Below are positions 1-64,000 of a stretch of 64,000 bases of DNA, in pieces. How positions within the stretch are numbered: the stretch's first letter is position 1; each line of letters opens with the position of its first letter. The stretch lies in assembly GCF_000143535.2 (NCBI RefSeq), contig NC_037317.1:434001-498000 (forward strand), read 5' to 3'. The translations under genes and the position numbers were made by a program. This DNA is from Botrytis cinerea B05.10. Lineage: Eukaryota; Ascomycota; Leotiomycetes; Helotiales; Sclerotiniaceae. A model generated the notes under the pieces. That model was not told the DNA's origin. It did no database searches and saw only the letters and a list, made by a program, of their open reading frames with translations.

Positions 1-302
1 CAGGGATAACCATTACGCTTGCAATCGCGAATTCCGTTTTTCTCAATACGAGCCAGAGTCGCATTTTAGATATTCTTCCAAATGTCCCACTAGCAGAGAT
101 CCAGGCTGCAATGCAGGGATCAGGAACGGATTTCATGAAGACTCTAAGCCCAGATCAGAAAACTGCAGTCTTAGAGGCCATCGTCGAGGCTATTGGTAAA
201 ACATACATTCTAGTCATTGCTGCTGCCTCATTGGTCGCGGTTTTGAGCCTGTTCATGAAAAGAGAGACGTTGTTCATTAGTGCTGCTGTTGCGGCGGGTT
301 AA
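1..302 (+). CDS. MFS multidrug/toxin efflux transporter, C-terminal end (partial)
   Basis: The frame is open from base 3 to the TAA at 300-302 and gives about 99 residues. It carries the signature end of fungal 14-TM (DHA2-type) drug:H+ antiporters: a segment reading NSVFLN, a loop with LPNVPLAEIQ, then LSPDQKTAVLEAIVEAIGKT, a last hydrophobic helix (YILVIAAASLVAVLSLF) and a short basic tail MKRE. The family exports toxins and drugs across the plasma membrane. The 5' part lies outside the window. It converges on an AflR-like regulator 160 bp away, a pairing common at secondary-metabolite clusters. The family call rests on memory of the family and on a small part of the protein. Confidence 0.75.
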   Translation, partial: GITITLAIANSVFLNTSQSRILDILPNVPLAEIQAAMQGSGTDFMKTLSPDQKTAVLEAIVEAIGKTYILVIAAASLVAVLSLFMKRETLFISAAVAAG

Positions 303-459
303 ACTGGGGCAAATTTACCTTCAGATAGTGCTTTTTAAGGGTACAGTCTCTTGGTTAAACTATTTGGAGTTGTATAATTGGTTGGACGGTAAAATTATTT
401 TCGACCCCAGGCCAGGTTGCAATCTTGCTCTTCTATTCTCTATCTTCCTTTAGAACAGT

Positions 460-1957
460 TTATTTTCTTCTGTACCAATTTGATAGTACAGCTACACATC
501 CATGAATCGCACTCATACTACGGACCTTTTGACGCAAAAGAAGCGAAATAATCGAGAGGGTTACGGTTATATTTTCTAGTAGAATGTTCAAACTATTGAC
601 TGATTCCATCGTCTTGCGACCCTTATCTAAGGTTTGGGTTGCCCTATTGACCGAGTCTGTAGCGGCTTGTAAATTTGCTCTGAAAGCATCCTTCACATTT
701 TTCAAGAACTCGCTATTCACCTCATTTAAACGATTTGCAGCACATGGTGATGCAGCTAAGGTCTCTTCAACAGCGGTAATTGAGTCAAGTAACGTATTTG
801 CCTGTCTTCCCAGATCCATGACAAGTATTTGCCTTGGTCTAATATCGTTGGTGATAGAAAATTCGTAGCCGCCGATACTGACCGTAGTAGCATGAGTCAG
901 ATCAACTTTCGAAATATGTGTAAAGCATGCGTCCGTATGCTGAAAGACTACTAGTAAACACATGAGATCTGAACAACTGAGTTGACAATTTGTGCAATCA
1001 ATCATGTCTTGGCAACTTTAAATCACTTCTCTCGTCGCTTTCAAAACATTGTCTAAGTTTGGAGTTGGTGATTCTTCCATCACGCTGGTAATTTTGGGAA
1101 TAAAAAGCGTTAGTCGTGACCGGCCCTGACAAGTAATGGGCGCTTTGTTTTTGTGTGGTGGTGCGTGATTTGAAGAACTCTTGGTGGTTAATTTTCCGTC
1201 TGATATTTCGAGAGCACCATTGTATGACTTCGAGGTAGTCTGAGTTGGGCATTGAAAAGACGGATATGTTGGTGATACTTGAGCCAGATTCCAGTCTGGT
1301 GCATCTAGATTTTTTGAGGGAAGAGCCGTGTTCTGATGGAAAAATATTCAGCAGCAACCTTTCAATATGACAACTTCACTCATATATCCAACTTACATCG
1401 AAACCTGAATCTGTGTTGAGCCAAGAGAATTGCTCCCCCATCTCTTGTGACCACTTGGCCAAATTCTCAAGGTTCAGACTTGAATTATTCGGTATCGATA
1501 TATCGGTAGTATCAATTTCAAGATATGTAGAGCTTTCTATAGATCTCTCCTGCGAAATATCACTACTGCCCACGGGTTGTTCTAGTTCTAAACTTGTTGG
1601 GCTTCCGCTCCGACGCTGTAACCTGGAGTGTAACCTGGGCTCTGAGGAACCGTTGGCACTTTTGTATACGCATTTTATCTCCCTGCTCCTGCATCTTTGG
1701 CAGTCACTTTTTGCATTACATTTGACCTTTGCTGAACGACATGCTTCACATGCTGTTATGGGTCGACGAATTAATGGTTTAGCACCTTGAGCCTTTGAAC
1801 TTTGCCAGTTGAGAATAAAACTGCGGGGTACTCCCGATTTATCAGGAAGACGATTTGGTGTAGTTGGAGACATCGAGTAGTAAAGACGGGCATCTTCTGT
1901 AATCTGATATAAAAGAGTCGGTGTTTTTGATGTATCTACCTTTTCATAATTCCACAT
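460..1957 (-). pseudogene. AflR-type Zn2Cys6 regulator, frame interrupted by TAA
   Basis: Exon 1 is 1957-1397. It holds a Zn2Cys6 DNA-binding domain with cysteines at residues 70, 73, 80, 86, 89 and 96 and basic residues in the first loop. A 64-bp intron (1333-1396, donor GTAAGT, acceptor CATCAG) leads in phase 0 to exon 2 starting at 1332. Exon 2 stays open until a TAA at 1018-1020. The same frame then continues open from there to 460 with matching content: MIDCTNCQLSC resembles the cysteine-containing centre of AflR-family regulatory domains, and VSIGGYEF resembles their later IGxYxL element. No donor/acceptor pair of compatible phase removes the TAA. Read literally, the protein is about 290 residues and lacks its regulatory domain. 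It could be a nonsense allele, a sequencing error, or a functional truncated factor. Members regulate secondary-metabolite clusters; the neighbouring efflux gene fits that role. Confidence 0.7.
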
Positions 1958-3966
1958 CAGAAATCCCGTTAGGTAAAAAGAAGGTAAGGGACGGCGACAT
2001 ATTTTTCAGTTATTTTCCTGGGGACTGCTGGGTAAGCAGGTTTTCTAATACTGTATGTTCTAATATGATAATAACCCAATTGGATATGTAAATGAAACCT
2101 CAGCTACTTCGTCTAATTTGATCTTTGCCGTTATAATCTGATATGTGTCCTTACTAAGCATCTTTGCAAAACTTACAAAGATACTTAAATACATGAAATA
2201 TCATCACCTAGGTAAAACCACTTCTGATTTGGAGTCACTCGATCAACAGGGCTTCTAGGTTCAACCAACAGTTGAGAAGAAAAGATAATGTTGTACATGC
2301 CCCGTTACCTCACCAACAAACATTCGTCAATACCCCTAGGAACTTCTCGAGACAACCACTTTACTGTGCTAGCTTCCAACACCAGAGCGAAAGATAAGCC
2401 TCATCAGTAACATTGAGGAAGAACCCTTAATCCAAACCCTTGAGGGGGAACCTCTACAGGAATACGAAGACACAGTGAAGTATTTAAACGCCGATAATAT
2501 CGATGGCACACCGCACTATCAACAACATTCAAGAAACAACAAGGTCTAGTTCCAGGCTTGTTGCTAGACTTTGTTAATAGTATATCGATATTGGATATAC
2601 GAGATCCTCTTAGAGATCTAGATCGATACTTATTTATATTACATTACCATATCATTTTGTATGAGATAATATTGTAGTACAATTCTATACACCAGTAAAT
2701 TCCACAAGAAATGAATATAAATTCATTAACCCAAGTCTAATTAAACGCCTTGACTAACATTCGAAAGCATTTATTAAAAAATTATCTAAACTTTTAGCAA
2801 TCTAGCGAATGACGACTATATTATCACGTGATAAATCATTATCTAGATCTTGATCTCACACGAAGACCTTTCCTCGTTCGCATAGCCCATCTATTTCATT
2901 GTTGATCTTTGAGACTATTCTCATATTGCCCCTTGTAGCGCGTGTGACAATAACCAAATAAATATTATAATTTTATTATCAATTATTTTGATTCACAAAT
3001 TGATACCTATGTATACACATATAATACAAAATCTCTTTCTCAATATTTCTATTTGACAATCCTCCTATCATATTAGCAAGGAAATGACTAGACCATCACG
3101 ATATATGGCTTGATTGTCGATGACGACAATTCTCATGACCTAGAAACTATCCCCCAACACTCTCATTTGTGCAAAGATTTATGATTCCTTCAGAACAGAT
3201 TCACATCCCAAAAACGATCGATAGGAGACACTAGAGAGACCCAAGAGTCCCAGTCCCAACAATCGCCCCCCAAAGGTATGATAACACATACAAATGCCCC
3301 AGACTCAGCGCAAAGACAAAAGCAAAAGAAAGCAGCCTTTGCACAGATTAATCACGAGCCATTCCCAAAGCCCGAACCCAAAGCGAAGCGAATCTCACTG
3401 TTCCGAAGCTCGAAGCAACCTCTCTAATCAACATCGTAGCGATCATCCCATGCATTCGATCTCATATCTCATGTATCGAACGAAACAAAATAAAACACAA
3501 CACAACACAACACAACAAGGAGATATTCACTACTACCTACATACCCAGATGGAAGTAGAAGTAGAAGCCCTGACATCACACGGCAACGAAAGGAAGAAAC
3601 CGGTGGGAAACAAGAAGAACAAGTCTTGATTGATGAAGGGCATATGTAGAGATCCGCGATCGAGAAGATAAGTAGGTACTTATCGTATTAGCCATACTCA
3701 AATATTCTTCTAGCATTCCGGGCTAATTCATGTTGTCTCGGTAGGTAGTATTTGATATACTCAGATTGATGAGAACACAAGACACCTAAAGTAGCGATAG
3801 AATCTCATTATCGCATTCTCGGTTTGCATCTCGGGTATTCGAAATTGATCAGCCGGTCAACCAGTCAATCAACCAGCCATAGCCTCTTGAAACCCCTTGT
3901 AATCGCACCAGATATTTTGACTTTGACCTCACATGTATACCCGCCTATTCAATCAACAGCCCAACC
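1958..3966. other. AT-rich intergenic region without a convincing gene
   Basis: About 2 kb between the divergent ends of two minus-strand genes. It is rich in TA steps and short A/T runs, notably 2560-3060, and has many stops in all frames. A 111-codon open stretch at 3294-3629 is dominated by Ser, Lys, His and a CAACA repeat and does not look like protein. The upstream control region of the AflR-like gene must lie near 1958-2300; no named element was recognised. Confidence 0.6.
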
Positions 3967-4993
3967 TCAAATCCCCCCTTCACCCTCCACACAAAGCCGT
4001 CCCCACCTCGCCACCCCCGCATACCTCTCCGCCACCTCCGATATGCCCACATCCCCAAAAATCCGCGCCGCCTTCTCATAAAGATCAACATGATAACACG
4101 AGTTCAAGATACTATCCGGCGCGGGCATCGCCGATGTGTAGATACTAGTACTAGGTAAACCCAATGGATGAAAAAGATAAAGCGCAAGAGACAGGAGACG
4201 CAAGGCGAAGAGTTGCAGGAGAGGAGAAGAGGATGTAGAGTGGGAGAGCCTAGGGGGTGTTAGTATTAGTTTGTGTGTTTTTGGTGGTGGAAGAGGGGGG
4301 GTGGGGGTGGGTGAACTGAGAGAGAAAGAAACATACCAAAAAGCATTTTTCAACAGCTCAGCAAATTCCATCCCAGCACATTCCAAGTTCGGCAACGCAA
4401 GAAAAAAAGCACAGAGCGATAACGTATCACCAATCAATTCATGAGTCTCAACAAGTAGTGGGACTTTTCCTCCATCTTTCACAAAAGCCAAACCAGCATA
4501 TCGAGACGTCAATAATGCCAGTTCGGAGTTGAAGCATGATTGAAGCGTGTTGATTGAACGGGAAGATTGCACGAGAATGATACCGAGACGAGTATTAATT
4601 GTTTCCGGATCTTCGGAGCACCTGGTGGAAGAATGTGTCACTTGAGCGGGTTTAATTTGAGACGATGAATTCGAAAGTGTTTCGGTTAATCGCAAGAATG
4701 AATTTCTCTGTGGTTTCGCATCTGAGATAGAATATGAATGCCGTTCCTGAGTTTTCGCGTCTTCGTCTTCATCTTCATCGTCATCGTCATCATCACTTTC
4801 ATATGGGAATTTGGTATATAAACCATGGCGTCTGTGAAGAAAAGATTGCCATTCTATTTCGTTGGTTTCAGGATTTTCTCTATCCATCAGGGTTAGGATT
4901 TGAACAACAATGAGATGTGAAAAGGGGTATTGGAGACGCTCACGGTCTTTCAAAAGCGAGAAGAGCGCGAACCTCTTCGCATCTCTGCACCAT
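3967..4993 (-). CDS. Uncharacterised fungal protein with acidic tract, three exons
   Basis: Exons 4993-4944, 4879-4337 and 4249-3967 join in frame to 291 residues. Intron 1 is 64 bp (GTGAGC donor, CCTAAC branch, ATAG acceptor). Intron 2 is 87 bp (GTATGT donor, CTAATACTAAC branch, CCCTAG acceptor); it is a multiple of three and stop-free, so retention would insert 29 residues. The ATG at 4993 has a good context (AACCATGG) and opens into a helix reading VRALLAFERPENPE. Residues of about 50-65 form an Asp/Glu run. The middle is helical and hydrophobic (ELIGDTLSLCAFFLALPNL), followed by a Leu-rich stretch LLQLFALRLLSLALYLFHPL that could be a buried helix or one membrane segment. No domain family was recognised. 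The splice signals and the clean frame argue that the gene is real. Confidence 0.6.
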
Positions 4994-5687
4994 GGTTAAA
5001 TTTGCTGGTATTGTCATATTGGATCTTTCAATGTATTGATCTGCTATTTGTTGTATTGCCCAGAGAATAGGTAGATTTGATCAAAAGACACGAATGAGTA
5101 ACTTCAATCTAGAGATTAGGGGGGGAATATCTTTCCCAAATGCAGATAAAGGGATAGAAATATGAGCATAATTTTATTACATTAACAACATACAATTATT
5201 TAAATGAAATTTCCCCAACATTGAAACAATCTGGCCGCCTGATATATAGCCCATCAATCCTGCGCCTCGAATCCTCTGGGTCGATTGTTGGAATAGGCCT
5301 GAGCTCGGGCCCTTGATATGCTCCTCAGTTGACCGGCGAGAATCCTTGAATCCGCAGCTTTATACAGTAACCAAGTAAAGTTCGAGAGTAAATAGTTATT
5401 CAGTAGGTTGGGTGATTTCTAGCCTCAAAGTCGGCCTGAGCCAACCGTTATGTGTCCTAGATGTCAAAACGGTAGAATTCTTTTGATCGAATCATATGGA
5501 TGCGTTCCCACTCCCACCATAATGCTACATGTTTCTTACAGTAGCCTTAGACTTGAAAACGGTAACTATGACCGATATTTGCGGCAGCTTAAACGTTGTC
5601 GATGAAGGGCTGGTCTCTTTCCCATATATCTCTGAGGTGGAAGGTGAGCAAGTGCCCGCCTTATCATGATTCATTTTCAGACACGAA
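4994..5687. other. Intergenic spacer
   Basis: About 700 bp between two minus-strand units. It should hold the promoter of the 4993 gene. Only a short G run at 5121-5126 and A/T-rich sequence at 5160-5215 stand out. No gene, RNA or clear repeat was seen. Confidence 0.5.
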
Positions 5688-8600
5688 TTATCCGTCCCTT
5701 AAATCCTCGCACTCATTGTCAACCATGATTTTAGCAAAGTCTGTTAACTCTTCATCAAACTCGATTTCAAAACCTTCGGATACACGCCCGTCGGTAGACC
5801 CATCAGAAGATACATTCTGCTCGTATTCATATATCGTAGCCCCTTCAGATACAAGAAGCTCTTCGATCAAGCGATCGTTCCCGCTACTATCGTCATCGGA
5901 ACCAGGTGGTATATCAGGATCCTTGATGCCCCTCCTGAGAATTCCCAAGGGGCCAAAACAAGTGAATGGTGTGATACTTATATCACTTACATCAAGATAG
6001 TTCACATTTGTCCCTCTTTTCAGCAACAATGGTATAACAGCTCTCCATCTCTTATACACTGCTTGCTGAAGAGGACTTTTTGTACTGCCTGTTATACAAT
6101 ACCATAAGTCGCAATAAGGGAGATCGGGATGCATACCAGGGCCGAGAAGTAGTTTCAGAACAACCTCGGCTCGTCTCTCAAGTACTTCCCACATGATGTC
6201 CTGGAACATACTTGTTTCAGTGAGACCCAAAGTCCCCGCTCGCTCTATAAGGAAGAGAAGTTTTGCTTCCTTATCACATTGTGCAAAAGCCGCCAGGATT
6301 GGAAGGAGATGGTACTCATTATGGCCTTCGAACCCCTGCAAATAGTCTAAAAAAAGCTGGAAACTTTCTATTGAGTCCATGCTAATAGCAACAGCAAACA
6401 GAATCTCTTCTATTCCGCAGGGACGTCTTTGGAGTATCATGGGCCATTCTGAGTGTATTTTGAGTTTACTCCTGACAACGAACGCCGAATTTTCCTGGTC
6501 AGGATGTAATAGCGCATAAGATAAAGGCTTCCACAAGAAACAAACATCGTCTATTAACATTGAATCGCATTTGTTCGTGATCAGTGGTAGAACATCGAGA
6601 ATAATGGATTTCTCCATGGAGACACTTTCCCCAACAAATCTTATGATTTCTATGAGAACCATCAGTAAAAAGCTACCACTCTTTTCTATCGCAAGCTCCA
6701 AGGCAATTTGACAGCTTTCATACTCCGTGTATCCACGTTCACGCATACGAATAAAGTGTTGCACATGTGATGCGTTCTCGAAATGGATAGCAACTGAAAG
6801 AGGAGGGCATTCTCCAAGTTGTAGAGGCCCATCCACAGTAGTGTTATATTCATCGGCGAGAAACCTTTCCACATGTGTTAATTTCAATAAACTTGCATAG
6901 TAAATCGTTGTACCAAGATCATTCCCATTCTTCCACTCAGCATTTTGAATATCGGGAGCAAGATAATCACGATCGTTTTCTGTGCGAAGCCAGGTTTCTC
7001 TCCATTCCGACGAGCCCAGATATTGAACAACTTCGAGTGTGAGATAACCAGTGAAATAAAGGATATCTCCACACAAGATAACGATCTTCTCGTCCCGCGG
7101 GCCAATCGATATAATTCAGGCAGCATTCAAGAGCAAATAGATGTAGCGATAGTTCATCAAACCCGTTCATATATGTAACATTCAGATAAGTTGACGTCAG
7201 ATACTCGCAGACTGAAGAGTGAGATAGTTGTACAGATTTCATTCTCCCCGGGGACACGAAATAGGGATCGTGCAGCTGTGGTCTGCTATAGTCTGTGTTG
7301 TGGGTAACCAAGCTCCCTAAAATGTCAAGGAGTTCTTCTGAATCGCTAAATCGATTATTGATGTTGAATGAAGATTTTGAATCCATTCGAGCCGCTACAG
7401 CTTCAGCTGATTCACGGATCGTTGGTTTCTCGTGACAAATCACCAGCAACATCAGTGCAGCAACGACTATGTCTGTATAATCTTCATGAATATTTGAAAG
7501 CATCCTTTCGTATTTAGGATGTAAAGTTCTGGGCAGGCCCTTCAAAGTCTGTCGTAACATAGCTGGAGTGGGGCATCTTTTCAGAGCATCGAGCTGACGA
7601 TCTAGGGGATGAAGGCTTACATTCAATTAGCCCTGTCCCCCAATGTCATGGGCATTTCATTCTGAATCTCAGGTGGCCACTTCCTAAGTTTTGTATCGTT
7701 TTCCAACTGTGTTTTAACGTATTGACGTGTGTCCGAGTTGACATTTTCATTTCTGGTGAGAAATGTTGAGAGCTTGGGTATCTCATCTATAATTTCTTTG
7801 ATGTCCGCCTCCTTCCGACTGGTCATAAATAGATGTAAGTTTTTATAGGCCTATGAGGACACCTCTCGCAGTAATTCGCAGACAGCCTGTCGATTGCCTT
7901 GTGCGTAACCTCTGTGGCATTCGTCTACTGCGTCTAGGATTAGGTAAAAGGTTCCAGGCATCGTCAATACGGCTTTTAGCATATCTTTCAGCGGAACGGT
8001 AGGTTGAATATCTTTAAAGATGGCTAAAGCATCATTGAGCGAGGCGTCACATTTGACGAGGAGTTGTATGAAAATTGAGCGCGGTAAATTATTGGCATTT
8101 TGTTTTTCGGTTTCATTGAAAGAGAAGTAGTAATATGCGATGAAGCAGTCAGGACTATTGCCCAATAATCGATCACATCCAAGATAACTGTTGAGCTATA
8201 TGTCTGTTAGCACTCGAGCATAACTTCTTAATGGCGGAGGGCTGCCCGCACCACAGAATTGTTTTACCGCAGCCTGATAGACCCTGAACCCAAAGGAAGG
8301 AATTATCGCTCGTCTTCCAATTGCGGTGTTTATTGCTTTGAAGAAACCATGACCCGGTGCCAGGTTCAAAGCGTCTTCGCGCCAAGTCATGATTTGTTTT
8401 CGGGTCTGCGGTCAACAACCACTGGAGAACCTCCTTTTTCTTGGATTCTATTGTCACTGATCAGTATTTTCCAGGAGTTATGTGTCCATCGTTTACCTCG
8501 GGCTTTTATCTTTTCTTTAGTTTCAAAATCCAAACTTTGCTGAGCGATTGTGCATTTTATATCTTGCATACTATCGTTAACGTCTCGAGTATGCTGGTCG

Positions 8601-9232
8601 ATGTTTGTATGATTATTATTGATGCTCTGATTGTAAAGGCTGATACCATGTCTAATTTCGAGAGCGTCGTCTTTAAGGTCTCTTATGTGGTCTTCAATTC
8701 TCTGCGCATTTTCCTTGATATCTCGAATGTCGCATAGAGCCTGCTAGGCGTACTTTTCGATCGCAGCAATGATTTGTCTGTAGCAAGACTTAGCACAGCT
8801 TCAACTCTCCGCGAGTATTCTAGACCTCGTACAGTTGATCAGACTGAATTGCAATATCAAACTGCTCCTTGATATCGTCAAATTTTGACAAACATTTGTT
8901 GATTTTCCTGTCCCAGGAACTCCCCCTCTAATCCATTGATTAAACAAGTTCTTCTCCTCTAATCTTTGTTGAACTTCGTTGATGATTTCCTGACTTTCTT
9001 TCCAGGGCTGTTCGGCTTGTTTAACGAGGCAGAATCGCCCTCCACTTTCATCAATCGCAGCTATATTCTTCAAACCTTGATATGAGGCAAGGAACCTCCG
9101 CAATGTCCTTAGCATACGTTCTAGATCAGTTCGATTGTGTTCAGACAGTCCAACTTCCTTAGACAAAGCTTGGGCTAATTGAATGCAAGCAATGATGCTG
9201 GCTGTGAGCCCGAGAACGCTGACTGGGTTCAT
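5688..9232 (-). pseudogene. Decayed STAND/NLR gene: N-terminal domain, NACHT, ankyrin-like tail
   Basis: Read from 9232 downward, pieces of one NLR-like protein appear in order but in shifting frames. (1) 9232 to about 8940: MNPVSVLGLTASIIACIQLA, the N-terminal domain typical of fungal NLR-like STANDs. (2) 8930-8820: SSWDRKINKCLSKFDD, one frame off. (3) About 8735-8520: a coiled coil with IRDIKENAQRIEDHIRDLK. (4) 8457-8170: GTGSWFL and a Walker A GLSGCGKTIL. (5) 8165-7851: YYYFSFNETEKQ and a Walker B FYLILDAVDEC. (6) 7826-7626: FMTSRKE. (7) 7600-6967: QLDALKRCPTP and HDPYFVSPGRMKSVQLSHSS. (8) 7076-5688: a 462-codon tail with degenerate ankyrin units (SPLQQAVYKRWRAVIPLLL). At least five frame changes or stops separate the blocks, and none fits a normal intron. 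Intact members are self/non-self and immune-like sensors. The long open tail suggests decay is recent or that the tail may still be transcribed. Confidence 0.8.
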
Positions 9233-12200
9233 GTTGGTGGACCGCCTTTTGAGCCTTGTCGGAGATCAAAGAACGGTCATCAACAATTGAACAATACTGA
9301 TTGCGCAAGATCCAGAGTATCTGATTGTGTTATATAAAAAACGATACTACTGTTGGCAGACACCGATCAATGAATTTGAAACGAGAATTAGGGCAGTTCT
9401 TGGAGTTTTGTCTCCTACCAAGGTTGCGAAAGGTAAGATGTAGAATAGCATAAATTTGCTGCATACTCTATCGATAAGCTATGTGAGCATAGCTAAATGA
9501 ACCATGTTGTGTGACTAGCTAGGCCACCACACTCTGAATAGACACATCTAACAAAGCAGCCCAACTACTAAGGTTAATTGAACTCATACACTCAAGTTGT
9601 AAACCTAAAGGATTGCAAAGTGTATTCAGCCATTGGACTCTAGAACAAGAAATCGCAACATCTCGACTTGAGTAAAAGAGACGAAACGAGTCCCGAAAAA
9701 TACAGGATATAGCAACATAGGTACTCTTCCATTGTATTAGCAATGATGTTTTCACAAAAACATTTCCCACTGTAATGTGCTCTTTTCTCTTAGAGGATAG
9801 AGCCACCCCAAGATCAATTACCTTGAAAGGTAGAAGGTTCAAACCGAGAAGAATCGCAAATTATGGCTAAATCATTGCTAACCAAAGCAACGGCGGGGTA
9901 AATGTTGAAACGACAAGTAAGAAGTGACATTGCCCAGTAAAACCTTCAATGACATAACATGAACATATTCAACGACTCAAGCATCGGAGTTATCGAACAG
10001 ACTTTCAAAACTCCTAGAATGAGAGCATTAGATGACTCTAGTCTCGAAGAGCCTTGCTGGAACTTTCTCTCATGCAACCACAGCTAGTGAGGTTATTTTG
10101 GGTACCCTGAACCATCCTCAGAAAAAACCGCGTAAACACTTTTTGACATTCTCCAATTTGTAACGACTCATTTTGTCCCCAGAATGGCCATGTATACAGA
10201 GATGTAAGACTCCATGATATTGCCCAGCTAAAGAGTTTGCCAACGTGGTCCAGTTGGAGAAACTTCCATGAAATGCATAGGATTTTGCGGATATACATTC
10301 TGATACGTTGCCGACCGGCATGATAACAGGTATATTATTCAATGTAAACACGCAGGAATATGTAAGTCAAACATGATGATAGCAAAGTAAACAACGATTC
10401 ATCTAGTGATGACAACATGCCTCGGTTTAATTATCAAATAGAAGCTCCTCTCTGAGTTGTTTTCACAGCAAAGACAAATGCATCAGTGATGAAGCTCCCT
10501 AAATAACGGGTCTCGAGAGTACTCCACCGCCACGCCGAGCAAGGTACGGCGACGTGTTTTATGGACCTTTCGGGTATCTCTCCGACATCGTGCAGCTCTT
10601 GCGGCTCGGTCAACAAATAGTGGTACCGCACGCTGGGTAACATGATTGTGGCAGTGAGATATATTGCCACGAACGGTGACGGATCTTAACACGGTGAGTA
10701 AAATAAAGATGGCTGTGGATAGCAAAACGAATACGTGCAGGTGAAGCTATGGTATGGGGACAGCCCCAGCTTGTGTTGCATATTCAAACCGAACCACTCT
10801 TCGAAAAGGGCGGGGTTGGGGTTGCAAGCTGCTACGTCGCTGTTGTGTGTTGATGAAGAACGACGGAAAAAAGGAAATTGGGAGGAAGGAGACAGAGTGC
10901 ATTCATCCGTGATACTAATGCAGACCTGCACTGCCTTCTTTCAATTGCCGGACAAGACGACGACTTATGGGGACTTTCCTGCCACCTCCTGGGTTTTGAA
11001 GTGTCGGTACGTGTCAGTTCATGCCAGAGCTGACGAAGAAAAGGATGGCTGGAGTTACGCTCGGCTGCGATGGAAGAAAAGGAACGAAATGAGCACATTC
11101 ATCCGTTCCACTTCCACACTTCCGCTGGCTGGCTCGCAGAACAGAAAAAAGATCAAAGGTTTCTCAAACTGTGCCAAGACTTTGCGGAGAGTAAGGGAGC
11201 TTTTGGCGCTAATGGGTAAACTAATCTCGGACGGGAGTCGGAAGCGGCGCAGTGTCAGGAAGGAAGGCTGGAAATTAAAATGAGCTCGAGCAAGGGTGTG
11301 GAAACCTTAGCAGGGTTTGCTACGGCAACCAATAGGAGTGGCGTCTGATATCGACGGAAAGACCCTTGACTAATAAATGAAGCGTGGGTAGTGAGTGAGG
11401 AAAGAAAAAGAAGAGGAGAACCGAGGTGCAAAGACAGCCAAGTGAAGAAAGCTTTTTTTCCTTTTCATGATCAGCCAGATCGTCAAATGAGACAGATTGC
11501 GTGTTTTTTTCTTCTGATCAATCCGCATCAATTGCTTTCGAGATGACATGTGTTTGAAAGCTGACAAGCGTAGCTGTCTTCATATAATTCATTGCACCTA
11601 TCAAAACTCAATTGAACCATTTGTGAAGCTCTAGATTCAACCAACATTCCGTCTGCAGCGTACGAGTGCTGTGTGGCCTGAAATTTGATTCGACCTCTTT
11701 TCCATGTGAAGCTCGGGTAGAGCTATGCTGAGCTTACCAGTTGCACTCCATCGATCTTACCCTATCGTCCAATGAACGCGTTCCACGATACGAGTCACGT
11801 CAGGGATCTCGCCAATGTGAGGAGCTGAAGCTTGAGGAAATTGAATTTATTTCTCACGGCGTCCAAACTGGCACTTGACCGCATTCGGCGTGGCCTATCG
11901 ACGACGGCCAATTGCGAGGCTACCTCGATTCCTGTTTGGGATTATTGAATGCTGATTGTGTGCTTTGATTTGTAGGCATTCGAAGGGACATCCCACCGGA
12001 GCATGCCTCTATCGGAAACTGAGACGGGAAAGTCAAATGTTGCGATGGCTGGGGGCCGAGAACACATGAACACGAAGATCCACTGATGCTTCATACCGCA
12101 TCGAGAAGGGAAGTGGAGTCGAGAAGAGTGGAGAGCTATCCATAAGGAAGGACAAGAGACGTTCAAGACGACGCCGATTACAGCAGAGCCAAACAAATTT

Positions 12201-13144
12201 CGTGTGCAGCCTTGGAGTTGGAGATCTAGTCGACGCCACAAACACACACCAGTGAAATTGCCGATGATATGCTTTGAACATGATATTGGGAAGGACCTCG
12301 GACAGTCAATAGACGGGGATCGATCAAACAGTAGTGTCAGATGTACATGGGAGGGAGGATCTGTGGATGAGGGTTTGTTTACATTGCATCCTATTCGGGC
12401 CATGTTATGAGCGATATTGATTGATGTTTCGACACTCTGGGGTAGCGAAGGTTGAGCTACCCTGCCATGGCGTATCGAGAGACGAGAAAGAGGGAAATGA
12501 GAGGGAGGGAAGCGCAGAGGAGAGATGAGAGGTATCACGGGTATCCAGACATATGACGATAAGTGTTGGAACCCAACCGGAGAAGCGTTGGATTGCAATT
12601 ACAGACATTCCTACATCCATCGCAGAGAGGTAGGTGCTAGGTAGGTGCTAGGTAGCTCGCAAACAGACCGACTCCGTGTGACTGTCCATCGTCCAACGTA
12701 CCGTGAGCATACTTTGGCCGTGTCTTATCATTTCCGTCTTCTCGCCCGTCGCAGAGATGTCACTCCCATCCGTCATTTCTCATCCAGCCATCATCCCTCG
12801 TCCTTCGCCGTCCCTCTCACCCTGTGCATCCACCCCTCCCCCCATCAATCATAAAAGCAGACGGTCTTCCCTACCACTTTTCGTCGCGTTCTGCATTGCA
12901 CTTCGTAACTCGGCTTCCTCCAATGTAACCCAGCCGTCCGCGACGGGAATTCTCAGGGAATTACTTGATGCAGTTAGTCACGAAATATAATATCGCACGC
13001 AGAGTGCCGCAATCGAGTGAATGTAAACAAACAAATAAGCACGCCTGGGTACACCTAATAAAAATCGTGATGGCTGTACGCATAATTTAAAATCGAGCGA
13101 CCCTGCTGGCTGGCTCGAAGAGAAAAATTGAATATCCAACCACC
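9233..13144. other. Long gene-poor region, ending in the hex1 promoter
   Basis: Nearly 4 kb with only short open frames, many starting at TTG or GTG and none with recognisable domains or splice structure (for example 9519-9842, 10686-10931 and 11942-12598 on the minus strand, 10735-11283 on the plus strand). CCAAT occurs near 11327. A small tandem repeat of about 12 bp (GTAGGTGCTAG twice) lies at 12629-12652. The last 500 bp upstream of the hex1 leader is the likely hex1 promoter. No transposon ends were recognised. Confidence 0.5.
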
Positions 13145-13260
13145 GTGATTTTTCTAAATCTGCGCCCACCACCCTTCGCTCGCCCTTCGCAATCAATCGC
13201 TCTCCACCATCTTCTTTCCCTCTCTCCATCCTCCCACCCCACATCAACACAAATACAACC
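13045..13260 (+). promoter_or_regulatory. Probable hex1 core promoter and pyrimidine-rich start region
   Basis: A TATA-like AATAAAAAT at about 13053-13062 and ATAATTTAAAAT near 13081-13092 are followed by a strongly pyrimidine-biased stretch (about 13150-13250) rich in CCCTT, CTCTCC and CATC. CT-rich tracts around transcription starts are typical of strongly expressed fungal genes. The exact start site cannot be placed from sequence alone. Confidence 0.35.
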
Positions 13261-13549
13261 TCAAAATCGCATCCCCAATCAATTTTGTACACACACACTA
13301 CTCTACACTACACTCTTCATACCTGCCTGCCTCACGTTCTCCATTGCCCTTTCGCAATCACGATATACTCCTGCCGCTCACAGTTCATCTTGAAAGACCT
13401 CGAATATTTTTTGAATTCTGAAAGTCGAGTCAAGAAACGTTACCCGTAAACGTTTTCTTCCCTCCTCCTTCTACCTCAAGAAGTAGAGATCCTTCTTGTG
13501 ATATCCTTTCGGCACGCTGAAAGGTATTCGAGAAGTGTTCTCGCATTGA

Positions 13550-15079
13550 AAGGTCGTCAACCTGGACTTTGACGCACGTATACCGATCCCCTTCAGCATC
13601 TTCCCGTCGTCGTATAGAAGCGACGCCGCTGCCCAACACATACATACCACCGAGACTCACGTCGAAGGTGAAATCACTCTACAACATCATCACGAGCGCG
13701 TCGGACGGGAAGGTCAAGAAGAGGACGCTCAATCTCTTTACTCACAGCCCCAACACCAACACCACCATCACCACGCACACGAACACGAGCACGAGCACCA
13801 ACATCAACATCACCTTCCTCCCCCTCCTCAACGACAGGAGTTCATAGAAGAAGAGGTTCGCATCACCCGTGAAGAAGACCGCCGTTCTGAATACCGTCCG
13901 AGCAGCCGAAAAGAAGAAGAAGTTTATATTCGAGAAGAACGCAGGTTAGTAACTAAAAACACAAGCCCCCCAAACACTGCCTCCCAGAAACCCCCAAGCT
14001 CCTTTTTCCCTCCCCAATCCACTATCAATCGCAAATGCCATCAAAAACAAAACAACGAGCCACCAGTCGTCCCAGACCGACCATCTGGAGCCCCAAATGA
14101 CACGCACCCTACTTTTTCCCCCTTCACCTCCATTTTCACCTCTCTTTGGGAAAAAGGGCCCCTTCCCAATTTTTCTTTCTTTTCTGGTTCTACAGCATTA
14201 ATCCAAACGATCTGGCCATGTCGGAAGAAGCAGTACCCAATTAACCATTAATTGGGTCCCTTCTGAGACAAATTTGCCAGCTTTCTTGTTTTTTATTATT
14301 ACGACGCACAGTCCAACGATCTTCGGTTTAGTCCCAGCCACCCCCCTTACCCCAAAAATAACATGGGCTTTCTTTTTTTCTTCTAGTGTTGACACAGTAA
14401 CGCTCACCGTTTAATTTTCTTCATTAACTGACCCTTTGGTTTTCTCTACCCTTCTTTTAGACCCGAACACAAACACAAACACCACTCTGCTTCCTTCGAT
14501 ATCAACACCCCACATCACCACCGACACTTCGAAGCTTCTTTTGAAAGAGACAGTGATCGTCACCACAAGCACACTGAAGTTAACATCGAACTTCCCCGTC
14601 GTGAACACCACCATCACCACCGCCGTCCCTCTTCTGAAGCAGACTTTCAACTAGAACGTCAACGCCAGCCTCGTCACTACGAACCATCCGAAGTTGACTC
14701 TCAATTCTCTGCTCCTCAAAAGAGTCCTACCGAGACCAACATCGACTTCGTTGAACGCCAATACCGTTCCCGAACCCAGCCAACGTTCAAGGAAGACACT
14801 GTCATCGTCGACCCTCCCAAATCCCGTGTATCTGAACCAAGATACATTGAAGAGACCCGTGTAACTGAGACTACTATCGTCCCAGCTCCTCGCTCAACTC
14901 ACTCCCACAAGCCCAAGTCCACCTTCCACGAAGAACAATTCGAGGAAGTTCACGTCAAGCAACCTCGCACACCAGCCAGATCTACTTTCACCGAAGAAGT
15001 TCGTGAAAGAGAACTCGTCAAGTACACTCCCCCCGCACCCAAATCAACCACTTCAAGTTTCAAACCAGTCAATCTCGAA
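13550..15079 (+). other. hex1 leader with ATG-free frame open into HEX-1
   Basis: Upstream of the HEX-1 ATG two blocks, 13550-13944 (131 codons plus 2 nt) and 14461-15079 (1 nt plus 206 codons), join across a 516-bp intron (donor GTTAGT at 13945, acceptor TTTTAG at 14460) and run without a stop into the HEX-1 frame. From 13141 to 13944 and from 14461 to 15079 there is no ATG in any frame, so the spliced leader's first ATG is that of HEX-1. The open frame looks like protein: strong preference for C-ending codons, Arg/Glu-rich stretches (KEEEVYIREERR), His-rich stretches, and repeated motifs (PKSTFHEEQFEEV, ARSTFTEEVRE). Either it is a long N-terminal extension started at an unseen upstream exon or at a non-AUG codon, or it is a decayed or regulatory leader. 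Splice variants of hex-1 are known from other Pezizomycotina. Confidence 0.55.
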
Positions 15080-15780
15080 ATGGGTTACTACGATGATGAA
15101 GGTAAGCTCCTAGTTTGTTTTTTCTCTAACCCCCCATCATGTACCCTAAGCATTCAATATCAGGGAATTATCACTCCCTTCGTGGAGGTTACTACCATGG
15201 ACACGGGAAAACTTTGAACCAGGACCCAATTGACTCTCTCGATTTAGCCGGCGCCCCAGCCGTTGCTGCTCCAAAGCAACCTGCCAACACCGTTACCATC
15301 CCTTGCCACCACATCCGTATGGGTGACCTCTTGATGCTCCAAGGACGTCCCTGCCAGGTTATCCGTATCACCACCTCCGCCGCCACTGGCCAACACCGTT
15401 ACTTGGGTGTCGACCTCTTCACCAGACAATTGAATGAAGAGTCCTCTTTCATCGCCAACCCAAGCCCAAGTGTCGTCGTCCAAACTATGTTGGGACCAGT
15501 CTTCAAGCAATACCGTGTTCTTGATCTCCAGGACCACTCTGGTAAGTTTTATCTGTCACCGTCTGTACAAGTACCTCATGCTAACATGAACACAGTTGTT
15601 GCCATGACCGAGACCGGTGATGTCAAGCAAGCCATTCCCGTTTTGGACCAATCCAACCTCTGGACCCGTCTCAAGGAGGCCTTCGAAGGTGGACGTGGTA
15701 GCATCCGTATCATGGTCGTTGCCGATGGTGGTCGTGAGATCGCTGTTGACATGAAGACCGTCCACGGATCCCGTCTGTAG
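15080..15780 (+). CDS. hex1: Woronin body major protein HEX-1
   Basis: Exons 15080-15101, 15164-15541 and 15596-15780 give 194 residues. Introns of 62 and 54 bp have GTAAG donors and CAG acceptors. The product is the self-assembling core protein of Woronin bodies, peroxisome-derived organelles that plug septal pores after wounding. Evidence: the start MGYYDDEGNYHS, the eIF5A-like two-domain fold (VTIPCHHIRMGDLLMLQGRP then RYLGVDLFTRQL), the second domain with VVAMTETGDVKQ and RGSIRIMVVADGGRE, and the C-terminal peroxisomal signal SRL. The hypusine-loop sequence of true eIF5A is absent. The ATG has context CGAAATGG. Codon use is highly biased, which fits strong expression. The upstream frame is open, so a longer isoform is possible. 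Confidence 0.96.
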
Positions 15781-16719
15781 ATTTCCTGTACCAGTCACCA
15801 TGGCGTCCCACCGGCAATGATCCATTGGCCTTTCGATGGAGTTTCCTTTTTGTTTTCATGATTTTTTAGTGCATCTTCGGAGGAAAATTTGAAACGTATG
15901 ATGGGGTAGATATGGATTCAGATTGATTAATGAGGGATGAAATTTGGATGATCGGGTTTTGATTCTGATCTATCGGATTCTTTTAGTTTAACGAAGTATT
16001 CAAGTGGACCCTTGATACCGTCTATGATGGTAAAGAGAGTTCTTGATGCTGAGGTCTTTTTCTACTTTGTAATTGTGTAAATAGGAAAAGATCCAGAATG
16101 AAAACACGCTGCTTGTCTATCACTTTATCTCTTAAGTCTTTGATTGAATTCCACTATGTGACTGGTTTATTACTCTCAGGAATGTGTGGTGTTGAAGAAT
16201 GTTGCGTGACCAATTTCCCCAGCCATGATGAATAGATGTGACCGATTCCCACTTTTGGTTTGTAGGCGGCAATCTAAGGTTGATCCCTCCGCCAAGTGGA
16301 GGTCTGACATCTTCAAGCTCATTGATTTCGTAAGAAGTACTCCAGCCACGTAAAGTACCTTGATGGCTGAGTACGGGCATGAGGACCTTCTTTATCCAGA
16401 ACTGCTTGCACATGATACCATTTTCCTACATTCCCCGCCATTCATAGAGTTTCTCAAGATAAGCTCAATAGATAAGATAATCACAACATCCCAAGTCCTT
16501 TCATTGAATCAATTATTCATTTATCCAAACCTGAATGCGTATCATCCGTTCGGCTCCTGTTCTTCAGCTTTTGTCTTCGCTCGTAACTTCGTTGTTCAAA
16601 TCTTCAATTTCTCTTGGGTTTCCTCTTGTCTATACTTATCTCTATCTCTATCCGCATCTTTATCTTCATCCCGCCCATATACACATACCTACATACACAT
16701 AACTCACAAGTAATAAACT
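15781..16719. other. hex1 3' region and promoter of the peptidase gene
   Basis: About 940 bp between two plus-strand genes. The first 300 bp is T-rich with ATGAT/GATTGATTAATG patches and is likely the hex1 3' UTR. The last 150 bp (16610-16710) has TCTCTATCTCTATCCGC pyrimidine repeats and ACATAC repeats just before the next ATG. No separate gene was seen. Confidence 0.5.
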
Positions 16720-18352
16720 ATGGGCTCATCGCAATCAACCCCAAATTCCCCTTCTCCCGCAGAAGCCCAGTGCATTCTTCTGGAGAAGATTCAGAATATG
16801 AAGTTTCAATCTGAGGAAGATGATTATATACATGTAAATGAAAAAGGTGCTGCTTATCAAGCTACGTCGCGAGCTCAGTGGACGCCTTTGAGTGCTGCGA
16901 GAGTTGAAAAGTGGGAGGAGGAACTCTTGAGTGATCCTAAGAATCGGTATGTATGATTGCTATGTATTCCATCTGCACATTACTAATATCAAGCTCTCCA
17001 GTCTAGCTCTGAGTGCACTCAGCAGTGCCGATCCACGAACAGTCCTCACATCCCGTACCACTCTCAACCAAGACCAACAAATCTTCTCCATCAAAATACC
17101 CTTTGAGGGAGCTCCCATAACCAATCAGCGACAATCAGGACGATGCTGGTTGTTTGCCTCCACCAATGTCTTTCGTGTGGCATTGATGAAGAGACATAAT
17201 CTCAAAGAATTCGAACTTTCTCAAGCTTACCTATTCTTTTGGGATAAATTAGAAAAGGCGAATTGGTTTTTGGAGCAAATCCTTGATACGATAGGAGAGG
17301 ATTTGGATGGGAGGTTGGTGCAGAGATTGATGGAGAATCCTGTCAGTGATGGAGGACAGTGGGATATGTAGGTTTTATTTTGCATGTATAAATTTTTGAC
17401 TCGCGAATTCTAACAATTTGGATATAGGGTTTACAACATTGTCCATAAGTATGGTCTCGTACCCCAAGTTCTCTACCCAGATAGCTTCAATGCCCAAACA
17501 TCTTCGGTGATCAATAGTATCATCACAACCAAGCTTAGAGAAGACGCTCTCAAATTACGTGCCGCAGCTACCACAAAATCTGCATCTACTCTTAATAGTT
17601 TGAAAGAGCATATGGTTCGCCAAATCCATCTCATCCTAACTCTTGCTTTGGGTCCACCACCTGCCTCTGATGCAGCTTTCACATGGCAATATCTAGACAA
17701 AGATGGCAAAGCTCAAGAATTAAAAGTCACCCCCATTCAATTCGCTAAGGAATTGAGCACACCAAAATCAATCAGAATCACCAATTCCACAGTCCACGAT
17801 ATGTTTTCACTAGTCAACGATCCTAGAAACGAATACGGCACTCTCCTGACTGTCGATCGTCTCGGTAATATCGTAGGAGGTCGTCCCATTACATATGTGA
17901 ATGTTTCCATGCCTGTCATGAAAGCTGCTTGTATTTCCATGTTAAAAGCTGGTCTTCCGATATTTTTCGGCTCGGACGTCGGTAAATACAGCAACTCACA
18001 ATCTGGAGTCATGGATCTCAATCTCATCGATTATGAGCTAGGATTTAATATCAAACTTGGAATGAGTAAAGCACAACGCTTAATGACGGGAGAAAGTGCA
18101 ATGACCCATGCAATGGTTCTTACGGCTGTACACTTGGACGAGGAGGGAAAGAGTGTTAGATGGAGAGTTCAAAATAGTTGGGGAGAGGGAGCAGGAAAGG
18201 ATGGTTGGTTTGTAATGAGTGATGCGTGGATGGATGAATTTGTTTATCAGGCGGTTGTGGAACCGAGGTTTGTGTCAAAGAGCGTTAGAGATGTGCTTGG
18301 AGGTGAGGCAAAGGTCTTGAATTTGTGGGATCCGATGGGTGCTTTGGCTTAA
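16720..18352 (+). CDS. Bleomycin hydrolase-type cysteine aminopeptidase
   Basis: Three exons (16720-16946, 17002-17367, 17428-18352) encode 505 residues, close to the family length (peptidase family C1B; yeast Lap3/Blh1, human BLMH). Introns of 55 and 60 bp have GTATGT and GTAGGT donors. The catalytic Cys is residue 124 in NQRQSGRCWLF, the His is 425 in MTHAMVLTAVH, and the Asn is 447 in VQNSWGEGAGKDGWF. The C terminus ends in LWDPMGALA; the family's C-terminal tail occupies the active-site cleft and sets aminopeptidase action. The enzymes form hexameric cytosolic barrels that trim peptides and hydrolyse bleomycin and homocysteine thiolactone. Residues 1-40 are Ser/Pro-rich and probably variable. 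Its neighbour hex1 has no functional link. Confidence 0.95.
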
Positions 18353-19103
18353 AGGTGTATAGTGATGGAGTGAATGAGTGATGATATGTTATGATATGGA
18401 TTTTTGGTATGGAAGTAAAGAATGATTGATTGCAGTTCTGGTTTTTAGGGGAATGGAAATTGGAAAGAGGAGTTATGAATTATGAATCATGACGTTATTG
18501 ATGGTAGTTATGATATGAGGATGCGATTTAAGACTTGGCAATAACAATATTTCTGGTATAATAACACAGAACTCAGATATGGAATGCAATTTTTATAAAT
18601 ACATTTTGATATATCTATATCTAGATTCTTTTTCTTTTTCCTTTTCACTCTTCTTGTTGTTTTCAAGCTCGCCTAACTCCCCCTTTCAACGTTATCCCAT
18701 CACACTGTGATATCATCAACGAAGTCAAACCCACGCAAAACAATCATGACAGATTTCTTCATCTTGTTCATCTTGTTCGTCTTGTTTATAGAAATGTGGG
18801 GGTAGCAACGTATAGAAAGAATTAGATTTATATCAAGATTTTGAGGGTAAGAAAGGGAAGAGGAGGGGGAATGGAGAGAGAAAGAGAAAATTACTAGATT
18901 TTGTAAGTATTGTGAATATTCTAAATATTGGTTTCACTGGAGATTTCTGTGGGGGGGTTGTTGAAATGGGTGGGTGTGTGGGTGTGTGAGTGAGTGAGTG
19001 GGTTTTGGAGAGATTTGAAATTGAAATTGAAATTGGAATTGGAATTTGAGAGCTGTGCTGGGCTTGGCTTGGTTTGCTTTTGGGCTTTTTGTAGATAGGG
19101 ATT

Positions 19104-19134
19104 TATGTATGTATGTATGTATGTATGTATGTAT
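19104..19134 (+). repeat. (GTAT)n microsatellite
   Basis: About seven to eight tandem copies of a 4-bp unit (GTAT/TATG) in the spacer between convergent genes. Confidence 0.95.
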
Positions 19135-19471
19135 AATATCTCTACATTATCTGTTGCGGTTGGAAAGCGGAAGGAAAGCTGGGCGGGGGAGAAGTAATGG
19201 AGAATTTGAAAGGTGAATCTTTCCCGGGATTTGGGAATGTTGGGGAATGGAGCTCGGTTGTGCTGAGATGATGAGATGAGGATAATAAATTGATTTGGAG
19301 ATGAATGGATGGGTATTTACATCGTTGCTAAAATAAATAATAAAATATAAAGTCAAAAGAGTGGAAAATTAAAAGACTGAATGAATGCTTGTTGAGATAT
19401 TATTTATGTAGAAGTAGGAAGGGAGTTGAATGTGAGGATTTTTGGGAGTGTTAAATCTGTTTCAGGGTATC

Positions 19472-19472
19472 T

Positions 19473-19515
<43 letters not shown>
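19472..19515 (+). repeat. Compound (TA)n(TG)n microsatellite
   Basis: A run of alternating TA of about 22 bp passes directly into alternating TG of about 22 bp. Pure purine-pyrimidine alternation of this kind is prone to length change and can adopt cruciform or Z-like forms. Confidence 0.95.
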
Positions 19516-19883
19516 TTTTCAACTTGAATTCAATGATTTCATTAATGAGGAGGCATTCATTACTGAACTCTGAAGATTACAAAGGTGCATTGCAAATTGT
19601 AAATTATTTTCTGATTGTAGAATCATGTGGAAAGAACTATTCTACAATTTTCCTGTGCAAGTAACAAGATTGATGCTAATGGATGCTCACGAAACTCCAT
19701 TTGTCGATCTGCCAAATACAAATTGCGGGTGATTTGGTGAGTATTCAAATTCAATGATGGAAGACTCCATTCCATCCAAACACCAACTCGTGATACACGC
19801 AACCTGACCATGCCATTCATATCCATGTATCCATACAAATATCTCAACAGAAAGGACTCCAAAACAAAAACAAAAAAAGCATC

Positions 19884-22175
19884 TCACAAAGCAACATTCA
19901 TCCAAAACCCATCATCCGCACTCGGAAACGCAAGCCAGAAATTATCATCCAGACTCGTCAAAAACTCATCTTGCAGATAACTTTCCGGAACAATAAGCGG
20001 TGCAGTTGCCGATTCGTCATGTTGATTAAAAGGTTGACTGATTTCATCTTCGGGCTCGGGACTCGCATCGGAAGGATGTGGGTGCAGACTTGCTTCGTAC
20101 CAACTTTTGATTCGGAGTAATTGCCGAGAAAAACGAATGAATATGTCTTTTTCGGGAGTGGTGTTGATGGATGATTGAGATTGAGATTGGGATTGGGATT
20201 GCAGTTGTTCTGGACTTCTACCTCGAATGAATATGATTTTCTTGAGTTTGTCAATTAGGAAATCAATCGTGTGTTGGATGTTTAAGGCTGAACGAGCGTA
20301 GTTTCGATCCCAACCGTCGGCTTTGCAGGTGCATAGCTTGAGGGCGACTAGAATGCCGTAGCCAACTTGGACCCAGGTGGTATAAGCAGCTCCGATGGAA
20401 AAGTCTATCCATTGAGTGACTTTGTCGTCAAGAAAGGATTTGACGGATATTAAGCAGGAGTTGAGGATACTGAGTCGCTCGAGACTATCTGAATTTATGT
20501 AGTCGGCATCGTTTAAGCCCGCTTCGTATAGGATGATTTCGGCAATGCTGTAGTTGATTGATATGAGAACTATTTTAGGGGTCGTTAATAAGCAATCAGG
20601 GGTGTTAGAAGCGAGGGAACCAACAATGTGATTTTAGGTTTTCTGGTAGCTCGTGCTTGAAACTTTCTAGTTCCCGCTGCAACAAATCCATGCACATCTT
20701 CCGCGGAACGACACGAGGACCGAATCCCGCTTCGAGATTGTAGAATGTATGTTTTATCTTCCTCGAGAGTTGTTGGAGCTTTACTAGATGGAAAAGAAGT
20801 ATGTCACTCTGGAGCCCTCCTGCTTCGGCTACTATTTTGCATGCTTCTTCGAGCTGGACAGTATATCTCATACTTTCAACGCTACTACCTGGGGGCATCC
20901 TAGTGAAAACTATCAGCTAATTCATAGTCATTCTGATTTCCCGATTGTACACTCACATGGATGTGGCATAGAAACATCCTGCGTAAGCCCGAAGTTCCTC
21001 AAGTCTCCGACTACTTAAACTATCCTTATTGGCTTGCGAAGTATCTGACGGAGTATTAGAACCATGGAAGAATAGACTGTAGTAATGTAATATCCGTTTG
21101 TGAAGTCAAATACACACTTACCATCAGCCGGTATCTTCTCCATAGCCGCACCCGGCTTTAATGATCGTTGTAGACCAAGAGTTGTAACCATGGATTTTAC
21201 AAGGTAAATCAAATTGATTGTTTGATTATTTATGATAGATTGATAATGAAACCTGTTAGAATTAGCAAACGGATATTGACGCTAGAGGCAACATTCGAAA
21301 TACCATCCAAGATGAACAAGCAATGCTTGCAATTTGTCTAGACTAGCAGTCTGACCTCTCAGCAACAATTCGGTTATAAAATTCTCAAAAGAGCGAATTC
21401 CAAAAGCATCCTGAAAAGTTGGATTACGGTGAGATGCAGCTGTAATAATAGCTTTCCATAAAAATGGTCTCTCAACTTGGAATTGACGAGGTGAGGTATG
21501 AGGAGGTATGAGGACGAAAGGACAGTATGGAGCCATGTCGCTTTTGAAAATGGCTAATAATGCATGTGCATAATCATCATCAAGGTCGATTATGGGAGGT
21601 ATAGCTGATGATGATGAGCATGCGGAATATAAATCTGTGTTCGCACTATTACTAGTAGATGAAGATTTGAGATTACTGTCAAAACTCATTGGTGTCTCGT
21701 CGTTTGGGATCTGTTCGGTAACATGGTCTAGCAAGTGTGGTGGATTAATGGACTTGATATCCGTTGGGATGACATTCTGACGTTGCACATGTGAATCATG
21801 ATACGATGCTTTTGGCATATGATTCGATGTATTCAGAATGGTAACGATGTCATCTAGTTTCTTCTCGAGTCCAGCCACAGAGCTAAATGAAGTGAGTAGA
21901 GAAAATTAAATTAAGCTTCGTACCATGCTTACGTAGATTTAAGTCGTTTCTTTGGCTTGTTTGGAGGTTCACACTCCTTTCGAAGTCGCTGACAGCTGGA
22001 TATCAACAATTTAGCGAAAGTAAATTTTGAGTGAGGATTGAGAAACCTACCGATAGCATTTGTTGCCAACGGGATCAGACGGAGTACATTTCGCCTTTGC
22101 CTTGGCACATGTTCCACATGCATTATTATGTAGTCCATAGGCCCTTTTTGAGCGCTCAATAATTGGAGCCTCCAT
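19884..22175 (-). CDS. Zn2Cys6 fungal transcription factor, seven exons
   Basis: Exons 22175-22051, 21995-21933, 21882-21304, 21252-21122, 21044-20957, 20899-20625 and 20569-19884 close in frame to 648 residues. All six introns are 50-77 bp. The DNA-binding domain has Cys 20, 23, 30, 40, 43 and 50 (spacing 2-6-9-2-6); its last arm is in exon 2. A short coiled coil follows (VAGLEKKLDDIVTIL). The middle region matches the fungal-specific TF domain: LDKLQALLVHLGWFHYQSII, then LVKSMVTTLGLQRS and LSSRRLEELRAYAGCFYATS. The 9-residue third spacer is longer than the usual 6 but occurs in other family members. It should be a nuclear DNA-binding regulator; targets unknown. Exon 5 uses the second of two possible acceptors, since the first gives an early stop. 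Confidence 0.85.
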
Positions 22176-23610
22176 TCCTGGATGTGATGGAGGTTATGAT
22201 CACGTGTCGTGTATCCCGCTTCTCTAAGTCTTGGAAGGATGTTTTCGAAATAGCTTAGTTTGAAGGATAAAAGCAGTACTATCAGGGAGTAGAGAAGGGA
22301 AATTTGCGTTTTGCAAAACTTTAGAAATTATTACTCTTTGGATGGGAAGTCGTTGAGCTCTCTCCTCGACAGGAAGATGACGAGCGGGAACGGCTTCCGT
22401 CTCCGTTTCATAGCACGTGATCTAGGAATGTATTGTTTCATCTTGACTTCATGGGAGAGTCTGATGTTGCACACTATGGCAAAAGAAACAACGACGCTAA
22501 AAACAATTGCATGCGAGGTATACATATTTGATATGGTGCGATCTTCTTTTGTAAAGATGTGATTCTTCACATGCACTCGATAGTCGTTGGATTGCACAGA
22601 TTCTCGGGTCTCGGAGTCATTGTGAGCATGGCGTTATTTTAGATCTCCATCCGTTCTCGTGCTTGTTTTCGGACAATTCTCTTCTAGTCAAGAAACCGTT
22701 TGATGATCCGAAATATAGTACTGATACTTTCACGGCAATCGAGTCTACTTTTTCATAAAAGAAGCTACAAGATCCGATGCACGAGCAGCTGCTAGTTTGA
22801 GATCTGCACTCATTGTCCTTGGCAATATCCCTCTTCTTTCCTTGATTAACTTCCTCGATCTACTGCGTAAAACAGATTGATAATAGATATTATCTGTGTC
22901 AGGACTTGTAAAGCACAACCGATGGTTGAATTGAGGCTATTGGAAAGTTCCAACTGCTATATGAATCGTGGCAAGCAAAGTCTTCATTTTAGCCTTATTT
23001 CTTCAAAGCACTAGAGGAGCCATGAAGATATCTGAATTTCTTATTTCGCGAATAGTCGAAAGATATGAGATCACTAGGGATCTTTTTGCTACCAGGTTGT
23101 CCCGTAATTTTTATGGATGCGGCACATCTGCCGTTAGCCTTCCGATTTCAGTTCGATTTAGTGACGGCTCGACCTAGAACAGTTACAAAGGACCGATATG
23201 ATCGTCTTCTGATGCTAAATAGCTACATGACGTTGAGTGGTATAACGTTCATATAGTTACTCTTGAGAGCGGGGTGTTGTGTGGAACAATGAGCTGGAGT
23301 AGTACGACCGAGGGTGTAGTTGCCTTTACACATTTGTTTAGGACATCTAAAGGCGCGCTTGCGGAAAGATTATGTGCGAAAATATATCTTGGGGTCATCG
23401 AAACTACTTGGAAGAATCAATAGCAAAGAAGAATTGTGTCACCGCTCAATTAGTGATATCTACACAGTAGCACCGCTTTCATGTATAAGTACCCCAATAT
23501 ACCACTCAGGACGATGGACTCAATCATTGTCTATCCACTTCTTCGTCTCAACATCTAATAAACTTATTCTTCAATCCTTCTTGTTTTCAAGTATAATTCA
23601 AACCGAAAAA
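22176..23610. other. Divergent intergenic region
   Basis: About 1.4 kb separating a minus-strand regulator from the plus-strand HsbA-like gene, so it holds both promoters. GATCACGTG at 22198-22206 contains an E-box-like CACGTG. Short open frames at 22311-22562 and 22968-23177 show no protein character. Confidence 0.45.
23484..23490 (+). promoter_or_regulatory. TATA box for HsbA-like gene
   Basis: TATAAGT lies 121 bp upstream of the ATG at 23611. It is followed by a leader rich in CAATC, CTTC and TCTCAAC, typical of fungal transcription-start regions. Confidence 0.5.
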
Positions 23611-24182
23611 ATGGTTGCCATCAAAAACATTTTCTGCTTCATCACAGCAGTCACTGCTGCCACTATTTACCAGCGTACACCGGCAACTATTCTCACGGAT
23701 ATAACCACCATCGATACCAATGTTAACGCTCTTACAAAGGCAGTCGACAACTACAACGGTGGATTCTTTGACCTGCTTACAGTTAGCAGCGCCGAATCAA
23801 CCTTGGAAACTTGTAAGTTCTATTCTGAAGTTACTAGTATGAACCATACTAATAATTCACCTTAGCTATCAAGAACGCTGCCACCGATACCGCCAACACA
23901 TCTCCATTGTCCTCAGCTGACTCCACCAACATTCTCAATGCAATCAATCATCTGATCCCCGATATCCAACAGGCACTCGATGCACTTGTAGCAAAGAAGA
24001 CTACATTCGCTAACGCAGGGGTTGCTTCAACCGTTGAGGGTGACTTAGCGAATTTGAAAAAGGAAACTGATACTTTTGGAAAGAATCTTCTTGCCATTTC
24101 CTCTTCTGATGTAGAGCCAAAATTATCTGCGACTTTGAGTACAATTGATAACGATTTTACCAATGCAGAGGCTGCATTTTAA
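23611..24182 (+). CDS. HsbA-like secreted surface-binding protein
   Basis: Two exons (23611-23812, 23866-24182) with a 53-bp intron (GTAAGTTC donor, ACTAAT branch, CTTAG acceptor) give 172 residues. The N terminus MVAIKNIFCFITAVTAATIY looks like a secretory signal peptide. The mature part is a Thr/Asp/Ala-rich four-helix type sequence with repeated spacing (TILTDITTIDTNVNALTKAV, then ILNAINHLIPDIQQALDALV), matching the HsbA/cell-wall galactomannoprotein family (Pfam HsbA). Members bind hydrophobic surfaces or reside in the cell wall; Aspergillus HsbA recruits cutinase-type enzymes. There are no Ser/Thr-rich tail and no GPI signal, so secretion into the medium or loose wall binding is likely. 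Confidence 0.85.
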
Positions 24183-24910
24183 GGCGGTTCATATATTTGA
24201 CAATGGCATCGCATAAGAACCTGGGAGCTAGTGGCGGGAGAGAATTGATTAGATTGAATCGGAATTTGGAACAATCGATACCTCTGAATGAGGTCAGTTG
24301 GGAATGGAAACAGATTATTTAAAATCTGACATCGGCTGAATCCAAAGATATTACTCTATAAAAATCATAAAACCACTCCCTTGCACCTGTGTATACCTAG
24401 TACTGAATCGCCATTGTTCCAAGGCAAGCTAAAGTTTCTAGAACGTTCACCCCTATCTTTGAATAACTCACCAGAATCTGCTATTCAATTGAGTACTCGA
24501 ATCTTTTTCTAAATTATTCTGAACTTCAGAAGACTACTTAATAAATGCCGAATAGTACTGACTTGACTAACGTAGGACTGAAGAAAGAAGAGATAGAAAC
24601 AGGCACACAGCAGTGAACTGAAGGTTTACCACTTACCAACATTATGTAACAGTATTAATTAATTTGCCCATGAAGAAGAGCAATAAATCTTTTGTGAATT
24701 ACATGTAATGTGATCACTATCAAATCTAAAACATGCATCGTATTTATTATTTAAGGGGTCCTATTGGTGTAATGCTATTGGTTAAACCGCGTTACATAAG
24801 CCGAGGCTGATGACATCGGAACTTGAGACTTGATGTCCCTCAACTCGAATGAATTCCAAAGAACAAACCTTCTGTGAATTAAGCTGTATTACCAGCAGAT
24901 ACCATGAACC
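24183..24910. other. Intergenic spacer
   Basis: About 730 bp between two plus-strand genes. It is AT-rich with a CCTATTGGTG/CTATTGG pair at 24762-24781 (inverted CCAAT boxes), probably part of the promoter of the TBC gene. No gene was seen. Confidence 0.45.
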
Positions 24911-27900
24911 ATGTTCAATTTCTCAAGCTTTGTGCAAAAGGCTCAATCATTCATTGACCCAACTCAAGCTCTCAATATTTCTGCTTCTGATCGCAATCCT
25001 GCCAAATCTACTCTCTTCCGCAATCAATTCCGATTACCAGATTCCCAAACCCCTCTACAAGAAATCACCGCAGAACTTACTATAGCCCCACCAAATCAAT
25101 ACTCGCCGAATGCTACACAAGGAGAGAAGGATAGAGATAGAGAGAAGGGGTTCCATTATGCTGGAAAGTTGCACTTGAGTGAAGCATATCTGTGCTTCTC
25201 GACGCAGCCTACAAGTTTCCTTCAAACGGCGAGCACAGGCACATCTTCTGGTTTCAATGGGCAAACACATGGAGCCGGACCTGGTGGGAATGGATTCACA
25301 CTGCCTTTATGTGCTATAAGAAGAGTAGAACGACTTCATAGTCAGTCCTATCAAGTATGCACCCCTCCTTTACCGCATTATTTATTGCTGACATGAAGTA
25401 AAGTTTGCGTTGGCTATTACCACCTGGAATGGAATCACAAATACATCAGCGAAAGATGGCTCAAAACAACCGACATATCAACAAAAGATTACAATAAGTC
25501 TTGCCGGAACGCGCCAAGCATGCGAACGGTTTTGCGATGGCTTAAAGAAAGGACTGAAATCGGGAGTAGGTGAGGTCGCAAAGATGAAGCGTGTTGTAGC
25601 AGAGTGTTATTCGGAATATTTGCTACAAGGCGACAGCAAAACAGGAGAAGCTCCGGATGCAGGGCTTGGAATGTTATTCAGATATCCGGGCGACCTTCGG
25701 AAATTACGAGACAAAAGTAAAATGCGACTTTGGGGAGAGTATCTTCGAGAAAATGGGCGGAATGTCACATTGATTCGCCAACCTACATTTCATAAGCTGA
25801 TTCGAGTTGGATTACCGAATCGACTGCGAGGAGAAATCTGGGAGCAAACATCAGGGTCATTGTTTTTACGCTTGGAAAATCCCACGTTATATACAGACAC
25901 TCTAGCGAAGTTTGAAGGAAGAGATTCCCTTGCTATTGATGAAATTGAGAAGGATCTCAATCGAAGTTTGCCGGAATATCCTGGATTTCAAAGTGTTGAA
26001 GGTATCGATCGATTGAGACGAGTTCTTACGGCATATAGTTGGACCAACGAAGAAGTCGGATATTGCCAGGCTATGAATATAGTTGTGGCAGCACTATTAA
26101 TTTATATGTCTGAAGCCCAAGCTTACTTTTTATTATCCGCGTTATGCGACAGATTACTTCCCGGATACTATTCACAGACCATGTACGGCACTCTATTGGA
26201 CCAACGCGTATTTGAGTCTTTAGTAGAGAAGACTATGCCAATATTATGGGATCATCTTGTCAAATCGGACGTTCAGCTTTCAGTCGTTTCTCTCCCTTGG
26301 TTTTTGTCATTGTATATTAACTCCATGCCTCTCGTATTTGCATTCCGTGTTTTAGATGTTTTCTTTTTAGAAGGTCCAAAGGTACTCTTTCAAGTTGGTC
26401 TCGCTATTTTACGCATAAATGGAGAAGAACTTTTAGATGCCGCTGATGATGGAGCTTTTATTTCTGTTCTGAAAGGATATTTCTCGAAATTGGATGATTC
26501 TGCGCATCCAAAATCCGAGAATGCAAAATTACGAGCAGTCACACGATTCCAGGAGTTGATGGTTGTTGCTTTTAAGGAGTTCTCAGGAATCACACAAAAC
26601 ACCATTGCAGAGCAACGTATGAATCATAAAGATGCTGTTCTGAACAGTATTGAAAGTTTTGCAAAACGAACCTCAATACGAAACCTAGGTCCGGAAAGCA
26701 AGAAATTGAGTGTTGACGAGTTGGGTGCTTTGTATGATAGGTTTTACGGCGTATTATACGAAAGGCAACAAAGAAGTCAAATGATACAGGAAGAAAAAGA
26801 AAGAAGAGCAAAAGCCAATAGAGCCAGTGTAATTGCTGGATTAGTAGAGAACCAAAATATCGAGAAAGGTAGAGTGGGTCTTGGTCCAAGTCCTACTCTG
26901 ATGGATTACGATTGTTTTCGAGAGTTCCTCGCTGGAATGACTAAATGGGCTGTAACAGATTCACCATCAGCACAAGAAAAGGAAGTCGAGAAGGAGAAAC
27001 ATTCTTATTTTGGCAATTCTATGCGACGAAGAGATATTTCCCTTTCTCCTTGGGGTTTTGGTAACCCTGAACCTGCTGATCACGAATTTATGCAACGACT
27101 TTTCCGAAGATGGGATGTGGATATGAATTCCGCACTGACTTTACAAAATGTTGTTACAGGATTGGCTCATATCAAAGGAAAAGGTGATATTATGGGAAGC
27201 ATTACATACTTCTTTGAACTTTATGATGATGATGGAGATGGGAAAGTGGACAGAGAAGGGATTTTAAGGATATCTGAAGCTCTACTGTTCCTTTCTCGAA
27301 GAGGTCTAGAAGGATCTCTAACACCTTCATCATCTATGGTTGGACTAAGTGAATATGAAGCTGGTAATCCAGCACAATTCCATAGTCCACATACAACAAC
27401 ACAAGAACGGTTTTTGAATAGCGTTAGTGCATTCATCAGACGTTGTTTTGAGTATGCTGATCCAGACCATCCACAAAATATCGAAGACGAGGAGGAAGAT
27501 GATCCGACTGAAGAAGAAAGTGAAGAGAAAGTCGAAGATACCTCAAATGATGCAAATGGTCTTGTTGATCCCGACTCATTTGCTATTGGCGATTCGGATG
27601 ACTCGGATGAAGAAGATCTCTTAGATCTTGGTACTGACTCAAAGAAAACTAAAAAGGAAATTAATCTTCCAATCATTCCACCACCATCCAACAAACCCAA
27701 AAATCTCTCTACGCCTTCTCGAAGTGTCTCAAAAGCACAATCAGAAAGTGCTAACGCAGCTCTTGACCCTTCCAAACCTCTTCATATAACTCTTCCTACT
27801 TTCCGTATGGTCGTTCTAGCGGATGAACTTCTTGAACAATTCTTTGAATCTTCATTCCCAGCTTCCTTCCGCATCTCAGATAAAATGGCTTCAACCTCAA

Positions 27901-28409
27901 ATGCTACAAATTCTTCTCTTACCACATTCACAAACATTGGCAAATCGGCAGCAACAGCAGCAGCAAATGTTGTTAGCGGTCCTAGTTCTGCTGGTGTGGT
28001 ACCACCTGGAAAAGGACTTAGAGGTGTTTTGGATAATATTGTTACTGATGGAATGAGAGTTGCTGCTGAAGTTAGAAGAAGAATGGATGAGGCTCAAAAG
28101 GAATTGGAGAGAAATGCTGTGCATAGACCAGGTGTACAAGATGAGGATGAGGAGGAAGAAGATGATGGATTAAGAGTTTCAGGAGGTTATGGTGGTGATG
28201 CTGAAAGGAGGAGTGTAAGAAGTGAAGATAGAGATTTACTGGAAGGAGCAGATGCTGAAGCAGGTAGTATTAGAAGTGGTATTGAGAAGGTTGAGGGGGT
28301 AGGGATATCGGGTAAGATTGGAAGTTTGATGCCGAATATTTCTGGAGATTCACAGAGAGAAAGAAGTTCTAGTTCGGCAACACAGAAAGTGGTGGAGTTT
28401 GAAAGATAG
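24911..28409 (+). CDS. GRAM-TBC-EF-hand Rab GTPase-activating protein (Gyp2/Mdr1 type)
   Basis: Exon 1 24911-25354 and exon 2 25404-28409 (49-bp intron, phase 0) encode 1149 residues. A GRAM-like region spans about residues 60-250 (FHYAGKLHLSEAYLCFS; ITISLAGTRQACERFCDGL). The TBC domain starts near 288 (GLPNRLRGEIWEQTSG). Both catalytic fingers are present: Arg335 in IEKDLNR and Gln370 in VGYCQ, so it should be an active GAP that speeds GTP hydrolysis by a Ypt/Rab protein in membrane traffic. An EF-hand loop DDDGDGKVDREG is near 758-769. The C-terminal third is acidic and disordered with a Ser/Ala-rich stretch. The order GRAM-TBC-EF-hand matches yeast Mdr1/Gyp2 and animal TBC1D8/9. A second ATG 8 bp upstream, at 24903, is out of frame. 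Confidence 0.93.
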
Positions 28410-29460
28410 TCTGAGGTTATATGATACCTGTGCTATGGAGTGTGTTTCTGATTGATGGCTAGATGAGAATATTCAGAGAAAAAATCAAATTATATGCATT
28501 TTTGAGGCGAGTCAAGAGCGAGCGAGTGTTTTGTTTATGGTGGTTAGGGTTAGCAATGAGCGTATGGAATGAATGGAACGGTGGTTACTGAAGGCGTTTG
28601 TAGTTTTTTTCTTCTTCAATTGGGTTTTCTTGCTTGTAATTTATTTGATTTTGTGGGTGGGAATGGTGGTGGGCAATATAGGTAGTAGGTAGTCATTAGA
28701 AGAATTAAACAATTGTTGATCCTTGATTTGAGAATGATTTGATAGCTTTGTGGAATATATTTTATGACTGGATGTGAGATGGAGAAAATATTCGTGGGTT
28801 TGAGGGGGGGGTAGGGGAGGGGAGTGATAGGATATGAATATGATGATTTAGAAAGTAAAGTGTAGTTGATAGGTAGGTATTTACCAAACCAGACTGTAAA
28901 CTCCAAACTCAAAGCCTAAAGCCGGGAATAATAGTATACAATGTTTAATATAGATACGGATAGCTAGCTATCTACTTATTTATTTATTCACTCATTTACT
29001 CACGAATTGATTTCTTATTAGTTATTAGCTAGCTACCCCGCCCTAATGCGAACACTCACCCACCCACACACACTTATTATATACCGAGTACATGCAATCT
29101 TTGAGCAATCCAATCCAATCCAATCCAATCCAATCGTATATATCGTATCTAATCCACAACCAATAATCCCATCTCCCACATCCCACATCCGATCTCCCAC
29201 TGGCGACCGTAATAACTTGCTGAACCTCCCCCCCCCCCTCAAAAAAACTAATAAAAAAAAAAACTCTGCAGATACAATTTTTCTCCCCACCAACCCATCC
29301 ATCCACCCAACTACCTACACACCCCCTCCCCCACCCCCTCTCTCTCTTATCCATCATACATCCTCCCATTCTCCCATTCCCCCACCTTCATTCCTCTCAA
29401 TATATACCCAAACAACCGCGTTCCAAATATCCAAAAGTACAAACACAAAAACAAAAACCA
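28410..29460. other. Intergenic, start of the microsatellite belt
   Basis: Spacer between the TBC gene and tRNA-Glu. It has poly-G at 28804-28821, (CAATC)n at 29106-29134, poly-C and poly-A tracts at 29226-29265 and CCATC-type repeats near 29285-29310. Open frames here consist of these repeats. No gene was seen. Confidence 0.5.
29106..29134 (+). repeat. (CAATC)n microsatellite
   Basis: About six tandem copies of a 5-bp unit, 325 bp upstream of the tRNA gene. Confidence 0.9.
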
Positions 29461-29562
29461 TCCGGCATGGTGTAGTGGCTAGCATTTCCGCCTCTCAATG
29501 AAGATTCCTTCGAGTTTCTCAACAGGTCGCGGGAGACCGGGGTTCAATTCCCCGTACCGGAA
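29461..29562 (+). tRNA. tRNA-Glu(CTC) with a 30-nt intron
   Basis: The cloverleaf folds from TCCGGCA at the 5' end to CCGGA at 29557-29561. The D-arm is GTGTAGTGGCTAGCA (A box). Anticodon loop C-T-CTC-A-C has anticodon CTC at 29494-29496. An intron at 29498-29527 sits right after base 37, the standard place for eukaryotic tRNA introns. The T-arm CGGGG-TTCAATT-CCCCG supplies the B box (GGTTCAATTCC). The anticodon stem TCCGC pairs with GCGGG. The acceptor stem has one C-A mismatch at pair 6-67. A poly-T run just after 29566 is the Pol III terminator. It decodes GAG. Confidence 0.95.
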
Positions 29563-29565
29563 TTC

Positions 29566-29590
29566 TTTTTTTTTTCTTTCTTTTTTTCTT
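29566..29590 (+). terminator. RNA polymerase III poly-T terminator
   Basis: Uninterrupted T tracts (nine, then seven T) begin four bases after the tRNA 3' end, as expected for Pol III termination. Confidence 0.85.
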
Positions 29591-30157
29591 TTAAAAGAGG
29601 TATTCTGGGGGAATGAAGGAGGGAGGGAGTGAGGGGATGCGTTTACTTACTTACTTACTTTATTTAACTTCTCTGGGGGAGGAGAAGAGGAGAGGAGAGG
29701 AGAGGAGAGGAGAGGAGGGGGATTTTTTAATCATTTTATTTTATTTTATTCTATTCTATTCCATCTATTCTATTCGATTTCACAACAACTTTTTTTTGAT
29801 AAGACATGAATGAGATTGATTAAATAAGTAAATAAATAAGTAAGTATGAATCCAAATCCAAATCCAAATCCGAACGCGAGATCAAATGTAAATTTAAACT
29901 CGAATCTTTATATAAAGACAAGAAAAAAAAAGAGAGAAGAAGCGAATTTAAAAAAAAAAAAATAAAATAAAATAAAATAAAATTCTATTCCTCTCTCCTC
30001 ACTTCCTCCTCACTCCTCCTCCTCCTCCTCAAAACAATAAATCATATACATATATATGTACATAACTTACTCTATTCGATTATCTTTTTTCTTATAATAT
30101 AATATAATATAATACATCGAACTAACCAACCAACCAACCAACTAAGTAGATAGAACA

Positions 30158-30191
<34 letters not shown>

Positions 30192-30903
30192 AAGAAAAGA
30201 GATAAGAAAAAAGAAAAGAGAGTATAAGTAAAGCAAAAGAATCGATCGATAAAACATATATTCAAATAAATTTTATTCTAGCTATGCTAGCTAGCTAGCT
30301 AGATATTCTAGATAGAGATAGATTTAAGAATAATCTAGTCATTTCCTCCCCTTCTCTACCCCCTCTCTCTACCCTCTCTCCCCTAGCTTTTCTATTTCAC
30401 TATTTCTCCACTTCTCCTCTATACATATATAGCTCATACTATTTATTTATTCATTCATTACATATCCATTTATCTACTATATATATTATTAATCAGCTAC
30501 CATTCATCATCCATTACACACCCTCAAACCACCTTCCTCAATCTAATTTCTTCCCATTTCACCCTCTCCCCCCTCAAAACACACTACTACCAAAACTCAA
30601 ATCTTCATAAATAAAGTGGGAAAAAACATTGATGATTAAAATTTTACATATATTCTACAATCCCTTCCCCAGAAACCAAACCAACATGCTTTTTTGTATT
30701 TACATGTTTCCCAATCCATATCCTTCCCCCAATCCATCCTCCCATCCATCCACCCCATTCAATTCCATTGGTATCTATTTCCCCCTCCAATCCGTCAATC
30801 CACCATTGAAGTAACAAAAGAAAAGCAAAAAAGAAAGAATAATACATATATGTCTCCCACATGTCCATTAATTCGCCACCATCATCATGACTACCACCAC
30901 CTT
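29591..30903. other. Simple-repeat-rich intergenic region
   Basis: About 1.3 kb made largely of short-period repeats: (TTAC)n 29644-29660, (GGAGA)n 29684-29715, TTTTA/TTCTA runs 29730-29760, AAATCC 29850-29870, poly-A 29949-29960 then (AATAA)n, (CCT)n 30007-30029, (TAATA)n near 30096-30112, (CCAA)n 30125-30140, (AAAG)n 30160-30200 and GCTAGCTAGCTAG at 30287-30301. No gene was seen. Confidence 0.6.
29684..29718 (+). repeat. (GGAGA)n microsatellite
   Basis: Polypurine tandem repeat of about six 5-bp units ending in a G run. Polypurine tracts of this kind can form triplex DNA. Confidence 0.9.
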
Positions 30904-33900
30904 CTAATCATCCAACCTAAACATCTTTCTCAATACCTGAAACTTCTTCTTTCTTCTCGGACTTCCCCCTTGCCCCATTACATCCACTTCACTCAATCCC
31001 GTAGCCGTAAATCTTCGATTCCCAACCTCTGGTCTCCCATTTAATTCCGCAACCACTTCTTTATTTTCACCTCCTACAATTCCTGCTCCCGTATCCGCAG
31101 AAAAAGGTCTTCCCTCTTCAAAAGGTAATTTGATTCCCGTATCATCAGCCAAAGGCCAAGATCCACTATTTTGTCGAGGATTCTTTTTCAAAACTCTTGG
31201 AGCATCAGGTTTACCAAAAGTTTCCGGTTTCTTAATAGCTTCAAGATCCTCCTTACTTCTCTCCAAATGTGTATCTCTCCTCGCTGGACTCTCTCCATTA
31301 TATTTCCTTACTTTACTATTCGGATCTTGTTTCTTCCTAAAAATAGATAGAATACTACCACGTCGAGCATTCTGTGGTCTAGCAGGAGGGACCGGCGTGC
31401 CTTGTCCATTGGCAACCTTGATTAATCCACGACCAGAACCCGATCTTTGTAAATTTCCAGACGATGCTGTCGTATTTCGAGATGATGGTCTATTACCATT
31501 TGGTTTAGATTTATTCAAACTTTTAGCTGTAGCAGGTCGACTCTCATCATCACTGTCTGGAAGATCAGAAGAATCTCCATCTTGATAACCTATAGGTTTT
31601 GGTATACTTCGAACTGGTGTACCACGTGATGATATTGGTCGTGCGACTATAGGAATAGGTGTAGGTTCATCATCATCACTCGAATCCACAAAACGACTTC
31701 TAAACCCATGACGAGGTTCATCTTCATCACTAGAGTCCGCAAATCGACTTGATCGTTGATTTGACTTTTGTTTTGGAGCTGGTCTAGCCGATGAACTTCT
31801 ACCAAATCCAGGCATTTTAATTGGAGATTTTGCCCGAGCAGTAGAATCATTAGATCCTCTTAAAGAACTTCGCATTGTTCCTCGCATGGTAACTGCAGGA
31901 GGTCCACCAGGAGATGATGATCGAAGACTAAATCGACTTGAGTTAAGAGGAGACTGTTGACGACCATTTGATGACACATCACTTTCACGACGCATAGAAC
32001 GCCTCATACTTATTCCATCTGTGGCAGGTCTAGCACGTTTGAAACTAGTATCACTATCTCCAGATGATTTACGTCGTAGAGGAGTTGGTGCTACCGATGC
32101 ACTATTTCTTTGCGAATTTGGTGAAGCAGCAGTGGCAGCAGCACCCTGAATAAGTCGAAGGTGCTGATTGACAGCTTGAGTATTTGCTTGAGTCTTCGTA
32201 GGAGGAAGAGAAACAGGTCTTTGTTTCTTTTGATGTATTCCATTGGGTTGAGTTGTTCCATTTTGAGTTGCTCCTTTTGTTGAACCAGATCCTCTCATAG
32301 ATTGTCTGATATGAACATCTGATTCCACATGAGGAGGCTCCGCTCTCATAGATGATCGCATAGTCGTTTGGCCGTGAACGTTGGAGCCTGCCTTTGATCC
32401 TGGTTGAATCATGTAGCTTCTCTCTGTATTTGATTGCTTTTGAACTTGTGGAAATGGCGATTCTTGCATTGTTATCATGATAGGAGAAGTAGGTGATTGT
32501 ATCGTTACCGATTTCTTTTTCGTCTTCTTTGGCTTTGGAGCTAGTGTAACTTCTTGCTCTTCTTCATCTGCTACCATGTGTGCATCTAGCTCTAATTGTT
32601 TCTTTCTGTCCACTGACAAATTCTTCCAATATTGCTGAGCCTTCTCCCATCCTTCCTCAGGGTCTGGTTCACTCGATTTCCTTTGCAATTGACTTGACAT
32701 ATATGCTCTTTCTTTCGCCAACTTGGTACTTGGGCTATCCGGCTGAGATGCTAAAACAGAAGATGCCGAAACAGGACTTTCTACCACAGCATCCAACGAC
32801 ATGAACCCACCATCGTCTGGCGTCTCAAACTCTTCAGCAGCATCACTATATATACTGTCATTTTCAGATTCCTCCGACTCTTCAAAGATTGGTGCGGGAT
32901 GAGCTTCCGAATTGGTTCTCGTACCATCCTCAAATTCCAATAAGGTCGAGGTATCTTCTATTGGATTTTCTGTTTCAGAAGTCGGCGATATAGCTGAGCC
33001 AATAACACCATTCTCAGGAGCAACATGAGAAATCTCATCCATGGTTTGATCCACATGACTCGAAGTAGAGCTTCCTGAGCCCCTATACCCACCAGGCATG
33101 TCCAACCATTCTCTTGATTGTGTGCCTTCTGGAGTTGGAGTAGGCATCTGAACAGCAATCTCGGGAATATTGTCATTCAATTCGTGATCCTCAAATTGAT
33201 CTTTCGTTGGACTTGCCAATTCTCGATATGTATCAACATGTCCATCTTCTGGTCCCACTCTTACACTATTACTTCTAGCAATGCCGATAGCATTATTATC
33301 TAAGCTATAAGTACTGCTAGCATCTGTAATCTCTCCAGTTCCTTCCACCGAAGTTACGTCGAGAGGTAGAGGCTCGCGAGATTTCGAAATATTCGCTGCA
33401 TTCTTTGAAGCGGCATCATGAACGAGTAGTGACCCTGCTACATGATCATTTGATTGTCCCATGGGGAATTCCATTACATCTCCCGCATGAGATGTGAACA
33501 ATGGTGAAGTGGGAGAAGTGACAGGAGCAATAGTATTGACTTGCTCTGGTGGTCTGACTAAAACTCGTTCCTCTGCCTCTCGATGAGTCTTTCTTTCCCT
33601 CACACTTCCAAAAGAAGGAAGGGCTGGCCTTGGCTTCATGAACTCGTCGTCATCTTCATCTGTAGCATGCATGTCCTTCTTTTTTCCACGGCCAATATTA
33701 AACCAGCTACGCTTTACTTGCGGACTCGGAACCATTGGTGAATCGGAAGGCAAGGTTGTTGATTGACCCAATACAACATTGTTTCCTTCATCAAAGCTAA
33801 CCCTGTTCGCTTTCTTCCTGGGCTGTTCCTCATCATTAGAAATCTCACTCAGTCGTAAGGAACCTCCGTCAGATGGCGATGGTCCTCTAGGTTCGATTGA

Positions 33901-35734
33901 AGACATAGAAGAATGTTTCAAGGCTGATTTTCGTGGAGATACAGATCGTGGAGGTGGATGGTGTCTCACCGTCAAGGTTTCGGGGGTTGTCATAAAATGT
34001 GGAGTTCTCGCAGGACTCACAGATTGGACACGACCGCCACGAGGAGATTCTTCATTTATCGAAAGGGCGGCAACAGATGACATTGGAGGTTGGCTTGCAG
34101 ATCTGGTATGCTGGCGTTCTTCCGCATAATTTGCTGACGATTGCGCTCGCCCATGTCCCCTACCAGCAGATGACCGAGGCAAAGGAGATGGTGATGTAGT
34201 TCTTGCAGGTTCATTGCGATTCTCTAAGAATCCTACATTTCCAGAGCGCAGAGGAGAATCGTCTTCTTTCTCCTCTCTTTCTCTATCCTCACGCACAACG
34301 GATGGCTTTTTCGCTAACAGGGCGCCTGCTCGAGTTTTGTAACCATATGATGGTGCGTCACTTTCATCAGCAGATGAATTTGGTAGAATTGATGCCTGGT
34401 CACTATCAGAATCGGCTACGATAACACGCTTCTTTTTCTTCTTTGGTGGAGCCGTCACTGCAAGAGAATTTTGCGGGGAATTTGATTCCGAGACAGGTAT
34501 AGATTGAGGATGTTCCCGAGGCGCTTCTGTTTCCGCGGGGGGCAATTTTGATACATCATTAGATTTTGGTGTAGGCTGTGATATGGATTGCTGAGTCGAC
34601 TGTAATACGGGTTGCTGGGAAGGTTGTGACTTTGATTGTTGTGCGGTTGATGTGTTTGACGCCCTTTCCATTGCATCCACCGCGGTCCCTTTTAATCTTC
34701 CACCCATTGTTCCAGCTGCTAGATGAGTACCTTGTGCAGGCGGAGTTCGTTTCTTCTTTTTCACTGGAGCATTAGCAATTCCACTCAATCTCTGCTCGAT
34801 AGCTAGAATGTCCGCTAGCGGCAAGAAGCGTCTGGTATTTGGATCGTATACTAGATTTTGGTCATGTGGTGAAACAATCCTTGGGCTTGTACTTAAGCTT
34901 GGAGAACATGTTAGCCGTCTTTGTTCAGGAGACATTGGCCTTGTACTCGTAGGGTAGGAAAAATTGACGGACCCTCTACTCTCCCCATTCATCTCAGACA
35001 CACTGGATAAACTTGGGTTTCTTGGACCCATCCCACGCGATGGTGTTGCTGATGGTCCAAGACTCGAACCTCTCCCACCAGCTTTGTTTGGAGGCGGTGA
35101 TGCGATTCTTAATCCAGGTGCATCCATACTTGCAGATCTTCGTGACTTCCCACCAGCCTTGTTGATGTTCTGCGGAATGGCCGGTACAGGCGGCGCATCA
35201 TATGCACTGGGAACTGGTGACGATCTGGATGGTGAAGATTCCCGAAAAGTTCGTTCCGTCATCGAACCGGAACTTCCTCTTCGCACAAGGGCAGCACCTG
35301 GCGGACCACGTACGGAACCGCCTAAAGAGCTTCCAGCAGAAGAGGTTGAACCGTTTCTCCGAATCGTTCTTTTGGTTTGAATATCCGCCACCGAGGTAGG
35401 TGTCGTCGGTCTCGATCGTAATGCGGCAGCCGCTGCAGCCGACGACAAGGAAGTATTTGATGCTTGGGAAGATAGAAATGCCTGTGCCGCGGCGGTCGCG
35501 GCAGATGCGTTGACATTTGAATTTACTGGCTGGAGAAATCAACTGGTTAGCATTTTATTACGAATGTGGCTGCAGGTACTCTCTCCCATGCAAAGATGCT
35601 CCCCGAAAGCCAATTGCGATTGAGCTGTCGCGCAACGTGAAAAAAATCGATGAAATGTTGGAATGGCATGCAGCACACCATGAAATCTCACATACCGGAT
35701 TCGAAACCGCTCTTCTCCTTCTATTTCCAAACAT
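30904..35734 (-). CDS. Large disordered protein, Seg1-like eisosome candidate
   Basis: Exon 1 35734-35696 (MFGNRRRRAVSNP) joins exon 2 35529-30904 across a 166-bp intron (GTATGT donor, GCTAACC branch, CTCCAG acceptor), giving 1554 residues. The N-terminal 75 residues hold the only strongly ordered signature: ASAATAAAQAFLSSQASN, LSSAAAAAALRSRPTTPT, then SVADIQTKRTIRRNGS. From memory this resembles the conserved N-terminus of yeast Seg1/Seg2 proteins, which set the size and place of eisosomes (plasma membrane furrows). The rest is Ser/Pro/Arg/Glu-rich and disordered, with basic clusters (PPKKKKKRVIV), repeated RSSMR/RGTMRSS units and SSDEDEPRHGF/SSDDDEPTP acidic repeats. The C terminus KKKFQVLRKMFRLDD is a short amphipathic basic helix. 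The family call is a hypothesis; the gene model is firm. Confidence 0.6.
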
Positions 35735-36746
35735 GGTGACTATCGTAGGCTTGATCGCCTCTTTACCCTCTGCCAACTATGGGCTAATGAGGATATTATC
35801 GCATTGGAAAAGAAGAATGTAGGAAATGGAACATGTAGCGATTCTGATGACTATTTTCCCTTTTCCGTAAGATAACAATACAAGAATATGACGATCCCGC
35901 TACGCCAATTCACTGATTCGGTGATGACTGGTGGTGTAGACGAATGAAATTTGGAATGACCAACTGGGATGTTTGGGAATCCCTTGGACACTGTTTGGTT
36001 GAATTGAGAATGTGGCTGATGATGCTTGTGTGCAGAAAGAATAGTGGGTTATGGAGTTTCTCTTTTTGGTGGTGGGAGGTAGATCACGATCCCAGAGTTT
36101 TCGAATGGAGTAACTCTGATGCTCGCAAATGGAGCAGATATTACAGTAGGTGGAGACAATCAAGAGGATGGCTGCATCAAAAATGCAAGTGGGCGAGGAT
36201 CAGATCTCGAAAGGTGGGAGGATAGATCGCGGTAGGACTTTTTGATGGGATTTTGTGTGAGTTTGAAGGGAAGTGTGGAACTGGAGTTGGAACTGGAGTT
36301 GGAACTGGAACTGGAACTTTGGAGAGAGACAAGTGAAGTGAGGTCTCGATAAAGTTATGTGCTCAGCAAGTATTCTTCGCAGAGCCGAAATGAGAATGGT
36401 GCAAATCACATGGAGCCATTTGAATAAAATGATGGAGGTGAGAATTATGTTTGTGAGATTCATAAAAAGCAGGGCAGAGGGCAGAGGGGAGATGGAGATG
36501 GAGATGGAGAGAAGAAAGATTTCTGTGTCCATTCCAAGTTTGCACAGGACTATCAACACACCAACACATAGTAAGTGCTGGAGTGCGCACTTACACAGGA
36601 TCGAGAATAGCTGCACGACTCAAAAGTTCCCAGCTTCAAAGTTTATATGCCACTTGATTCCTGTTATTGTCCGGAATGGGAATGATGACCAAGGGGGAGG
36701 CACTGGAGCATTTGAGTTGGACGAACAAAGCACACGCACACAATAA

Positions 36747-36747
<1 letters not shown>

Positions 36748-36800
<53 letters not shown>
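36748..36800 (+). repeat. (CA)n microsatellite
   Basis: An uninterrupted CA run of about 53 bp, the longest dinucleotide tract in the window. It produces spurious Cys/Val and His/Thr open frames on the two strands. Confidence 0.97.
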
Positions 36801-36807
<7 letters not shown>

Positions 36808-37287
36808 AGAGTTGGAAGACTAATAATAATAAGCAGCAGTAGAGTCCCAAGGCACGTGCAAGGTAGGTAGTAGTAGTGTAGTTGAAGTATCCAGCCAGCA
36901 TATACCCTTCTTCTTACCCTTCTTACCCATCCATCCATACAACCTTCCATCCATCCACCCATACAAACTTCCAAACCCTCGATTTCCACCTTTCCCCCTT
37001 CCCCCCTTCCCCCCTTTCCATTCCCAGATACACACATACCCACCACCGACCGATGTTTTCAATCGCAAATCAGAAACCACCATTGCATTACATAGAAATC
37101 CTCTCCCCCCAAATCCCATCCACCACCACCCACCACCACCGACACGCCCCCACGCCAACTTTGAGTCTGGAATTGTAAGTTTGCGATAGAGTTCCAGATG
37201 GCGAAAGAGATAAAAAATAAAAATAAAATAAAATAAAATAAAAAATAAAAACATCTTCTACTACCTATAACACAATCAATCCATCAC

Positions 37288-37390
37288 CTATCTATCTATC
37301 TATCTATCTATCGCACCCACCATACAAAAAAATGACAGAGCGCGCACCAGATCCCCATCCATCCATCCATCCATCCATCCATCCATCCCT
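37288..37390 (+). repeat. (TATC)n and (CATC)n microsatellites
   Basis: Two tetranucleotide tracts, TATC at 37288-37312 and CATC at about 37356-37390, separated by about 40 bp of ordinary sequence. Confidence 0.92.
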
Positions 37391-37928
37391 TCCCTCCCCT
37401 TCACTGGCACGTAGATCGCTCTCACGCCCAACACCGAAAGCAGCGCTAAGCCACACTTCCAAAGGAACTAGACCAACTGCCCAGAACTTGAGCTATGGGC
37501 CCCGGTACCGGTATATCGAATACCCAGGCACGTAATGCGTGATGACGTCGATGTACATTGTGTCCCGTGTGTGATGCTGAGAAGTACTTGGGATCTCTGT
37601 AGTTTTCAGTCCGAAATACGAAATACGGCAAGAGTGTGGCAGGTATTGTAATGTATTGTACAGTGTATTTATTTATTATATCTGGACAAATTCATTTCCG
37701 ATGATTTCCCTGCCGGTGGAGATCAATTCTAGGTTTACCTGTCTCGTACGCGTATTTGAATCTTCAGTTCCATTCTAGATAACTAGGTATCTTTTCTTCC
37801 ACCACCACATATTATATATCACACATCACACATCACATATCAAACATCAAACATCAAATATCAAACATCACAACAAATAAAATACTGTCCACCAACACCC
37901 TACCTTGTCAAAAACTCGCATACATACT

Positions 37929-37954
37929 ATACCATACCATACCATACCATACCA
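37929..37954 (+). repeat. (CATAC)n microsatellite
   Basis: About five tandem copies of a CATAC/ACCAT pentamer. A (TTTTG)n run of about four copies lies 50 bp downstream at 38005-38024. Confidence 0.9.
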
Positions 37955-38133
37955 TGCTAGGACATGCTTTCAGAGCTACCATCGTACAGTTATCAAATCC
38001 AATTTGTTTTGTTTTGTTTTGTTTCTCCCATCTCTCTCTCTCTCTCCCTCTCTCATCAACTCACTCCCTCGCCAAAAACCACAATGCAAAAGCATACCCA
38101 AGTACCTACCTACCCTCACATTCCTTATTCCAA

Positions 38134-38233
38134 GGGGGCAAGCCCCCAAACCCCCCTAGCTCGCTCCGCTCGAAAGTCTTTAGTTGTAATATTCTGCCTC
38201 CACGGCAGTGGCTCCCGGAGGGCCAGCGGAGCG
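38134..38233. repeat. GC-rich multi-hairpin element
   Basis: A 100-bp GC-rich island in AT-rich, repeat-laden DNA. It opens with a perfect hairpin GGGGGC-AA-GCCCCC (38134-38147), then AAACCCCCC. The 9-mer CGCTCCGCT (38162-38170) recurs inverted as AGCGGAGCG (38225-38233), bracketing two smaller potential hairpins (TGCC-tccac-GGCA; CTCC-c-GGAG). The combination of a G/C-run hairpin and a CTCGCTCCGCTCG motif recalls GC clusters and double-hairpin elements of fungal mitochondrial genomes; that link is from memory and untested. Confidence 0.55.
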
Positions 38234-40008
38234 TCATTTCACTTCACTTGTATTTTGAGATATAGATGTTTATACTTACTTACACAGTACTAGAGTTATG
38301 TTTATAATCCTCTACTATCTATCACTTCCCTTGAAAGATTCCTCTTCCTCTCTATTTTCATTTCTATTTTCTACTTTCACTCCCGCCCAATCCCAGATAT
38401 CCTCCGCTCGCTCTCCCTCCCTCCCTCCCAAGATATAAACAACATCACACCCCTCTACTCCACTCCACTCCACTCCAGTTCTCCATACACAATATTATGC
38501 CAATCCCACCATGGAAAATATCCCATCCCTCTCTCCATCCCTCTCCTAATCTATCACCTTTCTAACTCTACTCTTACTATCTATGTATCCGAATATACAC
38601 ACGCGGGATTTGATTCCAAGACTTGCTAAACTAGTAATATATCATAACATCCCCATCCCATATCTCATATCCCCATCCACCATCCACCATCTACCACACA
38701 AACCCCCCTCATACATGCATACGTCCAAACATCCAGATTCCAGATAAATCTTCTATATAAATCTTCCCGGTCAAATTTTCCAAACACACCTTTCAAATTC
38801 CAAATTCCAAATTCCAAATGAACCCATATCCATCTAACCATCTAACCATCTATTCATATCTATATCTATATCTATATTTATATCTATATTCATCTAATTA
38901 TTTAATCATTTACTCTTCTAATCATCTAATCATCTAACTATCTAATTATCTAATTATCTAATTATCTACCCATCTACCTATCTACCCATCTACCTATCTA
39001 CCCATCTACCCATCCAATCAATCAAACCCTCAGCCATCTATATATCACATATCATATATCACATATACACATATACATAAGCATAACATTACCCATCTCG
39101 CAAAAATGACATAACACACACCGAGTGAAATTTTTGCCTATTATTCATTCATTCATTCATATATATATATATATCCGAATAACTAGCTACCTAGTAGTAC
39201 CTGCAAGAAAATTCCCCCTCCATTCCATTTCATTCCAAAGTGATACCAATAACTTCCAAGATAGATACTTATTAAACTCAAGCATTCATCTCATTAACGT
39301 AAATGCCATCTGACATACACATCTATCTCATCGGAGCTAGGTATTTCATCCACACACCCCATTCTATGGCACCGAGATGGAATATGTAGTGTAGCGTTTA
39401 TAGGTGTGTAAATTTGAGGAAGCTATTTACTAGCTAAACTATTTCTTCCAGTTCCGCGGATACTCCTTGTTCTTGAATCGAGACGTCTCTTACTAGGTTA
39501 CGGAGATACTGCAGTATTTTTCGACGGGGTGATGTTTATCCTAAGTGGTCTTTGATGTGGATGGGTGGTGTAGACGGGTGGTAATATGTACAGATCCACC
39601 AAAGGAGAAAAACTTCCTAAACCAAATGTCAGGAGTCTGTTCAAGTAATAGAACGTATTGTTTGGGAGAGCTGAATATTTGGGAAACTGGACAAAAAGCC
39701 AGCCTGGAGGTTCATTTCGTACCTTGATATATCATATCTGTGCATGTGTTCGTATGGTCTGAGAGCGCAGATTTCATTGCTCCAGCGGAGATGGTAATAC
39801 CGGAAATCTCATGGAGAGTCCATGACCAGTGTGATATTGTTCTCCCAATTTAATACCTGTTTGGTGTATCTTCGCATGTCCGTATATTCGTAAAGACTTG
39901 AGTGAGATTTCTCACGCCTGGTGAATTTCAGATATAAATCTTGACCCCGCAAACCCTCCATCAGATGTAACTCTCCATTCTCCTTATTCGTTCTCATCAA
40001 CCGTCGTC

Positions 40009-40701
40009 TCATATAATGCACATCTGCACATTCGGTTTACAGTCCGTCCATTGATGATCTCCATGTTCCACCTCCCACTTCACCATCGAAACATACCACT
40101 GACACTGCGAAATCTCTCGATCCATCGTCTGACCTTCAATTATCATCCTTGCTCCCCATACATCCCTGGTTCTTGCCCTCATATTACTAGCCTCATCCTC
40201 TTCTCCATTGTTCAATTCGACGTCCGACTTCGTCAAAACAAACGTCAAATTTCTCAATCCATGTAAATATTTAATCTCCGCCAAAGCGTCAAATCGAAAC
40301 AATCGCATGATTTCCCAGAGGTGTACATCGATATCCACTCTCTCAATCAAATCCTTTTGCGTACAATTCTTGAAATCCATCGCCAAATCTCCGACAGGTG
40401 AACATTCCTCGTGGTCAAAACAAAGGGTATCGAGGGCAAAGTTTATGTATATGGTGGAGTTGTACGAGGGGTTTAGGTGCAGGAGAGAATAGTGTTCGAG
40501 GAATAGTGTGCGCGTTTCGGAAGAGATGGATAGGAGGACGGAAGTGGGAACAGGAGTGTAATAAGATTTGTAGATTCGAGAGTAGCGGATTGGAAGAGTA
40601 CGAGGACCGGGGAGGAGGTTGGACCAGATTTTCAGGCGTAGTTCGGAAGGAAGAGCAAGGAATGAGGAGGTGGTAGTTGTGCTTGTAATTGTGGTGGACA
40701 T
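40009..40701 (-). CDS. 2EXR-domain protein
   Basis: Single exon of 230 residues. After a Thr/Ser-rich start, FLALPSELRLKIWSNLLPGP matches the 2EXR family core (LPxELRxxIW), a fungal F-box-like motif. Further family features are SSETRTLFLEHY and the strand NSTIYINFALDTLCFD; the C-terminal half has the later FDALAEIKYLHGLRNLTFVL block. These proteins are greatly expanded in Leotiomycetes and their function is largely unknown. The frame stops at 40009. A 70-codon charged frame (39809-40021) overlaps the end in another frame; it could be a lost C-terminus or chance. Confidence 0.8.
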   Translation of the reverse strand: MSTTITSTTTTSSFLALPSELRLKIWSNLLPGPRTLPIRYSRIYKSYYTPVPTSVLLSISSETRTLFLEHYSLLHLNPSYNSTIYINFALDTLCFDHEECSPVGDLAMDFKNCTQKDLIERVDIDVHLWEIMRLFRFDALAEIKYLHGLRNLTFVLTKSDVELNNGEEDEASNMRARTRDVWGARMIIEGQTMDREISQCQWYVSMVKWEVEHGDHQWTDCKPNVQMCII

Positions 40702-41631
40702 TGTGATTCTTGGTGTATGAATTGCGGAGCTGGGAAATGTGGGACAGACAAGTTGTAATTCCGCAGTTCAAGAACGATTTTGACGCTGATTGTTATCGCA
40801 GTCTGTTGAATACAAATTGCGATTCTTGGTGGTGATGGTAGATTGTTATTGTAAGGATATAGGTTGTGATTGTAATTATTTAGGTTCAGACATTCAGTCT
40901 CGTTGTCATTCGGGATGTTATTGAAAGTAGGTAGTCATGGTCAAGGTAGTGGCGGGTGCTTCTTAGCGTGAACCCTAAAAGTTAGCGGCACATTACCCTG
41001 GAGAAAAGACTTGGCATTCCTTATCAACATCGCCGGCCACATTGAGTGTCGTGTAGATCCGGAGTACCACCAGTGGTTGTATCTTAAATCATTGGCCATT
41101 GGCCATTTACCTAGGAACAAACCCTTCATGTTCAAGGAATGTACACACACATTACCAATTTGTAATCCTTCTTCTCCTTGTATTCTCATCACATTAGCAC
41201 CGTCCTGTGTTCCCACGCTGAAACAAGAATGTGATCACCAATAGAACATTTGGCTTGATAGAACTCATATAACATGTACCTGGAACAGATCTCGTATCAA
41301 TGTCATCCGATCTATGACGTAGATACAGCTGGAATCCTCTCAGCTGTTAGGTTGAAGATATCAGACAATAGTGCGGGTCATCATGATGCAAGTGACAACC
41401 CCTCGCCTAGCATCAGATGACTTGTTCGGTTATATTTCATTATTCGCGGAGCAAGATCTGTCTAAAAGAGAATCTATAGTCTCATCTCATGTTTGCCTAT
41501 TCTTAGATGCTCCGAATAATACATAAAATAACCCCCCAAACCATGGATCATCAGCCACAAGCCAACTGGTATTTCTATAACTCCAAAAATTCAATTTCTC
41601 GCCATACTCCGAGATACTATAGACCAACAAA
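40702..41631. other. Intergenic spacer
   Basis: About 930 bp between two minus-strand genes. It includes the promoter of the 2EXR gene, with GATTGTTATTGTAAGG and GATTGTAATTATT repeats near 40840-40885. The pair TTGGCCATTGGCCATTT at 41091-41107 is a short tandem CCATTGG. No gene was seen. Confidence 0.45.
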
Positions 41632-43791
41632 TCACGAAACTAAACCATCTCCTTGGGGGTCAAGATATTGTTCAACCCAATCCAGCAGGTGCATTTCCTC
41701 GACCTCATCCTTATATCTCTCCCAGTGATGCTCGACTCCTTCCTTGTTATTCGTCACTTCTTCCCGCCTCATTACCGGAAGCTTCATCTTCATCCCCAGA
41801 TATGCAAAGTGGACTTCAGCCCACTTTATGGGTTTCTGCAGCTGAATCCCTTGACGTATATATTTACAATAATCCCAAGCCGATGCATCGTTCCCTATGA
41901 TATCCTCTTCACTTGGACGGTTTCCAGTAGAAGAAATATCATACTGATTCTGAAGGTTTCTGACATGCTCATCAAAAGCTTCACATCTTAATATGTCCGC
42001 ACCAACAAATCCCACAGTCTTCGCATCCCAAATCCCTTCTCTTCTTCCTCCAGCATCCTTCAATATCTGTATTGCTTCTCGTCTGATCATTTCATCTGGG
42101 CACTTACATACCACGACGAATAGCTGAGGTATTAAACCACATCCGAAAATAAACGATTTAATAAATGCTGGATGATTGACTATGGCTCTGAAAACGGTGG
42201 TAATCTCGGAATACACTGGAATTAAAAGTTTGTGAATTTCCTTATCACTATCTTTATTCGAGAATTGAGGAGATGATTGAATGCCTTTTGAAGAGGGGAA
42301 GCGAGAGGATGAATTATACGATTCGATGTTCAGACGAGAATAATATGATGACAAAAAGACGATCCGTAGTGCTAAACATTGACAGTGCAAGATTCCGGCA
42401 GGGATAAATTCGCTATGATCTTTTGGGTCTCTGTCGATTCGAGATTGAGCGATGTCAAAAATTGGTTGGAATGCGGATGTCCAGGATCTAAGTTCTTTCG
42501 CAAACGGAGGCTCAGAGGCTTCTGAAATGGCGTATTGGGAAATGCTTGTCAGTGAGGGCGTAGTTGGACCGGAAACTTTGTCCAGGAAAAGTCGTGATAT
42601 GATGTTGTCTAAAGAAAGTTTCGCTTCCTTGAGGGAAGTAAAGATGGTTGGGATTGGTAAAGCATCGAAAGAGTCTGGGGAAACGAGAGGAATGACATCG
42701 CATGAAGATCGGGAGACACCGATCCACTAGAAAGCAAGCATGTTAGTCGAATTGTGCCTCTATTTGATTGGTATAGAAGATTAAGTTTGTGTTAGGATGT
42801 TCCAAGTTATACATACATTTACGAGATGAGCATCAAGACGAGCAAATGCTTCAACCACTTCATGTTCGAGGATGTGCGGTGCAGGACTAATATTAATATG
42901 GGTAGTAGTATTCGTCTGACTAGAGATCCAATTGTACATGAGATCTATCGTTGTCCTGACATTGTTTATGGCAAGTCGGACATCCCCATGAAAGTTTTGA
43001 AAACAAAAGATGAGTAAAGAGGAAATGAGGGTAGTGCGAATACAAGAATCGCCTCGAGCGATTACTTTCTGCAATTCTTTGAGCGCTTTTCCATATTGTT
43101 GAAGGGCATGACGATGATGAAAATCAAATTGCGAGGAGGGATTTGATGACCTCGATTTACATGCTCTACTCAGAGCAGCAATGGCTATGGCGCAATGAAA
43201 GATGGATGGTTCTTCCAGACACGCTTGTCTCACTATTCCATGCCAGAGTGGCGATTTGCGGCCATCGGCAAGATTATTTATAGTTTCGTGTTGAAATATT
43301 TGAAAATATATTGCTTCCTGTTCTCCAATGGGTGCAATTTTAAATGAAAGTGGTAAAGGTTTGGGTGCCAAAATCGTTCGTAATGACTGCCTATTAGTCT
43401 CCGTTCGAGGATAAATTCTCCTTGGATTCGCTTGTGGCTGAAAACTAGGGCTTTTGCGCTCATCATATCCATCACACATACGGCCAAATTTGTTGCATCT
43501 TTGACAACCTGGCTTTGCTTCATCGCATTTTACACGTCGAATCCTACATGAGAAGTCTCTGTTAGTTTTCAAAGACTCTTTTAAGGTTTAACGGAAATGT
43601 AGAATTCTCATTTGATGCTGCATTTAATCCTCGGACCCGATCCAATTATAAGCCATAGCAAGGTAGAATTGCGAAAAACTAGTACAATGGGTGTCCGCTT
43701 GATTATTCACTTACTTGCAAGTTATGCAGCCGTTACGCGAACGAGATCCAGCACTTTTGACATTTTTCTTCTCGGGAGTACTTTGTTTCAT
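41632..43791 (-). CDS. Zn2Cys6 fungal transcription factor, three exons
   Basis: Exons 43791-43715, 43543-42817 and 42726-41632 close to 632 residues (introns 171 and 90 bp). The zinc cluster spans the first intron: Cys 22, 25, 32, 39, 42 and 49 (GCITCKIRRVKCDEAKPGCQ). This GCxTCxxRRxKCDE type is typical of the large Zn2Cys6 class that also carries a C-terminal fungal-specific region (here FKIAPIGEQEAIYFQIFQHE, then IFHCAIAIAALSRACKS and LIFCFQNFHGDVRLAINNVR). It should be a nuclear regulator with unknown target. The first intron is long for this window. An earlier acceptor (ACTAACAG) exists but does not keep the cluster in frame. The C-terminal part is less conserved in pattern. Confidence 0.88.
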
Positions 43792-46700
43792 TGTAGGAAA
43801 GGGCGTTCTAAATTAAGGTTTGCTAATTCAAATATCAACGAAGGGATTGGTGGAAACAAACAAACATAAGCGAACTCGGTCTAAAAAAGAAGATTTCCAA
43901 AATACTGGATGTTAAAACTCCAGCTCGGTACGAGCACACTTGCTACATACATATCTCAACCATGCTAACATGACGAATTAATAGCAGTTGGTGGTCACTA
44001 TTAATTATCTGAGCCGGAGCCTTGATATCGCTTGTAAAGTCCGCAGAGAACATTTCGAGATCTTACATTTAGCTCCATCGAAATAGAACTCAAGATTGCG
44101 GAGACAACGTGTGGATATCTACTCCTTCGCTCGAGCCACCAAGTGCTCATGAAGGGCATCCCGTATAATACTAACCGCAAAAGGAAGCGGAGAGCGAATT
44201 GGGTTGATTGACATAAGATTTAGATGTCTGCTTCGCAAATACAGGAACCGTTAGAACGATCGAGCCCGATCAACATTTACTTCATTTTGTTGCATTGACC
44301 CGCAATCATGACTGTAGAGTACTGTGTACCTTACGGGATATAACTTTACCATTTGGAGTCGGTCAGCCGCATTAATCAAAATTCTTAGGTCAAGAGTACT
44401 AGACAGAAGTTTCACGTGGAAATCAAGGATTGAAATCAAAATCTCCATACCACGTTTCCACATGCCAATTTTAGCTCGAAATTCGGCAGACAGTCCGGTA
44501 ATTTCAAAGGGGAGATGATTCGGGTATTAAGGCAACCGAGTTTTATTTCCAGAAAGAATCACGCTATTGTTCCTCTGATGCTTGGACTTTCAGGATTACT
44601 GGAGACTTTGGTCTATTATTGAAAGTCTGGTAACAGTTGCCTTGGAACAAGCAAGGTTCGCTCACGTCATCAAGATCTTTGCATATGAAGGAATGTTGTG
44701 GACATCTAAAAATCACAAAGATGTTTTCATCTCGAGTGGAGAATCGGGGCTTAAATCGGTTGGTGCGATCCACAGATCCACTTATCTACCAGATGCCGAT
44801 AAGTTCCGGTCGTAATCTTATGTATATATAACTATATATAGATTTATATCTTTAAAATAACATGAGCCACTTTTCGAATTCCGTCTAAAGTTACTCATTG
44901 AACACAATTTCGTGTAGTTTATTAGGTAAAGCTGAGCGAAAGCAACAACAGACATGTGGCAAGATTTCGTACAGAAGCCACCAAGGGGTTTATCCTGGCA
45001 CTTTGCCCTGTTGCGTGAGAAAATGGTTACATCCCAATATGTGTTGTTGGCAACGGCCAGAACTACAGATAACGTGGTTTCCACGTCAGATCAGTTCAAA
45101 TTCTAGGCACCAAGTATATTCCCCACTGCAATTGGATACCACACATGTAGGTAGAAATCAAGCAATCTTTAAATTCCTTACAACTGTCCTCCGTGGAGAA
45201 ACATCTAAGCCACGGCTAGGGGTCCACCGCACAGTATCATGAAGATATCATACAGAAGGATTTCACTGTCTTGAAACATAGCTATCCTAGCTATTAGAAG
45301 TTCTAATCCATTTCCTAGAATAATTTGACATTGATTTCTTCAGACACAACAACGAAAGAAAGTAGAAAAGCACCAAAAGTCGTCATTAGTTTCAAGCCTC
45401 TCCTTCAAATTCATGCTCATTCATGTTTAGGAACCAAAACTTTGCTTGAAAGCTTGACATTCAATTAATTGATTCCCATTGGTATTTTTACGAAGGTACT
45501 TGTAGTGGTCCACTTAATAGATGGCCTGATTCTCCTGCCTCGAGTGATTATTCAATTCTGAAGTTCTGCTCGGTCCCGAAAAGCTTCAACAGGGGGCATC
45601 TCGCTAAGCCTTATCGTAAAGCCCGCGTTTACATAAACAGAAAAACAAGCGGAATTTATTAAGCATAACAAAGCAGCAACCAAATACCGCGATAAATCAA
45701 CCAAACATGAAGTTTTTCTATTCAAAAACTTTGAATGAAGGCTAGGCGTCTATTTAGTCAGGAAAAATGACAAATACGCCCTGCAATAATATAAAGTACA
45801 ACTCCATTAGCGCACACAAGAAGAAAAGCAATACTTGTATAGTTCCGACATCAACTAAGTGGAACTAGCATTGGTTGTGGTCAGGTAGCCGCACCTTCTT
45901 TGCGACTCGATATAATTATCAATTATGAGTATCTATGTTTGATTCAAGTATCCAAGATTTAGAAATTAGTCGACGATGCCCTTCCAGTCCCAGCCAGAGT
46001 ATCGAGATACCAATAAAGCACTTGGCTCTACTGTACGTAAACATTGTCATTTAGTGATTCGAAAGCAGATGCTGAGATCATGAGCTTGCTGTTATTGAAT
46101 TGGAAATATTGGTTCTCATGGAGATAATTGTAGAAAGTTTGGAGGTGAAAGAAAAATAAGACAGTAAGAGATAATGAACCCTAGCTGGAAGCTCTGATGA
46201 TATCCGAGAATCTTCACCCACGACAATTGATATGAAGACTTTTAATTCAAGCTTTGCGAATGAAGGATATCATGCAAGTGACAAAAGATGCCACAGAGGA
46301 ACGCCACATACCTGAAAAACTGTATTGGTACTTTGTACCTCAGTACTATATATAGCAACAAAAAGGCCTCAGGATACAGCCTACAAGGCTTAGTTTCACT
46401 GAGATAGAAATCAAATGAAGTGTGGCAAGCCCAAGCAAGCTGATCATACACTCTGGTAATTTGATGAACTGAATATAATTTGAATTACGCAATTCTATCA
46501 AGATCCTTCTGTCACTGGAACAGAACGATGCACGCGCCTTCTTATCCAACTATAATTTAGATTTTGTCCCTTTCAGAATGGATCATTCATAATTTTTCGG
46601 TGCGGTTCATACTTTATCGCTAGAAGCAAGTCTGAGAGAGGTAAATTTGGTATAAGCATGTGATAGGTAGGTACCGCAGTCGCAACTACATGGCCCGGTC

Positions 46701-47077
46701 TAATACTTTTTTGTTATAATATAGCGTTTCTGTAGACTCTGCTCTTCCATGAGTCGTCAGGCTCGAAAAGATCTATTCAAATGTTAATAACCAACCTTAA
46801 AGAAAGGTTCAAACGTATCCCATCATTTCACATTGTAATTTTCACATTTGATACATTTGAACTCCAAATCTATGAAACTTTGAGAATATTATGCATATTA
46901 TTGAAATTCTGATAGTTTAAAGGTCACTATCTCAAGGCCGAACACTCATGAACCCATCTACCATATAAAACCCTGTGACGATCTGCCCACTTGAAAAACA
47001 CACTAATCTATCCGCATAAAGCACCGCATATCTAGCGTCATCCTGACTTGTGGTAATCATTGGCGAGTATTTTTAAT
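43792..47077. other. Gene-poor AT-rich region
   Basis: 3.3 kb with only short open frames lacking domains (for example 44898-45242 on the plus strand, 44818-45084 on the minus strand). TATATA-rich stretches occur at 44820-44850. No terminal repeats or transposase remnants were recognised. Confidence 0.5.
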
Positions 47078-48199
47078 TTAAGAGATATCTTCCTGTTTTC
47101 TCGACTTCGAAGCAGCTTCTCTTTGCCAACCATCAAACTTCTTTTTGTATCGCTGCACGTTCCGGTGTAAATTTGCTTTGATTTTCGCGGGAAGGACAAT
47201 CTTGAATTGTATCTCTGGCAGATTCCACATCAATTTACCAGCTTTATGATGCTCTTCTTTGAGAACTCCCATCATGTGTTGGGTCACCTTTCTGATATGG
47301 CTCTCTGTGAAATAAGAGGCATTGGCTTTTGGTCCTACCCACTTTGTCTTCTCATGCTCAAGAATAGGGCGATCGGGGTGGTAGAAACAACAAGCATCCT
47401 GGACGTCGATCAATTCATCCATATAGACAAGATCTGCTCTATCTTTTTTGGAAATCTTCACGCCCTGTGTTTTTCTCCAACGAGGGGATGGAACATGATA
47501 ATCGATTACAACGGTAAGTGTCTTAAGGTCGCGGAATCCACGCTCCAGAAATCTGGCCAGCCACTCCGCATGACTATCCCAGGACAGATTTAATTCATCT
47601 GAATTTATCTGAATCGCAAGGTTCTCAATTCTGGAGAAATCTGGATCATATGCCAGCCGGGAAACCCCTGATATAATTGCTTCCGGAATTCGCCATTGAT
47701 TATCGAAGCGTACAGATACTTCGCTATTTTCAGATTTATATCTGGATTGAAAAGTCTTGGGCGTGATAAAGAGTGTATCTTCCTTAAAATTAAAGTACGT
47801 CTGTGGTAGTGAGACTGAACCTGGCCCTGGGAGAGGGGGTGGGAATTTAAGTACTTGCGGGTTGTCAGAAAAGCATTGGAATACTCGTGGATACCACTTT
47901 GATGCGACTGCATGAGACTCATGGCACGCGAGTAGGAGTGCTGGGATCGTAGTCTTTGATTTAAAACCCCATAGTTTGTTGTATTTGAACGGGTTTTCGT
48001 CAGAGTTCTCTGCGTGGCCATATTGATCAGAATATGGGGGAAATCGATTCAAATTCCATTCTTCTTTGATAGCAGATCTTTCAACTAAATCGAGTTTGAT
48101 GATTCGACCAGCTGGCTTTGCCAACTCCCAGATCATAAGGCGGAGCTCTAGTGGGAGTTTTCGAAAGGATGTGAATGTCTTGCCAATTTTGGTAGACAT
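47078..48199 (-). CDS. 2EXR-domain protein
   Basis: Single exon, 373 residues. FRKLPLELRLMIWELAKPAG near the N terminus is the 2EXR core. IPALLLACHESHAVASKWY is the usual second block, followed by the strand FNFKEDTLFITP and a later SRIENLAIQI/LKTLTVVIDYH stretch, all in family order. The C-terminal tail is Lys/Arg-rich (RYKKKFDGWQREAASKSRKQ). This is the second member of the family in the window; the two are not adjacent and differ strongly, so they are not a recent duplicate. Function unknown. Confidence 0.88.
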   Translation of the reverse strand: MSTKIGKTFTSFRKLPLELRLMIWELAKPAGRIIKLDLVERSAIKEEWNLNRFPPYSDQYGHAENSDENPFKYNKLWGFKSKTTIPALLLACHESHAVASKWYPRVFQCFSDNPQVLKFPPPLPGPGSVSLPQTYFNFKEDTLFITPKTFQSRYKSENSEVSVRFDNQWRIPEAIISGVSRLAYDPDFSRIENLAIQINSDELNLSWDSHAEWLARFLERGFRDLKTLTVVIDYHVPSPRWRKTQGVKISKKDRADLVYMDELIDVQDACCFYHPDRPILEHEKTKWVGPKANASYFTESHIRKVTQHMMGVLKEEHHKAGKLMWNLPEIQFKIVLPAKIKANLHRNVQRYKKKFDGWQREAASKSRKQEDIS

Positions 48200-48601
48200 C
48201 GTAAGAATTGCTGGAAGTTAAGTTGATTGATTTATCAATGAAGTCAATATATTTGATGATGAGATATCAAGATCAGATTTAGAAGAAACAGAGGGTTATA
48301 GGAAAGGAGAGACCCTTTTATGTAAAAAGAGAAATGAAGTGTACGACAGAACTGCATATTACGTCACTATATGCCGTATAACTTCTGAAGATCCATTAGC
48401 CGTAGGCTGAAGTATCAAAATAGCAAACATGAACATGTAAGCCGTATGGACCGTATGAACCGTACGGGTCACACTAGCTTCAGAAAATTGATGTTGGTCT
48501 GTATTGTATCACCCACAGCTCAGCAAAAAATCAACCAAGAAAGAACATGGTCATGATACAGATGATACAACACTTATCGTAATCAAAGCAGATTTGTAAA
48601 A
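48200..48601. other. Short intergenic spacer
   Basis: 400 bp holding the promoter of the 2EXR gene. CCGTATGGACCGTATGAACCGTACGGG at 48440-48466 is a triple CCGTATG/CCGTACG near-repeat that could be a regulatory site. Confidence 0.4.
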
Positions 48602-49686
48602 TTAATTCCAGACTTGCCTACAGCTAATGTTTAGCCTCTTACCCTTCATGTAACCCCTCCATCGTTCATACTCTTTTGGTTCTTTCCCTTTTTCCGTAGA
48701 TCCCACAGGCCATGTTTCCAAACAAGGTGGACAAGTACCTGCCATAATCTTGGGCATAGCATGCCAAGCCCATCTCGTCTCTCCACCCATTTGTATCACA
48801 TCACCACTCCTGACCCGTATGCAAACCAAATCCTGTTCCCTGTTATCGATGTGTTCCTCTCCTTTTCTCACGTCTCTACTGATAACAAACAGCCCATCGC
48901 ATCCGAGCGTGAAGCTCGCTAGCCCTCTCTCACATTCCTCGGAAACATCTCTATGCACCGGCATGAAATCTTTAGTCGAGTACATTAGGACAACTCCTGA
49001 TTCTGGAGTAAAGGCATTTTGAAATAATGTGGTAACAAGACGAGAAACATCAGATGGGAATGGAGTTGGAGAAGAAGATGGGTAAGCTCGGGTGTTCCAA
49101 TCATATTGAGAGCCCAGTGTTAGCCACCTGAACTTTTTTTGGAGAGCTTGTGCAGCATTGAGTGGTTTGTGTTTTGAGTTTGGATCTTTAGGAGCAAAGA
49201 CTTGGTTCTTGGCTTGGTGAGGATAAGTGAAGAAAGAAGAGTCAAGTGGAGGGTAGGGTATATCATAATCATCGTGAAAGTTCGTCTTGTGTAGAGGGTT
49301 CGACAGCTCACGGTGAAGGAGTCGGGATACAAATATAGACTGAGTCTCCGGTGGAAGAAGTGCAGGAAATAATCTCAATCCTTCATAAATAGTTAGCTAC
49401 TTTTTCTCTCCACAGTATTTGAGTCAAGCATACCTGGGAATCCGCTGTGTTCATAAATAGTGCATGCTGCAGGATGACCAGAATTGTATTCAGCCCCAGT
49501 ATTCATGAAATCCTTCTGAGCTTTAGCAATTAATTCCGAGGGAACTATACCCACCGGAGTCAACTTCTCCTGCTGCTCAGGAGTCAAGCCACGAGTGAAA
49601 TCCACGATCTCGAGATCATCGGTCACTGCCGCATCACTCATCCTCTGATACTTTTTATAAGCATCACAAATTGCCTGTGGGGGCAT
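48602..49686 (-). CDS. AlkB-like Fe(II)/2-oxoglutarate dioxygenase (ALKBH1 type)
   Basis: Exons 49686-49434 and 49380-48602 (53-bp intron) give 343 residues. Catalytic residues are intact: iron ligands His227 and Asp229 (PVHRDVSE) and His291 (ETRWAWHAMP), with 2-oxoglutarate/substrate arginines in RLNISCRQVW (Arg333, Arg339). YDWNTRAYP and LASFTLGCDGLFVI are standard AlkB blocks. The GDVIQMGGETRWAWHAMPKI block and RxNxSxRQV ending resemble ALKBH1-type fungal proteins, which act on nucleic acids (demethylation of DNA or tRNA). The N-terminal extension is helical with LTPEQQEKLTPVGIVP. Cellular substrate not predictable. Confidence 0.9.
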
Positions 49687-50349
49687 AGCATGTGTATCAT
49701 GACCATGATGACCCTACTAGAGTGTTAGAGCCATCAAACAAATTTCAGGCCAGACCTACATGACTTGGACCATCCATAGTCACGTGCGGGGTGGTCCTTT
49801 CTCTAGATCGGTACAGCTGGCCACTACAGGTTTTGCTCTTTCTTAAATTGCCTATTTTCAAGGCGTTTCTTGCTGGAGCAACTCTTCGGCAAATATTCAT
49901 GGGCCGTGTGCTGTTTTGATATGGTGCTTCTCTCTACATCATGATAGGGGAAAAAATCTTTGATATTCCCGTGTCAAATATTGCGGCCGCTAGCCCAAAG
50001 CTAGACCATTTCAAGTAAGCGCTTTTTCACTTCGGTCTCTCACTCTCCTCCTCGTTGTCGCCATCAAGCACGTCAATACCTCGTAGTTGCGGTTTTGATC
50101 TGGATTTTCCCTACGAGTGTTGTGTTTTTCTAAGCCCTGCAAATAACTATGTTGTATTGAGTGTGACAGCAACAATTATTTTACTTCTATCAGAATATAT
50201 CACCTTTCTCAGCGAAGTCAATGGCATACCCATTGAGGCGTTATTAGCAATATGGTTACCTGAAGTATTCTACATATATATCTAGTATGCTAATTTGATA
50301 CCCCGTCCAACCGACACCACACCATATTCCCCTTTACCCCCGCACCTGG
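49687..50349. other. Intergenic spacer
   Basis: About 660 bp. A short hydrophobic open frame at 50055-50285 (plus strand) lacks any family signature. A NotI-like GCGGCCGC occurs at 49983-49990. No gene supported. Confidence 0.45.
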
Positions 50350-51453
50350 TCAATTACGCTCATTCTTCCATCCCTTTAATTCCCAGCCGGATTCTTTCCA
50401 TTTCCCCTTGATAATTAACCCGGGGTGAAATATCGTCATAATTGTGGTAGCCAATATCATAACTGCTCCCTCAAGTATCATGAAAGGGACCTCTTCATTG
50501 GCAAGCTTCGACTGAAATCCTTTAGCAAGTTCTACGACACGGAATATTGAACGGATGAGGATGAGGACAGTTGCCACAGTAAGGCCTGCAAGCACATTAG
50601 GCCGTAAGGTTATTAGTATCCAATACAAGGTAAAGATTTGAAGTGGATTTATGAGGGGATTGTAGGTCGGAAGTTCGAGAAGGTGGAGATGATGATACAC
50701 CAAAGCGATTAAGAAACAGAAATTGAAATTTAACATACTGCAGCAGAGATACCTCATTTTCCTTTCGCTTGTCCCTATTTTATCTTCACCTGTCGCCCAG
50801 TTTGCTGCTTGTCTTCGAGTTCTTTCCCCGCTTACTTTTAAGGTATAATCTACAACTACTATCATGAACACGATCAAGCCAAGCACTTGAAAGCTCAGCC
50901 CTGCGACCAAGATATCTGTCCCACTTTTCATCCCGGCTTCTGTCGCAGCGGTATCTGCAATCGCTCCGCCAGCTGCTTGGAGAATAAGTGCGATCCAGTC
51001 AGCAGCCATGAAAGTGATAGAGATAGCCTTGGGGGTAAAGCTCGATAAATGTGGCGCATAGTGGAGAATTATGCGAGAATAGGTCATATATATTGATGCT
51101 GTAAAGAAGACGGGCGCGATTGTTACGCATATCAGGTAGCTACTTGATAGTCAGCAATATGTACCATGTGGTTATAACTGGAAGACGCACATCAAGAATG
51201 GATTTGAAGCAAAAGGATCATAATGCATTTGAATTCTACCAAGATAGCCAGTTATTTCGAGGATAATAAGTCCAGTAAGCATACAGCACGAAAAACTCCA
51301 CGCACTCCAACGCCATAGCCGGATGATGTGCATGATGAGAAGAGCAGCAAATATGCTGAGGTAAAATACATTTCCAAACAGGGTAGGTTGGTAATGTACC
51401 ATTCCATATTCGAGTGGACAAGTTCCGAGCCTACAGACATTTGCAACAGGCAT
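50350..51453 (-). CDS. RTA1-family seven-helix membrane protein
   Basis: Exons 51453-51191, 51139-50739 and 50585-50350 give 299 residues, the usual family size. Intron 1 is 51 bp. Intron 2 (50586-50738, 153 bp) is stop-free and in frame; it was recognised from the GTATGT donor, an ACTAATAAC branch and a GCTTGCAG acceptor, and because removal restores the family motif (LTVATVLILIRSIFRVVEL). Further signatures are YLSIFAALLIMHI, GYLGRI, FTASIYMTYSRII and ADWIALILQAAGGAIA. The family (yeast Rsb1, Rta1, Pug1) comprises plasma-membrane proteins linked to lipid translocation and resistance to lipid-targeting compounds. The ATG at 51453 (CAAAATGCC) is the first in frame before the first helix. Confidence 0.9.
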
Positions 51454-52287
51454 TTTGAGTTGATTCTGTGGTCTTGTGGCAAGACCTTTTGACCGGCAAG
51501 TATGTTTCAATTTTTAATAATGAAGTTGAAGATGTAAACGCAAAGATTGTCTGTATAATTCCTTGATTGCAGTACCTAAGTAAGAATTCCTTTGTATATG
51601 ATTCACCAAGATTCGAAAGTATCTAATAGAGCTGTTTTGTGAATCTTTTATTCCCGAGTTCACATTGAATAGACGGAATGTGGTATGTGACAAAGTGCCA
51701 CATTATTGGTTATTTGGATGGTTCGAAGACTTCTCACGAATTAAACACTCTGATTCCACTTTCGGTTAGAGTTATTGTTTCACTGCATTCCAAATAAATG
51801 GATTCTGACAGACGACAGGGTCCTTACGAGCGACATGGGCAGCAGGGCCCTTACGATCGATTAGATTAGCGATGCACCATCGTACCCATCAGCGACAAAT
51901 TATCCTTCCCCACAACTTGAGATATGTGATAATTGGTTTAAGATCATGATCAGCATCATAAATGAGACCAAAAATCGTTACATATGCGACTGGTGTGAAT
52001 GCAAAGTATGTTTTTGTTATTATGCGTGTTTATTGATGCTAGGATAAATCTCGCCACAAGACAGGGGCTCAAATAGCTTAACAGTGCATACAATTCGGAC
52101 ATACCGGTCAAAAACTCAACGATCTAGTCTCATTACCCTATCCCTTTGCTATACATAGTACACAGGCAGGACGAACTTGTCCCATTCCTCTATTCCTTTG
52201 CATTCCCCCAAAAATCCCCACTCAAGTCTCTTATCCCAACAAACAATATCATTATGATCCACAGCCTCCCTTTCTCTGCACGATCCC
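51454..52287. other. Intergenic spacer
   Basis: About 830 bp. GGGTCCTTACGAGCGACATGGGCAGCAGGGCCCTTACGATCGA at 51819-51861 holds two imperfect copies of GGxCCTTACGAxCGA. No gene was seen. Confidence 0.45.
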
Positions 52288-52542
52288 CTAAGATACTATA
52301 CAACCGCCGGCACTTTTCTTCTTCTCTTTCTTCTTTTCCTCCTTCTTCTTTTTCTTCTCACAGCTCTTGCACTTATCATCTTTCTTGGGTTTAGACACAT
52401 CAGTTTTGATCATAGCAGCTTTTGGATGACTCAAAACTTTGTCATCGACTTTATACCCCCAGTTCAGTGGGTTGGGGTCGCCTTTTCTCCTAATGAAACC
52501 CTTTACATTTCCAGATTTATCAGTTCGCCAATCTGCAGGCAT
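52288..52542 (-). CDS. Small Lys-rich protein with C-terminal CaaX box
   Basis: A single open frame of 84 residues from ATG at 52542 to TAG at 52288. The N-terminal half reads MPADWRTDKSGNVKGFIRRK then GDPNPLNWGYKVDDKVLSHP, a compact sequence without low complexity. The second half has CKSCEKKKKKEEKKKEKKKS and ends SAGGCIVS. CIVS fits the CaaX prenylation motif (Cys, two aliphatics, Ser, which favours farnesylation), and the preceding Lys run is the classic second membrane-targeting signal. If expressed, it is likely a lipid-anchored peripheral membrane protein. No family recognised. A pyrimidine-rich upstream stretch and isolation support a real but unconfirmed gene. Confidence 0.6.
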   Translation of the reverse strand: MPADWRTDKSGNVKGFIRRKGDPNPLNWGYKVDDKVLSHPKAAMIKTDVSKPKKDDKCKSCEKKKKKEEKKKEKKKSAGGCIVS

Positions 52543-53923
52543 TTTGGGCTGTTTGATGTGTTGGTCTGATTGATTGGGTTGGAGTTGAATCAGCTTTACT
52601 CGGTTGAATATAATTCGTTAACTTTGATTTGCGGAAGTCGTTCTCGTTTGATGTGAGTTGATTTGGTATTGAACTGATGTTGTAATTTTACGTTTGTCGT
52701 TTCTCTGTTTAGTATCTTGTGAAGTTATCTGTTGTGGTGGATGATTTTATAATTTTTTCTTCTATTTGAGAAGATCATGAAGCTTTATATGAGTATGTGT
52801 GAATCAAATCTAGTTCATACGATGCACATGCTGTTTTGTAACTTGGCTGTAGAGCACGTATTGGTAACATTGCCGTATAGGGGGTGATTCAAAAAGCCGT
52901 ACACACAGCTTTACGGTGTGTGACTGGATTTCATTGTTGTGAATGTGCACTTTCAGTGAAGTGACTATGAATGATTGTCAATTATGGTACGAAGGTTATT
53001 GCACGCGGTCCTTTCTACCGAAACCTTCCCTTTCTCTTCATACAAGTCCTAATACTATTGAGGTATTTCCAATGGTCTTCTCAATGATCACGCTTTGATC
53101 TCGACTAAGCCTTGGTACAAAATGTACTCTAAAGCAACTGAGCCCCGCAATGTATATCACCATTCTAGAGGTACTTCTCAATTTCGTTCAATTCAGAACT
53201 TCCGATGCTTGCCCCTTATAATCGGATTTCTTATATTTTGTGCCATGGTGATAATCATATCAAGATGATACTAGAATGAAAGTCATGTATAAAATGACGC
53301 GAGTGCGATATCTTACGATGAAAGTAATCTGTTTGCGTATTCCACTTGGATATAAGCTACAAGCAGGCCCTTGCAGTAAAATTTGCTCATTTTCCAGGTC
53401 GATTCCATTTGAAATTCGTGTATACTATCCATACTATATCCGTTGAGAATACATACGGTAGTTTTATCAGTGTGTTACAGCGATCACAAGGTAAAAAACA
53501 TAGTAGCGGAGTTAATTATCTTATCATGCGTGTAATCAGAAAATATTATATTTCGCCGAAGACTGATGGGATGTTAGTGTAGGCTATAAAATAGAAGTGC
53601 AAACATACGAAAGACCATAATGAGCTTCGGGCCCCCTAAGACTGGTTTATAGCACACCAAAACCTAGGTCTTATGAGATTGATACAAAGCAAGTTGTTCG
53701 ATGAAACTTAGAGGGTTAAAGATATCGCAAAAATATAAATCCATTTTCTAATACCATACCACATGCCCGATAATTTCAGGATGCACTTTGTTATTTTAGA
53801 ATCTTACATCATAAATTATACCAAACATAAGTTCTGTTTCTCGTTTGATTCAAAACCAGAATGCCACTCCTACTGTCAATCCGCCGTCGTTTAAGGCCGA
53901 AAACTTTATCTTTCCTCAAAGCT
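52543..53923. other. Intergenic spacer
   Basis: About 1.4 kb, AT-rich. The first part is the promoter of the small CaaX gene. A 78-codon open frame at 53346-53582 has no protein signature. No repeats of note. Confidence 0.45.
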
Positions 53924-55853
53924 TCATCTCTTTCTCTTTTTAACACCAGGTTCCTCTTCCTCCGAAGATTTCTCGTCATTTGAACTAGTCTCTTCCGCAA
54001 GTTGTTCTTCTCCTACTTTCTCCCCTTCTTCATCAAACTCGCCGTTACCCTTTTGGTAGGCTGGATCAACTGATGGCTGGGGCATTTGCCACTCAAGTGT
54101 GGACTTGTGTGCAAGATTGTGATGATTCTGAAGCCTTTGTTTGGTAGCAAACCTCAATTCGCAGCAGGGACATAGGTAGGGCAGCTTGCCATAGTTTCGC
54201 TTGATTACTGGAAGGCTATTGGTCTTCTTGGACCACTTGTTGAACTCTTCAAGAGGCGTAGCAGTGGATGAGGTGAGGATATCTAAATGAGCAAATGTCG
54301 ACCCGATATTTTCGATAGATACCCAATTAGTTTCTGTTTTTTTCTTGCCATCAAACCACCTCATTGACAAAATAGACACGCACTTCTTCGAGTAATCCAT
54401 ATACCACTTTCTCGTCTCCCCGTCACCATCTAAAACAGCCTGGATGCGAGAAACTCTTGGTGTCATGGTGACGCCATTCTCCTCCCAGCTCCACAGCTGC
54501 ACAAACAAGTCTGCCGTGGGCATCTTCAAAGATGGATTAATGCGATGTATCTTAGTCTTATCGTGAGCTTCTAACCTTGCCAAAAATTCCATCTGATTCC
54601 TGCGAGTTCCAAAAGCCGCAATTGCTATTGGATGTGCTTCTGGTAGACTGCTGCGAAGCCCTTTGATTGTTTGAAGGATTAATGGTGTTGAGCGACGGAT
54701 TAGAGTGGGAGTTTCGCGCATGACTTTTTCCTTGGGGTAGCACACAGCCACTAATCTACTTTGATTATAGAGTACTGGATCCATATATGTGTTTTCTGGC
54801 AGGTATACATACCGCGGACGCTCAGATTTGCCCATGGGGATTGGACCCAAACTAATATGGGGATGAACCGCCTTAAATACCAATGCAGTCATTGGCCCCA
54901 TTGTCGCATATATTCGAAGCGAAGATACGAAAGTCCGGCCAGGCCAGTAGCTCTCCGGTATATTTGATAATACTAATAGCACAGTCCATAGTGTTGGGTC
55001 GTCATGTCCATCGATATGTAGGGCGCCAAAATTACCAAGGCTCACTTCTAAAGACTCTATTTCTACACCCGAATAATTGTATTGAACAGTTGCTAATAAC
55101 AGTCAGTTATGTTCATAAAGTTCTATAGACAATACATGCGCGGTACTCACAGAAGAATTTGTTATCTTCGTGTCCAAATGTGACAGGGACAGCAGATTCT
55201 GCCTGCTTGGCAAGATGGTCCAAAACTTCTTTTGGCGCGCAATTTGCTAGCAAATGGCCAGCAGCTATTGCGACAAGCTGGTTTAGCCTCCCAATCGACT
55301 CAGAATTTGCAATTATGGCTGCGTTTAACTGAGCGGCACAAATCGCATCCTGCTGCTGTGTAATAGTGAAGCCTTGGACATATGCCCTTCTATCAAGAAC
55401 CTTCTTTTTAGAACCACCAATCATTCGCTGCTCGAACTCCGATACATCGTTTTGGGAATTTCGATCTGTGCTCTTTCGGTGAGTTATCTCGCGAGCCTCC
55501 CTCATGGCTTTGTACGCGAGTGGGATGTTCTTGATATCTTTCTCTCCGAAAAACTGCGCTGTAAAGACAGGATCATCGTCTTTGGGTCCTGATGCAATAT
55601 AGTATGGCTGATTGAAAAACATCTCATGGCAATGGGCCGCCTGATCTTCCTCTTTGCTTGTATGGCCTGCTACTTTGAGTAGCTCTGGACATTCTGAGTT
55701 CTTTATGATGGCCAGCTTTTGATTGATTGGGCCAGTCTCTGTGCTAAAGTTTGGTAAGATCAAATATCCATCCTTTTTTCCTGTGTTATTTTGTATTGGT
55801 GATTGATAATTGAAGCATGGGCTTGCTTTGGGTTGCGAGGAGCTGGAGGACAT
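53924..55853 (-). CDS. Putative 2OG-Fe(II) oxygenase-like protein with C2H2 zinc finger
   Basis: Exons 55853-55151 and 55092-53924 (58-bp intron, GTGAGT donor, ATTAG acceptor) give 623 residues. The centre has GALHIDGHDDPTLWTVLLVL and, about 50 residues later, LVFKAVHPHISLGP. The HxD (His260/Asp262) plus distal His (311 or 313) pattern with the intervening PGRTFVSSLRIYA strand resembles the 2OG-Fe(II) fold of fungal proteins distantly related to TET/JBP oxygenases. A C2H2 finger follows at residues 542, 545, 558 and 563 (CPCCELRF...HHNLAH). The tail is acidic and ends in a basic KKRKR likely nuclear signal. The N-terminal 230 residues are helical, with no known domain. The finger is clear; the oxygenase assignment is a hypothesis. 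Confidence 0.6.
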
Positions 55854-58078
55854 GTTTAATTGTTCCTCGGGAATGGCTTGATTCTGTTGTTGAAGGTGTG
55901 GGAAAAGCCTGACTCAATCGCAGGATCTCTGCGAGATTCCTGATGCAGTTGGAGGCTAAATCTCGAATGGGAGAGAATAGGTTCAATGTAAAAAGAGCCG
56001 AAATAAGATGTAGATTATATGATGGATTGATCAGAAGGTTTGAAGGCAAATTGTTCAAGTATATATACAGGTTTAAATTATGGGAAACGATTTCATAATA
56101 CTAGCTAGGCAACTGACTCCAGTACTCCACTTCTATTTAGTCTCGAGTCTTTTTTTCGCTAGAATTCTATTACTTCACTTCCAAAAAGATTTACATTTTC
56201 TATAATGAATTCAATTCGAGAATATGAAAATTGGTTATTAAAGATTATTTATCATCAAATTTACAAAAAATTGTGTAAAGTTTCAATCATGTTTAAGAAC
56301 GTTAAATGTTGTTGAAATAATTGGTTTTTGGTGTAAAATAACCATGAACAGAATATAAGTACATAATTATTGTACAGGACCCTTATTCTCTTCATCACTA
56401 TCCCGCCGAGATGATGCTCCTATTGATAATAAGAGTGGATAGATCAAGGGTCTACACAGCCTATCTCAAGAAAAAGAATTCTACTGTAGGAGGAAAAAGT
56501 AACCAGGTTTTAAAGTGTATTCTATTGCAGGATTTTGTTTTATTGATTTGAAATCCAAATCACTGTGCCAACATGATTTTTTTGAATCACTCCTGAGGAG
56601 GTTCCTGGGATTTTTCTGGATCTTTGATCTTGGAACACTTGGGAGGTAAAAAGAAAAATTGAATGCTCCTGCTGCAGTCTCAAAGCTTCCAATCAACGTC
56701 TCATTACTCGAATTCTGAAGATTAGGCAGTCAATCTAGAGTATATATTTTTTTGGTACGAGGTAAAGAAATTTGAGCTCCAGAGATTACCCGAGTTATCT
56801 TCGGCCAAGATAAGTAATCCCAAAATTAGAAGTTATTCACTAGGTAGATTGAATTGAGTTAAAGCAAAGATGCCATTTGACGCTTCTGTGAAATTTTCGC
56901 ATTGAATTTCAATGCAAAATCTAGGTGAATATGCTTTTTCAGTTTTAGCTAAACAACTTGTAGATGTGATAACATATATGTAAATGTAGTCATGTCCATG
57001 ACTTCAAAGGTTCAAAGCAAACCCAAGACTAGTTTGATAATGGAAGTTAATTTAGACATGTAGAGTAGGATTCCAACTGTTGTTGAGGAAACAAATGTGG
57101 TTCGAGAAAGCTGAGAACTCATGATTGAGCATCAAGCAACAATCTTGTAGCAACATAAACCTCAGTTGTCAACAAGCAAAACTAAAAAATCATTGCATTG
57201 ATTGCGTTGGTTGCAGAACAGTCACTTGCAGAAAAAAATTGTTTGCAGAAAATTACAAAGGGAATAATTAGACAAGCAGAAGAACAAAAACTTTGAAAGA
57301 TGGAGATCAATTATTCTGCTTTGAAGAATTTGTTACTCTGCCAGTCATGGAATCATGACAACCCAATGAACAACAGTCTTAAGTATTTTGATCGGTTAAA
57401 ATTCTCGTCGGCGTCGAGTTTTCCTACTCTCAAAATACATGAATTCTACCATAAAAATGCTTCACAGTGTGCGAATATTGTGAAAAGTGATCAAGCAGAA
57501 AGAAAATGCCGTTGGCACTCATCCGAATTTCAAGTAGTTTTACAATTCCAGATACCAGTAAAAAAAGCAAACATGAGATATCAGGAGAAAACACTATATG
57601 TTAATTCTGACAAGTTATCAACAATAGAAAGCTAAAATATTACTGTTAGTGATAATGCATTACGACAATCTTTAGAATACTTGTCACATTTGTTTTGCAT
57701 ATGCTGAATCTTGAGATGAGTGATCACTAGTGAGAGACTTTGTGTATAAGATTAATTGGAGTCATATAGCTCTTTCACAGTTAAAGAAAGTAACTAAACA
57801 ACAAGTTCTATCACCCAATTGTGGAATTTCCATAGAGACAATCCCAGATCTCAATCTTATAAAATCCATTTCAAAACATTCCTTACTCCAGTTGCCTCCT
57901 GTCATCTCTAAAATTCTCTCCACCATCTCAAAATTGTACCTGAAAGTTCTCTTTAATTCAAACTTTCAACGTAGATCCTCTATCTATTCCTCCCAATGAG
58001 TAGTCTCCCGTAATTCTTTAATCGCTCTTCTGATGACTTGCCAGACCGCCATTTCCTCCCAAAATCGTATCCCACTAC
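55854..58078. other. AT-rich gene-poor region
   Basis: 2.2 kb with short open frames only (57300-57635 and 57730-57999 plus, 56481-56696 minus), none with domains. A TTGCAGAA/TTGCAGAAAA repeat appears at 57210-57255. The composition suggests an old, possibly RIP-mutated, repeat, but no family was recognised. Confidence 0.5.
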
Positions 58079-59458
58079 CTAAGTAGTAGCCTTTCTTCGC
58101 TTTCCTCCCTGTTCTTCCTCGATAGATTCCTGATACTCTTGGCCACGCTTCTTCTCAACCCAAGATGATGGTACTGTCCTGGTATTTGTGTGGACGGCTC
58201 CATACTGCGTCCCCTCAACTCGATGCATCTCTTCAAGACGTGCTGCAAAAGATTGCAAATTCTGGCCCTGGACGAATCTGATGAGCTCAGGTGGTGGGGA
58301 CGACTTAGCTTTTAAGTCATCGTGAAGCTGAACGATATGTCGGGCCAACATTACAGCTGGCCATGTATCGTTTATTTGAGCATCTAAAGACAAATAGTCG
58401 TGGGCAGACTGATAGCCTTGTTGTATCAGGGGCCAGATACGATAGGTCAACGGCGCATATCGATCGGCATCAAAAACCTGCTCGACCGTGAAAAATGCGA
58501 CTGGGAATCCCAAAACCCTGACGCCAGGAGAAAGGTCTCTCAATAACTGCAATCGCTCTTCGAATAACAAGCCGTACAGATCTTGACGCTGGGAGAGCAT
58601 GTGGATAAATGCCCAAGACTGTAAGCAGACGGCGTCGAACCGATTTTCCTGGCTCATGTTGTGAATCGTAACCGCTACCTGATCTAGCAACATGCTCTTT
58701 CGGATAAGTTCGCAATATCCGAATGATGTGGCAGAATTTTGCGGAATATACTCAATCAGAGTATTCAACGCTTTTACAACTGCCATTTCAAGAGGATTGT
58801 TGGTTCTTGGATAGGAAGACCCCACACGATGTTGAACGATGGCATCGTCAACTGTGCACAGAGCATGCCAGACAACGCGATATTGTGCGTATGAGCAGTG
58901 ATTTCCATGAGGAGAATTCTCGCAGCCCATGCAATTCTCTGTGGCACACTCCGGGCATCGGACGATCTGAGGATGTGTGTTCTCATTTGGGATTTGAAGA
59001 GACTTTGGTGCGGCGCGCTTATAGCCAGGTACCCACAAAGATGCTCGCGAGTAATCAAAAGGGATTTCGCACTGTCGGCAATTGATGAAATTGCTTCCTC
59101 GAGTCTCTTCGCGCCCAGGTCTCATCATAACTGGCTCGTAGTCTCCAAGTATGCCATGGCTTTCACTCTCGTCTTCTTCCATACTGTCAAGATAACGACT
59201 TCCAGTTTCACAATCCATGTCGGCGTCATTCTCAGATTCAGATAAACGAGAATAGTAATCTGGAGGTGCCAGCGGATATTGAAGTGGCTTGTATGGATCA
59301 TCGAGGGCTTCTGGGTTCTTTAATCGGATTGCCAAGCTGAATGACAATCCCGGAGCCCGGAGAGATGGTGAATCGGATCTGAAACCAATACTCGTGTTAA
59401 TCATGGTGGATGAGTCGATTGAATTGTTCGAAGAACCAAAATTATTCGAATAGCTCAT
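58079..59458 (-). CDS. Protein with IBR-like zinc module
   Basis: Single exon, 459 residues. After an acidic Ser/Asp/Glu-rich N terminus there is a Cys/His module: Cys127 and Cys130 (NCRQCEIPFD), then Cys168, Cys171, Cys176, Cys179, His184 and Cys188 (RCPECATENCMGCENSPHGN). The second part, C-x2-C-x4-C-x2-C-x4-H-x3-C, follows the IBR zinc pattern found between the RINGs of RBR ubiquitin ligases. No RING1 or RING2 with a catalytic Cys was seen, so ligase activity cannot be assumed. The remaining 260 residues are helical (LEMAVVKALNTLIEYIP; FDAVCLQSWAFIHMLSQR) and end in a basic KKRGQEYQESIEEEQGGKRRK tail, partly a possible nuclear signal. Function unknown; likely a ubiquitin-related or scaffold role. 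Confidence 0.65.
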   Translation of the reverse strand: MSYSNNFGSSNNSIDSSTMINTSIGFRSDSPSLRAPGLSFSLAIRLKNPEALDDPYKPLQYPLAPPDYYSRLSESENDADMDCETGSRYLDSMEEDESESHGILGDYEPVMMRPGREETRGSNFINCRQCEIPFDYSRASLWVPGYKRAAPKSLQIPNENTHPQIVRCPECATENCMGCENSPHGNHCSYAQYRVVWHALCTVDDAIVQHRVGSSYPRTNNPLEMAVVKALNTLIEYIPQNSATSFGYCELIRKSMLLDQVAVTIHNMSQENRFDAVCLQSWAFIHMLSQRQDLYGLLFEERLQLLRDLSPGVRVLGFPVAFFTVEQVFDADRYAPLTYRIWPLIQQGYQSAHDYLSLDAQINDTWPAVMLARHIVQLHDDLKAKSSPPPELIRFVQGQNLQSFAARLEEMHRVEGTQYGAVHTNTRTVPSSWVEKKRGQEYQESIEEEQGGKRRKATT

Positions 59459-60654
59459 GGTTGCGTGTGATTGATTGGTAGTTGAGTGGTATTTGATTGT
59501 TTTGAGAATTGAGACAAGGATGCCAAGTGGTCTTTATTGACAATTGATCTTGCGATTTGTTTGTAGAAGAAGTGGTCTACTGGAAGAAAAAAAGAAAGAG
59601 AGAGGGAGAGAGCATGGGAAAACTTAGAATGAGTAGGGATGGAAGTACGTACGGCGTTGTCGCTACCGTTGTTCATGGCTGTATCATTTACCATTACCAA
59701 GCTTAGCAGAGACTAATCCATGTTCTTGATTTCGCGCTCGTGTATACGGCTCCCAATTCATAAGCTCAGATGAGTATGTGATTCTTGATTTTGACAGTAA
59801 AATCGTGGAAATGGCAGCGTTGCAATTAAGCGACAATATCGGCAAAGACTAGTGTTTTTCAATTTGTCATCAGGTCGCGCACACGGCAGTACAGTGGTCG
59901 CAAAACCAATCTGTGGAAGCCGTACTTTTGAGTTTGAGATGGTCATCGTCTACCGATACAACCTTACCAAACTCTTAGTTTCCCTGTTGAAACTGTATCT
60001 CAACAGTATTGCATGACTAACCGTGATGCGCGACAGCCCGCCGATTCAAAGCTTCACTTTTTTTCGATAGCACAATTGCAGCAAAATATGCATAGAAGTT
60101 CTTGATGTAAACACTCTCAGATTATCGCCTCTGCTCGAGTTAGTCGAGATTAATGACTGGTTTTGTTAGGTTAAAAGCTATGAGCGAAGCGAGACATAAA
60201 GTAAGGGGCTAGGAGGAAGATCACCACATGATGCTCTGAGTTTCAACAATACACCTGGGATGGAAGATTCATGAGATTAGTATGTCATAGATTTGAGTTA
60301 TTATTTAAGTGGAAGGAGAGTTCATGGTAAGTAGTATATATTGAGCTTCCAGTGAGAGTTTTCCTGTGTTGAAGGTTTATGTCATGATCATCATTAATTC
60401 TGCGTATGTAAGCCTTAGATCGCTTGAGGCTAATATCTGCAGTCAGATGTCCCTATGTGCTAAGAATATGTACACAGCCACTATATTCGAGCTGTGTAAC
60501 ATTACACGGGATCTTCAACCCCACATAATATATATACATGGCCACGACATTGATAATTTCCCTATTTTACACAAACCAAGCACTTAGACAGCCCACTTCC
60601 ACATCTATATACCTGAGAATCAGAACTCACATTACAATCAATATTTCCACTTTG
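59459..60654. other. Divergent intergenic region
   Basis: 1.2 kb between divergent genes. A CT-rich leader (antisense AGAGAGAGGGAGAGAG at 59596-59612) belongs to the IBR-module gene. GAGCGAAGCGAG at 60182-60193 resembles part of the 38-kb GC element. ATAATATATATACATGG at 60526-60542 is a TATA-rich site before the next gene. Confidence 0.45.
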
Positions 60655-61676
60655 ATGTTCTCAATATATCCGATGTTTTCCTTTGACACGATTAACAAGC
60701 TTTTCCCAACCGCTCAGCAATGGAGATGGTATGGTATTGCTGCCATATCTCTCAAATTGTATGGGAGTCATACGGTGTGGCTTCTGCAAGCACAAATCAT
60801 TGGCGAATTACAAGATGAAGACGCAATATCATTCAAGAAGATGGCATACGATGAGTGTACCATGATCGCTGTAGCTGTGAGCCGAGCCCGACTCCAAGTC
60901 TTCCGAGTACTGATGAAAAAAAAAAGGCTGCAATTGTTGCCCAGATTGCTATTACAGGATTATCGTTGGATTCTTTAAACAAGACTCACTGGACAACAAA
61001 ATCTTGTTTTGTGATGAGTCTAACCTTTGCTTTGGTATCGGTATACTATTCCGTTACTCAGCAAAGAATTCTCGGTCGATTGATCAAAGCAAAAGACGTT
61101 CGTCATTGGATACGGGGGAGGAAACAGGCAGTCAACCGGATATTTTCGATGGAAGTCAGTTTCAAGCTTGATCCTTGCGAACCCGACGATTACTCACCAG
61201 AGGACTTGAATATTCGTGATTTCAAGAGGGATTTTGAAAGACAATGTTTCCTCCCGAGCCCTCTATCCGTCATCACCCTTTCAGCTCCTCAGATGTTGCT
61301 GTCCGGTTCTCTTTCTCTGCTTCTTATCGGTCTGGGAATATATCTGGGTAAATTCTGGATTCGTGAGCTAGATCCTACGGAACCAGCTGCCGATTCGAGA
61401 AATGTCTTCATATTGTACTTTATTGGGCTATATTTTTCTGGCGGTATGTATGTGGTTTTGGGGTGGTTCCATGGCAGTGATAAGCGTTCGGAATCCGAAG
61501 TCATCGACGGGTATGTGAACAGATACTTATCTAGTCACGCTGATGTGTTGTCTCGATGGAATGTTGACCGTCATTGGGGCTTTCAGGATGGGATTCTGAA
61601 GCCGATTTCTAGCACAGAAATCGACAACACTTCCACTGTCGTGCAGAATGAGATGGAGGGGATGAACAACGTCTGA
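60655..61676 (+). CDS. Fungal integral membrane protein of unknown function
   Basis: Exon 1 60655-60876 and exon 2 60927-61676 join across a 50-bp intron (GTGAGC donor, TACTGAT branch, AAAAAAG acceptor) to 323 residues. The splice produces DECTMIAVAAAIVAQIAI, a continuous hydrophobic helix, then a second helix CFVMSLTFALVSVYYSVTQQ. Two more C-terminal helices (LLSGSLSLLLIGLGIYLGKF; VFILYFIGLYFSGGMYVVLG) give at least four membrane segments. The pattern of a hydrophobic pair followed by TQQRxxGRL is common in a fungal family without known function. In-frame ATGs at 60538, 60655 and 60673 all remain possible starts; 60655 was chosen because sequence upstream lacks protein character. Confidence 0.75.
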
Positions 61677-62589
61677 AAGTTATTGGTGAAAATTAGGATA
61701 AGAGGATTGCGTGAAAACTCACTTGGAATAAGAATGATGCTGAAGTTAAATTGACTTTAGAAAGGTGGATAATCAAAATGACCAGAAAAAATATGCTGTG
61801 TGATAATGAAAAGAGCTGATCTCACGCCTAGGCGTGTGGTTAAACAGACAAGTTTCTCAAGGTATACACCAGCATCTTAAAGTACCTCACTTCATGATAT
61901 TACTCAGAAGTTCGACTCAAAATCTAGAGACAAATTGCTAAAACTACAAGCATAATCGACCGGATAAGTGGATTGCCCTCACTCATACAACAATCATTTG
62001 ATTGATGTTCAAATTGAATGTCTAAATGTCCTTTAGTCCTTGTTTCAGCAAACAAGCTGCAGATTCTTCAATCTGCCATGGCATACCATTCATAAAGATA
62101 ATACTCTGTGTATAGCGCCCCTCTCTGAAATCGAAAGTCAAGCGATAAAAGGTTACCGTTTCTTCAAACAAACAATCGTAACTAAAATACAAAACTAAAC
62201 TAATTATGGCAAAGGGAGAGCTTGAATTGTGAAGACTGACTTGCAGTATCAAAGGCAAAGAAAAGATTGAAAGGAGAGATCGAGCAAACAGCAAACATGT
62301 CGTCAATTTCAAGATTCGACAGGCCAGCTATGATTCTTGCCCATGGTTAAATCATCCTCATTAGCTGTAAGATGGTGCGTCAACTTGAAGAGCAGGCATT
62401 TTAGTTCGGTTTCCGATAAGTTTGTAAACTCCGTCAACGAATATTACCAAAATGCATTTACACCGATTCGATATGTTTTCAAATAATATTGGAAGTAGCT
62501 ACTAGATGTCACTAGGAAGTTCACACACAATTCCAAACCGACACACGAAGAGGTTGTGTCTATTTATTCTCTCCCAAAAATATTTGTAT
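61677..62589. other. Convergent intergenic spacer
   Basis: About 900 bp between convergent genes. A 96-codon open frame at 62022-62312 (minus) begins with a hydrophobic stretch but has only a TTG start and no ATG in good position. No gene supported. Confidence 0.45.
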
Positions 62590-64000
62590 CTACAAAATAT
62601 ATCTAAACCCTCTATTATCAATCTCCGTCATATCCATCATCCCCTTCTCCACAGCCTCTCTTTCTTCTTCTTCACTTACTTCTCCTCTTGCCGCCTGCTC
62701 TGCATCTCTTTTCTTATTGCTTGAATACATATAAATGTACAACACAACAACCATTGCTAATTTGACCGAATAGCCTACTAGCATTGCTATGTACGCTGAG
62801 TGATATCCGGCTTTATGTATGTTAGCCCATCAAGTTATGAGACAAGAACGGAGAACGAGATCTGGGCACGAAGAAAAGAAAAGGCACACTCACGAGCTTC
62901 GCTATCAATAAAAGTCTGCGGTCCAATGATATTCCCCACGCAATATCCCGTGAACAAGACCGCTCCTGTCAATTGTTTCTTCGTATATCCCGCAATATTA
63001 CTACTCACCATCGTGAGACTCATACTGAAACCCAATCCTTGGAAATAGCATAACCAAAGCGCCACTAATCGTCCCCATTTATTACTACTTGGAAGACCAA
63101 CTAATAACCCCGAACCCAGAATACATATCGTGTTAGCGACTATCATAGTAATGCATCTTGAATTCCGAGGGAATTTCGTGCATATGAATCCACCCGCTAT
63201 CAGCGCGAGGAACTGCACTGCTCCACCGGGAATCTGTAGATATTGGGTACCGAGGGTATCGAAACCGAAGCTTTTGACGATGAGCGATGTGAAAGATGTC
63301 AGAGCAGAGTTGGGAACTTGTGCGCCGACAGCCATGACGAAGAGGATCCACGTTTTTGGATCTTTGACCGTTTGCCATGCTTGATAGGTTTGGAAATGGT
63401 GATTTTTGACTCCTTGGCGGTTAGATGCTACGCGGGAAATGGCGATGATACGTTCGGGAGGCGTGAGGAATTTGGCTGTGGAAGGAAGATCCGGGAGAAA
63501 AATAAAGGAGATTATGCCCCAGAAGATGGAGATGGCTCCGAAGATCAGGAAGACGTACATCCATTTTGGGAGACCGGTGGTGATGTGTCCGACAGCGTAG
63601 CCGATGAGACCGCCAAACATGGTTGCGATGCCGTTAGTACAGTAGTAGGTTTCAAGGCGAAGGGGTTGCTCAGCGGAGGTGTACCACATGGACATCAGGA
63701 GGACAAATCCAGGGTTTATGGTTGCTTCGACGGCGCCGAGGAGGAATCGATTGGTTGCTATGCCGCCAAAAGAGACGCATGCTGGAGTTGTGATGAGGAT
63801 TACTCCCCATGCGATAGTGGTTAGGGAGAGAAATTTCCCAATAGGAAGGCGCTGGAGCAAGTAGCCTGATGGAAATTGGAAGAATAGATAGCCAAAATAA
63901 AAGATCGAGCTGTATACATTATTAGTATGGTCCGCAAAGTATGATACAGGAACAATGCATATCTGTGTTCTCACCTCAGCCAGGAATACTGTTGTCCTTC
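62590..64000 (-). CDS. MFS permease, anion:cation symporter (allantoate permease/Dal5) type, 5' partial
   Basis: Exons 64000-63975 (cut by window end), 63909-62894 and 62810-62590; introns 65 and 83 bp. The visible part gives about 420 residues. Family evidence: YSWLSSIFYFGYLFFQFPSG (helix 2 region), RFLLGAVEATINPGFVLLMS, the loop after it (MWYTSAEQPLRLETYYCTNG), WGIISFIFLPDLPSTAKFLT at the central loop, and the C-terminal GNIIGPQTFIDSEAPGYHSA and YMYSSNKKRD tail ending in FRYIL. These are standard for the fungal ACS/Dal5 branch, which takes up allantoate, ureidosuccinate, vitamins or small organic acids by proton symport. The substrate cannot be told from sequence. The first helix and N-terminus are beyond the window. 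Confidence 0.93.

Follow-up and report, generated by a model that had tools for sequence, protein, structure and literature searches.

Organization of the hex1 locus

The window analyzed in this study is a stretch of 64,000 nucleotides of Botrytis cinerea B05.10 (NC_037317.1, positions 434,001-498,000), and all coordinates are positions within it. It carries a gene resembling that of the HEX-1/HexA Woronin body protein in the gene itself, its domain (PF21485, in relatives), the MGYYDD start and the C-terminal peroxisome signal (PTS1); the identification of its product as HEX-1 rests on close similarity. As to the eIF5A-like two-domain architecture, domain scores were taken from two relatives, P0001, which shares 94% identity with the window protein, and P0106: PF21485 lies above its cut-off of 27.1 (30.2 and 28.9, respectively) and PF01287 below its cut-off of 24.2 (18.8 and 23.4). 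HEX-1 assembles itself into the core of the Woronin body, a fungal organelle, and its homologues form crystals and plug septal pores.

The hex1 leader (Table 1), spliced from 13550-13944 and 14461-15079 (395 + 619 nt, or 338 codons), is free of stop codons in the HEX-1 frame and devoid of ATG in all frames. The earlier note had described such an ATG-free, open leader joined at a good intron, and its coordinates, length and frame were all correct; the repeated STF-x-EE motif (STFHEE, STFTEE) and the His-rich and Arg/Glu-rich stretches that it mentioned were found as well. In Botrytis, the closing TGA stands in frame four codons 5' of the CTG at 13562, which has A at -3 and G at +4; the leader contains no other CTG in frame, and neither TTG nor GTG in frame. 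The AUG of the MGYYDD start has G at both -3 and +4. The stretch 13562-13944 encodes the LDFDARIPIPFSIFPSSYR motif followed by a tail rich in His and Arg/Glu, and the junction peptide REERRPEHKHKHH across the leader intron is continuous in P0003, a short-contig protein. Predicted extension peptides in the leader frame include SPTETNIDFVER, EDTVIVDPPK, VTETTIVPAPR and STFHEEQFEEVHVK.

Table 1. Features of the hex1 locus (window positions)
Feature	Position	Strand	Remarks
Predicted RNA hairpin just 5' of CTG	13486-13542	+	From fold; holds GGTATTCGAGAA at 13523-13534
In-frame TGA	13547-13549	+	Closes HEX-1 frame upstream; stop-to-stop frame starts at 13550
CTG, proposed start of long HEX-1	13562-13564	+	Context AAC CTG GAC
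Exon, first part of N-terminal extension	13562-13944	+	Open frame, ATG-free, conserved in relatives
Leader intron, 516 nt	13945-14460	+	GT-AG, GTTAGT...TTTTAG; 4 ATGs inside
Exon, second part of N-terminal extension	14461-15079	+	Open frame, ATG-free, conserved in relatives
Short HEX-1 start, ATG, MGYYDDEG	15080-15101	+	First AUG past leader
HEX-1 introns, GT-AG	15102-15163 and 15542-15595	+	Exon joins yield full protein
HEX-1 coding exon	15164-15541	+	Exon joins yield full protein; alternative acceptor would start exon at 15248
Last HEX-1 exon with stop codon	15596-15780	+	Protein end SRL, peroxisome signal PTS1

The earlier note had also read a real coding character from the C-ending codons of this frame. 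The HEX-1 frame does score best, with -0.153 bits per codon compared to -0.217 to -0.309 for the other five frames, but the preference for C-ending codons is only mild (38% C, 28% A) and the log-odds are weak, being negative even in this frame (the HEX-1 core reaches -0.017). Such weak single-sequence codon statistics would suit a non-coding leader that is ATG-free just to let ribosomes reach HEX-1 and that is open by chance, and an ATG-free leader would by itself suffice for the short HEX-1. However, 338 open codons at the composition of the leader have a naive chance of about 4e-6 and the protein-level conservation described below contradicts a non-coding leader, to which we give practically no chance.

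Conservation of the extension in relatives

Relatives were defined as the 333 distinct proteins among the matches listed in three protein searches. The extension start LDF[DE]ARVP[IV]PFS, searched with a pattern that requires [LMVI] followed by D, occurs in 275 of these 333 listed proteins; the 58 others lack the motif under this pattern, and 12 of the 275 have no recognized MGYYDD after it. The long N-terminal isoform suggested by the earlier note thus has a frame that is conserved as protein, and we infer that it is translated. Carriers of the motif, looked up for one species per class, belong to the Sordariomycetes, Dothideomycetes, Eurotiomycetes, Candelariomycetes, Arthoniomycetes, Geoglossomycetes and Xylonomycetes, and further carriers to the Leotiomycetes. 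Judging from other Sordariales, Neurospora probably has the extension too. When the Botrytis genome was searched with the extension, the hex1 gene and a single weak match on C13, broken by stops (E = 0.0037), were returned.

The extension varies in length from 170 to 350 residues in the listed relatives (463 in the odd model P0022), and the AlphaFold model of P0001, built on a 125-sequence alignment, is of low confidence (mean pLDDT 58.7 for the whole, pTM 0.34), as is most of the extension in it; it has a short helix at 226-238. Variable length and low model confidence are in line with an extension that is translated for purely regulatory reasons, as a tax on HEX-1 output, the long protein itself being without function. 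If regulation were all, the first 18 residues would not need to be nearly invariant across classes, as they are, and we consider this reading quite unlikely.

Position counts were repeated with the looser anchor P.P.S.FP..Y, which leaves the start free and finds the extension in 287 of the 333 proteins among the matches listed (286 usable). Leu occupies the start in 277 and Asp the next position in 276 of these 286 listed matches, and most of the deviating cases resemble models in which the join falls within the motif (12 listed). Conservation sets in abruptly at this Leu, the CTG 13562 of Botrytis: entropy among the listed matches is 0.28 bits at Leu and rises to 0.75, 1.92 and 2.87 bits at -1, -2 and -3, respectively. 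The codon is known as CTG in Botrytis only and relatives are read as protein (Leu), one scan each of genome contigs and viral contigs having yielded none of their DNA.

The residue directly before Leu is N in 254, T in 14, K in 4 and V in 1 of 273 listed matches. In 272 of 273 cases it is thus Asn, Thr or Lys, whose codons start with A, the -3 base of the proposed start. Counted by residue position in the listed matches, A-first codons amount to 271/272 at -1, 124/267 at -4 (K, T) and 54/269 at -3; the signal at -1 is by far the strongest, though not the only one. V/A/G-N at -2/-1 is partly conserved, which could be read as protein conservation starting a few codons earlier. The sharp beginning at Leu and the A-first codon before it strengthen CTG 13562, already named in the earlier note, as the candidate start.

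Absence of ATG and methionine

From the start motif to MGYYDD, 261 of the 263 listed proteins with both ends are free of Met (60,299 residues). This count is biased, since a gene model that has an internal Met may begin at it and would then be shortened or go unnoticed. The exceptions are P0022 (two Met; the model reads through introns) and P0248 (one Met). In a control on the 125-sequence alignment, limited to columns without a Met majority, the extension has one Met in 23,044 residues versus 195 in 23,152 for the core, and this single Met (P0190) lies at the start position itself. The suggestion of the earlier note that the lack of ATG saves scanning ribosomes for the HEX-1 start accords with these relatives.

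The available text of PMC7559983 cites cleavage of Neurospora Hex-1, with the mature length still to be determined, and the short HEX-1 might likewise be cut from a long precursor. Cleavage would leave unexplained why ATG is avoided and why the MGYYDD AUG is kept with its G at -3 and +4, and the long frame would need a start anyway; this origin of the short form is very unlikely.

For the Botrytis leader by itself (1014 nt), base composition predicts 9.6 ATGs and dinucleotide composition 4.5, with none observed, and 20 of 5000 dinucleotide shuffles are ATG-free. With the count started at 13073 (1491 nt after splicing), none of 5000 shuffles lacks ATG; 7 ATGs occur in the 573 bases 5' of 13073 and 4 in the intron (Fisher p = 7e-5). 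Both results are flattered by a boundary chosen just past the ATG at 13070. The leader blocks are covered by the two longest stretches without ATG on the plus strand of the window, 965 (13070-14035) and 717 (14363-15080), each extending slightly into the intron; the third is 386, and the longest on the minus strand 381. When the protein is held fixed, 311 of 5000 synonymous-codon shuffles also lack out-of-frame ATG, so that most of the single-sequence signal lies in the absent in-frame Met.

The region upstream of the CTG

Among the 275 listed models with the motif, 243 open with Met, many via a predicted upstream part (e.g., MA joined to VVNLDF in P0001), and a possible acceptor AG is present at 13551-13552. 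A real long isoform might accordingly begin at a conventional AUG of an exon farther upstream that is spliced to this acceptor, as the product of a separate promoter or splice form. Yet the upstream parts range from 0 to 325 residues, show 259 different sets of first five residues in the 275 models and disagree among the four Fusarium models compared. Some of the Met probably stand for non-ATG starts that one source writes as M, judging from P0016 versus P0036, and short intron-free contigs pass the boundary without a join: the short-contig proteins P0003, P0016 and P0055 are continuous over introns and run from the leader into the motif (P0016 and P0055 represent the two acceptors after MGYYDEDG). 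The missing Met would also be left unexplained, as a protein started at AUG tolerates Met at internal positions without harm. Such an upstream exon is unlikely. A Trp before K-V-V-N in P0003, P0004 and P0022 was rejected as evidence for a stop codon, since it may stem either from TGA under another genetic code or from a real TGG; the genome model P0042 likewise has Trp at this place.

A nucleotide string, GGCATTCGAGAA, corresponds in its three frames to the peptides [HYND]SR, [AGL]FE/KK and G[IF]RE, which are found upstream in 92, 19 and 6 of the 275 listed models, respectively, compared to 6.8, 0.4 and 0.1 after shuffling of the upstream residues; farther upstream they occur in 1, 0 and 0 of 75. 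All three readings are found even within Penicillium, and the HEX-1 frame is not maintained 5' of the CTG. The Botrytis version, GGTATTCGAGAA, lies in the predicted hairpin of Table 1. The fold of 13486-13545 has -25.9 kcal/mol (z -4.75, 0/200 shuffles equally stable), a segment picked once a longer one had given z -2.17, and the overlapping 13495-13560 gave z -1.05. A hairpin whose loop would hold the CTG (about 13551-13579) was discarded (z -0.28, no better than shuffles).

The earlier note had left an ATG exon and a non-AUG start side by side. The sharp onset, the A-first codon at -1, the diverse annotated N-termini and the loss of frame upstream favor CTG 13562 over the ATG exon.

Discussion

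We propose that one spliced hex1 mRNA has two starts, CUG 13562 for a long and AUG 15080 for a short HEX-1, and we regard this as very probable. The CUG, in its near-optimal context, would be met first by scanning ribosomes, and a minority would initiate there to make a long HEX-1 of 528 residues. This protein would combine an extension of 334 residues, which lacks internal Met, begins with LDFDARIPIPFSIFPSSYR and is mostly disordered in its remainder, with the whole HEX-1 domain and its SRL signal. The majority would bypass the CUG and start at AUG 15080, giving the short HEX-1 (194 residues in this splice form), because the next kilobase is without AUG in any frame. Since an internal AUG would divert ribosomes from the short HEX-1, AUG would be selected against in the extension. 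The long form probably enters the HEX-1 crystal via the shared domain, with its conserved N-terminal motif as a docking or capping site. CUG initiation, leaky scanning, the isoform ratio and the role of the tail are all what we infer from the sequence.

The closest precedent is cpc-1 of Neurospora crassa and its Pezizomycotina homologues, which have a near-cognate-initiated N-terminal extension (PMC5487733, available text). hex1 shares with this type a main frame open far upstream of the AUG, the lack of an in-frame AUG and an extension conserved as amino acids. Whereas the cpc-1 extension bypasses two AUG uORFs and has several near-cognates, as described in the same text, hex1 has no AUG, one conserved Leu (CTG in Botrytis) and an extension of 170-350 residues. 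In addition, cpc-1 is backed there by in vitro and ribosome profiling evidence, and the hex1 case is proposed here from sequence. The terms 'hex', 'Woronin' and NCU08332 are absent from the main text of PMC5487733.

In the available text of PMC7762394, the HEX-1 isoforms described arise by alternative splicing of the intron after MGYYDD and hypervariable N-terminal extensions are suspected to be annotation errors; that of PMC7559983 reports large length differences among 460 proteins and leaves them unexplained. In contrast to both accounts, the extension described here is one conserved coding region. The annotated HEX1 of Pyricularia oryzae (439 and 417 aa; PMC8475275) and Aspergillus flavus HexA (domain at 419-493; PMC6371581) have sizes that fit the extension plus HEX-1, and the available texts do not discuss the start of the long protein. 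Antibody work on HEX-1 isoforms is cited in the available text of PMC7762394 for splice forms only, and a long band goes unmentioned there as well as in the available text of a Sclerotinia study, in which hex1 was cloned from the MGYYDEE start (primer). The available parts of PMC3713238, PMC9882315, PMC11166925, PMC5656841 and PMC12077801 do not mention a long HEX-1 form. Our literature search found no description of a non-AUG-started long form for hex1, and neither 'Woronin' with 'near-cognate' nor 'non-AUG' with 'Neurospora crassa' and 'hex-1' gave a match.

A long CUG-started HEX-1 seems common to many mould-type fungi and could explain the wide spread of recorded HEX-1 lengths. If true, these varied lengths would go back to a single conserved isoform with a start that annotation fails to locate. 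We consider it an evenly balanced proposition that almost every filamentous ascomycete of the leotiomyceta possesses a CUG-started second HEX-1 with a conserved N-terminal docking motif, which would be made from one AUG-free mRNA and would set nucleation, tethering or capping of Woronin cores. Under this proposition the dual start would be ancient and would have excluded Met codons from a region of 170-350 residues in hundreds of species, and a conserved sequence or a hairpin just 5' of the CUG may tune the start ratio. If the proposal holds, strains lacking a single isoform would be easy to make, rendering nucleation, sizing and tethering of Woronin bodies testable, and hex1 would be a very widespread case of non-AUG initiation, the visible trace of which, a Met-free coding region, could be searched for in other genes.

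Open leader and structure of hex1

In the source genome (42.63 Mb, 18 contigs), the ATG of HEX-1, the septum-plugging Woronin body protein, is preceded by two spliced blocks that, as the earlier note had claimed, run for 338 codons without a stop in the HEX-1 frame and contain no ATG in any frame. CTG 13562 is the sole in-frame CTG of this leader, in-frame TTG and GTG are absent, and the Asp codon that follows places G at +4. The coding region, ending at 15780, encodes 528 residues when read from CTG 13562 and 194 when read from ATG 15080; the best match in a protein search is from Botryotinia globosa (94% identity across the entire query), which identifies the source as a Botrytis. Codon statistics weakly prefer the HEX-1 frame of the leader.

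Features of the hex1 region (window positions)
Feature	Position	Strand	Remark
hex1 exons, proposed long form	13562-13944, 14461-15101, 15164-15541, 15596-15780	+	exon joins translated
Leader blocks	13550-13944 and 14461-15079	+	1014 nt in total
In-frame TGA	13547-13549	+	upstream closure of HEX-1 frame
Intron after MGYYDDE	15102-15163		second possible acceptor, alternative exon start 15248
Upstream string, Botrytis version, GGTATTCGAGAA	13523-13534		ends 27 nt before CTG 13562

Use of the acceptor before 15248 would yield MGYYDDEAGAPAVAA, as in P0004, a database protein of a relative; another, P0003, has AGSPAVAA instead. Two starts combined with two acceptors would allow up to four HEX-1 forms.

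The extension is conserved and lacks Met

Three protein searches returned 885, 982 and 967 matches, the best 120 of each giving 333 distinct proteins. Among these listed matches, 275 carry an LDF[DE]AR[VI]P[IV]P-like sequence before HEX-1, bearing out conservation of the leader frame in relatives. This start motif, whose first residue (hereafter the Leu) corresponds to CTG 13562, occurs in Arthoniomycetes, Geoglossomycetes, Eurotiomycetes, Candelariomycetes, Xylonomycetes, Sordariomycetes and Dothideomycetes (one species each). Between the motif and MGYYDD, Met is absent from 261 of the 263 listed proteins having both (60,299 residues), a count in which models with an internal Met are possibly under-represented because a gene finder might place the start there. 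Met does occur in P0022 (twice), a gene model reading through introns, and in P0248 (once). In the 55 listed models without the motif, the Met preceding MGYYDD falls no later than residue 55 and, on visual inspection, mostly within unrelated leading sequence.

In alignment columns where Met is not the majority residue, it accounts for 1 of 23,044 residues in the extension versus 195 of 23,152 in the core; for aliphatic columns the figures are 1/2,444 and 141/5,744. The lone extension Met belongs to P0190 (Chrysothrix sp.), whose model starts with Met precisely at the position of the Leu; either this lineage switched its start to ATG or a tiny exon was predicted. Cys (0.03%), Trp (0.05%) and Leu (1.6%) are also very rare in the extension (165 relatives), a bias compatible with selection against codons that contain TG, or simply with disorder. 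The Botrytis extension (13562-15079) holds 22 TG dinucleotides against 31.2 expected. A weak match to the extension on contig C13 of the same genome (G000:C13:1815350-1815811, L005; E = 0.0037, 24% identity, several stops) is probably low-complexity similarity.

Base composition predicts 9.6 ATGs in the leader and dinucleotides 4.5, and 20 of 5000 dinucleotide shuffles were ATG-free. Counted from 13073, the ATG-free spliced leader reaches 1491 nt, equalled by 0 of 5000 shuffles, and ATGs number 7 in the preceding 573 bases and 4 in the intron within the leader (Fisher p = 7e-5); this boundary was placed just past an ATG, a choice that makes both tests look stronger than they are. On the + strand of the 64 kb, both leader blocks lie in the two longest stretches free of ATG (965 and 717 nt), the third measuring 386 nt. 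With the protein held constant, 311 of 5000 synonymous-codon shuffles lacked an out-of-frame ATG; the single-sequence signal is thus chiefly the absent in-frame Met.

Conservation begins at the Leu

Our first motif pattern required [LMVI] followed by D, so that its Leu and Asp counts are partly built in. A looser pattern with free start positions, P.P.S.FP..Y, matched 287 of the 333 listed proteins (286 usable); the start position holds Leu in 277 and the following one Asp in 276, and the 12 rows outside the first pattern resemble, by eye, models joined within the motif. Under this pattern, entropy rises from 0.28 bits at the Leu to 0.75 at -1, 1.92 at -2, 2.87 at -3 and >3 farther upstream. 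Among listed matches to the first pattern (n=273), residue -1 is Asn in 254, Thr in 14, Lys in 4 and Val in 1. Asn, Thr and Lys are little alike as residues and their codons all begin with A, as would be expected in a protein alignment if position -3 of a start codon were always A. Residues with A-first codons occupy -1 in 271/272 listed looser-pattern matches, -2 in 3/269, -3 in 54/269, -4 in 124/267 (likewise enriched, through Lys and Thr), -5 in 26/263 and -6 in 22/258.

Farther upstream, the RHSR, AFEK and GIRE peptides of relatives are three reading frames of a single string, GGCATTCGAGAA. By strict count they appear in 92, 19 and 6 of the 275 listed models and none in 158, counts from protein models to which mis-set introns could add noise. 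Shuffled upstream residues give 6.8, 0.4 and 0.1, and residues -45 to -32 (n=14) give 1, 0 and 0 of 75. All three frames occur within Penicillium. Frameshifting indels are thus tolerated between string and Leu, while the protein past the Leu stays in register. A hairpin predicted at 13486-13542, immediately 5' of the CUG, encloses the Botrytis string and may influence start choice; its z of -4.75 is for a stretch picked after a longer fold (z -2.17), and an overlapping stretch gives -1.05. Within 13486-13545, TTCGAGAA also resembles a heat-shock factor site.

Choice of start and proposed mechanism

The earlier note had left open an upstream ATG exon or a non-AUG start. Long HEX-1 might begin at the AUG of such an exon, as the first residue is Met in 243 of the 275 listed models, yet these models display 259 distinct first-five-residue sequences and leading sequences of 0 to 325 residues, with no conserved AUG exon among them. 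Moreover, P0003 (526 residues, from a 2,144-nt contig), P0016 and P0055 (two splice forms after MGYYDEDG), all continuous across introns, pass from leader into motif without a join; we take their short contigs to be transcripts. Overall, the sequence comparisons support a long HEX-1 and favour CUG 13562 over an upstream AUG as its start.

Under a CUG start, a share of scanning ribosomes would initiate at CUG 13562 and produce long HEX-1, while the remainder would meet no AUG before 15080 and produce the short form, leaky scanning on a single mRNA thereby yielding both. The missing Met codons argue for a shared mRNA, since Met in the tail would be cost-free with separate mRNAs or cleavage. The extension is largely low-confidence in the AlphaFold model, and function is accordingly expected in linear motifs; as a guess, the extension could offer the Woronin core a site for docking or capping.

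Relation to published work

The accessible text of the following papers offers several points of contact. The hex1 isoforms described there arise by alternative splicing after MGYYDD, and the same authors suggest that hypervariable N-terminal extensions might stem from annotation errors (PMC7762394). Lengths differ greatly among 460 Hex1 proteins, a variation left unexplained (PMC7559983); Pyricularia HEX1 of 439 and 417 aa is cited (PMC8475275), and the domain of Aspergillus flavus HexA lies at 419-493 (PMC6371581). Sclerotinia hex1 was cloned from the short start, judging by the primer (PMC3338822), and a putative Woronin body major protein is listed in a Botrytis phosphoproteome (PMC6614480). 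Our literature search, with subscription papers mostly outside its reach, found no description of a non-AUG start for hex1. The clear precedent for the CUG reading is cpc-1 (PMC5487733, in whose main text hex, Woronin and NCU08332 are absent). Read in this way, hex1 adds to a known type of non-AUG extension a case that is unusually widespread and concerns an important gene.
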